Source of the DNA: Bemisia tabaci
Lineage: Eukaryota; Arthropoda; Insecta; Hemiptera; Aleyrodidae
Assembly (NCBI RefSeq): GCF_918797505.1
Contig: NC_092794.1
Location: forward strand, 67,121,345 to 67,185,344
Length of the DNA: 64,000 nt
Reading direction: 5' to 3'
A program made the translations under genes and the position numbers. Shown here piece by piece: positions 1 to 64,000 of the stretch. Below the pieces are notes generated by a model, which was given only the letters and a program-made list of their open reading frames with translations, was not told the DNA's origin and did not search any database. Each line of letters begins with the position of its first letter. Position 1 is the stretch's first letter.

Positions 1-1499
1 CCAAAAATGATGCTGGTGCCCCCAATTCAAGATGGCGCCCAAAATGGCCGCCCCGGGGGTCAAAATTCCAAAATTTGAGAATATTGTCGAGTTTGGTATC
101 CATTTATATGTAATTTTGGTCGTAGAATTCATATCTGGTGTCAAAAAATAATTTCAACCCCTTAGGGTCCGTCAAATCCAAGATGGCGGCCAAAATTTCA
201 ACTTTAATGATAATTACCCAAGATGCACCTTTCACTGTCGAATGACGTGTCTTCATTTATGTTAATTAGGTCAGAAAACCTACAAGGGAGGTCTACAATG
301 CCACTGCACCCTATGGAGGGCCAGGGTTCACCCCCTCCTACCCCCAATATGGCCGCCGCGGAGGGCATAAATAGTGACATTCTCTCAGAACGTCATAGTA
401 GGTGTCCATTCCTATGTAATTTGAGGCGTATAAATTCCAAATTTCAAGTCATAAATCGCAAATGTGAGACTTGCAATGGCTTATACCCTATATGGGGCCA
501 GGGGAACCCCCTCAATCCCCTCTTCTTTCTAATATGGCTGCCATGGGGAGCATAAATAGTGAAATTCTCTCAGGACGTCATGTGAGGTGTCGATTCATAA
601 CATTGGGACCATATACGTTTTTAGATCCCAGAATTCGTCCGGAATTAAGAAAACACATAACTTCCAAGGGAAATTATGAACTTGATTTATCGACTTTTTT
701 CACCCTGAAATGTCCGCTATTCCAATATTCGCCCACATAGGAACAGTGAAATTCTCTCAAAGCGGCATAGTAGGTGTCGATTTGTTTTAAATCTGAGGCG
801 TGGATTTCGAATCACAAGTCAAAACATGTAAATATCCCATATATACGGCAACCGCTTTGGCCTACATTTTGGACTAAAAATGCTGCTTGGGTTCATTTTT
901 GTCGAAAGAGCTAGAAATGAATTGGTGATTTTAATGGTAATTGACAAATTTTACGCGTATTCTTTTTCTATGTACGCAAAGGACTCAGATGGGCGTCTGT
1001 TTTTTTCATTTTTAAAAATTCCCACAAAAATATAATTTTTTTGCCGACGAAGTATGTATCTGCATTCAGAGTTCCTATGTTATTGTTTATGAACGCACTC
1101 AGTTTAATTGCAATTAAAACAACTGGATAATTGAGTGCTTTTTGTAGCGCAGGGTTTCGTCTCCTAGTAGAAGCGACACCTACAGTTTCCTGCGTTATCT
1201 GCAACAAAACGCACGCTCCTGCTAGAAGAAAATCGATTACAAAAAGAACCATCTATTATCCAGTTATCTAATAATGAAAGAACCAGAAACCAATATGAAT
1301 CCTCTGTGTACATTTGAAAAAGAACACCGGTGAAATATGTCAATCACCATTAAATTATCCGATTCATTTCCAGCTCTTTCGACATAACTGAACCCATCCC
1401 AAGATGCATTCTTTATTCCAAGATGAAGGCCAGAGCGATTGCCATGCTTAAGTGTTTTTGTCACTTTGAGATATTGACGATTTCTGACTTAAAATTCGG

Positions 1500-2045
1500 A
1501 ATCTACGCCTCAACTTACATGAGAATCGACACCTCACATGCCGCTTTGAGAGAATTTCACTGCAACTATGTCCCCCCGGCGGCCGTTTTGAAGAGGGTAC
1601 GGGGCTACTCCTGGCCCCGCGTAGGGTGAAATGGCCTCAACCTACATGAGAATCGACACCTCACATGCCGCTTTGAGAGAATTTCACTGCAACTATGTCC
1701 CCCCGGCGGCCGTTTTGAAGAGGGTACGGGGTTGCTCCTGGCCCCCCGTAGGGGTAATGGCATTCCAGACCTCTAATTTGCGATTTCCGACTTGAAATTC
1801 CGAATCTACACCTCTATTTACATTAGAATCGACACCTCACATGCCGCTTTGAGAGAATTTCACTGCAACTATGCCCCCCCCCCCCCGGCGACCGTTTTGA
1901 AGAGGGTAGGGGGCTGCTCCTGGCCCCGCGTAGGGTGAAATGGCATTCCAGACCTCTAATTTGCGATTTTCAATTTGGAATTCGGAATATAAGCCTCTAC
2001 TTACATAAGAATCGACACCTCACATGACGTCCTGAGAGAATTTCA
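1500..2045. repeat. Tandem subrepeats in left arm of the giant palindrome
   Basis: The block GACACCTCACATG with TTTGAGAGAATTTCAC recurs at about 1530, 1657, 1828 and 2015 (spacing roughly 125-190 bp), interspersed with GC-rich GGCGGCCGTTTTGAAGAGGG segments. Confidence 0.8.
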
Positions 2046-2794
2046 CTATTTATGCCCCCCATGGCAGCCATATTAGAAAGAAGAGGGGATTGAGGGGGTT
2101 CCCCTGGCCCCATATAGGGTATAAGCCATTGCAAGTCTCACATTTGCGATTTATGACTTGAAATTTGGAATTTATACGCCTCAAATTACATAGGAATGGA
2201 CACCTACTATGACGTTCTGAGAGAATGTCACTATTTATGCCCTCCGCGGCGGCCATATTGGGGGTAGGAGGGGGTGAACCTTGGCCCTCCATAGGGTGCA
2301 GTGGCATTGTAGACCTCCCTTGTAGGTTTTCTGACCTAATTAACATAAATGAAGACACGTCATTCGACAGTGAAAGGAACCCCTTAGGGTCCGTCAAATC
2401 CAAGATGGCGGCCAAAATTTCAACTTTAATGATAATTACCCAAGATGCACCTTTCACTGTCGAATGACGTGTCTTCATTTATGTTAATTAGGTCAGAAAA
2501 CCTACAAGGGAGGTCTACAATGCCACTGCACCCTATGGAGGGCCAAGGTTCACCCCCTCCTACCCCCAATATGGCCGCCGCGGAGGGCATAAATAGTGAC
2601 ATTCTCTCAGAACGTCATAGTAGGTGTCCATTCCTATGTAATTTGAGGCGTATAAATTCCAAATTTCAAGTCATAAATCGCAAATGTGAGACTTGCAATG
2701 GCTTATACCCTATATGGGGCCAGGGGAACCCCCTCAATCCCCTCTTCTTTCTAATATGGCTGCCATGGGGGGCATAAATAGTGAAATTCTCTCA

Positions 2795-3345
2795 GGACGT
2801 CATGTGAGGTGTCGATTCTTATGTAAGTAGAGGCTTATATTCCGAATTCCAAATTGAAAATCGCAAATTAGAGGTCTGGAATGCCATTTCACCCTACGCG
2901 GGGCCAGGAGCAGCCCCTACCCTCTTCAAAACGGTCGCCGGGGGGGGGGGGCATAGTTGCAGTGAAATTCTCTCAAAGCGGCATGTGAGGTGTCGATTCT
3001 AATGTAAATAGAGGTGTAGATTCGGAATTTCAAGTCGGAAATCGCAAATTAGAGGTCTGGAATGCCATTACCCCTACGGGGGGCCAGGAGCAACCCCGTA
3101 CCCTCTTCAAAACGGCCGCCGGGGGGACATAGTTGCAGTGAAATTCTCTCAAAGCGGCATGTGAGGTGTCGATTCTCATGTAGGTTGAGGCCATTTCACC
3201 CTACGCGGGCCAGGAGTAGCCCCGTACCCTCTTCAAAACGGCCGCCGGGGGGACATAGTTGCAGTGAAATTCTCTCAAAGCGGCATGTGAGGTGTCGATT
3301 CTCATGTAAGTTGAGGCGTAGATTCCGAATTTTAAGTCAGAAATC
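2795..3345. repeat. Tandem subrepeats in right arm of the giant palindrome
   Basis: This is the mirror image of the left-arm array, with the same units in reverse complement and a G homopolymer (around 2940-2950) matching the C-run near 1867. Confidence 0.8.
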
Positions 3346-4610
3346 GTCAATATCTCAAAGTGACAAAAACACTTAAGCATGGCAATCGCTCTGGCCTTCA
3401 TCTTGGAATAAAGAATGCATCTTGGGATGGGTTCAGTTATGTCGAAAGAGCTGGAAATGAATCGGATAATTTAATGGTGATTGACATATTTCACCGGTGT
3501 TCTTTTTCAAATGTACACAGAGGATTCATATTGGTTTCTGGTTCTTTCATTATTAGATAACTGGATAATAGATGGTTCTTTTTGTAATCGATTTTCTTCT
3601 AGCAGGAGCGTGCGTTTTGTTGCAGATAACGCAGGAAACTGTAGGTGTCGCTTCTACTAGGAGACGAAACCCTGCGCTACAAAAAGCACTCAATTATCCA
3701 GTTGTTTTAATTGCAATTAAACTGAGTGCGTTCATAAACAATAACATAGGAACTCTGAATGCAGATACATACTTCGTCGGCAAAAAAATTATATTTTTGT
3801 GGGAATTTTTAAAAATGAAAAAACAGACGCCCATCTGAGTCCTTTGCGTACATAGAAAAAGAATACGCGTAAAATTTGTCAATTACCATTAAAATCACCA
3901 ATTCATTTCTAGCTCTTTCGACAAAAATGAACCCAAGCAGCATTTTTAGTCCAAAATGTAGGCCAAAGCGGTTGCCGTATATATGGGATATTTACATGTT
4001 TTGACTTGTGATTCGAAATCCACGCCTCAGATTTAAAACAAATCGACACCTACTATGCCGCTTTGAGAGAATTTCACTGTTCCTATGTGGGCGAATATTG
4101 GAATAGCGGACATTTCAGGGTGAAAAAAGTCGATAAATCAAGTTCATAATTTCCCTTGGAAGTTATGTGTTTTCTTAATTCCGGACGAATTCTGGGATCT
4201 AAAAACGTATATGGTCCCAATGTTATGAATCGACACCTCACATGACGTCCTGAGAGAATTTCACTATTTATGCTCCCCATGGCAGCCATATTAGAAAGAA
4301 GAGGGGATTGAGGGGGTTCCCCTGGCCCCATATAGGGTATAAGCCATTGCAAGTCTCACATTTGCGATTTATGACTTGAAATTTGGAATTTATACGCCTC
4401 AAATTACATAGGAATGGACACCTACTATGACGTTCTGAGAGAATGTCACTATTTATGCCCTCCGCGGCGGCCATATTGGGGGTAGGAGGGGGTGAACCCT
4501 GGCCCTCCATAGGGTGCAGTGGCATTGTAGACCTCCCTTGTAGGTTTTCTGACCTAATTAACATAAATGAAGACACGTCATTCGACAGTGAAAGGTGCAT
4601 CTTGGGTAAT

Positions 4611-5214
4611 GGGCCTGTTGCAAACTTTTGCTAGAGCAAAAATAAGAGTTGTTTCTTATAGATAATGCCTCGAAAATCACGATGAGCGCATCAGCAAAGT
4701 CTGAAACTTCACAGTCTGCGTAAGAAATTTGCGGTTTTTTGAGCTTCCCGCTTCAAAAACGATACTACGGCACAGGTGAACATTTTGTAAGAGGAGTCGT
4801 TCCATCGTCGGCAATAATCATCATGGCCGACGCCAATCCGCCAAAACACGTTTGATGGGACGAGATAACGTCTGAACTGGATTAGACCAGATAACAATCG
4901 GTGTGTTAACGTTCATATTTTCCACGCCCGAATTGATTGACCTTGAACTCTCCTCGAATTACGCGCGGAACTGCGCGCAAGCGTCGGCCATGATGAATAT
5001 CGCCGACGATGGAGCGACTCCTCTAACAAAATGTTCACCTGTGCCGTAGTATCGTTTTTGAAGCGGGAAGCTTAAAAAAACGCAAATTTCTTACGCAGAT
5101 TGTGAAGTTATGAGTGCATTTCAGACTTTGCCGATGCGCTCATCGTGATTTTTGAGGCATTATCTACAAGAAACAACTCTTATTTTTGCTCTAGCAAAAG
5201 TTTGCAACAGGTCC
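4611..5214. mobile_element. MITE (GGGCCTGTTGC family), full copy in foldback right arm
   Basis: Terminal inverted repeats begin GGGCCTGTTGCAAACTTTTG and continue for well over 200 bp on each side. The undisturbed left arm (190-227) shows the empty site GGGTAATTATCATT, so the insertion lies within TAAT/ATTA; the duplication is at most 2 bp (AT). No coding capacity. Confidence 0.85.
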
Positions 5215-5539
5215 ATTATCATTAAAGTTGAAATTTTGGCCGCCATCTTGGATTTGACGGACCCTAAGGGGTTGAAATTATTTTTTGACACCAGATATGA
5301 ATTCTACGACCAAAATTACATATAAATGGATACCAAACTCGACAATATTCTCAAATTTTGGAATTTTGACCCCCGGGGCGGCCATTTTGGGCGCCATCTT
5401 GAATTGGGGGCACCAGCATCATTTTTGGACTTGACAACATCGAAAATCGGATTCTACACGAAAAAAACGAAGAGAATGATGTATCATTCAAACTTTATTA
5501 CACAAGCTGCTCACAGGAGTACATCTGCAACCGCACTAG

Positions 5540-5912
5540 GCGTCAGGAGTTTGTCACCAGATGGTGTCTTTTGGACCACTTTGAGGGCCTAGATGAGGGT
5601 GATGGCACAGGCTAGAAGGCGGCAGACAAAGTTTTTCTAGTCACCCTGGGTATGATCTTTAATAATAGACTTGTCTGCCGAGCGTCAAGAGTTTGTCACC
5701 AGATGGTGTTTTTTGGACCACTTTGAGGGCCTAGATGAGGGTGATGGCACAGGCTAGAAGGCGGCAGACAAAGTTTTTCTAGTCACCCTGGGTATGATCT
5801 TTAATAATAGACTTGTCTGCCGAGCGTCAGGAGTTTGTCACCAGATGGTGTTTTTTGGACCACTTTGAGGGCCTAGATGAGGGTGATGGCACAGGCTAGA
5901 GGGCGGCAGACA
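5540..5912. repeat. 142-bp tandem repeat, about 2.6 units
   Basis: Units start at 5540, 5682 and 5824 with GCGTCAGGAGTTTGTCACC and include GGCACAGGCTAGAAGGCGG; the units are nearly identical. The third is cut short at about 5912. Confidence 0.9.
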
Positions 5913-6111
5913 AAAATTTTCCGTTTCAGTGCATGCAGGGCTATCGATTTAGGGGGTCAAAACATGTATCCCGAGTTTGTCACTCAAAGTCGTCTGGCTC
6001 TCGGACTATAAAGATCATTGCGAGAAAAGGAGGGTCTTGCGGGCAATGAGACACCGGAGCTCACCAAACACCGGGACGCTCGTTGTGGGACTACGGAATA
6101 GGCGAAACGAA

Positions 6112-6363
6112 CCCGCTAAGAAAAAACGCCTTATGAGCCTTCAGACGTTGCCAAATTTCTCCTTGGATAAAATAAGAATTTTCAGTAAAGCTTGTGAATA
6201 TTTTCCGTCCAATTTTTCTGAGAGTTTTCCTCCCAATAAGATCTAAAGCGTCTGAAAATTTCAAGATGAAATGCTCCTAATCTTTCTCACAAATTGATAC
6301 TTTAAAAGGGCAATTTGGCGAGGTGCGAATGTTGATACGGCTTTCTTCCGTAGCACGGCAGTA
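6112..6363. mobile_element. TACTGCCGTGC-type MITE, diverged copy
   Basis: The left end is degraded (GCTAAGAAAAAACGCC), the right end is GGCTTTCTTCCGTAGCACGG CAGTA (two blocks of one terminus). The inner TTGCCAAATTTC motif near the left and GGCAATTTGG near the right identify the family. Confidence 0.65.
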
Positions 6364-6389
6364 TTGTAAGCGAACGGATTAATCAGAGA

Positions 6390-6560
6390 CCAGAGACGGT
6401 AGCAGAAGCCGAATTGGGTCGCGACCCAGTTCGACCTTTCTCCACCCGTCCCCTCGTCAAAGCCACCGCCGTGCCCCGCCCCCCCCCCCTATCCCCGCGC
6501 CGTACAACCCCGCAGTCACCCCTCACGCTACGCCGCCAACTTCCTCCCTCGAAACAACCT
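6390..6560. other. C-rich GC island
   Basis: A pyrimidine- and GC-rich patch (CCCCGCCCCCCCCCC near 6474) sits between AT-rich repeats. It resembles the C-rich patch at about 10970-11120 in composition (CCACCCCC, CCGCC) but I could not align the two as a repeat. No gene recognised. Confidence 0.3.
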
Positions 6561-7235
6561 TTCGGAGTTTCGGCAACACTGCTGTAAATTGCATTCCGGT
6601 GCCAATGCATCCTTTCCTGCACACCGTTGCCGTTGTTCTCGCAAAAATCGCCCATCTTATGTAAATGACCTGAGACATTATTACTTCGAGATTTCGGATG
6701 GCTGCGTCTCATTTCCGCTCACTTCTGCCCATTTTAGCAAATCCGCACACTTTGTATGTCCGCCTATTTTCCTTCGAATTTCCGAATTTTTATTAGAAAT
6801 TTGGCAACGCTAAGAAAATTAAACACTAAAAGAAACACGAAAGTTTAAGACACTTTGATTCGTATGAGCGATTTATTTCCTTCAAACTGAGTGAGCCTCT
6901 AGTAAAAGTTACTCACCCTGATGTCAGTCTGACCGTCTGGCGCGAAGTCAGTGTGATGCCAGACTGAAGTGAAGCACGGTGCTTCACGAAACATAGCCCG
7001 AGTCAGGCTGACTTCAGAAGCACCCCGATTCAGGGTGATCGAGTTTGTCTCCGATAAGAAGGTACTGTGGAGGGAGGGGTTGAGATTTTGCCCCATTTTT
7101 GGATATAAGGGACAACGGGGGTCAAATCAGCTTAAATGTATAAAAGCACCCAATCTACAGAATCTTACCGGTGCCCGGATTTCCCAAGTATGCAATCCAG
7201 GCAGTTGCCTGGGAGCAGCAAAAAGAGCCGACAGA

Positions 7236-7700
7236 TTTCAGAGGGAAGAAGAGGAAAAAAGAAGGAGAGGAAAAAAGAATAAGAGGAAAAAAGAAGAAGA
7301 GGAAAAAAGAAGAGGAAAAAGAAGAAGAAGAGGAAGAAAAATAATATGAGGAGAAAGAGGAGAGAGAGAGAGGGAAGAGGAAAACAAGGAAGAAGAGGTA
7401 AAGAAGAAAAAGCGGAAGAGCAAGAGCAAGAGCGAGAAGAGGGAGAGGAGGTGGAACGAGAAAAAAAGGTTAAGAAGGAAGAGGAAGAAGAAGAAGAGGA
7501 GGAACGAGAGGAAAAGGTATTGGAGGAAGAAGAAGGAGAGGAAGATGCAGAGGAGGAAGAAAAAGAAGAGGCAAAGGAGGAAGAGGAAGGAGAAGAAGAG
7601 TAAGAAGAGGAGGAAGAGGTAGAGGAGGAAGAGGAAGAAGAGGTAGAGGAGAAAGAGGAAGAAAAGGTAGAGGAGGAAGAGGAAGGAGAAGAGAACAGTT
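7236..7700. repeat. Purine-rich (GAA/GAG/AGG) low-complexity tract
   Basis: About 465 bp of almost pure A/G on the + strand. The long open frames it generates (Glu/Lys/Arg-rich on +, Ser/Phe/Leu-rich on -) are composition artefacts. Confidence 0.9.
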
Positions 7701-8759
7701 CTTTGATAGCGTTCATAATCAGTACAAGTCATACTTTTTGGAAATTTTGTATCCCCCTCCGCTCTTGTGACGTTTCGTAAGGCAACCCCGAATCCCTCTT
7801 AGTAATTATGTAACTGCTGACAGATCCCCCCCCCCCCTCGCTCCAAGATCCCAAACATTTTGGGAAACTGTTGAATATGCAGCTGAATAAAATTTGAAGT
7901 ATTTTTAATCATACGGTGACACTAACGTCGAAGAAATGAGGATGGTACATTTTGGATTTAGTGTGCTTTTTACCAGGTCACGTTTTACTGGCATTGGCCC
8001 CTTCCCTCCTCAGGCTTAAGCGTAGAGATCTCCTAAATCCAAGCTATGGCTTCTGGTCAAGAGGAACTCGGATATTTCATACGTAGCTAGTCCACCGGGC
8101 CGGGGTCCTGTATTCGGTTTCGAGGCTTTGTAAGAGCACAGCGTGAAAAATGAAGGGGTAAGGTAGAATTTGAGTGGTTGGAAAGGAGAGTGGTGGGTGG
8201 GAGGGAGGGATGGGGGGGGGTAAGTGCATCAAGCAAAATTACGAGCGGAGTGACAGACGAGATGACATCAAGTTGGAACTGAGAGAAAATCGGGGGATGC
8301 AGTGGGGGGTGGAGGTGGATGGAGCTTGTATTGCGAATCTTGAGTGTGTCCTCTTGTCAGATTGCATGATAAATTCCATTTTTCTCCCCATCCTGCCTGG
8401 TTCTGCCCTCTGTTTCATCATTAGGCGTTGCGAGTCGCGCAAAACACGTAGGTATGCATCTGACATGGATGGAAAAACATTCGAGACTCGCGCACTTTAA
8501 ATTATATATTCATTAAAAGCATCAGCAAAGTGGCGTACAGTAAATAAATGTATGAAAAACGCTTTCGTTGCCATTTTGCAGAGAAAAAAAATGCCAATTA
8601 TATTCTCTTAAATTTTTTCCAGGAAAAAGGAACTTGAAAATGTTGAACAATTATTTCCTGATTCTGCATTTGGTTATTTACACTTAAAATGCTTGAGAAT
8701 CTCATATCTTTAAATTTTGCCCCGTGCATCTACCCCTAGGATGGTGATTCCCTACCAAT

Positions 8760-9436
8760 GAGTCAGTTGCGCTGGTCACAGAATTAGGTTTTGATGCTCG
8801 ATTCTAGTAGATTAGCCAAAAATAGTAAGATCTGTCTAAACCGCAACTTTCTACGTTCAATATTAACCGAGATATCGCCCTTTTAAAAGTCGGGTTTTTG
8901 GCGTCATCCACCACGGTAGTGACAACCTTGGTTTCTTCTACCTTGGTTTTATCAGTCACACCGAAAAAAAAGCTCGGTAAATCCGAACTAGCTAGGATCA
9001 TATGGAACTACGATTTTGTTCGGTACACACGACCGAATTATTCGGTCTGCTCAGCCGAACTGTTCGGTCCACTGAACGGAACTGTAAGAATTTATTATGA
9101 TTCGATCGCATAAAACCGAACAATTCGGTTGTGTGTACCGAACAAAACCTGGTTCCATATGATCCTGACTAGTTCGGATTTACCGAACTTTTTTTTTCAG
9201 TGCAGGGAGACACACATTAGCACTAGTTACTCTACGTGAAACACAGAGAGCAAGGTGGAAGAAACCAAAGAAGTCACTACCGCGGTGGATAACGTCAAAA
9301 ACCTGTCTTTTCAAAGGGTGATATCTCGGTTAATATTGAACGTAGAAAGTTGCGGTTTAGACGGATCTTAATATTTTTAGCTAATCTACAAGAATCAAGC
9401 ACCAAAACAAAATTCCGTGACCAGTGTGACCGACCC
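8760..9436. mobile_element. GGGTCAGTTGCGCTGG-type MITE with nested element
   Basis: Terminal repeats GAGTCAGTTGCGCTGGTCAC and, at the right, GTGACCAGTGTGACCGACCC; the arms contain TTCAATATTAACCGAGATAT and its reverse. The second copy is 434 bp, so the excess is the insertion at 8959-9202. Confidence 0.85.
8959..9202. mobile_element. CACTGAAAAAAA-type palindromic MITE
   Basis: Long inverted arms: CACCGAAAAAAAAGCTCGG and, reversed, CACTGAAAAAAAAAGTTCGG. Inside, TTCGGTACACACGACCGAA is mirrored by TTCGGTTGTGTGTACCGAA. Flanked by CA on both sides. Confidence 0.8.
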
Positions 9437-9666
9437 ATTTGGATTATGTTCATTGATGTTTGGTCAGTTTTACGCGTCACAGAATCGTATACCTATTACC
9501 TATGGTCCAATCTTATACCGTGTATAGATAGTAAAAGTGGCGGATGGACTTTACTGACATTGGGGATTCTCCGCTCAATATTTGCAAGTTCCTCGATAGA
9601 GAAACGTAAATCCATTTCAAGATTACAAAATTGACTCAAACAGTCCAACTTTTTACAAGAATATAA

Positions 9667-9938
9667 TTGAGCAGTTCTTGGGAACAAGGGCGTATAAGAC
9701 TTGCAATGCTGCTGGGATTGTGCCACTTAGTGCATCGTTTCCAGTTGAACAGTTTGAAAGCACTGCAGGGATTTTTTTCTGAACAAAATCTTAAAATTTT
9801 GATTTATTTTTCTGTGAAAATAATTAGCATGTATGTGTAGCTTGGTTCGTTGAAAATTGTATACAAAGTCGCACAACCTTGGCAGCATTGCAAGTCTTAT
9901 ACGACTTTGTTCCAAAGAACTCCTCAATTGAGCAATCC
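9667..9938. repeat. Foldback of about 270 bp
   Basis: TATAAGACTTGCAATGCTGC (about 9691-9710) is mirrored by GCAGCATTGCAAGTCTTATA (about 9882-9901), with outer AATTGAGCAGTTCTT / AAGAACTCCTCAATT. A single copy in the window; a non-autonomous element is likely. Confidence 0.65.
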
Positions 9939-11141
9939 CAGTGAAAAAATTTCCTAATTTTTGGGTGTGATTAGAGGAAAAATTGGTAAAATTTTCAGTC
10001 AGAAATTCCCAAAATTTCTGCAAGAAAATGACTTTTACATAACCTCCCGAGTACTCAGGGCAAGACGTCTTTTATTTTAGTAGTGTTGGAGACCCGGTGG
10101 CAAATCGACTCTTCAAGTTCTAATTTGTTCTAATTGTTTCTAAAGTTCTAAATCAGGCATTTTGTCAAATGCCTAAGCAAATAGTCATATATTCTTACTC
10201 AAATTGAGTTTTCATTCTCATCATAATTTTAGGCAAAAAAAATCATTTTTTCTGTAAGTAAGAATTCTTCATAAAAATGTGTATCATACAGCAATCTTTT
10301 ACAAGATTTTTAGCTCCTGAGCGAATATTTATCTTGAAATTTTCAGCATATCATAAAATACAGAAATTTTTAAAATTTTACCATTCAAATATATAAGCAT
10401 CATTTGAGGAGGAAGGAACGAGGGGAGTTCGTATATTTGATGAGTTATTTTCCCCAAAATATCGAAAAATCGTGAGCTCTTCACCATAAATTTACAAAAT
10501 TTCGTAAACTGCCAAAATTTGGCTATCTGCCTAGGCATTTGATAAAATTCCTAATTCGACTAATTGCCTGCGATAGTTAAGCCATTTTTACACGATTTCC
10601 ACTTTTACGTGAACTATTCTTTACATGACTTTTAAAAAACAAATTTTTTCAAAAACATGCCAAGCAGTTACTGTTCAAAATGTTATCGATTTTATGGTGT
10701 AATCGTATGTAATATCAGGGAAATTCGGTTATTTTTCTCCATGTTCCTTAGAAAGAAAAAACACCCCGAATTTCCTCTGCACACTTCCGGTTGTCAACAC
10801 AGAATACTTGAAAAATTAACGCTCAAGCTAACAACCTTGGAAAGTGGACTGATGCTCGAGAGACAACAGGGGCAGACGAGGTGGAACGCTGAAACGCTGA
10901 AACGCTGAAACGGCCCCGACACGGACACGGGAGATTACGGGAGAGGCGCGAAGTCAGCTCCACCCCCTCCGCCCAAGTTAGGGCCACCCCCACCACCTCT
11001 GCCCTAGTCAGCGCCGCACCCCCGCCCCTTTCGCCAAACACTCGCCAGTCTCCCGAAATCCCCGTCGCCCGGCGCCCCCCCCCCACCCCTGCCCCCCCGG
11101 GTCCCCCCGAATTAGCGCCAGCCAACCGATGCATACTAGAA
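9939..11141. other. No gene recognised; AT-rich then GC-rich
   Basis: 9939-10820 is AT-rich with no repeat I could pair. 10885-11125 is GC-rich with short GAAACGCTGAAACGCTG repeats (near 10888) and C-runs. I find no homology to known proteins in the frames there. Confidence 0.4.
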
Positions 11142-11635
11142 TACTGCCGTGCTAAGGAAGAACGCCGCATGAACATTCGACAGTTGCTACACTTCTTTCG
11201 ATAAAATGTTTATTTTTGAGTAAAGATTTTAGGGTTGCCGCAGAATTTAGAAAATAAAATTCCCTGACAATTGAAGATGTGACAAATGGTTAAGAGGGCA
11301 TAATTGAAAATAGTTTTCAGGCAAAATTTGTTGTTCGAAACCTCAACCCCAATCTAGAAAGCAAATGAAGGTGACTTAACAAATTTTCCCTGACATTTTC
11401 GTCATTTTCCCTGACATTTTCGCCATTTTCCCAGTTTTCCCTGACTGTGGCAACCCTGAGATATGTATATTTTTCCCTGAAATTTTCAAGTTCTCTATGT
11501 GAAATTGCGAACAAAATTATCTGAAAAAATTGGAAGGAAAATATTCATAAGTTTACCAGGAGATTCATGTTTACTCAAAGGAAATTTGGCAACGCCTGAA
11601 GGTTCATACGGCGTTTTTCCTTAGCACGACAGAAT
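11142..11635. mobile_element. TACTGCCGTGC-type MITE carrying a nested element
   Basis: Left end TACTGCCGTGCTAAGG with GAACGCCG inside; right end CCTTAGCACGACAGAATA. Its length exceeds the usual 250 bp because of a 227-bp insertion at 11231-11457. Confidence 0.8.
11231..11457. mobile_element. AGGGTTGCC-ended MITE nested in the preceding one
   Basis: Terminal repeats are AGGGTTGCC / GGCAACCCT, with runs of CCCTGACATTTTC inside. I see no clear target duplication. Confidence 0.6.
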
Positions 11636-11743
11636 AGCAGTACGGTCACTCCAGGAAGAGCCATGATTGGCTCTGTCATCTTAGGCTTTGTGGAGCTCTG
11701 GAGATGAAAAAATGGAGGACGTTGAATACAGATGATAGGAAGT

Positions 11744-12005
11744 GGGCCTGTTGCAAACTTTTGCTGGAGCAAAAATAAGAGTTGTTTCTATCAATAAATG
11801 TCTGAAAAATCACGGTGAGCGCATTGGCAAAGTTTGAAATGCACTCCTAACTCCACAATCTGCGTAAGAAATTTGCGTTTTTTTAGATTCCCGCTTCGAA
11901 AACGATACTACAGCATGGGTGAACATTTCGTTAGAGGAGTCGTTCCTAAACCTTTCGCATTAGCAATACCTAACACAGCCGACGCTTCCGCGCCCAAATC
12001 GCAAT
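11744..12005. mobile_element. Half copy of the GGGCCTGTTGC MITE
   Basis: It starts GGGCCTGTTGCAAACTTTTG and follows the left half of that family through GAGGAGTCGTTCC to a segment (CATTAGCAATACC..GCCGACGC) matched in reverse at about 16262-16320. The opposite terminus is missing. Confidence 0.7.
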
Positions 12006-12828
12006 CGGGAGCACAAAGTCAACCAAGGCGGATCTTTATCGACGCGAAGAAATCGTGAATGTAAACACGTAGTATCCTAGTGCGCAGGGGATGGACAGGA
12101 AGACACCTCTAACCTAAAAACGTAGGGATCGCGGTACTCGTATCTTGACTTTCACCGTCACCGTTTGAATGAACGCAAGATTAGCAAAACGCCTTCATTT
12201 TTGTAAGTCTGCAATACGCACAGTCACTGAGCACGATAGTTGCATTTACGGCCGCGACGTTGTCATGAGTGTTAACGCGTTGCGCCTACCGCAGCGATCA
12301 GGGCATCGAATCAAGCGACTCGTGCTGCAGCTTTTTCCGCAAACGGCAATTACTTATTAGTATATGTTTCTTCACACAAGGGCCATATAAACTTTTAAAG
12401 CTTCGACAGTCACTTTCAATATTTGGAGCAAGAGAAAGAAGTACGAATAGGTGGACAACCTGCGTAATACTGCATTTTTTACAATGTGTACCGTTGAGCG
12501 TGTTGCATACCTAGGTCAAGTTTTAACGTAAACAAAAAAAGCGCGTGAAACCTAATTGTTAGAGTCTGGGTACACAAGAATACTACCGAGAAAAAGAGGC
12601 CGATAAATGAATAACTGAACTCTTACTACGACAAATAACTTCGTAAAGAAAAATAACTTCCCATCTTGGTATTAATGGCATCTTGAGAGGGTTAATACGA
12701 TTTCAGGTCATAATTTACAAAAATGTCGAAAAGAATTCTAAATGAGTTTGAGAACATCCAAATCACATGAACGATTGACGACTTAAGTTCAATTAGTTTA
12801 TACGGCCGAAGTTACTTGGCTGGCAAAT

Positions 12829-13262
12829 GGGTCAGTTGCGCTGGTCACAGAATCGTGTTTTGGTGCTTAATTCTCGTAAATCAGCTAAAAATAAAAAGTT
12901 CGGTCCGAACAGCAACCTTCTATGTTCAATATTAAGCGAGATATCGCCCTTTGAAAAGTCGGGGTTTTGACGTCATCCACCGCGAAAGTGGCACCCTTGG
13001 TTTCTTCCACCTTGCTTTCGTCAGTCTATGTGACGCACATTTGCACTGGTTGTTCAACGTGAAACTCGGATGAAAGCAAGGTGGAAGAAACCAAGGGTGT
13101 CATTACCATGGGGGATGACGTCAAAAACCCGACTTTTCAACGGGCAATATCTCGGCTAAAGTCGAACGTAGAAAGTTACTTTTTAGACAGATCTCATTAT
13201 TTTTGGCTAATCTACAAGACTCAAGCGTCAAAAAAAAATTCTGTGACCAGCGCAACTGACCC
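12829..13262. mobile_element. GGGTCAGTTGCGCTGG-type MITE, uninterrupted
   Basis: GGGTCAGTTGCGCTGGTCAC at the left and GTGACCAGCGCAACTGACCC at the right, 434 bp. Both arms carry the GGTTTCTTCCACCTTG block and its inverse. Confidence 0.88.
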
Positions 13263-13789
13263 ATTGTAACGAAAATTCCCGATAAACAAATTCTGAGACG
13301 AACATCAGCCGCAAAGAGTTAATGGATGGCGCCGGAAGTTGACGTCACGATTAAGTCAAACATTAATTGCTCCCATTATTAATGCATATACAACCCAACT
13401 GCGGACGATACCCTAAAATAAACGATAATTGACAGCTTGCATGCCCAATGAAAGAAGCATCCGAAAGCGTTTATTTAAACCGCTACCTACTCACTTGATA
13501 ACGCTTAATGGCTGTGATTTGCCGCAAATGTCATGTCACAAGTGGGAGGCCGACTCAGGTGTAGGTCTCGATCGATTTATCATATGAGCGGATTGTTTCT
13601 AAAAGGGCGCATGTCTATTTTCCAGATGAGCTCTGGGCTACGTAAGAATACTAGCGTTGTGGGCTCATCTGGAGGGTATGTTTCCTCCCTTTTAGAAAAA
13701 AAACCAGCTCGTCTGAGGCTTCCAGAGGCTACACGTTCCGCTGCCCTTCAAAACCGTAGTATGGAAAGCGTAAAGCCATGTCGCTCTTT

Positions 13790-13791
<2 letters not shown>

Positions 13792-13844
<53 letters not shown>
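13792..13844. repeat. Poly(T) tract
   Basis: About 50 uninterrupted T. It could be the reversed tail of a retroelement, but no SINE or LINE body is recognisable beside it. Confidence 0.9.
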
Positions 13845-13847
<3 letters not shown>

Positions 13848-13852
13848 AAATG

Positions 13853-14111
13853 TATGCTGCCGTACTAAGAAAACACATTATAAGCCTCCAGGCGCTGCTA
13901 AATTTCCTTTTGTAAATCACGAATTTTCGGGGAAAAGTATAGATATTTTTCTTCCAATTTCTCAGATGACTGGGTTCGCAATTTCACCTTAAGCTCCTGA
14001 AAACTTCAATGGAAAATATCCATACACCTTTCGTAAAAAAGGAACATAATACCGAAGGAAATTCGGCAACTCTCGAATGTTCATACGGCGTTTGTCCTTA
14101 GCATGGCAGTA
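13853..14111. mobile_element. TACTGCCGTGC-type MITE
   Basis: Ends GCTGCCGTACTAAG and CTTAGCATGGCAGTA, with the usual AT-rich middle (ATTTTTCTTCCAATTT). It abuts the poly(T) tract on its left. Confidence 0.75.
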
Positions 14112-14845
14112 TGTGGCTATATACAAGGGAAATTACATTAAATACGTTAGCTTGTATCGTGCAGAAATGTGCTTGATTCAACCCATTTTATTCTTGATTC
14201 AAGTGGAAACGTTCGAGATGCAAATTTAAGTCCTTTTTTCAATTCCCTGGATTTGCGATTTAACTTACATGATGACGACACTGATTTTTTGTGAAAAAAA
14301 TCCCAAGCTTACAAAGAGCTTTCAACATTCATTCAGGCTAGATTTGTGGTTGAAGGGTAAAGTATAGGCCCGAAAAATTTTCAAAACAATTTGACGCAGT
14401 TTTGGCTCTCTGAGTACTCACACCTTTTCTGAGATTTCTTTATTCTAATGCGGAGGAAAAAGCAAAATTATTCCAAATTTTTGTCTAAATCTATCATTTT
14501 CACTTCTATACTCTACTTATATGACAAAAGTGAATGATAAAACTCTCAAACCGCATTTTAAACATACGTTTTTTGCTTAAAATACCTCAGGTGTCCTTCA
14601 TTTTCATGAAAAAAAGCGTAAGTCCAAAGTTTTAAATTATCTGAAAAAGGGTACAAAAATTCTTCCCGCGCGGGAAAAAGTATTTCAGAAGTTTTAAACA
14701 GATGTTGGCCCATCTTTCGAACAGTCGGATTCTTAATCATTCTACTTGTCGTGAAAATCAAATTGTTGCCTTTATAAACATTATCCCTGGACTCACGCCC
14801 TTCTACCACAAGAATCAATTCAAATGTGGCAATGGGACCAGCGGG

Positions 14846-14945
14846 TCGATTGTTGAATCGTTATCGAACGCTTCCGATCGATAAATCCCTATCTTAACAA
14901 TGCTATATATCGATCAAGGTCATTCGATAACGATTCAACAATCGA
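14846..14945. repeat. 100-bp ATCGAT-rich hairpin
   Basis: TCGATTGTTGAATCGTTATC is answered by GATAACGATTCAACAATCGA. The loop holds GATCGATAAA and ATATCGATC. Possibly a short palindromic MITE; it lies just upstream of the MITE at 14956. Confidence 0.65.
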
Positions 14946-14955
14946 GGAGCAGCAG

Positions 14956-15215
14956 TACTGCCGTGCTGAGGAAGAACGCCGTATGAACATTCGAGAGTTG
15001 CCAAATTTCTTTCGATAAAATGTTTATTTTTGAGGAAAGTTATGCTTATTTTTGCTTGAAATTTTCAGGAGCTTTAGGTGAAATTACGAACAAAATTATC
15101 TAAAAAATTGGAAAAAAAAATATTCATAAGTTTACCAGGGGATTTTTCTTTTATCAAAGGAAATTTGGCAACGCCTGAAGGTTCATACGGCGTTCTTCCT
15201 TAGCATGGCAGAGTA
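14956..15215. mobile_element. TACTGCCGTGC-type MITE, good copy
   Basis: TACTGCCGTGCTGAGGAAG at the left and CTTCCTTAGCATGGCAGAGTA at the right form imperfect terminal repeats, about 260 bp in all, AT-rich, non-coding. Confidence 0.8.
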
Positions 15216-15639
15216 GCGGCGCGGCGTATCTTGTCACAGCCGCAACAAACCGACGTTGCCGCGGGTCCCCTAGAAATCCGTCCGGTGCAACGTGAAAAAT
15301 GGAGGATTTTGACGGCGAGCCAACATATCTGCAGACTTATTGAAAGGAGACTCGGTGGAAATGTTGATAAAAGGCACACCACCGGAGCATAAACCTAAAG
15401 TTGGGGCGACTCATCCGAACACCCACCCGGCTGAAACTAGTTATCCCGTTCCCTTCCCTCACCCTCCGCCCCGCCTCTCCCTTCGGCAGACTTTCAAGCG
15501 GCCTTTGCCCCACCCTTTTCTCCTCTCTAACCCCCAGTGACCCCTCGTATGATCTCTCTGCAGGTACAGACGCTATTAATGTTCCGTCACTGAAGAGCGA
15601 TAAATCTCGATTTATTCCCATTGGTGGCATTGAAAGAGG

Positions 15640-15895
15640 TTACGTTATTCTTATTGTTTGGATTTTTTGTTTAACTTTTTTCAATTTTTTGATTTTTTCT
15701 TCCTTTTACCTTTTATAATATTCTTTAATTTTTTCTCAATTTTTCAATTTTTTTTTTTACTTTTTATCATTTTTTAATTTATTTTTAAAAATTTTTTGTT
15801 GAGTTTTCCTTATTTTTTTAAAAAAAAAAAACAATTTAATTTTTCTTCATAGTTTTTATTTATTTTTTTATTTTTTTTTAAGTAATTCAACATAA
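15640..15895. repeat. T-rich low-complexity region
   Basis: About 250 bp of T-rich sequence with repeated ATTTTTT blocks; non-coding. Confidence 0.75.
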
Positions 15896-16386
15896 TGGAG
15901 AATCCCTTTGATCTCTAATTGCTTTTATACGTGGAGGACGTACCGCGACCATCCAGTTTGGCATCGAAAAAACTTAAAAAGCTGACTCAAATTTGCATGA
16001 TTTTACCTTAAAGTTACATTTTTTATTAGTAGATACACCAGTCCAAGCGCATCCTCTGCCTAATCTCGTGATATGCGTCGAATTGAAAAATATATTAACT
16101 AAAGAGAGGCTAATTAAAACATTTCTGAGGACATTTCTAAGTATTCAGTCACCACCTGTGGTGCTATGCGAAGATCTTGGACCTTTAGCCTTCATTGATG
16201 AGTACTTTCGATAACTATGGTCCACTCTCAATTCATGCTTGGTCCATCCCTCCCCTCCGCCCCAAATAATGCGTCGGCAACGTTGGGTATTGCTATTGTG
16301 AAAGGGTTGAATGAAACGACTCCTCTAACGAAATATTCACCTGTGCCGTGTGCCGTAGTATCGTTTTTAGCGGGAGGCTCAAAAAA

Positions 16387-17330
16387 CCGTGGTAAAAATT
16401 GGCGATAAGAGCTGCATTTCAAAATACCATAGGAATTATTATGGCCGGCTAAAGAAGGCTACAGAAAATCATATAGCTGGCTGTAGAATGCGGAGAAAAT
16501 CATACGGCCGGGCTATACGAAACTATAAAAAATTATGCAGCCGGGCTATAGTTCCTATCGCCACAGGCTTTACACTTTATCGCCTGGCTGTTGTTTTTTC
16601 GCCATCGATTATAAAAGGCTATAAGAAATTGTGTAGAAATTCGTGTGCTTAGGAAATCATTAAGTTTGATACGGAACCACCTTAATACTTACAAAACACA
16701 CATTATATTGTCCTTTAATACATATTTTTTTTATCAATTAAAATGAGAATAACCCATACAGGATGTGCAAACATTTCAAAATCATGAGTTGAATAACGCT
16801 GACTCCGCCAGATTAAATTAATATTAGAGCCTAACACAAAGCGGAGCGGCGACGCACTGGCGCCTACAAACCTAACCGGGATACTTCACGCATTGCGCAA
16901 CGCGTGAAGTATCCCTGTTAGGTTTGTAGGCGCCAATGCGTGTTTCGCGCTGGCTGCCCGCCAGCCACGGCGCTTGAAGCAACTATTTCACACCACAGGT
17001 ATTGCACAGTATCATACGAAACTGAAGGCGCTCTAATATATTAGTAATGGCAGGCATCCATCAAAAGTACGGAGCTTTCCTCGCAAAATAAATCAAGATA
17101 CTACGGCCCAAAAAGAGAGCAGTATTCCAAAAACTCACTAAGTCCTAACATCCGTAATTAGTAACGTTTAGCATACACTTTATCGCCTGGCTGTTGCTTA
17201 CTCGCCATCGGCTATAAAAGGCTATAAGAAATTGTATAGCTGGGTATAGAAGCTATTGGAAATCTTACAGCCGGCTGTAGGTCTATGGTATTTTAGAACA
17301 CAGATTTTACTGCCAATTTTTAACCAGGGA
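16387..17330. mobile_element. TIR element nested in the MITE
   Basis: The ends are CCGTGGTAAAAATTGGC and, reversed, CCCTGGTTAAAAATTGGC. Similarity continues inward (AAATACCATAG on both sides). The flanks read AAA on each side, a possible 3-bp duplication. The interior has a directly repeated segment (about 16570-16632 and 17175-17243, CACTTTATCGCCTGGCTGTT) around a further hairpin element. Confidence 0.7.
16815..17045. repeat. Hairpin element with GCGCCTACAAACCTAAC core
   Basis: It is a near-palindrome centred near 16900. The arms contain GGCGCCTACAAACCTAAC and GGATACTTCACGC, with outer ends TAATATTAGAGC / GCTCTAATATATTA. The same core occurs at 26317-26400. Confidence 0.75.
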
Positions 17331-17953
17331 AACGCAAATTTCTTACACAGATTGTGAAGTTAAGAGTGCAAACTTAGTCAATGCGCTCACCGTGATTTTT
17401 CAGACATTTACTGATAGAAACAACTCTTATTTTTGCTCCAGCAAAATTTTGCAACACGCCCACTCCCCTCGGTAGAAAATTCCTCCCCGGTCAAAAGTCT
17501 CTAATGAGTGTTAAATTGCTCGTATATACTTAATACATGAATTACAACAGTCAAAAGTATCATATTTAGTTCATTTCTAACCCTCAACGAACCGTTTCAA
17601 CCCAGAGATAACTATATTTTCGTTGCATAGCTGAAATCGGCGATTTTTGAGTTTTCAGGGTTTGGATTGGAGGGCTTGGAGTTTCCCGAGTCAAAACCAA
17701 TATTTTTGGTTGGGTCCGTGTTGAAATCAATATCGTCGAATTATTTTACATCTTTACGCTCTCCGTTATTAAAAAAATGAATTTTAATGTAGCAATTTAT
17801 TCTTTTGGACATGAGAATGGCTTTCGTCGAAAACTCAGGTTTCGATTTTTAGACCCAACTCGAAGGAAATCGCTCCCAAGAAAAACGCTCATTCGTAAAC
17901 TAAAATCCCTTCTCCGGGTGCGATCGCAATTAGACATTTTACCTGTGCAACTG

Positions 17954-18224
17954 CGGGCCGATTATTGAAATTGATAGACAAAACTATAGACAAAGACGAC
18001 AAAAGGGATTTGGAGGGATCCTATTGGTGGAAGCAGGTGGTGGCAATGGACATAGGAGGTAGGTAATAGGCTAACTAACGGCAACCCACTGAAGACCCGA
18101 CAGTTAGTCCATCATTTTCTTCCTTAGCCTATAAGAACCACCCATCTCAACCAATAGGATTGCTCCATACTCCCTATGTCTTCTTTGTCTATAGCTTTGT
18201 CTATCAATTTCAATAATCAGCCCG
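17954..18224. mobile_element. 271-bp TIR element (CGGGCTGATTATTG family)
   Basis: Terminal repeats CGGGCCGATTATTGAAATTG and CAATTTCAATAATCAGCCCG; arms contain ATAGACAAAG and GAGGGATCCTATTGGT with their inverses. Flanked by CTG on both sides, a 3-bp target duplication. Confidence 0.88.
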
Positions 18225-19400
18225 CTGGAGCTATTGTAATATCTGTCTCTTGTATCTAAAAATAATACCTCCCGTAGTCTCTTTAAAAATCCAATCAAGT
18301 TGCAACATCTATGTGAAAAAGAGCCCGCGAGACTCAGGGTCTCAGGTTACGAGGAAACGTAGACAAAGGGAAAAAGAACAGCTATTTTTATCGGCCAATC
18401 AAGTCACACCATCAATTTAAAAAGCAAACCATCAAAGGCAAGATTTAAGGTGTTAGTGCGGGAGAGTAGACGAGGACGGGGGGGAGTATTGCGCTCTAAA
18501 GTCACTTAGCTGAGGCATGTTGGTGCAAGCCATTGATAATGAAGTATTTATGAGAATGCTTTAAAAATAAGTTTAGTATCGATTTTCTATTTTCAACTCG
18601 TGAGTGGCGGCGGGTTTCTAGAGGCGAGCTTCGTCGGCGAATCAAGGTTGCTAGATCACGCGAAATTCACTCATGGACCGAAATAAAAACTACGAGAACT
18701 CGCATAAAAGGCGACAACCTTTGGGTCGAAACAGGCGCATTAAACAAACATATTCACGCTTGTCTACCTGAAGGACAGTCCTGCATGAGCTGCGAGAGTT
18801 CAGCCGTAAAGAAAGAATAATAGTGCCCCTGCTAAAAACGAACATGTTGGTGCCATGCTGAGATCATCTTGTTACTGGTGCGGTCCTTTTTGGACGATGT
18901 TAGTATTGACATGGTACTAACATGTTATCAAGTTAATACCAACACGGTAAAAACATCGTCTTAAAAGTGTCTTATATTGGTGCCGTGCAGATACCGTATC
19001 GGTCACTGTTACTTACTTTGATCAAGCTGGTGCAAACCATGTTGATGGTAAAATGAATCCGCCATGGAAACCGTACAAGAATCTTTCAATTACATGAGTA
19101 ATTACTTTATTTAAATGCCTTAAATTGATACCATAGATATTGTATTAGGACATGGGTACACGACAATATATACTCCCTAGGGAACCATTTGCGAATAAAA
19201 TTTCAATTGCAATAAAAATAGGAAAGACGGAGGTGGGCGATGACTGCAACGCGGTTTGACTCAGAGCCTGGTAGATCGCCCGAAATCAATTGGGTAGGCA
19301 ATATCACCGCAATCGAGTTCGAATAGATGCATGACCCATGCTAAGGAGTTTTGTGAACGGTGGAACTGCGATCGCAACCATGGCGCAATGTAAACATTTC
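18225..19400. other. No gene or paired repeat recognised
   Basis: Mixed sequence with one patch of near-repeats of CATGTTAGTA/GGTACTAACATG (18860-18960). Nothing coding is supportable. Confidence 0.4.
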
Positions 19401-19967
19401 TGCCGTGATAGCGAAGAGAGTCGTAAGTGCAAAATTTTCGAAATCGAGTTTTCTTCAAAATTCGTCTAAACTCTTTTAGATGAAATTACTGAGACAGCTA
19501 AAACAGCAAAATTCATCCTACTTTAATGAAAACGAGACGTATGAGAAAGCCGTAAGTGCACAAAAAATGACATAGTTTTTTTCAAGACAGATGCAAGTGC
19601 ATGAGAGCCAATGAAAACGGTGCTTTCCAGTAAAGTGCCGCCCTCATCTGCCAATTTCTAACCTGAAAATGTGTTTGTTGTGCGTCCAAAACGCAACCAC
19701 GAAAGCATGCAGAAGATAGCACTTACGGCTGTCTTGCCTAACAATAACCTCGCATGAAAATGAAAAATACCCTATTTATATAATGGAAATAAAATCGGTC
19801 GATTTTTAATCATCTTTACGATTTCTAGGAGTCTTCCGGACGCTTAGTGGCAATTTGACAAAGAACGGAGGCTTCTTTCAATAAAATGTTCCGGTCAGAA
19901 GCTTCTGAGCCCGTTTTCTCAGAACTTCATTTTTGCACTTACGGCTCTCTTCGCTATCACGGCAGAT
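19401..19967. mobile_element. TIR element of about 570 bp
   Basis: CTGCCGTGATAGCGAAGAGA at the left is matched by TCTCTTCGCTATCACGGCAG at the right, continuing into TAAGTGCAAAA. Internal copies of GCCGTAAGTGCA occur. No clear target duplication. Confidence 0.75.
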
Positions 19968-20509
19968 GTGTGAATGAGTTTTTTGTGGTTTTATCTCGAT
20001 TTCTGCAGAAAGTATGGGAAGGGCTCATAGATATAGTGTGCGTCAGAGAACTTTCCGTGTGGAATGAGACGGGATTTCGGCAAATGTTTCTTATTATCAG
20101 AATGACATGCCTCCACACCTCTCAGCCTAGAACGGACGCGTTACTTCTGTAGAGTCGGCGACTAAAGAATTTAAAGTAGGAGTTTTTTTGTTTTTGTTTT
20201 TTGTACTTTTTTCTTCAGTTTATGAAGAAAATACGTCTGGAAATGATTTGAATGCACGGAGAAAAAACTGCAATTCGTATTAAACTTTAAAGTATTCAAG
20301 TGAGTGAAATTTTTAGTAATGGGGACCAAACTTCAATTCAGGTACCTAAGGTTTTTACAGAAAAAATGTACAAAAATGGCCCGAGTAATTCAACTAAAAA
20401 CACAAGAAAACTAGCAAAAACTAAAAACACAAAAAAGGTAACCAATGCTAAAAAAAAAACAACAAAACACAAAGCCTGGGACAATATGGGGTGGTTTGAA
20501 ACCCCTCCT

Positions 20510-20654
20510 CGACCAGGAAAAAAATATAACAAATTATAACAATCAAAATACCTAGACCCCCATTTCGTGATAACAAAAAACTTTTTTCCCCATGAAATAG
20601 GGATCTAGTTATTTTGATTTTTATAATTTTGTATATATTTTTGTTCCCTGGTCG
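20510..20654. repeat. Inverted repeat of about 145 bp
   Basis: CGACCAGGAAAAAAATATA is mirrored by TATATTTTTGTTCCCTGGTCG, with AACAATCAAAATACCTAGA against TCTAGTTATTTTGATTTTTA inside. A short foldback element adjacent to the 20678 copy. Confidence 0.65.
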
Positions 20655-20677
20655 AACACTACCATGAAACGTCCCAG

Positions 20678-20948
20678 CGGGTTGATTATTGAAATTGATA
20701 GACAACGAGGTAGATAAAGAAGACAAAAAGGATACGGAGGGATCTTATTGGTGGAAGCGAGTGGTGGTAATGAACAAAACACGTAGGTGATAGACTAACT
20801 AACGACACCTCACGAGAGACCCGATAGTTAGTCCATCATTTACCCTCTTAGCCTGCAAGAACCACTCATTTCAAGCAATAGGATCGCTCCATACTCCTTA
20901 TGACTTCTTTGTCTATAACTTTGTCTATTAATTTTAACAATCAGCCCA
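20678..20948. mobile_element. 271-bp TIR element (CGGGCTGATTATTG family)
   Basis: CGGGTTGATTATTGAAATTG at the left and TTTTAACAATCAGCCCA at the right. Exactly the same length as the 17954 copy, with CAG duplicated at both flanks. Confidence 0.88.
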
Positions 20949-22039
20949 CAGGTTTGTGTTTGGTTCTTTTTTAGCCTTGGTTACCAGTTTCCTTGTGCTT
21001 TTTAGTTTTTGATAGCCCAACTAAAACTTGTATCCTTTCCGAAAGGCCTAGATTTTCTGAACTGAGGTTCGGTTCCCATGGCTGAAAACTTCAGTCACCT
21101 AAACCGGAAAAACAAAGTTGAGTCTCACAATAACAACGGGAGGCTCATAGTGTCTTTCTTTTAATTTTCTTGTTTTGCCGGTTGAAAATGCGAGTGTGAT
21201 CCCTGATCCCTGCGAAACGTCCCGCGGTTTTTTTTATTTTATTTTATGTGTTTCTCTTTATTATTTGCGGCCTTAATCCCGTCTTAAGTTGTTCCTTTGT
21301 AAACCGGAAACTTCAGTACTCCAAATAAACTGAATTTCAGTCCTTCTAGCCGGAGTTTTTCCTCCGTGAGTCGTCTTGGAGGCCACATAATCCGGCAACT
21401 GTGAATAATAATCAGCGATAGAAAGGGCACCGAATCGATCATATCCCAGCTCCGTTGCTCCGTTCACGAGTGAAAACAGAAAGCTCGTAAAGGCTCATAA
21501 AGGAGTGTTCATGGAAGACAGAAACAGAGCTTCAACCCCCCTTTCCCTCTTCCCGGTCGGCGCGGAGATTAGTGTCGAGTCTGTCGGCGACCGAGGGGAT
21601 TTGAGGGTAGACGGGGGTGCGGGGGTGGGGGATTGGCCGGGAAAGCGGGCGGGGGGGAGGTTGGATGGGTGGAAGTGGACAGGAAACAATCAAACAATGA
21701 AACACGATACGAATAAAATGTCGGAGTAATTAAAATCCGTTAAAACCGCGGAGTCGATTGTCGAAGCTCGATCGATAATTAGCATTGCCAAGACAGGGCT
21801 TTATCGATCAAGTTGATTCGATCCGTTCACCATTCGATCCGCGGCAGGGTCGATCGGAGACTTGGACTCGGTGTAAGTTGGACTTGAATCGTGCGAGAGT
21901 TTCGAAGGGACGTCTTTTTTCGATATCGGTCGCACGGAAAATTCAATTTCAGCTGCATACTCTGGAAATTGAGATCTTATACTCTGCGTGCTGGAATAGA
22001 AGTTTGAGGGAGAAACGTTACATCTCGTTGGGTGCCATT

Positions 22040-22204
22040 CAGTGGCGTGGCGTGCTTTGCGATATATCGATTGTTATGCCATTCAAACCTATGGGAAAGG
22101 ATCGATAAACAGGGTGTTCGCAACGAACACATTCATAATCGATTCTTTACCATGGGTTTAAATGGCAGAACAATCGATACATCGCAATCCACGCCACGCC
22201 ACCG
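22040..22204. mobile_element. Palindromic hAT-like MITE, copy A
   Basis: Ends CAGTGGCGTGGCGTGC and CACGCCACGCCACCG; centre GTGTTCGCAACGAACAC; several ATCGAT sites. Flanks GTGCCATT and GCGCCATT form an 8-bp target duplication with one mismatch. 165 bp, non-coding. An 8-bp duplication plus CAGTG-type ends are hallmarks of the hAT superfamily. Confidence 0.9.
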
Positions 22205-22515
22205 GCGCCATTGGTTGGCAGAATAGAGTCGACGTTTTATGCCGGTGTATATGAGGGTGCTTTAAGAGGTAACCGTTTTATTGCGATGCCTTTAAGACGG
22301 TTAAGGATAAAGAGCTCTGATTTTGGTTGCAATCGGTGATAAAATCAAAGACACGCAGTTATACACGCATATACGAAAGTTCATTTCCCCTGAATAATGT
22401 TTCTGAGGATGAAATGGTGGCATCTTTCTTTGAGCTTTGTTTAGAAATTGCAAGAAAAAACCGCGAGTGCCGCGCAGTAGTTAGCGTTTTTGTTGATTTT
22501 TGGCTCCTTGGATTT

Positions 22516-22956
22516 ACATACATTCGAGGCGCTCTTCGACACCTAATCGCCATCCTTGCCTATCGATCCAGAGGTCATCTGGTAAATGGCATCTTGTGAT
22601 TTCATCTTGAATGCCACCTATCCAAGATTTTGCTGAACGCCCTCTACGTCTTCTCCCAGGAGGAACCCAATCTAGTGCCTTTTTAGGCAACCTATTATCT
22701 GCCATTCGTTGAACAAGACCATACCAGACAAGCTGTTTGGTCATAATTTCATGCACGATGTTCTGCTCGGCGTTCATGATCTCTCGGACTCTTTCGTTCC
22801 TTACGTGATCTCTCCTCGAGATTCCGGCTGATCTTCGCCAGAAATCCATCTCAGTTGCCTTAAGAATCTTTATGGTGCAATCTTTCATGGGCCACACTTC
22901 ACTGCCGTAGGTCAGAATGCTTTTGATTATTTTGATATAAATCATTCTCTTTTTTC
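22516..22956 (-). pseudogene. 5'-truncated RTE-like LINE, reverse transcriptase C-terminus
   Basis: The minus strand encodes about 143 residues with TYGSEVWPMK, ATEMDFWRRSAGISRRD, RNERVREIM, QLVWYGLVQRMADNRLPKKA, DWVPPGRRRRGR and DRQGWRLG. These are the C-terminal landmarks of RTE-type endonuclease-reverse transcriptases of arthropods. The copy starts inside the polymerase C-terminus and lacks the endonuclease and catalytic core. It is bounded by the 12-bp duplication CTCCTTGGATTT at 22504-22515 and 22957-22968. The 3' end is a short TGTATG repeat rather than poly(A), as is usual for RTE. Confidence 0.88.
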
Positions 22957-23300
22957 CTCCTTGGATTTCCGTTGTAAAAATGGACCGCGTTTAGCAAAAA
23001 GGAACCAAGCCACATCAGCTGTTGCCAAATTTAATTTGGAAATTTAATTTTTGACATGAAAACGGGCGTGAGGATTTTTTTGCAAACAGTGAATTTTCTG
23101 CGCAGTGCGAAGCAAATTCCTTAGAATTTTCAAAGTCATCCACACAGTCGTTTCTTGCAAAAAATTAAATTACCCAGTTAAATTTGGCACTAACTGGTGT
23201 GGTTTGGTTCCTTTCTGCTAAATGCTGTCCAAATAATACTTGAGGAGAATTCGGGGAACTTATAGGTCACTCAGGTTCATTCTGTTAAAAACCGTCCAAT

Positions 23301-23847
23301 GGACCACTAGACAAGGTACGAATTTCAGCATTCTGATACATGCTTCATAACCAAAATTTCACGTAGAACACGATGCGCACAACGAAAATTACCGAAATCA
23401 ACTCCTTACGAAGGTATTCAATAATTCTTCATGCGTGAATTCAAACCACCTGCTCATGAAAACTCAATGCTCTACGTGATACACATCGCGCTAAACGTTT
23501 ATCGTGACAGTCTCTGCGTTATAAAAATCTGGCAACCTCAATCTTGACACTTTGGCTCAGCTATAGCAAATTGCTTACAGTTGGAACAACACATGGTGGT
23601 AAATGAACATTGCTCGATTGAGAAGCTTGCTGAAACCGTTGTAGTGCGCGATTTGACTCACGTAGAGATTTGAGTTTCTTGTGAGCGGGCAGTTCAAATT
23701 CCTCTTAACCAATATGAAATAAAAATGTTAATATCTCCGTTAGGAGTTGGTTCCAGTAATTTTCGTTGCACGAATCGTGTTTTACGTGAAATTCTGGTTC
23801 AGATTCATGTATCAGAATGCTTAAATTCGTACCTTGTCTAGTGGTCC
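23301..23847. mobile_element. GGACCACTAGACAAGG-type MITE, 547 bp
   Basis: GGACCACTAGACAAGGTACG at the left and CGTACCTTGTCTAGTGGTCC at the right; sub-terminal AATTTCAGCATTCTGATACA and inverse. No coding capacity. Confidence 0.88.
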
Positions 23848-24296
23848 ATTAGATTACGTTTTTGCACTAAGAAATATATTTGGCTCATCCATTAACCCAT
23901 AGATGCCCAAGCCGGGTCAAATTGGTCCAAGGTCAATTGGGGCCGGTACAAACGAACCTTAGATAGGTCTATAAATTCATCCTAGATAAAGAATCAGACG
24001 ACAAATCGAAAAAAAATCGAGGGTCAACACAGCCGGAGATGAGAGTGATGCAATCAGGCCTCATGTTTTAACTTTTCTCCCAATTCTGAGCAATACCTGG
24101 ATGGCAGTAAAGAGCGGAGCATCGTTAGATTACGCCTAGCGCCATAGCGCCTTCAATCTGGCAGATGCTACACGGACATACTCCATCAGGCACGAATAGT
24201 TGTATCTCTGCGCCGTCATCAATGCGAGTCCTTTCCCTTTCTTTAATTCCATATTGTATTGGTTTCGTCCGTCTTAATTCTGGCGATGCTTCTCTG

Positions 24297-24554
24297 TACT
24301 GCCGTGCTGAGGAAAACGGCGTATGAACATTCAAGAGTTGCCGAATTTTCCCAAATAAAGTGTGTATTTTCAAGGAGATTTATGAATATTTTTCCTTGAA
24401 ATCTTCAGGAACTTTAGGTGAAATTACGAACAAAATAATCTGAAAAATTGGAGGAAAAATAATCATAAGTTTTCTCGAAAATTTGTGTTAGATTGAAGGA
24501 AATCTGGCAACGCCTGAAGGTTCATATGTCGTTTTTCCTTAGCACGGAAGTGTA
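24297..24554. mobile_element. TACTGCCGTGC-type MITE
   Basis: TACTGCCGTGCTGAGG at the left and CCTTAGCACGGAAGTGTA at the right, 258 bp, with the same internal AT-rich arms as the other copies. Confidence 0.78.
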
Positions 24555-26131
24555 GATGATCCCGCTCTATTCAAATTTTGGAAATATGACCCAGGTTTTT
24601 GGTATATTACGTGGTAAAGTTGCGAATTTTCCCATTTAAACAATGTACAATTTCATTTTTGGTCGCAGTTTGTTTGAGCGTTTAGTTCTATTGGGTCGAT
24701 TTCCATGATATTTGCGGCTACCGACAGGTGATAGTCCCTAGATGAGCCGCCTCTGATCGGATTTTGGAAATATGACCCAGTTTTTTTTTTTTTTTTTCAA
24801 TCATTTTCTGCTCCCCGCGGGGAGCAGCATAATTTGTAAATCATTTGCCATTGTTTTACTGCAACAACGGTTCATTAATCGATCTCAATTAAATAAAGCT
24901 TATAATAAATATTGCGACCGTCTTCGAGTATCATAACGATTTGCTAGATTAAATTTTGCGACGTTGCATTTGGATTAGTCCATTAGGCTCTTACTATTTC
25001 GGTCACGGAAGTTTTGCCGAGATTTGTTAAACATATCTTATCATAAAAATATGATTATCATTAACGCTGCAACTACGAAAAAGGCCCTTTGATGGTGCGT
25101 AGCGCTCTCAGAAGGCTGGGCCGTGAAGCGGCCAGAGGGCGTACCCCTTAATTTGTTCTAAAGATCTACGAAGTCGATTTTCATGCGTTTTGCGGCTATT
25201 GACAGGAGATAGTCTCTAAATGAGCCCGCTCCAATTAGATTAACACACACACACCCTTACAGGGCGCGAAGCGTTCTCTGCGGGATTGGCCGCATATAAA
25301 GCTACCAGAAGGAGCACCCCCTAGTGTTCTACGACAGTAACATTATCTCTCTAATTCCGATCTCAAAGTCAGTGGAATAGAAATAATTATTATGAAAGAA
25401 AAATGGGATTAAATTTACTACTTTCGGCAACGTTCATTTGGTCGATACCTGCCTACTTGCACGCTGCATCAATTACTGCTCGGCATCTTTGCGAAAACAC
25501 ATTATAAAAGGATTGTTTTTTCACCTTGAACTGGCAACAGCGCCGCGCTGAGCGCGCTGTTATGGAAGTGGCGCGATCACTGAGCAGATATGTAGCATGC
25601 AGAATGGCCATAATACCGCCCGCAAACATAACTGCGAAATAGTGGAGTTTGACACCACTCCTCTGATTGAGCTCAATGCGAAATGAAAGCGTTCTTTTAA
25701 CATATTTGGCAAACCTGCCGCCAAACAATTGCCCCGGCTGTAAATCGATTAGATGCAGTGAGCAGTGTACACCAACAAATTAATATTAAACTTTATTCTC
25801 TCGTGCTCAGTGATACAGCAAGTCGGTTGCGTGTGTCCAAAAATTGCGTTTTGATGGAAAGTTGAAGCTCATGGATTATCCAAAAATACAAATTTCCTTT
25901 CAAATAACATTTCTTGGGTTCAACAGTGACGATGATATGGACGTATTTATGCTAAATGGAACTCTGCTATGCTAAGCAAAAACGCCGTAAATCCATCGAC
26001 ATTTTCCCGCGTTTTTTGGAACTTCATAAAATAAAAATTGTTTTACCCATGCACCTCAAATTTTCAGGTTGAATTCTTGATAGTGTTTATGAAAGAATTC
26101 TGCAAAAATATTTTCCCTAGGTACACAAGTT
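24555..26131. other. No gene recognised; a decayed MITE fragment
   Basis: Two similar lines (TTTTGGAAATATGACCCAG at about 24577 and 24763) suggest an old duplication, and 25970-26120 resembles a decayed TACTGCCGTGC MITE half (GCTAAGCAAAAACGCCGTAA). Frames here match nothing I know. Confidence 0.4.
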
Positions 26132-27272
26132 AACTAAAAAACGGTGATTATACCATGAGGATCTTTTTTGAAAATTTGGACCCTGTGAAATGTTTTACTC
26201 GGCGTGAAGTTCCCACTTGGCAAACAGTGGTTGACGGTAATAGTCAATTTTCATACATTAATGCGCCTTCAATTACATTGGATACCGTGCAATACTTTCG
26301 TGGTGGAATAGTTGCATTGGCACCTACAAACCTAACAGGGATACTTCACTCATTGCGCAATGCATGCAGTATCCCTGTTAGGTTTGTAGGCGCCAATACA
26401 ACTATTCCACCACGAAAGTATTGCACGGTAACAAATGTAATTGAAGGCGCACTAACGAATGAAACTTGACTGTCACCGTCATGGTGTCAGGGGGTATTTT
26501 TTAACGAGGAACTTGAATCTCAACTCAAATCTTTAAAATTCAAAAATCCAAAATGACTGGAATTGCCAAAAATGTTATCTTGAGACTTTCGAAATCTAAG
26601 ACGGTTGACTGCCTGACCAGTCAGGCAGTAAGGTAACTTCACGCCGAGTAAAACATTTTACAGGGTCCAAATTTTCAAAAAATATACTCATGGTATAATC
26701 ACCGTGTTTTAGCGCACTTTTTCGATGGCTCCTGAGTTTTTTTTTTTTAGGTCTAGAGAGATGATATTGAAATAAGTGGAAATTCACAATTTTGCTCAGA
26801 AAAATGGCAACGTCGCAGCGTGTCAAAATTATCAGAAGGGGTGCATTGGGAGCATCTTAGCTACTAATTTCACCATCTGATTACAATTTAAGCATCTGTA
26901 ACGTTAATTTACCGAGAGGGAAAAATCATTAAAAACAGTCAAAAATTCGCTATTTTCATGCGTGAAAATGGCAACCGCGCGTCGGGTCAAAAGCATGGAG
27001 GGGGTCCAAAACTTCACCAGGGTGTAGTTTATGAACTAATTTTGCCCTCTGTTTAATATGCAGACTCCTCCGACTTTATTTTTTGGGAGCGAAAAATTAC
27101 TGAAAAACAGTAAAAATTCGCTATTTTTGTGGGGATAAATGACAACTGCGCGTCGGGTTAATTTTGTCCGATTGACCCCAAATTTCATTTTCCGTGTTTT
27201 TGAACATGCTGTATCCGATTCAAGGGGTTACGGCTATAAATTTCCAAAATTAATTTTTTGTGGGCCACCCTA
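26132..27272. mobile_element. Foldback element (TAGGGTGGCCCAC ends), left arm truncated
   Basis: The right arm 26370-27272 ends GTGGGCCACCCTA. The left arm is present only from about 26132 (GGTGATTATACCATGAG, mirrored at 26690-26705). The core 26240-26470 is an almost perfect hairpin with GCAATACTTTCGTGGTGGAA arms. The same arm recurs inverted at the window's end. Confidence 0.85.
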
Positions 27273-27934
27273 ATGTGCAAGTGGAAAGATGGGGTGTGCT
27301 CGTTAGTTGAGGGCCATAAGAATGAATGAGGATTTTAAAGCGCCAGTGACGTCAGCGGCGAAGAAGCCATTGTCGTCCTTGCTAGGTTTTAACTCATGAG
27401 CCCTGTCCGCAACGCTCTTACCACGTGTCCACGGCTCACGAGTTAGCGCTCAGTTCCTTTTGATATAATGTAAAATACCGCTTTTCTATTTTCTCAAATG
27501 GAACTGTTTCCACTTTTACATTGTTTCTTATCCAGCTCACCACGGACACATCCCATCTTTCCACTTGATCATGGTTCCTTTTGGCATAAATACGTCCATA
27601 TAGCCCTTTGAACAGCCCATAAAAGATAATCTTACGCCTTGGGGTCGAAGATAATCTCTTTCACCTCCATCGGTGACGCACGCCTATACAGAGAAGAAAG
27701 TTAAAGTTTTATTAAAAACTTATTAATGACTTCGTTTAAAAATTACCATCTTTATTGAATCAATCAAAATTTCAAAATAAATAACTCAAAACTCTTTTTT
27801 TTTTTTCTCAACGCGATTGGAAGGTCACTTCAGCCAGTGTCGGAATTTCAAACGTTGCATTAAAAAGACGTATATTTCAACTGAAGTCATCGGTATAAAA
27901 ATGTTGACCTGATGATTACTGAGCATATGGATGG

Positions 27935-28930
27935 TTTCGCCTAGAACCACGTTATTGCCGAATTTCCCTTCAGATTTACTCTTTAAATGTGAAACGAAAA
28001 AAATGGAGCTCTATAACTTTCTGCGAATTTCCAGAAGATTCTGAGGAATTTACCTACCTATGTATGTAAAGTCGCTTTATAACGCACTCTGGCGCTCTAC
28101 GACACCCAAACGCCACATATGCCTGTCTTCCCAGAGGTTCTCGGGCAACTGACACCGCAACATCTCTTCGTCAACGCCCTGCCGCCAACCCTTTACGGGA
28201 AGTCCCCGTCGCCTCTTCCCAGGTGGTACCCAATCCAAAAATTGTTTGGGCAACCTCTCCTCCGACATTCTTTGCACATGTCCATACCAGCATAACTGCC
28301 TGGACATGACGTCGTGCACGATATCTTTCTCAACCTTCATCACCTGGCGAATTCTCTCATTACGGACACGGTCCCGTCTCGAAATGCCGGCAGATCGCCG
28401 AACGGGGTGCTCTGGGATCAGAGCATCTCAAAGGCAAACAAGCACCGGATATATGACGCCATCGTTAAAAGTATCGTGCTCTATGGTAGTGAAGTGTGGC
28501 CTTTGACGAAAAGAACGCAAGAAATGTTGAGGGCAACTGAAATGGATTTACCTACCTACGCCCCAAATTTCAAATCGCAGAATGCTGAATAGTTTTCTGT
28601 AGGAAAAATAAAGCGCAAGATGATATTAGGCGATTTATAATGGAGTTACGCTGATTCATGGAGATTATCTGAAGGAGAAATTTCGCCTAGAACTACGTTA
28701 TTGCCGAATTTCCCTTCAGATTTACTCTTTAAATGTGAAACGAAAAAAAATTGAGCTCTATAACTTTCTGCGAATTTCCAGAAGATTCTGTGGAATTTAC
28801 CTACCTACGCCCAAAATTTCAAATCGCAGAATGCTGAATAGTTTTCTGTAGGAAAAATAAAGCGCAAGAGGATATTAGGCGATTTATAATGGAGTTACGC
28901 TGATTCATGGAGATTATCTGAAGGAGAAAC
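27935..28930. repeat. Tandem duplication of about 250 bp, one unit filled and one empty
   Basis: Unit 1 (27935-28680) is the same 250-bp sequence as unit 2 (28681-28930) except that unit 1 contains the LINE insertion and its duplicated target. Both start TTTCGCCTAGAAC and end GGAGAAA. Few base differences separate the two. Confidence 0.92.
28061..28545 (-). pseudogene. RTE-like LINE fragment with 5' inversion
   Basis: Minus strand 28398-28077 encodes RRSAGISRRDRVRNERIRQV then QLCWYGHVQRMSEERLPKQF and ending RQSAL. The adjoining plus strand 28410-28545 encodes the segment that precedes it in the parent element, KANKHRIYDAIVKSIVLYGS to RATEMD. Target duplication ATTTACCTACCTA (13 bp) at 28048-28060 and 28546-28558. 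The order, outer boundary at ATEMD and inner junction to RRSAG in the opposite orientation, is that of a twin-priming inversion. Confidence 0.88.
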
Positions 28931-29639
28931 AGATGTAATGGTCATCGTTAAACGTTAACCGCGGCCGTTCGGGGCTGTCAATAAACGGCCAATGCCATTC
29001 TCAATGCCATTGACCTCAAGAGCCGAGCAATGTTGTATTGACCAACCAGAGCCGAAGCTAGTCACTATGATAAGAAAAGCTCGCTTCGAAAATACGCGGT
29101 ATCTATTTTCGTCCTCCCCTACCCCTCGATTCTGAAATTGCGAATTATTCATTAGCCGAGTCCTTTCGGGGTGGTTGAGGTCGGGAGTGCTTTGTGCAAA
29201 TTGGGAAAATAAAAAATAAAACGTGAAAAGGCGCACGGTGGATAGAATTAATCATAAAGAGACATGAAATTTTTGGCACAAACTGCAAATTTGGATGTTA
29301 ATTTCATTCCCTGTAAAATTTTAAGGGGTGTTTCGGGAATACAGTTTCACGCGGAAACCAATAGAACCAATTTTAAAATCTCAAAGTTTCGTATGTTTGG
29401 AGTTATACGCTTTTTGAGTTTCCAAATTTTCAAGTCAATGAGAGAGGTCGGCTCTCATTTGACTCGATCCACTGGGAAGCGGCTTGGGTCATGTAAATTT
29501 GACAACATCGACAAATACCTAGGTGTTATTATCCTTGAATGCTAGTATGTTTTTATTTAAAAAAATAGACACTGATCTTAAGGTTAAGTTCTAGTAGTTA
29601 TACTCTGTTAAAACAATTGTAATTGACACCTCTTAAAGG

Positions 29640-29735
29640 GGTGATTGTACATTTTCAATAAGTTAATAATAATAAATAAAAATAAAAAAATAAAAAAAAT
29701 AGATAAATAAAAAAAAATTATCCTTTGTGATGTCA
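29640..29735. repeat. A-rich (AATAA)n low-complexity tract
   Basis: AATAATAATAAATAAAAATA and similar; possibly the tail of a degraded retroelement or a microsatellite. Confidence 0.6.
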
Positions 29736-29814
29736 CTTATTGGTTTGAGGTTTGGAAACTTTTTCCCCCGGTCTGATGAAATCAAACCTTATTCATTAGA
29801 ATTCCAGTTTAGTT

Positions 29815-29951
29815 GGACTATATTTTGCAATAAGGAACTACCATTTCTAGCTTGATTTCGAATAAGCGAATGTGTTTTTTATTTTCTTACGGAGAAAAGT
29901 GCTTTTACAAATGAGCCAGAAATGGTAGTTCTGTGTTGCAAAATGTAGTCT
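29815..29951. mobile_element. GGACTACATTTTGCAA-type short MITE
   Basis: GGACTATATTTTGCAATAAG at the left and TTGCAAAATGTAGTC at the right, with GAACTACCATTTCTAGC mirrored by GCCAGAAATGGTAGTTC. About 137 bp. Confidence 0.75.
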
Positions 29952-30031
29952 TACGTAGTAATTTCCGCGATGAAACGGAAACGGGGTGCGACGGTTTCAT
30001 CATTTCAGGACACTCGTAACATGGAAAATTG

Positions 30032-30174
30032 GAACTACATTTTGCAAGAAGGAACTACTATTTCTATTCTCATCCGTATAACTCCCGTGATGACGTTGCT
30101 TCTAAAGTAAGCTCGAAATAAAGAAGTATACTTTAACAGAAATAGGTAAGTTCCAAATTGCAAAATTGAGTCCA
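30032..30174. mobile_element. GGACTACATTTTGCAA-type short MITE
   Basis: GGAACTACATTTTGCAAGAA at the left and ATTGCAAAATTGAGTCC at the right, with GAAATAGGTAAGTTCC mirrored near the left. Same family as 29815. Confidence 0.65.
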
Positions 30175-31168
30175 AATTTCAAAATTTTGTCCAAATTTAT
30201 CTATCGTATTCAACGTAAACGACAAAGAGACACATCGATAGTGAACACGTACACAGGTTTGCGACGTTGCAGGCTTCCTGCCTTAATTTATTTTCGATGG
30301 AAAAAAAACTCAACCTATTTAAAAACCTCCGCCACTATTCCTCTCTGTTTAAAGACAATTTTGTAAATATTTCAAGTACTGGGTTGATCTCTTCTGATAG
30401 ACAGAGGGAGCGGTTGAGAATTTATAGTATCGCGAGAGAGATGCGCGTCCCTGCAGTTGCAGCTTCGCCATCAATATATTGCGCTCCTTGATTTCGTACC
30501 TTGTCTAGTGGTCAATTTAAAAAGAAGAAAAAGAAGAATTATTTGTTCTTCTTTTTTTCCTACCGCTCTTCATTTTTATGAAGAGCAGTTGCATTATTTC
30601 GAGATCCGAGAGCGTGCATTTCACCATGTCTCGGGTTGTTTCAAAACGGGGGAGGGCGGGGGTGGGGAGACCTAGCCGGAGGACTCCTCCCCCCTCCATC
30701 AGCGCCCACAGGGCGCGGACCATGCTGAAAGTTCAGAGCAATTCCCTGTTGAACGCTATGTAAAATATCCAGGTTTTTCCGCATACTCTGGCAACCTCGG
30801 CGCCCAGATTCGCCACTGCAGCGAAGAAAAGTAAGAGAGCTGGTTTGGGGCTCGAGTCTCGAGCGGGGCGCAAGGGAATGCAGTGTGGCACCGGCGGTGG
30901 TGGAGACGGGGGAGGTGGGGGGTGGTTTGGGATGGGGGGCTGCGGGGGGTGGGGGGGTAATTTCAGCCCTCCTCCCTCTCTCCTTGGTTGCGTGCCTTGG
31001 TTCATTGGCGCAGTATAGAGTCTTTCCCTTTGAAAACGATCCTGGGCTTCCAGCTCGACACGGTGTCGCCCTTCCAGCGTGCTCGCCACATTTTCAAGCT
31101 ACTGTTGCTTTCCATTGGCTCACCGTCCGGACGACCAAACAGTTTCAAAATGAAAAGCACCATCAGAG

Positions 31169-31482
31169 TAGAGTCCCTTTACACTGAGAGTCAAGACAAC
31201 ACCCCCTCATGGAGTCACAAACGGGAATAAAGATTATACACATATTGACAGTTTTTCGTAATCTTTGATCGGTTCATTCTCAAATTCCTTTCTCCGTTCC
31301 TTCTCTCATTCCGTTTGTTCCTTGTCGAACCCGTTATTCACCGGTCCATTCTACATTATATCTTTGCAATCGCTGAAAATGTCATCTTTATTCCCGTTTG
31401 TGACACTGTGGAGGCCTAAAATACGGGAACCAATCAGAAATGGATTCGCATTGTCTTGACTTCTCAGTATAAAGGGACTCTA
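31169..31482. mobile_element. TAGAGTCCCTTTA-type MITE with 8-bp duplication
   Basis: TAGAGTCCCTTTACACTGAG at the left and TCAGTATAAAGGGACTCTA at the right, with GTCAAGACAA/TTGTCTTGAC and TTATTCCCGTTTGTGAC inverse blocks. Flanks CATCAGAG and CATCAGGG (one mismatch). Confidence 0.85.
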
Positions 31483-31485
31483 CAT

Positions 31486-32130
31486 CAGGGTGTCTACCAG
31501 TTATAAAATACCAAAATTGAGGCACTTGTTGTAAAAAGGGCACCTCTCGATTGCGGTGTTTCAAAATCTCTATTGGTAATTAATCCCTCGGAGAAGAATT
31601 TAATGGGTGATTATTCCAGAATTCTCTCCATGGAAAATTCTAGAATCAGAAGGAATTTTCAGTAAAAATGTGTGTGAAATGGACGCATTCACTTTCTTTA
31701 CAATGAATTATATATTAGAGGGGACTCTAAAACACTGCGACAGAGAAGTGCCTTCTTCGCATCCAGTGCCTCAATTGGGGACTTATAAAGACTTTTAGGG
31801 GCGTTTTTTTTAAGAAAATCGAGGACTTTTATCTCGAAACGGTAAGAGAAAGGGGGCTAGTTAGAGCGTTAAAAGGCGTATACGAGTAATTTTACAAGTC
31901 ATGTTGAGACGATGAAAACATACGAGAAACCAAGCAACGCTTCAGTTTTGTTATTCCTGGTTATACCGCGCCGCCAAAAATTTGGAAATGCCGGTGTTGA
32001 GGACGATTTTTCTCATTTTCTGGGGATCTAAACAAGAAAATTGGGGTATTCCGGGGATATCGGGGACACCCTTCCAAAATCGAGGATAATCGGGGACATA
32101 GGGGACTTTTGGGGGCCGGTAGACACCCTG
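31486..32130. mobile_element. CAGGGTGTCTACC-ended element
   Basis: The 13-bp terminal repeat CAGGGTGTCTACC / GGTAGACACCCTG bounds 645 bp. Its left end overlaps the target duplication of the 31169 element. Internal inverse similarity is modest (TCGGGGACA-rich at the right). No coding sequence recognised. Confidence 0.6.
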
Positions 32131-33074
32131 ACCCCTCTGCCAAATTAGCATTTTTGAAATTCTATCGAAAACTATTTTATCCATCCGCCGTTAAGATTTC
32201 CAAAGTACACATTTTTGCAAATTCTCTGTTGAAATCGAAAAATTAGGGTCTCGGAGGGAAAGGCGCATAAGAGGGGTTTTGCTTTTTCAAGAGACATAGA
32301 ACCGCTCTCCGGGGGTTTTGCGTCATGGAACGCATGCAGTGCCGCTATGGTGCGATCGCACGTTACTTCTCCAAAACTTCATGTAAACACCCATCCAGAG
32401 CTGCACACGAGGGTCCTGAAGAGCAACGTTAGATTGCTTATACAGGAGAGTACAGACATGACGGTAATTTTGAGATTAGGTCATGAAGCCTTTATGACCC
32501 AAAAAGGCGGCCATTCGATGAATTCAAAATATCCAGAGTGATATACTCGTATTATTACAATTGTTACGACCCGTCGTTCTTAAAACACGTAGGTATTTGA
32601 TTTAGTTTTTGTAGAAATTGACTAATTTTTGCGGACGAACGCTTGTTTACGAACATTCTTGGCCATATTGGTTTGATATTGGAATCTAAAGATTGACAGT
32701 GATATGTTCCGTTTTAGAGGACTAGCTGCCCTTTTGGGCCCTAAGAGCTCTATATTTCCATATTTTTCCGTACTCTCCTTGTACAGATACTCTAAGTAAT
32801 GTTGGACCGCATTCGAAAGGTTTTTGCGTCATTGAACGTAGTATCGCCATCGAGTAGTCCTGCGTTACCTCTTCGGATGTTCACGTGAACAGAAAATGCA
32901 GCCACTGAGGTAAAGTTAAAAATTCGGAAGGGACCTCAATATAGCAGTAATGCGTTTCATGACGCGTGAGATCCCTGGCGAGCGGTCCTACGTTACCCTT
33001 CCGGATCTTCATGTGAACATCCACCATCCAGAGGACCTTTCGCCTTAAAGGTATACTGCACCCAGCACGCTCCA
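32131..33074. other. No gene recognised
   Basis: Mixed sequence with two loosely similar lines (GGGTTTTGCGTCATGGAACG at about 32315 and GGTTTTTGCGTCATTGAACG at about 32819), suggesting an old duplication. Nothing coding is supportable. Confidence 0.4.
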
Positions 33075-33410
33075 CACGGAGAAAAAAACTTCGTGCGTGG
33101 GACCCGAAGTTTAGGTCATATGGATCTCTGAAGTTTTCGGATTGAGCATTCGAACACTTAAGGTCCAGCTGCTGAGGTTTGGATCACACATCTGAAACTT
33201 CAGTTCTTACGTCTGAAGTACTTCGGTTTCCACATCCGAAGAACTTCGGTTCTCACATCTGAAGTACTTCAGATATAAGAACCGAAGTTTCAGATGTGTG
33301 ATCCGAACCTCGACAGCTAGACCTTAAGTGTTCAGATGCTCAATCTGAAAACTTCAGAGATCCATATGACCTAAACTTCGGGTCCCACGCACGAAGTTTT
33401 TTTCTCCGTG
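33075..33410. mobile_element. CACGGAGAAAAAAACTTCG palindromic MITE
   Basis: A 336-bp near-perfect palindrome: CACGGAGAAAAAAACTTCG to CGAAGTTTTTTTCTCCGTG, with repeated (T/C)GAAGTACTTC inside. CA flanks both ends. A possible left end of a relative lies at 20257 (CACGGAGAAAAAACTG). Confidence 0.88.
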
Positions 33411-35224
33411 CACCACTTGGTGAACTGCGGAAGTACGGAACTTAGGGTCAACCGGAAACAGAAACGCAGGACCGCTATTACCGGTATTGCTGTTGCGTCT
33501 TAAAACATATATTAGATCGCATAACATATACTGCGTTTTTAATATTATTTTACCTCTCCTTCTCTATTGCTAATGATTAACATATATATTATTCTACCTC
33601 TCCTTCCCTATTGCTAATGGAGCTTAGGGGGGCTTGATGCGTTTCCTTCCACGGTTGACCGTACTCCCTCACCAAGGTAGGGTAAAGGGTAAATGCGATG
33701 GTGTGTAAAAATGGTACGTAATAAGAGATGTTATCTCTGAAGCTCCATAAATTGATTCCAGAGAAAGTAAAATGGCCTTGATTTGACCGATTATGGAAAA
33801 TGAAGTACTTCCGGCTAATATGGATGTATATCATACACCATGAGCTATTTTTCCCGCACTTAAAGGTATCCCACAGGAGGAACTGAGATCAGTTTTTAGC
33901 CCTCACTGTTCATTTTCAAAGCTATTTTTCGATTTTACGCATTCAAATCATGTGCAACTGGAACTTATAAGTCTTAAAATTTGATACTCACATATTCTGT
34001 TGAGTTATTAAAATAATCACTGTTTTTTGGCACTAGATTTTGAAAACGAGTTATGGTGATCTTCATTTAACTACTGCTAAAGATTCACCTGAAAAGGACT
34101 CTTCTACTGGCAAGACAATGACGAAAAAAAAAAAAAAAAATGCGCAACTCTGTGAAAGAGCTTTTATCCTCATAACCAAGTCAATTGGGCGTATTTAAAT
34201 CGAAAGGACCTATCTACATTGCGACATGGGCCCTGTCATGAATTCACTCTCTAGGGTCTCAGAATTTATGCCCTAATAAGGAAGGTTCTTTTTCATTCAA
34301 ATACATCCAATTACACACGCGGTTCCTTGAGTGACTATTTATGTTAAGTTATCCGTCAGGGATATCAAACCTAACGAATTGTATCTACATTTCGGCCACG
34401 CGGGATTGTACAACGTCATGCATAATTTGCAACTAAGCGATTTGAGAGTCCCCCTGAAATTATCTCCGAAAAAGTCTGTCCTATTTTTACAAAAAAATTC
34501 CGCACACATCATTGGCGCTTGTATTTTTTCCAATTTTGATCATCTATTTCGTGCGAAGGATGATTGAAAAGTAATGCAAACTTATGGACGTTTCGAGGAC
34601 AGTAAAAGATTTTTCCGAGAACTTAAAGCGAACAAAAGTAGACGTAATCACTTTTACAATGGTGTGTTACTTTTCAACATGGCTAACCCCAAATCCGATA
34701 CAGCTTTCCTAATGTAGAGCAAGTTTTTTCGTGCCGTCAGCGGTGTTCCTGTTCTGCTGTAGAATTTAGGCGGCACATTTTCTTTGTCTTCATTTTCTGA
34801 GGCGTATTTGTAGCCTCTCGGTGTTCTCTTACATTTAAAAACAAACAAAAATCGAAAGGAGGAAAATTCGGGCTGTATGAAGGCCGTGCTAAGGGTCTTA
34901 AATTAAATTTGAGGAGAATTTACCTGGTCGTGAGCGATGTAACTAAAGTTCAAGACATGCCACACAGCCCTCACATTGCTTTTTAAGATTTATATTTGTC
35001 CCCCATAAAAGATACCTCAAAACCACGAATAAGCGGCGAATAATGGAGTCAAAGAAACTGTGTGATTTTGGCTCAGGAGCAGACCATCAAAATATTTAGC
35101 TGATGGTATGAACAAGCATGCCCGAACGTTGTATCGATTTAGGCAAAGACTGTATTGAAACATACACCATTTTAGATATAATTACGCCTGATTTCAACTC
35201 CATTTCAGTTTTTGGTAAAATCCT
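33411..35224. other. No gene recognised
   Basis: AT-rich, with a short direct repeat of TATTATTTTACCTCTCCTTC / TATTATTCTACCTCTCCTTC (33541-33605) and an 18-A run near 34125. Frames of 60-80 codons match nothing I recognise. Confidence 0.4.
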
Positions 35225-35654
35225 CATAGGCGGTTCTAGACCTTCATGCTTGGGGGTGCCCAGAGGTGGAAAATGTCGAAGACCGGCCCCGAAGGGGACG
35301 GTCGCTCAGGGGAGGCCTAAGTTTCGGCCCTCAAGTTTTATCCCTTTCCTACCCTCCTTTCTCTTTTTCTCTCCTTCTTTTCTCCTTAAATACCTATAAA
35401 TTCAATGTAGAAAATTTTTCGCAAAGCTTTCCATCAAAACTACAATCTTACCATAAAAAACAGTATAATCATCGTAAAACACGGCTATCAATATTGATTC
35501 TGTTTAAAACATTTTCAATTATTTGCTGGGATTTTTCCCAGCGTGAGCGAATACAGAATCTTTAAAAGCAGTAATTTCACAGTTCCGATAACCGTACTTA
35601 ATTTTTGCCTGGGGGTGCCCGGCACCCACTGGCACCCCCGTAGAACCGCCTATG
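35225..35654. mobile_element. CATAGGCGGTTCTA-ended MITE, 430 bp
   Basis: CATAGGCGGTTCTAGA at the left and TAGAACCGCCTATG at the right, with GGGGGTGCCC near both ends. Perfect 8-bp duplication AAAATCCT, again hAT-like in duplication length. Confidence 0.85.
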
Positions 35655-36940
35655 AAAATCCTCATTCGTTTTTGGACGGTCTCTTATGCACTCTAACAAA
35701 GCACCTTAACTAGATTCAATGACATAATGCACTGACTAGCAGCAGGTAAATTGATTTAGATGAAACTTTGCATGGTTCAAGGGAATAACACTAGCTAACT
35801 GATGGGTTAAATACATCTGATTTATCTTTTTTAGATTCAGAAATAGAGTGTGCATTAATTTTCATTAATAAAAACACACGCCGTGGTTTTACGTTGACAA
35901 AAAGTAGATGGGACCAGGAATCCGGTATGAGCTTACAGGAGCAACGATTCTATATTTTCTCCGTGTAAACAGCATTGAAAAGCTGGTACGTCTTTTCTGC
36001 GAAAAAGGACTCAATTTTGGCACCGCAGATAATGGAATAAGGCTCAAGTGGTGGCCGATGAGTTTAAAAAAGATAGAGTCTTACACAACCCAAGTGGCAA
36101 GTTAGGAAATTAGTGAATTTCAAACTCATTGAAAAAACTGTTTTGTTCTTTTTCACGCAAAATAGCCACCACCCACTCTTACAATTTTTTTCCATTTTAT
36201 TTCCGCAAGTTTTAACATCAATTTTAATTTTTCGCAAACACAACTAGCTGTTACGTTGCATTTTTTGCAGTTTATTTTGCTTTTAGCATCATTAATATAC
36301 GAGTGATTTCAAGAATTTAACAACATTTTAACGAGGATTCTCTTTCATAACTTTTTATTGTTAACGGAAATTTCACATAAATTTTAGTTAAAAACAGCAA
36401 AAAGGGCTTCTTTGCACATCTTAATACTTTTTTGAATTCCAAAACCGACAGCCAATCCACCAGCGTAACATAAACCTACCCTTGCGGCTTCCTCTCGAAA
36501 AACAGTCCAAATACTATGTCACAGTGAACGGATGGAAATACTGGTATACGCATTAAATTAAGCCAAAAAGGATATGGGCTACGGTTTGAAAAATAGTCTA
36601 AAAGTAGCCACGAGGTGAACAAACCTCTCACGCCGATAGGTGGACACGGAAATAAATCGAATGGGTGTCCGGCACTTGCGGACATCCCGCAACTATGTGA
36701 ATGACCCGAGCTCATCGGGGTATTCTTTCTTAGGTTGAGTCTGCGATAAATATATTCATAAATTCATTTCTTTATTCAATAGTCGCGATTATCTATTTTC
36801 CTGCGTGTTTGCGAATTATTGCCTCTTCTGTAAGTATCACGTGCATAGTTTTCAACTAGTGTGCCTAGAAAAAAGGCGAACATAACATTTGCTTATAGTG
36901 GAAATGTATGGTTCAAACTATGAAATGCATTTATTGCAGT

Positions 36941-37275
36941 AGCCTTCATACACGCTGGCCTTGTCGATTTTATTTGACAATTTTGCAGTCTTGAATGCAA
37001 AGCTGAAGTGCGCTCCAGCTAGAATTGTATTTAGCAAATGGGTGGTTTTTATACGAGGATTAAAAATAAGCAAGTGGTACGGAATATAACAAAAGAATAT
37101 GAAGTATGCAATTTGATAATCCGGGTATCGGAACTTGGCTGTTTTGAAAACGCCTTCAAATGCGGCGTGATACCTCACGCATTCCGGAGAGTTCAAATAG
37201 TTGTATCATTGCGCCTTAGAAATGCAACGGAAGATTACAATTGAAATAGCTTTCATGCACGCTGGCCTTTTCGAT
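36941..37275. repeat. About 300-bp repeat unit with start of a second unit
   Basis: The unit begins TAGCCTTCATACACGCTGGCC and contains GAACTTGGCTGTTTTGAAAA and TGATACCTCACGCATTCCGG. Its start repeats at about 37246 (TAGCTTTCATGCACGCTGGCC). Near-identical units recur at 54.3-55.0 kb. Confidence 0.8.
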
Positions 37276-37505
37276 TTCCATAAACATTTTTGCAGTCGTG
37301 AATGCGTTCCATGAGTACGTCCATTCTCAAAAATGTCTACAATTTTTTTTCTGTGTTAAATTCTGGAAGAACTTTAAGACATAACATTGATTTTTTCTCC
37401 TACATAAAAATATAAAATAAGAGCGGAGATTTTCAAAAACGGCAAACGAGATGCGTGGTTTGTGAGTTTCACTGTCGTTATGTCCCATTAGCTTTCTTAT
37501 GCATA

Positions 37506-37756
37506 TACTACCTTGTTAAGGAAGAACGCCGTAAGAACCTTCTGGCGTTGCCAAATTTCCATTTATAAAACTTGAATTTCCTGATAAACTTATGAATATT
37601 TTTCTTCCAATTTTTCAGATAATGTCGTTTGCTATTTCACTTCCCGAAAATATCAAGACAAAATATTCATAACTTCCCTCAAAAATAAACATTTTATTGA
37701 AGAAAATTTGGCAACTCTCGAATGTTTATAAGGCGTTTTTCCTTGGCGCGGCAGTA
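37506..37756. mobile_element. TACTGCCGTGC-type MITE
   Basis: TACTACCTTGTTAAGGAAG at the left and CCTTGGCGCGGCAGTA at the right, 251 bp; a diverged member of the family. Confidence 0.75.
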
Positions 37757-38064
37757 TAGGCTTATAGGCGCTTCAATAAATGCACTAGAATTATTGAAAA
37801 ATGTAGTTAAATTGAGGAATGTAAGAATTTAACAATCACGTATGTTCGTTTAATGTTCGCTGAAAATACTCTCACACAGAAAAGACCAAGGAACAAAAAG
37901 ATTAGCTTTAGGGATGTGTAGGTAACGTTGATGGTAATCTCATTATGTTAATTGGCCAATCAACCTCTGAAGACCCTGAAGTGCGTTCTAAACGGATAGA
38001 CTTCATCACCTTTACATTGACCGCTTAAAGCATTCTTTTCCCCATTGTAAAGAAGCTTCAAAAA

Positions 38065-38228
38065 CAGCTGCGTGGCGTGCTTGGCAATATATCGATTGAT
38101 CTGGCATTTAAACCTATGAAAAAGGATCGATAGACAGGGTGTTCGCAACGAACACCTCAATAATCGATTCTTTACTGTAGCTTCAAATGGAGAAATATCG
38201 CTAATCGATCATACACGCCTCGCTACTG
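38065..38228. mobile_element. Palindromic hAT-like MITE, copy B
   Basis: 164 bp, CAGCTGCGTGGCGTGC to ACACGCCTCGCTACTG, with the GTGTTCGCAACGAACAC centre. Flanks TTCAAAAA and TTTAAAAA, one mismatch. Confidence 0.88.
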
Positions 38229-38650
38229 TTTAAAAAGGCTCAGTTGGAAAAGTTACTATTTATTACTATTTTGGAGGGATAACTAACCGGCACCTTCTAC
38301 TGAAATTGTCTGTAAATTAACATCATTCACTCTGAAAAATCATATAGAATTGCTCGCACGAAAGTATTTTAATTAGCCTTTTTGAAAGAAAATAAAACAT
38401 TAACTGCGCGATTTTAAAACGTTGCAATTAAGAAGCGGATTTTTTGCGTTTAAGCATCGATAAGTTCATTAATTTTCCTACATTGCGAAAAAAAAAAAAC
38501 TTCTTTTACAGGAATAGAATACTTTGGTCATATTCAACACTGAAATTCTCGGCTCAGGTAACCAAGATTTTCGGGCATAAGAACCAAATTGCAGTTAGCT
38601 GAACCAAAGTTCGGGTTCGGGACCGAAAAAGTTAGATGTTCTATATGATT

Positions 38651-38652
<2 letters not shown>

Positions 38653-38701
<49 letters not shown>
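38653..38701. repeat. Poly(T) tract
   Basis: 49 T in a row, followed by ATCCGAGCAAGTAGATGG. No retroelement body is recognised beside it. Confidence 0.9.
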
Positions 38702-38703
<2 letters not shown>

Positions 38704-38837
38704 CCGAGCAAGTAGATGGATGCCTCCACGGATGAGCTGGAAATGACGGTTCTTAATTGAAAAATGAAGTCCAATCAGATTTGCTAATTTCAAGCCTTCG
38801 GAGATATCTCAAAGGCCACCGTGAATTAAGTCATCAG

Positions 38838-38840
<3 letters not shown>

Positions 38841-38880
<40 letters not shown>
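38841..38880. repeat. Poly(T) tract
   Basis: 40 T in a row, 139 bp after the previous poly(T). The segment between and around them may belong to one element family. Confidence 0.9.
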
Positions 38881-38881
<1 letters not shown>

Positions 38882-39315
38882 ATCGGTGACTTGTCCTGTT
38901 TAATTGAAAAATGAATGACAACAGCGTTACAGGCTAAACTTTCCTCTGGAATATGTACGCATCTTTGGGAGATTCTGTGTCATAAAAAAGTCGAGTCATA
39001 TTGAAAAGGCTGTTGCCATCTTTTTTGCTTCGAATGGCCCCCAAAATCCTTACATCACGGCCTAAAACTGGTGGAGTCAATCAAAGAGGGGTGCATTCTC
39101 TCCGGAGTGAGGGAAAATAGACGGCGATATTGTCTCATCAATAAAAGGGTTCTGTAGCGCCAGGCTGGCGCCACTGCGCGGAGAACAAACAAAATTGCTT
39201 CTCTTCTAGGTGGAAAAAGCTGATACAATCTGAACAAGATCGGTAAGTACCATTTTTCGTTGCGAGAACAGTCTGTAATCCGGAAATTCAGAATAATGTA
39301 AGTGCTACATGATAT

Positions 39316-39455
39316 CGATTACATTTTGCAATCAAAAGCTACCAGTTCGGGCTCATCCACAAAAACCCCTAAATGCACAGGAAATCAAATGGCATCCATG
39401 CCGTTTCTAAAATGAGCAAACAATAGTAGTTCCTGATTACAGAATTGTGTCTGTG
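39316..39455. mobile_element. Possible GGACTACATTTTGCAA-type short MITE
   Basis: GATTACATTTTGCAATCAAA at the left and AATAGTAGTTCCTGATTACAG near the right. The ends are decayed. Confidence 0.45.
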
Positions 39456-39542
39456 CGAGAATTTGGCAGACTGATTGCTGATTTTTTAATTGACGGTTAT
39501 CTCAATGAGAGTCATTTTTAGTGCACGCGCATGTAATGCATC

Positions 39543-41542
39543 CAGTGGCGTGTTGTTCTGTCATTTAAACCTATGATAAAGAATCGATTATTAAGGGGTT
39601 TGCTGCGGACACCCTGATTATCGATCCTTTTTCATAGGTTTAAATGGCATAGCAATCGATATATCGCAAAGCACGCCACACTAGGGTGCGTCAAAAAAAA
39701 TGAAAGTCTGAAATGTTCCGCTCCCCAGGCGGCAATCGATGACGTTTGGTAAAAAAACTTGTTTGCCAGAATTTGGGCCAATATCAACCATTTTAAATGG
39801 TGCCAAAGGTCAATTTTGTGATGAAATTATGATATTTTGGTTTAGACCTTGATTTCGCACAAAAAGCTCGATTTTACGCTGAAATCGTGCGTTTACGAGA
39901 AAAATGCCAAAGAACTCGACTTGTAGAGGATGAAATTTTACACTAGGAAGACGTCTTGTAACCGATAAAAATCAAATTGAACTAGAAAAACTCAACTCGG
40001 TATTTATTTTTTTGGTCCTCAGAATTTCCGAGGTCTTAGAAAGTAGAGGTGTAAAAGACTCATTTTTCACGAAAATAAGTCGAAAGAGGGTGTAAATGAA
40101 CTGTAGGTAAGTGTTGAGGATGCAAATGTCATCAGAACTTCCTCAGTTTCAAAAAACGTTCCAACTATTTTGCACAATCCTCCAAAAAGTGCACGGCTCG
40201 AGAAGCAGGATCGTGCTATAATAGTAAGGGGAAAGAGCGGTTTGACCGGGAAAAATTGCGTAACAAACTTTCCCAATGTAATCGTCATCAGTAGGTCCCC
40301 CTGAACAACTTCCTAAAAGTTAAAAATGGCCCGACCCCGGAATACCCCTCAAAAAAGTTAAAATTGAAAATGGCGGCCGTAATAAGAGGGTCCGGGAAAT
40401 CGGTATTTTAAAATGCTCATTCTGTCTCATCATGTGAGGTATCATTTCCTATGTAATTTTGGTCGCAGATTTCATAAATGAATTCCGCACGGCCCCTTCT
40501 AAGCTTACATTTCTCTCGGTAGTCGTATGTTTCCTTTATTTTTCTTTATTAAATACATTTATAACATCAAATTTAAGTTTCTCGGCCATAAATACATGAA
40601 AATAAAGACAATTCACTTTCCTTGTTCCTTCGGTGAATATTTAAAAAAAAATGCAACCTCCTGCCTTTCACATTTGGCCGCCACCTTTGATTTAGAGCGC
40701 CCCCTTTGGCCGGAGGGCCTTGTGGAATTCATTTATGAAATCTGCGACCAAAATTACATAGGAAATGATACCTCACATGATGAGACAGAATGAGCATTTT
40801 AAAATACCGATTTCCCGGACCCTCTTATTACGGCCGCCATTTTCAATTTTAACTTTTTTGAGGGGTATTCCGGGGTCGGGCCATTTTTAACTTTTAGGAA
40901 GTTGTTCAGGGGGACCTACTGATGACGATTACATTGGGAAAGTTTGTTACGCAATTTTTCCCGGTCAAACCGCTCTTTCCCCTTACTATTATAGCACGAT
41001 CCTGCTTCTCGAGCCGTGCACTTTTTGGAGGATTGTGCAAAATAGTTGGAACGTTTTTTGAAACTGAGGAAGTTCTGATGACATTTGCATCCTCAACACT
41101 TACCTACAGTTCATTTACACCCTTTTTCGACTTATTTTCGTGAAAAATGAGTCTTTTACACCTCTACTTTCTAAGACCTCGGAAATTCTGAGGACCAAAA
41201 AAATAAATACCGAGTTGAGTTTTTCTAGTTCAATTTGATTTTTATCGGTTACAAGACGTCTTCCTAGTGTAAAATTTCATCCTCTACAAGTCGAGTTCTT
41301 TGGCATTTTTCTCGTAAACGCACGATTTCAGCGTAAAATCGAGTTTTTTGTGCGAAATCGAGGTCTAAACCAAAATATCATAATGTCATTACAAAATTGA
41401 CCTTTGGCACCATTTAAAATGGTTGATATTGGCCCAAATTTTGGCAAACATGTTTTTTTACCAAACGTCATCGATTGCCGCCTGGGGAGCGGAACATTTC
41501 AGACTTTCATTTTTTTTGACGCACCCTAACGCCACACCACTG
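39543..41542. mobile_element. Palindromic hAT-like MITE, copy C, split by a foldback element
   Basis: The left part 39543-39681 starts CAGTGGCGTG; the right terminus ACCACTG lies at 41536-41542, after the insertion at 39682-41528 and its 9-bp duplication. The outer flanks AATGCATC and AATTCGTC agree at 6 of 8 positions, consistent with an old insertion. Confidence 0.8.
39682..41528. mobile_element. Complete foldback element, 0.8-kb arms, 9-bp duplication
   Basis: It starts TAGGGTGCGTCAAAAAAA and ends TTTTTTTGACGCACCCTA; the arms 39682-40485 and 40726-41528 are near-perfect inverse copies around a 240-bp loop. The flanking 9-bp direct repeat ACGCCACAC is perfect. Long inverted arms plus a 9-bp duplication are typical of Mutator-like foldback elements; the assignment is inference since no transposase is present. 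The identical 73-codon frames in the two arms are repeat artefacts. Confidence 0.92.
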
Positions 41543-41780
41543 AATTCGTCGCTCTTATGACTTAGAGACGTAGCCGCACTGCGCGATGAACCCTGCCACC
41601 CATAAATATCAATGATTTTCCGAGCTCTTCTCTGAGTGTAGTTACGGCCTTTGTCAGTCGAGTGACGAATATTTTTCTTCAAATTGGAGACAATCTTCTA
41701 GAGATCCGTAGACGAACCAACTGGTGTGTAGTTCTTAAGGTGATTCGTCAAGGTTTCTGACGTGATCGAATTGGCCAATT

Positions 41781-42159
41781 TGGCATGCGATATATCGCAT
41801 TGATCATGTCAAAAATCTCTGCAGATTTTGAATTTTTAGCCCAAAAAAAGGACGACAGTCCCTGCAAACGAAGCTAAAAAATCATTCTACGACCAAAAAA
41901 TTGGCAAAATGTGGAGAGATGGAAGCAGAATCCATTTTGGAAAAAATCCCCTCGCATTCGATACAAAAATTGATAACTGCATCGAATACGAGGTTTTTTT
42001 CCAAATAGGATTCTGCTCTCATTTCTCTAGATACAGCCGATTTTTTGGTTTTAGATTGATTTTTTAGGCTCATGCGCAGGGGCTATCATCCTTCTTTTGG
42101 CTAAAAATTCAAAATCTGCCGAGATTTTTGACATAATCGATGCGATTTATCGCATGCCA
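41781..42159. mobile_element. TGGCATGCGATATATCGC foldback MITE
   Basis: TGGCATGCGATATATCGCAT at the left and ATGCGATTTATCGCATGCCA at the right, with GTCAAAAATCTCTGCAGATT mirrored inside; 379 bp, centre near 41970. Confidence 0.82.
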
Positions 42160-42420
42160 GGCTATGGTTCGAGTGGGCTCCTTTTTACAGAGTAGCAAGG
42201 CATGGGTAACCATCTTGAGAGAGATTTGTACTGAGCAAATTATGGTTCTGCTAGTCAAAATTAATTTTTTTGATGGAGTATAAAATAAATAGAAAGCCGG
42301 TGGCTTACACTGAAAAAAGTTACGGGATACATGGACGTACCGTCCGTTCCGGACTCAGAGGCCGAGAGTTCCGGGTGCTGGAGCGGTGGCTTTGACTGCT
42401 CCGGGTGGTACAACCGGAAC

Positions 42421-42585
42421 CAGTGGCGTGACATGAATTGCGATGTATCGATTGTTATGCCATTTAAACCTATGGCAAAGAATCGATTATTTAGGTGTTC
42501 GCTGCGAACACCCTGTAAATCGATCTTTTTCCATAGGTTTGAATGGCAGATCAATCGATATATCGCAAATCACGCCACGCCACTG
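42421..42585. mobile_element. Palindromic hAT-like MITE, copy D
   Basis: 165 bp from CAGTGGCGTGACATG to CACGCCACGCCACTG. Perfect 8-bp duplication ACCGGAAC. Four ATCGAT sites placed symmetrically around GTTCGCTGCGAAC. Confidence 0.93.
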
Positions 42586-44464
42586 ACCGGAACTTCGGGT
42601 CTCCGAGCCCGGAACGGGGATGGTATGTGTCTATGTATTTCGTAAGTGTCTATGTATTTCGTAAGTATGGCCGTGAGTTTTGCTTCAGCGTATTGAAATT
42701 AAAATAGAAAGAAAGATGATGTTATAAAGTTGTTTGCAAATTTCTGCAGGTCTCTTAGTTTCTTTTCGATAAACGATGATACTTTATGCGTTGCTCCCAA
42801 TAAATGCCGGATTTTTTAAAAGAGATTGTGCCAAAAAGTAGGTTTCACTTCGAGGTTCAACTAAATGGATCGTTAAAGAACTTTAAAGCAGTTGACGTCC
42901 TGCGTCGCTCGTGGTATTGTAAAATATTCTCATTTTCATTGTAGAAGAAAAATCAACCAGCAACAAACAACACAACTTTTCGAGATCAAGGGAAACTTTA
43001 GGAGAAACGTTTGTTTTACTATCAGTATTTAAAGATAGAACTAAGGTGGAACTTTTTTTAAATCGCAATATAGATCTACATTTTAGAGATTTGTATATCA
43101 GTGAATTTGCATTTTATGAAAATGATAAGACAAATTTTCTATTCACTGCCAATGTCGTTTTAGAATTGAAAAAGGGAATTAATGTTCTCTTCAAAGCGGT
43201 AAATTTTTCGATTAACTCTTCCATGGACCCTGCCTATCTCTTGAGTCTTACAATAAGGGTGCAGTAACTTGAAAATGACAGCTTCAACTCAATTTTGATA
43301 ATCTGGTCACTTTGACATATCCTAGTCCGTCCCACCTAGTTTTGAACCAAAATTATTATATTGATGCATTTGTCGCAGCTACAAAGGTCATGGGGGTAAA
43401 TAGACGGATGCCATTCAACTAAGTAGGTAACGCTCAAACAGAAAAACTGTAAGAGCCAATATCTATCTAATATAAGTAACTTATTCTCACAAATGATGGA
43501 AGCGTTCAGTGAGAGCTCTGTTTGATTGACCTACCTCATGCTCTAGGTATAAAATAGGATAAAGCAACTAGAGTAAAAGAGGATAATAGGTTAGAATATT
43601 TTGTGCTTATATAGATACGATACTTGATTTTTGATTTTTCTTGCTTTGCAAATGAAAATTAAAAAATCATATTAGTTAAATCTCAGAGTTCTGAGAAGTT
43701 TCAGCTGTGGACGAAGCAAAATAGCAGAGGCTGCTTTTCAAGTGACAGATGAGGTCATGTTTTGAACTAATTGGAGCATCTGAAAAATAGGTTAACCGTA
43801 TGATACATGTCTAATCGATTTTCAATTTCCTTCTAAATTTTAAGGAGATATGAAGCATAACTGAATGAGTCTCGGGCAATCATTACATGAGAATATCAAG
43901 AAAAATTTACGAAAGTCCCTGGAAGCTTAATTTTGGTTAAACTAAAAACGGAAAAAGGGCTTGGAAAATGAGTCAAAGGCTTATTGCATTAAAAAAGGAG
44001 GGGATTTTTATAAAAAAAAAGTTATGAATAATTTAGAGTGAAATAACTGCATTACTAGAACTTTCGATTAGCAAATAGGTTGGAATATGAACTAAATATA
44101 GGACGGGGAATACTGCCGTAAGCTGTGACGTTATCGCAAGAAGGGAGGACCCGTTGAGGGTTGTGCAGTAACATTTTAAGGCACGAAAAGTTCGGAACGT
44201 TCTTTTTTAAGAAGGCAGAACTTTAAGTTAACTCACCTCTTCTCGCGGTCGATCAATCTTCGGTGAAACGTTAACTCCTCACATTTCGGGAAACACACTC
44301 ACACATTTTCCGCGGAAAAAAGAGGAAAGCAGAAAAAGCAGGAATCAACACTCTACACTGGAACGGCAGCGAGATTTAATTTTTTTCTAAAAAAAATTAC
44401 GAAACGGAAAAAAATATAAAAGCGAACACTGCGGAGGGCGTATGGCGGCGTAAAAAATCCAGGC

Positions 44465-44765
44465 GAGAAAAACTGAGGAAATTGGAACAGAAAATTTCGG
44501 TTCTGAAAAAAGGAAAGTCGCACTTTTCCGCCCTAATCTCTAGACACAGTCCCAGGCCTCGAAACCACTTCCTTTCTGGCGGAAGTCAGCGCTGGAGTCG
44601 CGCAGTGGGCGATCCGCGAACCCGCCGATCGATAATTCCTTATGACCGCATCACTTCGGCCGCGGTTCGTCTTTCGGCCGCCGGGGGCGCCACCGTATGG
44701 GGTTCTCGCCCCCCATGCCCCCTCCGCGTCAGCTGATCCTCGCACAGACAAACACTGACGTAATA
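44465..44765. other. GC-rich island about 2.8 kb upstream of the CRYM-like gene
   Basis: The stretch is distinctly CpG-rich in an AT-rich setting (GGCCGCGGTTCG and similar, about 44640-44720) and is not part of any repeat I can find in the window. Short frames on both strands do not resemble known proteins. A promoter or non-coding first exon is possible. Confidence 0.25.
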
Positions 44766-45469
44766 GCCACACGGTACGGAGCTACCTAGCTACGGTTACT
44801 GACTGAAACTTTCACTCTTATCAAAAGCTGTGCGCGCACCTCACCTCATCGCATGTGACGGACCGTGTTTACGCTCTGGAGTGTTTTGAATACGCCCGGC
44901 TCTTTAACGTCTTTCCAGTGTTTGTTCTCCCCTTACAACATTTTGCGGCTCAACTTCCCCGGGAATTACTTTAATTCGTAGGTAATCAAACGCCTTCATA
45001 ATGTCAATTATTATGCTTTCGTGTCTAAACAAAATTTAGGATGTGTTCATCGCAAATACTTCATGAATGGCGCATGCTGAAATGTTTTAGGTGTGTTTTG
45101 CTTGAACGTAATACGAGTGTTCAACCTGCAGAAACGTGATGAATCGTGTAAATTTAGCAGGAGCGCAAAGTTTGATGAAATTGGTGCCATTGCCACTGCG
45201 TGATCGAACAATCAAGCCGAATTGGACAGAAAAGTACGAAGTCGAAATTTGGAAGGAAAATGAGTCATACGAGCACTGTTGAATTCTGCTGATTAAAAAT
45301 TTTCTCTTGTTAAAAATTCCAAGTTGAGAACAACTATTTGGAACGAGAAAATAGTCGTTGAACTTTGTCCCTAACATCGATATACGTGGAGTAATTGAAC
45401 TTCAAACCCTTTTTCTTGGTTCAAACTTTCTGCGACTTGGTGTGTCTCAGTTAAACTTGGTTCAATTGA

Positions 45470-45606
45470 ACCACATTTTCCAATAAAGACCAACTCTTTT
45501 CGGCTCGATTAAGAAACGAGGTATGCGACACTATTTTCCCTACGGAGATAGGAGCTTTTGAGGGTGAGCCAGAAATAGTAGTTTCTCCGATTGCAAAATT
45601 TAGTCC
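45470..45606. mobile_element. GGACTACATTTTGCAA-type short MITE
   Basis: CACATTTTCCAATAAAGACC at the left and GATTGCAAAATTTAGTCC at the right, with the family's GAGCCAGAAATAGTAGTT block. Confidence 0.6.
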
Positions 45607-46306
45607 AATAGAAGATTACTGCCGCAGATGTAAGTACAAATCAAAATTTAAAGCCTCGTTTCTTAATCCGGAAAAAGTGTATGCGCCAATGACCCTCATT
45701 TTTTTGCTATTCTTGCTTTTAGCCGGAGAAATTGATAATGCCTGTCTTACCTCGACAATTATTTTCAATTCATTTGTGTCTTAAATTGAAACATATGGAA
45801 TCAAAACCACATGAAGCTTCTTTTGAGCGCCGTTGAGATAATGGCGTTACTGGGCAGCAGTTAATCTTAAGTCACATCTTTGAAAAAAAAATATAAAATC
45901 ATGTAAGAGTAACCCGTGACGCAAAACACCTGAGGCGCGAAAGACTTTGGAGGATTGAGCACGAAGCCGTCAAGAAGTATACCCCCTAGTCTATAACAAT
46001 TTTTAGAAAATGAAATATTGTATTTCCTTCGGAATATGCACCAAAAGTAGAAAATAGTGAAAGATTAGACAAGGCAATCTGGATCGCCATCAGCAAAAAG
46101 GAACTAACGCAATTACAGTATTTTCAAAATTGTGCAACTTCTTTTTTTTTAAAAAAAATACTCAATATATGTACAGTTTTAAAATTTACACAATCATTTT
46201 CCTTTAAAATTAACAAATTCTGAGTGGGAAGTAAAACCACTGCCCTAATCAGGGAGATTTCTTGGATAATTATGAAGGATAAACATTTTTTCAATACGAT
46301 TGTAAT

Positions 46307-46854
46307 GGACCAGTGGACAAGGTACGAATTTCAGCATTCTGATACATGTATCTTAACCAGAATTTCACGCAGAACACGATTCGCGCAACGGAAATTACTG
46401 AAATCAACTCCTAACGGAGATATTAACATTTTTATTTCACATTGGTTACGAGGAATTTGAACTGCCCGCTCACAAGAAACTCAAAGTTCTACGTGAGTCA
46501 AATCGCGCACTACAACGATTTCAGCAAGCTTCTCAATCGAGCAATGTTCATTTCCCACCATGTGTTTTTCATTTTATAAGTGATATGCTATAGCCGAGCC
46601 AAAGTGTCAAGATAGAGGTTGCCAGATTTGTTTATCGCAGAGACGTTCATGATAACATTTAGCGCGCGATGTGAATCACGTAGAGCATTGAGTTTTCGTG
46701 AGCGGGTGGTTTCCATTCACGCACCAAGAATCATTAAATATCTTTGTAAGGAGTTGATTTCGGTAATTTTCGTTAAGCGCATCGTGTTTTACGTGAAATT
46801 TTGATAAAGAAACATGTATCAGAATGCTGAAATTCGTACCTCGTCTAGTGGTCC
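46307..46854. mobile_element. GGACCACTAGACAAGG-type MITE, 548 bp, upstream of the CRYM-like gene
   Basis: GGACCAGTGGACAAGGTACG at the left and CGTACCTCGTCTAGTGGTCC at the right; opposite in orientation of its internal blocks to the 23301 copy. Confidence 0.88.
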
Positions 46855-47277
46855 TTCGCTAAACGTGATCAATTTAGTTCGTCCTTCAATTGTAGTCAAA
46901 TGACGAGCTGGAAATTAAATTGATGGACACTTGTAGTGATAATTGCTGAAGATCGTAAAATTTGCCCCCACACTCATAAACTGTGTCGCTAAAATTGTTT
47001 CCCGAAATTACGTCTCTGAAGTGTTAGAATGAAAAGCACACGACTCCAAATGGTTTATATTTTCGTCAAAAAAGATATGAGACCAAAGGTGGATAAATTC
47101 GTTTTAATAGCTGAGGAATTGCTGTTGGCACACTTAATACTCATTGCTGCTCAGTTTCCTATTAAGAAATAAAACGGACGAGAAAATTCAGCGGTGCGTC
47201 CGATGTAGCTTGACTGTCTCAGGTTAGGTAAATCCGTCCATTATACAAGAGAAACTAAATGAATTTCCCGCTCTCAT

Positions 47278-47441
47278 CCGTGGCGTGGCGTGAATGATCG
47301 ATTATCGATATTTCTCCATTTGAAGCTGTAGTAAAGAATCGATTATCAAGGTGTTCGCTGCGAACACCTTGATAATCGATCCTTTTCCATAGATTTAAAT
47401 GGAAAATCAATCGATATATTGCAAAGTACGCCACGCCACTG
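47278..47441. mobile_element. Palindromic hAT-like MITE, copy E, just upstream of CRYM-like exon 1
   Basis: 164 bp from CCGTGGCGTGGCGTG to ACGCCACGCCACTG; perfect 8-bp duplication GCTCTCAT. Centre GTGTTCGCTGCGAACAC. It ends 108 bp before the start codon. Confidence 0.93.
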
Positions 47442-47549
47442 GCTCTCATTTTTAAGCACGATGATAGCAAAAAATATCGTGAACCAAAGGTCTTATCTAT
47501 TGTTACAGATTTTATATGTGAGACTCCGCTAGGAGAGGCCAGAGGAGCT
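47442..47549 (+). promoter_or_regulatory. Immediate 5' flank of CRYM-like exon 1
   Basis: Only 108 bp separate the end of the palindromic MITE (47441) from the start codon. The stretch holds a possible acceptor (TCTTATCTATTGTTACAG, ending 47508) and no clear TATA box. Either transcription begins in or near the MITE, or this is the end of a 5' UTR intron. Confidence 0.3.
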
Positions 47550-47773
47550 ATGGCGGATACCAGTAAAGTGACAAGTAACTTATCGAACACTACTGGAGGC
47601 AGCAGAGATACCCCATCTCCACCACCATTTCTGACCAATGAGGAGGTGAAACGACATTTGCACTGGAACACTTTGGTCCCGGCTACGGAGACACTCTTCG
47701 CAAATGTATCTCGTCACAACGAATTAGTAATCCAGCCACCACGGCTCATCATGCCGATTTCACAGCAGAATGC
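47550..47773 (+). CDS. CRYM: CRYM-like exon 1 (residues 1-75, phase 2 end)
   Basis: This exon encodes the start Met, a low-complexity Ser/Thr/Pro leader of about 26 residues, then the family N-terminal domain (FLTNEEVKRHLHWNTLVPAT onward to LIMPISQQNA). The donor is GTTAGT at 47774. The reading frame stays open past the donor into a MITE, but homology stops at the donor, and the split Ala codon (GC|C) is completed by exon 2. A possible upstream splice acceptor (TGTTACAG, ending 47508) would allow a non-coding first exon farther upstream. Confidence 0.88.
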
Positions 47774-50498
47774 GTTAGTTTTCAAAAATAGATTGCATTT
47801 TGCAAAAAGGAACCACTAGCATTGCAATGATGCTAAGCTTGTGCAACTTCATATTTTGCAATAAAATTGCGGAAATCGTGAAAAACTATAAAAAGATGGT
47901 AATTTTTGTCTTAAATTTACAGGTTTTAGGGAGTAAAATAGAAACTATTAATGGATAATCGGGTTTTTCCTCCAAGACAAAAGGATTTGCACAATCTTAG
48001 CAACATTGCAATGCTAGTGGTTCCTTTTTGCAAAATGCAATCCAAATAATGTTCTTATTGTTATGCATGCATCCTTCAAAAACACTATCCGTCTTAGTTG
48101 TGGGAGTCAAAATTCTGACAATTTTCGCATAAAATAACCGATGCATGTGTAAGAGCTTACTACCCTGCCGTCCACAGCAGTGGCGTGGCGTGAATTGCGA
48201 TGTATCGATTGTTATGCCATTTAAATCTATGGTAAAGAATCGATTATTTAGGTGTTCGCTGCGAACACCCTGTTTATCGATCCTTTTCCATAGGTTTAAA
48301 TGGCACAACAATCGATACATCGCAATTCACGCCACGCCACTGGTCCACAGCAAAAGCGCCGTAACTCCAATCAATATTTTCATTTTTTTTTCATACATAC
48401 TATTCTATTACAATAAATCATCATTGTCATTTTGCTTCATTTTGACAGTTTGAGGTTTCAGAGGTATATCTTATAATTATGATTATTCTAAAATTATAAG
48501 GCGTGAATGCTCTGTGATTTTCCTGTGATGTACAACATTTTGTAGAAGAAAAATTGAAAAAACGCTGAATGGAGTTACGGGTTTTTTGCTGTAGACGACA
48601 GTACCACAGAAAAAGGCCATTGAAGAATAATGAGAATACTATAACAATTTTGAGCCCTGCAACTGGAGCTCAGTGGCGAGTCTTTAAAGTTGGAAACACT
48701 CTTTTCCCTTCATTTGGACTGCATTTTGAAATTTGGACCTATAAATTCCGGCCCGGTTCAAAAACAACGTATGTGCCATTAGTTTCCCTATGCACATAAG
48801 TGTTTTTTCAGATGAGCCAGAATTTATAGGTCAAAATTGCAAAATGCAGTCCACTTAAAATGTGAAACAATCGATTCTTGATGACGCAGCTGGTTTCACT
48901 CAAAATCGACATTTCAGTGGATTTAAATGGATATAAAACAGTTTTGCCGACTTGAAGAATCGCCGCTGCTGAAGCCATGGCTCAAACCGTCTGAATTGGG
49001 CCTGTTGCATAAAAAAAGATGTTTAAAAATTATGCGACAAAAATTTCAGTCAGGCGAGTCATTAGCACGGTATTCTACATCAAAAGCAGAGAGTATACAT
49101 TAATGCATCGAAATCATCGAAAAACGGTAATATCTTGGTTAGAGGATAATATTAGTAGTATTTGTTGCGAGAAACGTGCTCCACGTGAAATTTGATCAGA
49201 ATTCATGTAACAAATGGCTTAAATCCACACTTTGTTTGCAGGTCCATTTACTATCTACAAGCTATAAAATCTCCGAAAACAGCATTTCAAGTTTTTATTA
49301 TTCGTTCTTATAAAGAGGCGATAGAGCTGAGCGCAGAGGCGGATCCAGCAACTTGGCAACACTGGCTTTCCTACATTCGAACCTGTGCTGGATAATCGAT
49401 TCTCGCCGGAGCACCTGCCCCCCCCCTCCCGAGAATCGATACATTCCAATAGGTTTAAATGGAGAAAAAGCAATGTTGCCAATTTGCTGGCCCCGCCAAT
49501 GGCTGAGCGTAAAAGTCAGAGAGCAAGGATGAGATACAGGCACCGCGCCGCGATTAAGATCAAAAAGCATGAGAATGACAGAAAAAATTACTGCGAAACA
49601 GGATAAAAATAACGTGCTCTTAAGTCGAGACATTGCCTATCTAGAGCACAGTGAAGGCGAATTTATGAACGTAGAAAAGACGCCACGTGCGCTGACTTTG
49701 GCGCTATTTATATATGATGCGGAGCGCAGTGAAACAGGATACAAATCGACGTGCACCCAAGTCGAGAAATTGCCTACATATGCACAATGAAGGCGAACAT
49801 GTGAACGTGCTGAGTACACCACGCCCGCGCAGTAGTTAAGTAACGCAAAACGTTTACTGTAAGCGGTTACTTTTTGCGAGAGGACGAGTCACTGCGCTGC
49901 ACTTAAATTGCGATTCAATTGTATAAGATTTGAAAAGCACGGAACATATAAATTTAAATTGACGCTTAAAAACCCGAAATTGGTCCACTCTAGGCCCACA
50001 GACTACCGTCTCAAAAGGAGGAATTTAGCATGGCTCCCTCTAAATATTTTGCTTTGGTCGTACAATTATGATGTAGATTCTGAGTGAATTGCATTATGCA
50101 TAAAGAAACCAAGAGTATTGCAATGTTACTAGGATTGAGCAACTTAAATTCATTGCAGTGATATTACGGATCATGCAAAAAATTAAATTTACAAAGGTAA
50201 TTTTCGTCTTGAATTTATAGTTTATCAGGAGTAAAGATAGAACTTGTTTAGATGATCAGTTTATATTTGCAAGGTAAAGAAAGTTGCACAATCTTAGCGA
50301 CATTAGAATGCTCTTGGTTCCTTCATGCAAAATGCAATTTGAGCATAGAGTACATAGAGTCGTAATGTAACTGGGAGAGCTGGCGCCACTTTTAAGCATT
50401 TTCCATGTCCCGAATTCCGAGACTCCTGTGTGACGCCGGGTCACTTTTTCGATACATAATCGATTGTTTGCGATACACGGGTACCCGGCCATCCGATG

Positions 50499-50529
<31 letters not shown>

Positions 50530-53500
50530 AGGAGATAGGGATTACCATGTACTCCACACCGCCATTTTGGATCGAAAATGTATCGAAAAAGCGACCCGAA
50601 CTCGGCGCACACCGGGCTCGGAATTCGTCGAGCAGAACATGGCGCCAGCTCTCCCAGTTACATTACGACTCTATGTACTCTATGAATTTGAGTAATCAAC
50701 CTCAATGCATTCAACAATGCAAAATTTCATGGTCCTGAGGCCCCTATAGCACCCCTTGGAAGGTAAATGGGGGTGGGGGGAGGCTCAATTTTAAAAGTTA
50801 GGGCTCCCTTCAGAATCGTAAATTGATTGCATCAAAATTGAAAAGCACGATACATTTTAACCTCAATTGACCCTCATGAGTTAAAATTGACCCACTTGAC
50901 GCCTAAAAGTTGCCATCTCAAGAGGAGGGCAGTGCCTCCTACAGAAACTGTTCTTAAGTCCAAAATTGACACAGATATTCTCTTGAAAAAGGTGGTATTG
51001 GGGCTACTTGACACCTGGTATTTCGAATTTCATAGTCTCCTAGCTCCCCTAACCTCTATTCTCCTAAACATTCCCTATCTTGCGCATACAAGGAAAGATG
51101 AGAAGTACCTAGTCTGGAACCGACGATTGTGGGTCTTACCAGCGACGATTAATTTTTGCTGCAGTGTAGTGAGCAGAAGGGGAAAAAATATGTTTCACTG
51201 AGAGAGGGTTATAGATTCATCAATTTTGATATTTAGTGTGAATGCCCATGACAGCCTTGATGCACCTTAGTCTTTCCTGCCCGTCTGTTGTCAGATCAAC
51301 CTCCGTTCTCATTCTCTAACAATAAGTGCCTAGGCTACGAGGCTTCAAGGAAAATTTATTCTGTCCTGTTATCAATCCTTGAAGGAAAAATACGAGTCTG
51401 CAATACTAGAGGCATGAAATCAACCATTTTTAGGGCATGATCATCGTAGGAAAATCCGAACTTTGCCCGGCCCCCGATTGACACTTCTCAATAGATTAGA
51501 CTCTAGGTTCGACTGAGACCTTCCTCCATCTTATTTTAAGGCAAAAAGTATTTTGTATCTCAGCTGTGAATACCCTCTTCAGACTAAGAATATAGATAAA
51601 CCGGTGAGAAGCTGTCACTAACAAGCATTGGGAGTAGGCACTAAACCACAACATGATAAGTGAATCCCTGGTGATAAATAATCAATAAGTTGATGAACGA
51701 ACCAAAAACGAAGGTTTGAAGTTTCCTGGAATTTGAAAGCCTCAATAATTTTGAACAGTGCAGCTCTAGTGGAACTGCGAGAAGGAAAAAATAAACTTTT
51801 ATAGTGATAATAACTTACAGTTAGTTTGAGAGCACACTTGGAGGCATTGACTTGAAATGGATCTGGAACGTGGGAGCACCGAATGCAACATTGTTTGGAG
51901 GGATGCGGTTAAGACAGGCAAATAATAGATGCTTCAAAATCAAGAACTTCGAGAATTTTAGATACTTAAAGGACTTACAACACTCAGGAATCGAAGATGA
52001 AGAACCACGTTTCACGTTTGTTTACAACCAACTTGGTTATCAAAAGAACGCGAATGTAAACAAGTCAAAACTTCCACTCCCATTGGTTCCCGCCAATTCC
52101 ATACCGCGCTTGGCAAATTATACAAATTGACGCGCCAATTTTCAAATAAGCGGGGAGTCCACTAGTTGCGCGCACATTGAAAATCGACCCATACCAGGCT
52201 TTTATCTCGGTTTTTTTAGGTCGCACGTGGTCAGGAACCACAGGGTTGAATAAGGAATCGACACCAAGGATTCCAGATTACATGGTCTCGAACCACCCCC
52301 GCCCCCAGGGAGGGGGGGGGGGGGGGGGGGAGGAAGAGTGGTATGATCCTAAAAATCACGGTTCCTAGCCGAATGGACCACTAGACAAGGTGCAAATTTC
52401 AACATTTTGATACATGATTCTTCACCAAAATTTTACGTAAAACACGATGCGCACAACGAACTTTACCGGAATCACATCCTTACGAAGATAATCAATAATT
52501 CTTGATGTGTGAATTCAAACCACCCGCTCATGAAAACTCAATGCTCTACGTGATTCACATCGCGCGCTAACCGTTTATAATGACAGTCTCTGAGATATAA
52601 AAATCTGGCAACCTTAATCTTGACGCTTTGACTCAGCTGTAGCAAATTGTTTATAGTTTTAACAACACATGGTGGGAAATGAACATTGCTCGATTGAGAA
52701 GATTGCTGAAACCGTTGTAGTGCGCGATTTGACTCACGTAGAGCTTTGAGTTTCTTGTGAGCGGGCAGTTCAAATTCCTCGTCACCAATGTGAAATAAAA
52801 ACGTTAATATCTTCGTTAGAAGTTAGTCTCAGTAATTTTCGTTGTCCAAATCGTGTTCTCCGTAAAAATTTGGTTAAGAAGCATGTATCAAATTGCTTAA
52901 ATTCGTACCTTGTTTAGTAGTCCATTGAGATAAAATTGCATCAGACATGAAAAATGCAATTTCACAATTAATTGACGCCTACAAATCCAAAATCGGCAAT
53001 TTGTAGGCCAAAAAAATGACCCCCTAAAGAGGGAGACGGTGTCATGTCCCCTCCACAAACTTTTTGGTCGCAAAATTGACGTAGATTCTACGGAAATAGA
53101 TGGCATCTTAAGTAACGGAATTCGAATTACATGGTCCTGAAACCCCCTGATCCCCCTCGGAGGTTAAACGGGGGGCCAATTTTTTAGAAGCCGAACCCCC
53201 TGTTTACCTCTTAAGGGGGGTTTCGCGGCTTCGGGACCATTTTTGGGCTCCTTGGGGTTCGTGACTTCGTACGCACTAAAACAACCGGGAAAAAAGCTTG
53301 GTACGTGTGATCTGAAAAATACTTCGTACATCTACCCTTGTAAAGGGTGTTGGTAGGAGGAATTTCTCGCAACATTTCTAATTTACATTTTTTATTTTTT
53401 TTGTACTAATACTCCTGATGGTTGTATTTTTTTTTTTTTTTTATAGCGCACTTTTGTGCATGCCAGCATACCTAGCTGAAGATAACGTATTAGCTTGCAA

Positions 53501-56500
53501 AGTTGTGACCAGTTTCAGAAATAACGCTGCTCTTGGGTTGCCGTCAATTCTAGCAACTGTCATTTTATTTGATGGAAGCAACGGAGGAACAAAAATGGTA
53601 AGCTACACATGTTTGAGGATACTGCAATGAATAACAATTCACTATTTTATTTTGTAGTGCAACTTTCTTCGTTGGCTTTTCTCAGTTCGGAGTTTGGGTA
53701 ACTTTTTTGTCCCGTCCGTGGACAGGTCATTCCCACTGCCCAAGCCGCGAATTGGTAGATGTTGTTGCCCATTCCGTGAACTTGATAACTGGTTCGTGGA
53801 CTGGCCTATAAAAAGTATAAAAACACAGCCAACGGACCAAATGTTAATTTTAAATCAATAGGCTAGTCAACGAATGTCCACCAATGACCGATTTCTGATG
53901 ACTTATTCGACACGAAAATCAAAAGTATCAAAACAATTTACAGGTTAAGTTTGGTATAAGCCATTAAACCTAAAAAAAGAAAAATAATAAATAAATACTG
54001 GTTTTGAACAAATTTTAAGACTTTTTTTCATATTTATCTAAAGTTCTGAATACGAATTCACATTATTTTTTTAAATTTTCCTTATATGTTCAGTATCTTG
54101 AAAGTGCTAGTTGTATATCGGGAAAATTGGTTGCACTTCCGCTTTACAAACTCTAGACTGAGTTGACTGTGACGCCTTTGGTGCCACTATACGTGTTCCA
54201 CAAATATGCGTGTTGTATGTTCATTGAGGGCGCTTCTCTCGTTTCCTTAGAGATTCACGGGACTAATCAGTTGTAGCACTCTTGATTTTTAGCTGTTTCA
54301 AATAATAGCCTTCATGCACGCTGGACTTGTCGATTTCTTTTGACATTTTTGCAGTGGTGAATGCATAGCTGACGTGCTCTCCAGCTAGAATTGTATTTAG
54401 CAAATGGGTAATTTTTATAGGAGGATTAATGGATTATAAATAAACAAGTGGTTAGAAATGAAAACAAAAGAATATGAACTATGCAAAACGATAATCCAGA
54501 TATCGGAATTTGGCTGTTTTGAAAACGCCTTCAAATGCGGTGTGATACCTCACGCATTCCGGAGAGTTCAAATAGTTGTATCATTGCGCCTTAGAAATGC
54601 GACGGAAGATTACAATCGAAATAGCCTTATACACGCTGGCTTTGTCGATTTCCTTTGACATTTTTGCAGTGGTGAATGCATAGCTAAAATGCGCTCCAGC
54701 CAGAAGTTTATTCAGCAAATGAGTAGTTTTTATAGGAGGATTGAAAACAAACAAATGGGAGGAAATAAAACATAACAATTGGAACTATGCAAAACAATAA
54801 TCCGGATAGCGGAACTTGGCTGTTTTGGAAACGCCTTCAAATGCGGCGTGATACCTCACGCATTCTCACGCACCGAAAAATATCAGAGGCTTTTAATAGA
54901 TCGAACCGTTTTAATTTTTCTCGTATCAGAATTTCTGGCGGTTGGGTATTTTTCAGAATGACCAATTTAAAGCTGTGATTATCTCGCCCTACAAATACTA
55001 CGCTGATTGTGAGTTGGTCCCGGCGCCTCCATGCAACTATTCGTGTTCCACGAATCTGCATGTTGTATTTTCAAAATTGAAGGCACTTTCGCTTTTCTCA
55101 CCTCGAAAAAAATGCATGCATGGAAGTTGTTGTTAGTAGTAGCATCCGAATGACAGAGTGCCTATGTATAGAAACTAGGTATTGCATCTCAAACCTTTTA
55201 CTAAAAAAAATGCCGCTATACCTAATTGCTTAACGAAATTTTAGGTTTCATGGATTTTTTGATTTCCAACTTTTGAAATGATGTCTGAACCAAATTTTTC
55301 GGATATTTCCGCCGAGCATTATCCTTCCTCCCTTGGTTCCATTCATCTTTCCCTCGATAAAACGAATTTCTGTCGATCGACTTTTTTTACTAGAATACGG
55401 GAATGAAAAACAAAACAAAAAAAAACTAGTACCTAGATTCTTCTTTAAAAAGTCCGAAAATAAATTAACACTAACTTGATTCTTGCAACCTGTAAAAACT
55501 AAATTGTATCGGTTTTTATTAGTTTCTTCAAAAACCTAGAGAAATGTTTCGCCGGAAATTGGTCTGTGGGGAACATTCTTTAATTATAGCATATAGATTG
55601 CAGCTAAAAGTACCGTAGGCGTAGTTTTCAAACTTTAAACCGACCAGTTCATGAGAATAAAACACATAACGATAGTTTTCCGGAAATTATTGGGCCGAAA
55701 ACGTTATAATGTTTTTTTTTACCAACTTCCTTCGTATGTTATCTCAGTTGTTCGTGACGATTAAAATTGATTCATCTCCTACTTTTGTAAAGTGGGATCC
55801 ATTAAAATTACGCTAATTATGTACTTCTGAGAGAAGAGTTGTATCTTGTAATCTCATACGGAAGCAGAGGTTAGATCAAATTGTGTAGAGATCTGTCATC
55901 ACCGCCGTCAATATCAGCATTTTACACTATCTAAAGGATGCACCATGGTTTTGTGGTTACTCTAGCGACTGATTTGTGTGTCCAAATTTTTTTTTTTCTT
56001 TTTTTTTTTTTTGAATCGACGATGAGTTATCAAAAGTTGGTTGCAGTTTTGTGGTTGTATTCTTATCACTCTGAGTCCAATAATTTTCTCATGAGAAAAT
56101 TGTCCACTGAAAATCGCAGTTTGTGGAAAGCTGCGCTCCTGCGGATATCTGGACAAACAGGATGTGGACCAAGCCATCTAAAAAGGAATGATTAAAATAA
56201 TTTATATAGCGTTTGCTCTGCGGTTTTTTTTCCGAGCCGATTTTCACGTTAAACATTTTTATATCGATGGTATCTGAGGCTACAGGCAGTGAAGCTTTGA
56301 AAAATTACTTCAGATGTATCCGGAGGGCAAATCAGTAGATCTACTACACGTCAAAACTACAAACGGGTCATGTCTTCAATGCATAACTTAAACTTTTTAT
56401 GTATTGTGGAGGGATTTTACACACGAAATGGGTTTCTTGGGGAAAATTCAGTCTTCCGGAAAATTGGAGCATGGCGAGCAAAAATTAAAGTTATTTTCAG

Positions 56501-59500
56501 CTTCCATAGCAAAAATTCACAGAATTGGTCTCATCGGAAAAACGAACTAAAAAACAGAAAATGTTTAACTCCGAAGTATGAAATGCTAATAAACAGGCGT
56601 ACCCTTTCGGCTGAATGCCATTCTTGAGGAACAATTCGCTTCTTTTATGATTAGCCCTCTTCCCAATTTCAAGGTAAATAACTATTATTCGAGCTGATTA
56701 TGTCAGTCAATGTCATTCATCATGATTTATTTTAATTTAAAAAAATAAAAATAGGTAAATTAATAATGGTTTTGTGTTATAGTCCCATTCATTGATTGGG
56801 TTCGATCGAAATTTTGTCGTCAATATTTTTGCTACAGATCATGGAGGGCACAGAAATAACAACGTGGCGAACTGCAGCAGCTTCTGTCGCTGCCACCAAA
56901 AATCTCTTCAGAAGAATTAAGGATAAAGATCTCGTCCTTGCTATCATGGGCTCTGGAGTTCAAGCTCATATCCACGCTCAAGCTTTCATGTCTTATTTCA
57001 GCATTAAAGAGGTAAATGAACTGATAAAAGTAAAAATCATCGTGGAAGACCAGGCACTCAATGTATCAACGAGATGATGTGACGCAATAAATGCATAACC
57101 TAAGAACGTCAGAGTTTTGGAGCATCGTTGGACCAATGTTGACGTTGCCGCAGAGAGTGAGGGCCTAAGGCTGAGAACAAGGGCACCAAAAAACAATTTC
57201 GCACCGTTTAAGAAAAACATCGAGTTTTATACTTAGGGATCGGCAGACCGGCGAGTTCTTCCATCAGGGGCTGACTTTTGTCGGTTCTTCCACCGTACTT
57301 AAAAGTACTTAGGACGGGTCTCGACTGCACTTAAGTCCGGCTTAGCGCTTCTGATTGGCCGGTGGTGCGGTTTGGACTCATCGATGGATGTTGCACTCCG
57401 TGTGAAAGAGCCGACAAAATCCGGCCCCGGATGTAAAGGCCTCGATAGACGATCAAATTCCCGAACCAATTCCGATCAAAGTAGCATCAAAGTGTCGGGA
57501 GTCATCAGTCTTAAACTCATTAATTTTTTTCATTTTAAAATGAAAACTTGGCAGAAATGTTTCCTGTGGCAGGAAATGATGAATGGTGGCACTCCTTTCT
57601 GATCTTACTTTGAACAAAAAAGTGCGGCCCGTCAAAATTTGATGGTAGATGGTGACCACCAGTCATCAGCATGTCTACTTTGATCGGAATTGGTTCGGAA
57701 TTATCGTCTATGCAGGGCTTAAGCGCAAGAGCTACAATTGGCAAACGTTTATTTTATAAGTGCTCCGCAAATCATGATCTAAACAATACATCGAAAAATC
57801 AAGTTTTATGCAAGTTTGAAAAAGAGGATCTATGTACAATAAGATGCATCTTTGACTTCGCAACTTCGCACTTCGGAGACAATTTTAGATCCCTGTTTGG
57901 CAGCTCTTGGTGCTAAATTATAATGACTACAATAGACCTCTAGAGAAGGTATGAATCGGCACTACGCAATGTACGTTCTCTTTATCGCAAGTAAAACGAA
58001 TCAAACAACGAAAAATTTAGAAATCAGAGGCGTGGCGTGCTTTGCGTTATATCGATTGATTGGTCATTTAAACCTATGGAAAAGTATCGACGAACAGGGT
58101 GTTCGCAGCGAACACCTTAATAATCGATTATTTACCACAGCTTCAAATGGGGAAATATCGATCGATCGCAAAGCACGCCACGGCCGCAGCACTGTTAGAA
58201 ATCAACACCTATTCGAGTGTTTGATATAATTTAAATATTAATCAAATGACCAAAAAAAATGCGAGACCATTAGCATAATTTGACATCTATATGGATTGCA
58301 TTTTGCAAAAAGGAACCACTAGCATTGCAATGATGCTAAGATTGTGCAACTTCATCTTTTGCAATGAAATTGCGGGAATCGTGAAAAACTATGAAATTTA
58401 GATGGTAATTTTTGTCTTAAATTTACAGTTTTTAGCGAGTAAAATAGAAACTATTAATGGATACTCGGGTTTTTCCTCCAAGACAAAAGAAGTTGCACAA
58501 TCTTAGCAACATTGCAATGCTAGTGGTTCCTTTTTGCAAAATGCAATCCATATGATTTTCATTAAAAATACTTGTTCACACATCGCTCAGGAGTTGACTT
58601 CCAAACATCTCGCTGTGCGTGAGAATCGCTTTCTACGTAATATTTTGAAGAGTAAATATGCATAGGAGGCCTTGTCCAGTGATCCACTGATCCCTTTGAA
58701 CAGGCTAAATATATATCGACAGTGTAAGTCGGCAATAACATAACTCGTTTGCAGCGTCTGAAAACCTCCGCCTACATGTTATTTTTTTAAAAGAGAACAA
58801 ATTGAAATCATTCCTTGAAGTTTTTGCAGAATTTTCCTCGCACAGAGAAGAAAAATCACGGCAGTTTTAAAGGATTGCCGTTCAGTAGTTTTCCGTTTAA
58901 AAAATAAAGAATGACAGGAAGTCTGCGATGTCGCTAAAACCGAGTTATGTGATTGCCGGCTTACACTGTCGATATTCCTTTTATTGCAGATTAGAATTTG
59001 GAACCACCGATTTGCGGGAGCTGAAGCCCTCTGCAAACGCTTGGGTGATATCGCAAAACCGTTTCCGGACAAAGAGGAGTGCGTTAAACCCGCTGATTTA
59101 ATCGTGACTGCCACCTACTCGCCCACCCCCGTGGTACACTACGACTGGCTTAAGTCGGACGCTCATATAAATGGTATGAAAAATCATTTTTTTTTTTGAT
59201 TTCCAGCGGCCAAAAGAAGCATGCAACAACACTACGCAGTCCATGATGGTGGCTTACAGACATCTAACTGTGAAATTCGCAATTTTTGTGTTCAAAATTT
59301 GAGATTTTGAAGATTTAAAAAACATACTGATTTTAAAACACAATCAATGTAGCATTTTAAATGGACTTACAATAGAGCTCATACAAGAGTGATGGATTTG
59401 CAATTCAATAGATTAATCATTGATCAAAGTAGCTACTTGAGGAAAGGACAGAATGGTACCTGTCGCGTGTTGTCATGAATTCTCTCCCGAACTCATAAAA

Positions 59501-62441
59501 AGCTACCGAAATTGATATGATACTGGTGGCAGCAAGTTATGACTTTAGGAGAATCTAGTTTTGTAAGCAGTTCAATTCCTTGTGCAGTTTAAGTACATCA
59601 GATGAATACAGGGGTGATTAATGCCTCGTGTTACGTGGGTGTTTTTAGCCCAAAGTTATGGACTTCACCCTGCATAAAGGATCATGGGACGAATCTGCAC
59701 AGGGTAATAATTAATAGTTATATCATAATTGAAAAATGTAAGACCAATTCTACAGCCAGTGTGCTCATCCCTGTCTCAACACAGAGCGGTAGTAGCAATT
59801 CTGGCAAATTTGCAATATTGTTATTTCTCCATTTTAATGTATGTTAAACAATCGATTCTAGGTAAGGCAGCCTGTCTCGCGTAGAATCGGTATATTTAAT
59901 GGATTTGAATGAAGTATTTACAGTGTTGCCAACTTGCTAGAATAGCCACTGCAGGCAGAGTGGATTGAACTTATATGAGTTCGGGAGTGGACTTTTCTGT
60001 AGCCACTTAACAACACCACAGCTCCTATTTAAAAAAAAAATCTAGACCTAAAAAACATCTAACCAGAGAAAAATACCACTTCAGATTTATGGGCTCCGGG
60101 CATCAAGAATCCTCTTCTCGTAGATGATTGCAGAGTTACGAACAAAATTAAAAGGCAACGGAGCTTGCGACTCATCTTTTCTTGGCTTGGATGCTGCTTC
60201 ATCGCTTCATACCTTTGCAGGTTGCATACAAATGAAATGAAGGCTGTCTAGCTTTTCTCGTGGAAATAAGTTTGATGTTTTTACGCGCCTTATACGGCTC
60301 GCAAGTACTTTCATAAAACTCCCACAATATCCCAATGTTCAAGTTTGTATATTTACGCATGTTGTTTACTAATATTTACACTGAGTCTAACTTTATAATA
60401 ACGTAAATAGCTATATTTGGCGACACGCTCCCCGGTCGCCATGCGGCCGAACCAGTGGCGTTGCGTGCTTTGCGACATATGGATTGATCTATCATTTAAA
60501 CCCATGGAAAAGGATTGATTATTAGGGTGTTCGCAGCGAACACCCTAATAATCGATTCTTTACCACGGCTCAAATGGGGAAATATCGATAATCGATTATT
60601 CACGCCTCGCCACTGGGCCGAACCCCCAGAACGACGGCGTTAGTCCGTAACGACGTATCTCGTTTGCGGTGTTTGAAAATATCCTCTTCTATTTCATTTT
60701 TTTACGGAGAACGAATTGACATCATTCCTTGAAGTTTATGCAGAATTTTCTTCGCACTGAGAAGAAAAATCACGGGAGTTGTTAAGAATTTTCCCCGAGT
60801 AGTTTTCCATTTGAAAAATAAAGTATGGCAGGAAGTCTGCGACGTCGCAAGCTAAGATACCTTGTTGCGGACTTGCACCGCCGATGATTCGCGGGTTCCT
60901 AGGGTTGCTTCTTATGATAGACAAAGCTAAGAAAAGAGCTCTAAAGAAAGAAGACGAAAGGAATATGAAGGGATCCAATTGGTGGTGACGGGTGGTTACA
61001 ATGGACAAAGGAGGTAGACTAATTATAGGCAACCCACGAGAGACTCTATGGTTAGTCCATAATTTTCTCCCACAGTATAGGAACCACGTGCTTCAACCAG
61101 CAGGATCTCTCCATACTTCCTATGTCTTCTTTTTTCTATAGCTTTGTCTATCTTTTTCAATAGTTAGCCCGCATTTTAAAAATTCAATGAAAGCGGGCCC
61201 ATTTATAAGCTACTAACTACCGATAGCCACAAAAATCATGAAAATTGGCCCGATAGATTTTTCGAGCGGACCATGGTTTAAAATTGAAATTTGAGAAGTC
61301 AGAAACCTTACTCGTGTGATTAATTGGATTGCATTTTGCAAAAAGGAACCACTAACATTGCAATGATGCTAAGATTGTGCAACTTCATCCTTTGCAATAA
61401 AAGTGCGGAAATCGTGAAAAACTACGAAATTTAGATGGTAATTTTTGTCTTAAATTCACAGTTTTTAGCGAGTAAAATAGAAACTATTAATGGAAAATCG
61501 GGTTTTTCCTCCAAGACAAAAGAATTTGCAGAATCTTAGCAACATCGCAATGCTAGTGGTTCCTTTTTGCAAAATGCAGTCCAATTATAATGGGTATTAC
61601 GTCAGAACTTTAATTTTTTGGAATATCGAAATGCACCAAAACTTCGGCCTTTTATTGATACTGAGCTTTGAATTTTTATTTCGCGATTTCCAGCGGTCGG
61701 TTTTGGGGTGAGTCACCACTCGGAGCTGGACGAGAACACGTATCGGAAGGCTTCCGTCTTTGTCGACAGTCTTGATGGAGCAAAGCAAGAGCTGAAAAGC
61801 TTGCATGAGGCCGGAATCAAATTCACTGAGGTCGGGGCTGTGATAAATGGCACCGAGAGAGTCCCTCCCAACGGCGGTGTCACCGTCTTCCAGTCGCTCG
61901 GTATGTGACAAACTTTATGTGTTCTCAAAACTTTTCTCCATCGTCTGACATAAAAACACGCTAGTGAGTACACATCCCTACTAGAATGTATTGAGAAACA
62001 AGTTTGTTTTAAAAGCGTTTTATTTTGATCTACTAGTTCTCATATACTCATTTTCTTCACCTCCACAGCATTTCATTAGTTCACTAACTCTAAGATATAT
62101 ATTCTTCATTATAAAGTAACAGTGCTAAATTTGTAACAACGAAGATGTGCGTAATAAATATTCAAAAAAAAAAAAAATTTGATCTACAAAAAAACAAATT
62201 TTGTAGAGATATTTAAAAATATTTTGAAGCAATTTCAGAAAACAACTCGGGCATTGTAACTTCTACAAAAACCTTTTAAGTGTTAAAGTGGTTTTTTTTT
62301 AGTTTTCTTTTTTGGTCTACAGATATCTCTTCTTCAAATCTAATTTCAGGTATCAAATTGCCTTGGGAGTTGACAACAGCATATGACTCTGATTTCTGCT
62401 TTTTAAATTATCCAATCTTTATGTTCGTTTGTACACTGTAA
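47550..62441 (+). CDS. CRYM: Mu-crystallin / ornithine cyclodeaminase family reductase, 6 coding exons
   Basis: I join exons 47550-47773, 53447-53597, 56838-57011, 58990-59173, 61694-61900 and 62350-62441. All introns are GT..AG with phases 2,0,0,1,1, giving 343 residues plus stop (human mu-crystallin is 314). Family features seen: an N-terminal FLTNEEVKRHL block (27-37), MPAY (80-83) and a conserved Lys in ACKVVT (Lys93), RTAA (136-139), the Rossmann dinucleotide-binding GSGVQA (163-168), the IRIWNH strand (184-189), DAHINAVG (240-247) and VFVDS (266-270). Known for the family: mu-crystallin is a cytosolic NADPH-dependent ketimine reductase of lysine/pipecolate metabolism that also binds thyroid hormone in vertebrates; bacterial relatives include ornithine cyclodeaminase. 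Cytosolic location fits the lack of a signal peptide or membrane segment. The first 26 residues are Ser/Thr/Pro-rich and extra to the vertebrate protein. The start at 47550 has good context (G at -3, G at +4). The last exon lacks the usual GMAVED-like sequence, so the C-terminus is less certain. The exact substrate in this organism is inference. Confidence 0.9.
47790..48043. mobile_element. GGATTGCATTTTGCAAAAAG MITE, in CRYM intron 1 next to the exon 1 donor
   Basis: GATTGCATTTTGCAAAAAGG at the left and CCTTTTTGCAAAATGCAATC at the right, flanked by AAAT on both sides (4-bp duplication). It begins within about 17 bp of the splice donor. Confidence 0.88.
48178..48342. mobile_element. Palindromic hAT-like MITE, copy F, in CRYM intron 1
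   Basis: 165 bp from CAGTGGCGTGGCGTG to CACGCCACGCCACTG; perfect 8-bp duplication GTCCACAG. It is very close to copy D in sequence (both have GAATTGCGATGTATCGATTG), suggesting recent activity. Confidence 0.94.
48716..48851. mobile_element. GGACTGCATTTTG-type short MITE in CRYM intron 1
   Basis: GGACTGCATTTTGAAATTTG at the left and ATTGCAAAATGCAGTCC at the right; 136 bp, with GACCTATAAATTC mirrored by GAATTTATAGGTC. Confidence 0.75.
49334..49501. mobile_element. hAT-like MITE, CAGAGGCGGATCC subfamily
   Basis: Ends CAGAGGCGGATCCAGCAACT and, reversed, CATTGGCGGGGCCAGCAAAT; 168 bp. Perfect 8-bp duplication GCTGAGCG. It shares GAATCGAT and AGGTTTAAATGG motifs with the palindromic family but has a different centre. 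Confidence 0.9.
50086..50340. mobile_element. GGATTGCATTTTGC MITE, diverged copy
   Basis: GAATTGCATTATGCATAAAG at the left and CATGCAAAATGCAATTT at the right. Once the adjoining 341-bp element and its duplication are removed, GAGT flanks both ends (50082-50085 and 50690-50693). Confidence 0.75.
50344..50684. mobile_element. 341-bp TIR element with 8-bp duplication
   Basis: The perfect terminal repeat of over 40 bp starts CATAGAGTACATAGAGTCGT and includes GGGAGAGCTGGCGCCA. Perfect 8-bp duplication AATTTGAG. The interior contains a (CAA)n microsatellite. Confidence 0.9.
50499..50530. repeat. (CAA)n microsatellite
   Basis: About ten CAA units inside the 341-bp element. Confidence 0.9.
50694..52373. 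other. CRYM intron 1 interior, no separate gene recognised
   Basis: Unique-looking sequence without paired repeats. The open frames of about 100 codons (for example 50887-51201) show no known motif and no codon signal I can defend. Confidence 0.4.
52312..52330. repeat. Poly(G) run
   Basis: About 18-19 consecutive G, likely a slippage- and sequencing-prone spot. Confidence 0.8.
52374..52923. mobile_element. GGACCACTAGACAAGG-type MITE, 550 bp, in CRYM intron 1
   Basis: GGACCACTAGACAAGGTGC at the left and CGTACCTTGTTTAGTAGTCC at the right. It is similar in length and internal order to the 23301 copy. Confidence 0.87.
53447..53597 (+). CDS. CRYM: CRYM-like exon 2 (residues 75-125)
   Basis: It follows a long poly(T) tract and the acceptor TTATAG. 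It encodes ALLCMPAYLAEDNVLACKVV through ILFDGSNGGTKM, matching the mu-crystallin segment with MPAY, the conserved Lys and the ATVLLF/ATVILFDGSNG strand. The donor is GTAAGC at 53598, phase 0. Confidence 0.92.
54305..55035. repeat. Two tandem units of the same repeat, in CRYM intron 2
   Basis: Units start at about 54305 and 54622 (TAGCCTTCATGCACGCTGG / TAGCCTTATACACGCTGG). The second unit diverges after CACGCATTC into other sequence. High similarity to 36941-37275. Confidence 0.82.
55036..56837. other. CRYM intron 2, 3' part; no feature recognised
   Basis: AT-rich intron with T-runs (55990-56014). No repeat pairs found. The polypyrimidine before the exon 3 acceptor is short. Confidence 0.4.
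56838..57011 (+). CDS. CRYM: CRYM-like exon 3 (residues 126-183, Rossmann motif)
   Basis: The acceptor is GCTACAG and the donor GTAAAT; 174 bp, phase 0 on both sides. It encodes IMEGTEITTWRTAAASVAAT and then LVLAIMGSGVQAHIHAQAFM. RTAA is the conserved substrate-binding block of the ornithine cyclodeaminase/mu-crystallin family, and GSGVQA is the glycine-rich dinucleotide loop. Confidence 0.94.
58025..58194. mobile_element. Palindromic hAT-like MITE, copy G, in CRYM intron 3
   Basis: 170 bp from CAGAGGCGTGGCGTGC to GGCCGCAGCACTG; perfect 8-bp duplication TTAGAAAT; centre GTGTTCGCAGCGAACAC. Confidence 0.92.
58293..58549. mobile_element. GGATTGCATTTTGCAAAAAG MITE, in CRYM intron 3
   Basis: 257 bp, GGATTGCATTTTGCAAAAAG to its exact inverse CTTTTTGCAAAATGCAATCC; flanked by ATAT on both sides. 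Confidence 0.9.
58990..59173 (+). CDS. CRYM: CRYM-like exon 4 (residues 184-245)
   Basis: The acceptor is TTATTGCAG and the donor GTATGA; phase 0 in, phase 1 out. It encodes IRIWNHRFAGAEALCKRLGD, then ADLIVTATYSPTPVVHYDWL and KSDAHIN. This aligns with the second half of the Rossmann fold of mu-crystallin, including the nucleotide-discriminating IWNR-like segment and the PGAHINAVG-like loop. Confidence 0.93.
59782..59953. mobile_element. Probable diverged relative of the CAGAGGCGG subfamily
   Basis: CAGAGCGGTAGTAGCAATTC at the left and, reversed, CAGTGGCTATTCTAGCAAGT at the right, with AATCGATTCTA / TAGAATCGGT inside. I see no target duplication. Confidence 0.5.
60453..60615. mobile_element. 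Palindromic hAT-like MITE, copy H, in CRYM intron 4
   Basis: 163 bp from CAGTGGCGTTGCGTGC to CACGCCTCGCCACTG; perfect 8-bp duplication GGCCGAAC; centre GTGTTCGCAGCGAACAC. Confidence 0.93.
60892..61171. mobile_element. TIR element (CGGGCTGATTATTG family), diverged copy in CRYM intron 4
   Basis: It ends CAATAGTTAGCCCG and carries the family's internal blocks (GGGATCCAATTGGTGG, GGTTAGTCCAT). The left end is altered (CGGGTTCCTAGGG). No clear target duplication. Confidence 0.75.
61326..61582. mobile_element. GGATTGCATTTTGCAAAAAG MITE, in CRYM intron 4
   Basis: 257 bp, GGATTGCATTTTGCAAAAAG to CTTTTTGCAAAATGCAGTCC; flanked by AATT on both sides. It ends 111 bp before exon 5. Confidence 0.9.
61694..61900 (+). 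CDS. CRYM: CRYM-like exon 5 (residues 245-314)
   Basis: The acceptor is GATTTCCAG and the donor GTATGT. It completes the split Ala of HINAVG and runs VGFGVSHHSELDENTYRKAS, VFVDSLDGAKQEL, IKFTEVGAVINGTERVPP and VTVFQSLG. These are the VDS, GEVI.G and TVFKSLG landmarks of the family. It ends in phase 1 inside a Gly codon. Confidence 0.93.
62350..62441 (+). CDS. CRYM: CRYM-like putative exon 6 (residues 314-343), C-terminus
   Basis: The acceptor TAATTTCAG is in the right phase to complete Gly314 and gives GIKLPWELTTAYDS plus 15 more residues before TAA. The family normally ends GMAVED...AK.IYD. Here only a gapped similarity (G-I-x-L-x-E-L-T-T-A-Y-D-S) remains and the tail PIFMFVCTL is hydrophobic and unlike relatives. 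It is supported by frame and by two poly(A) signals downstream. It could instead be a diverged or damaged exon, or the real exon may lie beyond the window. Confidence 0.55.
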
Positions 62442-62629
62442 AGCTCACTCATCCCATTCCACCCACGCATTTCCCATCATCAAACACATAATCATCACAT
62501 CTACCCATCATCATAGACAATAAGTTAAGAAAAAAATGCCTCTAAGCTGTCGAGGCATTCTGTAACACTACCTCATAATGTAATATAATTGTTTATATTT
62601 CTCGTTGAGAAAGTAACCAAAATTCAAAC

Positions 62630-62720
62630 AATAAAAATTTTTTTCGATATAAATCGAGAACTTCGTGCAAATAGATCATACCGCAAATAAAGACGATTGT
62701 CACGTTTGTAGGATTGGTTG
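62630..62720 (+). terminator. Poly(A) signals ending the CRYM-like transcript
   Basis: AATAAA occurs at 62630-62635 and again at 62686-62691, the second followed about 20 bp later by a GT-rich stretch (TTGTAGGATTGGTTGAGTG). This is the expected arrangement for cleavage 190-280 bp after the TAA at 62439. Confidence 0.6.
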
Positions 62721-63130
62721 AGTGTTAAATGGACTAGAACATCTAAAAATTCTTAAAACGCGCACTAGAAACAGCGATGATGTGGGAGAGCAGATATTGA
62801 ACATAAGCGTTACGAGGCCGAAAAGTTTGTCTATCGAACGAATTTGGAATAATTACAGTTTTACAAAGAAAGTCACACTTATGCCAGAAGGGCGAGAAGC
62901 GGCATGCATGCCAGGCATGGGTCAGGTAGAAAAAGACCATGAGAAAGGGGCAGCACACGCTTTTGTAAACTTGATGACGTCACGAGCGGCGAGACAGCAC
63001 GTTTATATACGCTATTGGCTGGCTATAATCAGTGGAGCTATCAGTTGCAAGTCTTGTCATTAATTTTATAGGTGATGGCTGGGCGATAGAGACGAAAAGA
63101 AGAAAAGCGGACGAGATGCAGGATCCCTAT

Positions 63131-64000
63131 TAGGGTGGCCCACAAAAAATGAATTTCGAAAATTTATAGCCATAACCCCCTAAATCGGTTACAGCATGTT
63201 CAAAAACACGGAAAATGAAATTTGGGGTCAATCGGACAAAATTAACCCGACGCGCATTAGCCATTTATCCCCGCAAAAATAGCGAATTTTTACTGTTTTT
63301 CAGTAATTTTTCGCTCCCAAACAATAAAGTCGGAGGGGTCTGCAAATTAAACAGAGGGCAAAATTAGTTCATAAACTACACCCTAGTGAAGTTTTGGACC
63401 CCCTCCATGCTTTTGACCCGAAGCGCGGTTGCCATTTTTACGCATGAAAATAGCAAATTTTCTACTGTTTTGGTTATTTTTCCCTCTCGATAAATTAACG
63501 TTACAGATGCCTAAATTATAATCAGAGTGTGAAATTAGTAGCTAAGATGCTCCTAATGCTCCTCTTCTGATAATTTTGACACGCTGCGACATTGCCATTT
63601 TTCTGAGCAAAACCGTGAATTTCGACTTATTTCAATATCATCTCTCTAGACCTAAAAAAAAAAAAAAAAAAAAAAAACTCAGGAGCCATCGAAAAAGTGC
63701 GCTAAAACACGGTGATTATACCATGAGTAGCTTTTTTGAAAATGTGGATCCTGTAAAATGGTTTACTCGGCGTGAAGTTACCTCACTGCCAGACCGGTCA
63801 GGCAATCAACCGTCTTAGATTTCGAAAGTCTCAAGATAACATTTTTGGCAATTCCAGTCATTTTGGATTTTTGGATTTTTGAATTTTAAAAATTTGAGTC
63901 GAGATTCAAGTTCCTTGTTAAAAAATACCCCCTGACACCATGACGGTGACAGTCAAGTTTCATACGTAAGTGCGCCTTCGATTACATTTGATACCGTGCG
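63131..64000. mobile_element. Foldback element (TAGGGTGGCCCAC ends), cut by window end
   Basis: It starts TAGGGTGGCCCAC and is the reverse complement of 26410-27272 with scattered differences, ending inside the hairpin core (GATACCGTGCG). It includes a longer poly(A) (63655-63677). Confidence 0.85.

Follow-up and report, generated by a model that had tools for sequence, protein, structure and literature searches.

An RTE-like LINE insertion with an inverted 5′ part in Bemisia tabaci, probably made by twin priming beside an unbroken tandem copy of its target

A split host unit and its unbroken tandem copy

The window (the whole stretch of 64,000 nucleotides of Bemisia tabaci analyzed here, C2:67121345-67185344, from a searched genome of 610 Mb in 151 contigs) contains at 27935-28929 a host unit of 249 bp in tandem duplicate. 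Unit A (27935-28047 plus 28546-28680) is split by an insert of 485 bp at 28061-28545, and unit B (28681-28929, + strand) is intact. With the flanks of the insert joined, unit A was 97.6% identical to unit B over 249 alignment columns (5 mismatches and 1 gap), in agreement with the tandem relationship put forward in the original prediction; the left part of unit A, which is host DNA and reaches the target (27935-28047, +), matches 28681-28794 of unit B. A 13-bp target-site duplication (TSD), ATTTACCTACCTA, encloses the two oppositely oriented segments of the insert, one copy adjoining the element 3′ end (28048-28060, +) and the other adjoining the inverted end (28546-28558, +), followed by the right part of unit A, again host DNA (28559-28680, +). 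The predicted 485-bp fragment, part inverted and part in sense and flanked by a 13-bp duplication, was therefore confirmed at the base-pair level. Since the first bases of the TSD (TA in element sense) are equally compatible with the element 3′ tail, its length is 11-13 bp.

The same target is present once and unbroken in unit B (28795-28807, +). A genome search with unit B gave five candidates, all of which were scored: unit B itself, unit A in its two halves, and three ca. 95-bp fragments at 74 to 75% identity, with no further close copy among them. Therefore, together with the match between units A and B, the empty site described in the original prediction is real, but it is a paralogous tandem copy and not a pre-insertion allele.

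Elsewhere in the window, we observed a near-perfect palindrome of 4.4 kb (213-4610, matching its reverse complement at 98.9%, with short tandem arrays inside) and a foldback-element-like inverted repeat (39682-40495 and 40715-41528) whose 814-bp arms are 98.9% identical and flank a spacer of 219 bp.

The parent LINE family

A real copy, L014, and not a consensus, served as the reference (q1-3166). It has a single intact ORF of 984 aa with the Pfam domains Exo_endo_phos (aa 33-264) and RVT_1 (aa 554-801), and only 8 nt separate the stop codon from the (TA)n tail. The RTE clade is defined by a single ORF with an APE-type endonuclease and a reverse transcriptase (RT), no ORF1, and a length of ca. 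3.2 kb. L014 has this organization throughout (one ORF, APE-type endonuclease plus RT, no ORF1, ca. 3.2 kb), so that the architecture of this 3.2-kb LINE fits the RTE clade, and we call the family “RTE-like.” Protein searches returned best hits without names (one at 98%), the named hits being uncharacterized proteins of B. tabaci and Coccinella septempunctata, and the best solved relatives were human L1 ORF2p chains, which does not favor RTE specifically. No Rfam family reached the gathering threshold, and Pfam gave only sub-cutoff hits on the window fragments. The window fragment begins at ca. aa 825 of 984, downstream of the Pfam RT domain, which corrects the RT label of the original prediction.

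A 34-letter pattern from near the 3′ end occurred at 417 places in the genome at ≤2 mismatches and, read backwards, at none. Aligned pieces across the family were mostly 97 to 99% alike. Thirty-nine other genome places matched the sense 3′ part of this insert at 97 to 99%, so its resemblance to the family is not due to chance; these 39 copies were taken at ca. 6 kb each. In one of them, L039, q2-724 at the 5′ end continues directly in sense at q1790, which is an internal deletion and not an inversion. A fragment of a related but distinct LINE lies in the window at 22514-22990 (-). At the protein level it is 61% identical to one part of the insert and 54% to the other, and it runs continuously through the stretch ATEMDFWRRSAG.

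Junctions of the window insertion

The 3′ part of the insert (28061-28400) is in sense on the - strand and runs from q2835 to the 3′ end, including the C-terminal part of the ORF, the stop codon, a very short 3′ UTR and a TA-type tail. The inverted 5′ part (28400-28545, +) corresponds to q2681-2826, or to q2681-2830 when the ATTT at q2827-2830 that the element shares with the target is included (28546-28549, +), and its alignment extends to q2678 via a mismatch. These 4 nt, AAAT at the target end, constitute the putative internal priming site, and the two segments have a single base in common at the inner junction (28400). Breakpoints contiguous in the parent had been predicted, which is nearly the case: q2831-2834 is absent between the segments, a loss of 4 nt that grows to 8 when the shared ATTT is assigned to the target.

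Across q2678-2835, 36 of the 39 other 6-kb copies were continuous in sense, so the two segments are not far apart in the parent; the remaining three were inverted (L012) or truncated (L025 and L043) there. A 34-mer spanning the window inversion junction occurred only once in the genome at ≤3 mismatches. Because this junction is unique, the window inversion is an event independent of the other copies and not a rearranged source passed on by descent.

Survey of inverted copies

The survey combined the 39 copies with the exact 3′ ends listed, 100 of 417 (in genome order, from C1 to part of C5), and with the exact matches to a 34-mer at q2704, for which 100 of 190 places were listed, covering the same stretch. 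Among the 100 listed 3′ ends, the q2704 34-mer was found in sense at the expected distance in 58 and was lacking in 42; within 5 kb, none of the 100 had it in reverse orientation. Forty of the 42 copies lacking it were taken as 635-bp stretches and the other two (L040 and L043) were already among the 6-kb copies, giving an examined set of 80 (39 copies, the window and 40). Seven of the 80 (L055, L061, L063, L064, L065, L074, and L086) could not be classified, their 5′ ends lying beyond the stretch. The 73 classified copies comprised 53 truncated, 15 full-length and 5 inverted ones (ca. 7%), a rate that is approximate because the 39 copies were picked by similarity to the window. If only the listed 3′ ends are considered, 69 of the 100 were examined (7 with the 5′ end outside) and 3 were inverted (L021, L059, and L072), two of these belonging to the 42 without the q2704 34-mer; inversions further upstream would escape such a count, since 31 of the 58 sense copies lay outside the examined set.

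As for individual scores, L020 was counted as truncated, though it is a full-length copy split by ca. 2 kb, and L039 as full-length, though it is internally deleted. L022 and L023 are a full-length copy with identical flanks on two small contigs (C18 and C15) and are probably one locus, represented by alleles or by a repeated assembly stretch.

The geometry foreseen for the window insert recurred in four further, independent cases in the family, with different breakpoints. In L012, q2503-2823 is inverted and the sense part starts at q2822 (gap of -2 nt, TSD of 14 bp, microhomology of 4 nt); the corresponding values are q2038-2415 and q2420 for L021 (gap of 4 nt, TSD of 12 bp, microhomology of 3 nt plus a terminal G.T mismatch, scored as 4 in the computed class comparison), q1741-2018 and q3026 for L059 (gap of 1007 nt, TSD of 10 bp, microhomology of 2 nt), and q2816-2989 and q2990 for L072 (gap of 0 nt, TSD of 14 bp, microhomology of 3 nt). 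In the window copy, the gap is 4 nt, the TSD 13 bp and the microhomology 4 nt. All five inversion junctions differ, and in each of the five copies the inverted part derives from parental sequence upstream of that giving the sense part (the two overlap by 2 nt in L012), the outer edge of the inverted part marks the putative internal priming site, and the TSD is 10 to 14 bp long, possibly including a few tail-like bases. The internal breakpoints are ≤4 nt apart in four of the five. Two junctions carry filler, of 8 to 11 nt repeating AGCTTCT in L012 and of 17 nt repeating AAATCCATT of the adjoining inverted part in L072; this copying of neighboring sequence suggests slippage or templated end joining.

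Breakpoints of inverted and other copies fell repeatedly in two candidate hot spots, q2816-2835 (the window copy, L012, L072, and the truncated L070 and L066) and q3026-3029 (L059, L068, L071, and L057).

Microhomology and TSD lengths

The microhomology predicted between the target ATTT and the element is real, and each of the five inverted copies has 2 to 4 nt of it at the junction between target and inverted part. With targets and positions drawn at random, the null mean was 0.68 per junction, and a total of at least 16 had a simulated probability of 4e-5. The comparison among classes covers part of the copies, since many have no exact TSD of ≥8 bp: such a TSD was available for 30 of 53 truncated, 10 of 15 full-length (both L022 and L023 included) and all 5 inverted copies, and an exact match of that length was not found in 23 of the truncated and 5 of the full-length ones. 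Within this set, microhomology of ≥1 nt increased from full-length (0/10) through truncated (14/30) to inverted copies (5/5). The difference had a P value of 0.007 between truncated and full-length copies and was borderline between inverted and truncated ones (Fisher P = 0.049); at ≥2 nt, inverted copies (5/5) differed from truncated copies (9/30; Fisher P = 0.006, Mann-Whitney P = 0.0055). Median TSD lengths among the copies with a TSD of ≥8 bp were 11.5 (truncated), 13 (inverted), and 14.5 bp (full-length). Predicted RNA accessibility showed no trend at the five priming sites, which were not more single stranded than average (mean percentile, 0.47).

Twin priming and rival explanations

With segment order, TSD, shared bases, breakpoints, the unique junction and four more cases in the family observed directly, the window insert is very probably a 5′-inverted LINE insertion made by twin priming, as originally predicted. 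From these scars we infer the mechanism and, with it, the sequence of steps, the use of one RNA as template and the way in which repair took place. The element endonuclease would nick one target strand, whose 3′ end primes first-strand cDNA from the 3′ tail of the RNA. A second nick 11 to 13 bp away would expose the 3′ end ...GGTAAAT, which could pair with an internal AUUU of that same RNA (q2827-2830) and prime a second cDNA that runs toward the RNA 5′ end and stops at q2681, while the first cDNA would halt at q2835, just before the second primer. Repair would then join the two cDNA ends, via 1 nt of homology in the window copy and, across the inverted copies, with 0 to 1 shared nt or with templated filler, in the manner of alternative end joining. 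The gap of L059 would fit an early stop of the first cDNA. Against the twin priming reading stand the low number of cases (n = 5), this same gap of 1007 nt in L059, the merely borderline difference between inverted and truncated copies at ≥1 nt, the priming sites showing no accessibility trend, the near restriction of 5′ inversion in cell culture to L1 in human cells (PMC4245944) and the coverage of the survey, 80 copies with the microhomology comparison on part of them.

Ordinary DNA breakage could also have inverted, at some later time, the 5′ part of a normal 5′-truncated insertion, since small inversions arise in any genome and the sequence alone gives no timing. However, one breakpoint would have had to hit the border between TSD and element exactly in all five copies, and microhomology between target and element in 5/5 would be unexpected, so we regard such a history as highly unlikely. 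Dual priming, in which the two target ends copy two different RNAs of the same family, has been put forward for L1 (PMC2837659), and both window segments are ca. 99% identical to the reference copy (99.3 and 98.8%), so that one and two RNAs are indistinguishable by identity. Breakpoints within 4 nt in four of the five copies, in contrast, are expected from one shared template and not from two independent ones, which leaves dual priming a small probability.

An inherited, rearranged source element spreading in inverted form, the main alternative named in the original prediction, is next to negligible: the inversion is not shared by many copies, the junction 34-mer occurring just once at ≤3 mismatches, and the breakpoints differ in the four further inverted copies. 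Nothing was found in favor of two separate insertions in opposite orientation or of an assembly artifact, and either is most improbable. A single TSD pair encloses both parts, and the absence of another between them argues against two insertions. In addition, the inverted part lacks a 3′ end and a tail, and structures of this kind exist at four other loci.

Returning to twin priming, it is conceivable, if on balance doubtful, that the process is template coupled in this family, that is, that the second primer anneals immediately in front of the advancing first RT and the RT stops at that point, so that the breakpoints coincide within ca. 4 nt (4/5 copies). If this were general, twin priming would be a by-product of integration conserved among APE-type LINEs with a TSD overhang of ca. 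10 nt or more and not a specialty of L1, and clade and host would set its rate.

Comparison with known LINEs and significance

Among human and chimpanzee L1 insertions, 639 of 2,068 (30.9%) were inverted according to PMC2912911, and the order of human L1 microhomology given there was full-length < truncated < inverted. The present family resembles L1 in its TSDs, in the inverted 5′ part, in the segment order and in that inverted copies most often show microhomology at their 5′ junction (PMC2912911), and differs in host and element and in the rate of inversion (5/73, compared with 30.9% in L1).

In the cell culture work of PMC4245944, all 5′ inversions came from L1 in human cells except for one Nimb-2_DR insert in chicken DT40 cells. 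Nimb-2_DR, the sole non-L1 5′ inversion named there, is another LINE and concerns a cell culture event, whereas the copies analyzed here are natural genomic ones. Like RTE-clade LINEs, the family has one ORF with endonuclease and RT, a length of 3.2 kb, and a very short 3′ end with TA repeats. The RTE TSD peak, quoted in PMC4245944 as 10 to 12 bp, compares with the medians of 11.5, 13, and 14.5 bp found here. For U6 pseudogenes from L2 and RTE LINEs, PMC4476161 describes template-switch chimeras only.

The published accounts of 5′ inversion that we found concern chiefly mammalian L1, and among the open-access papers listed in our searches, judged by title and the start of the abstract, none dealt with twin priming in an invertebrate RTE element. 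The mechanism is already known; the non-L1, RTE-like element, at ca. 7%, and the host widen its range. Near-identical copies and five base-exact inversions, one of them beside an intact twin of its target, make the mechanism testable outside mammals, and the family supplies a rate, TSD lengths and a microhomology profile for comparison with L1.
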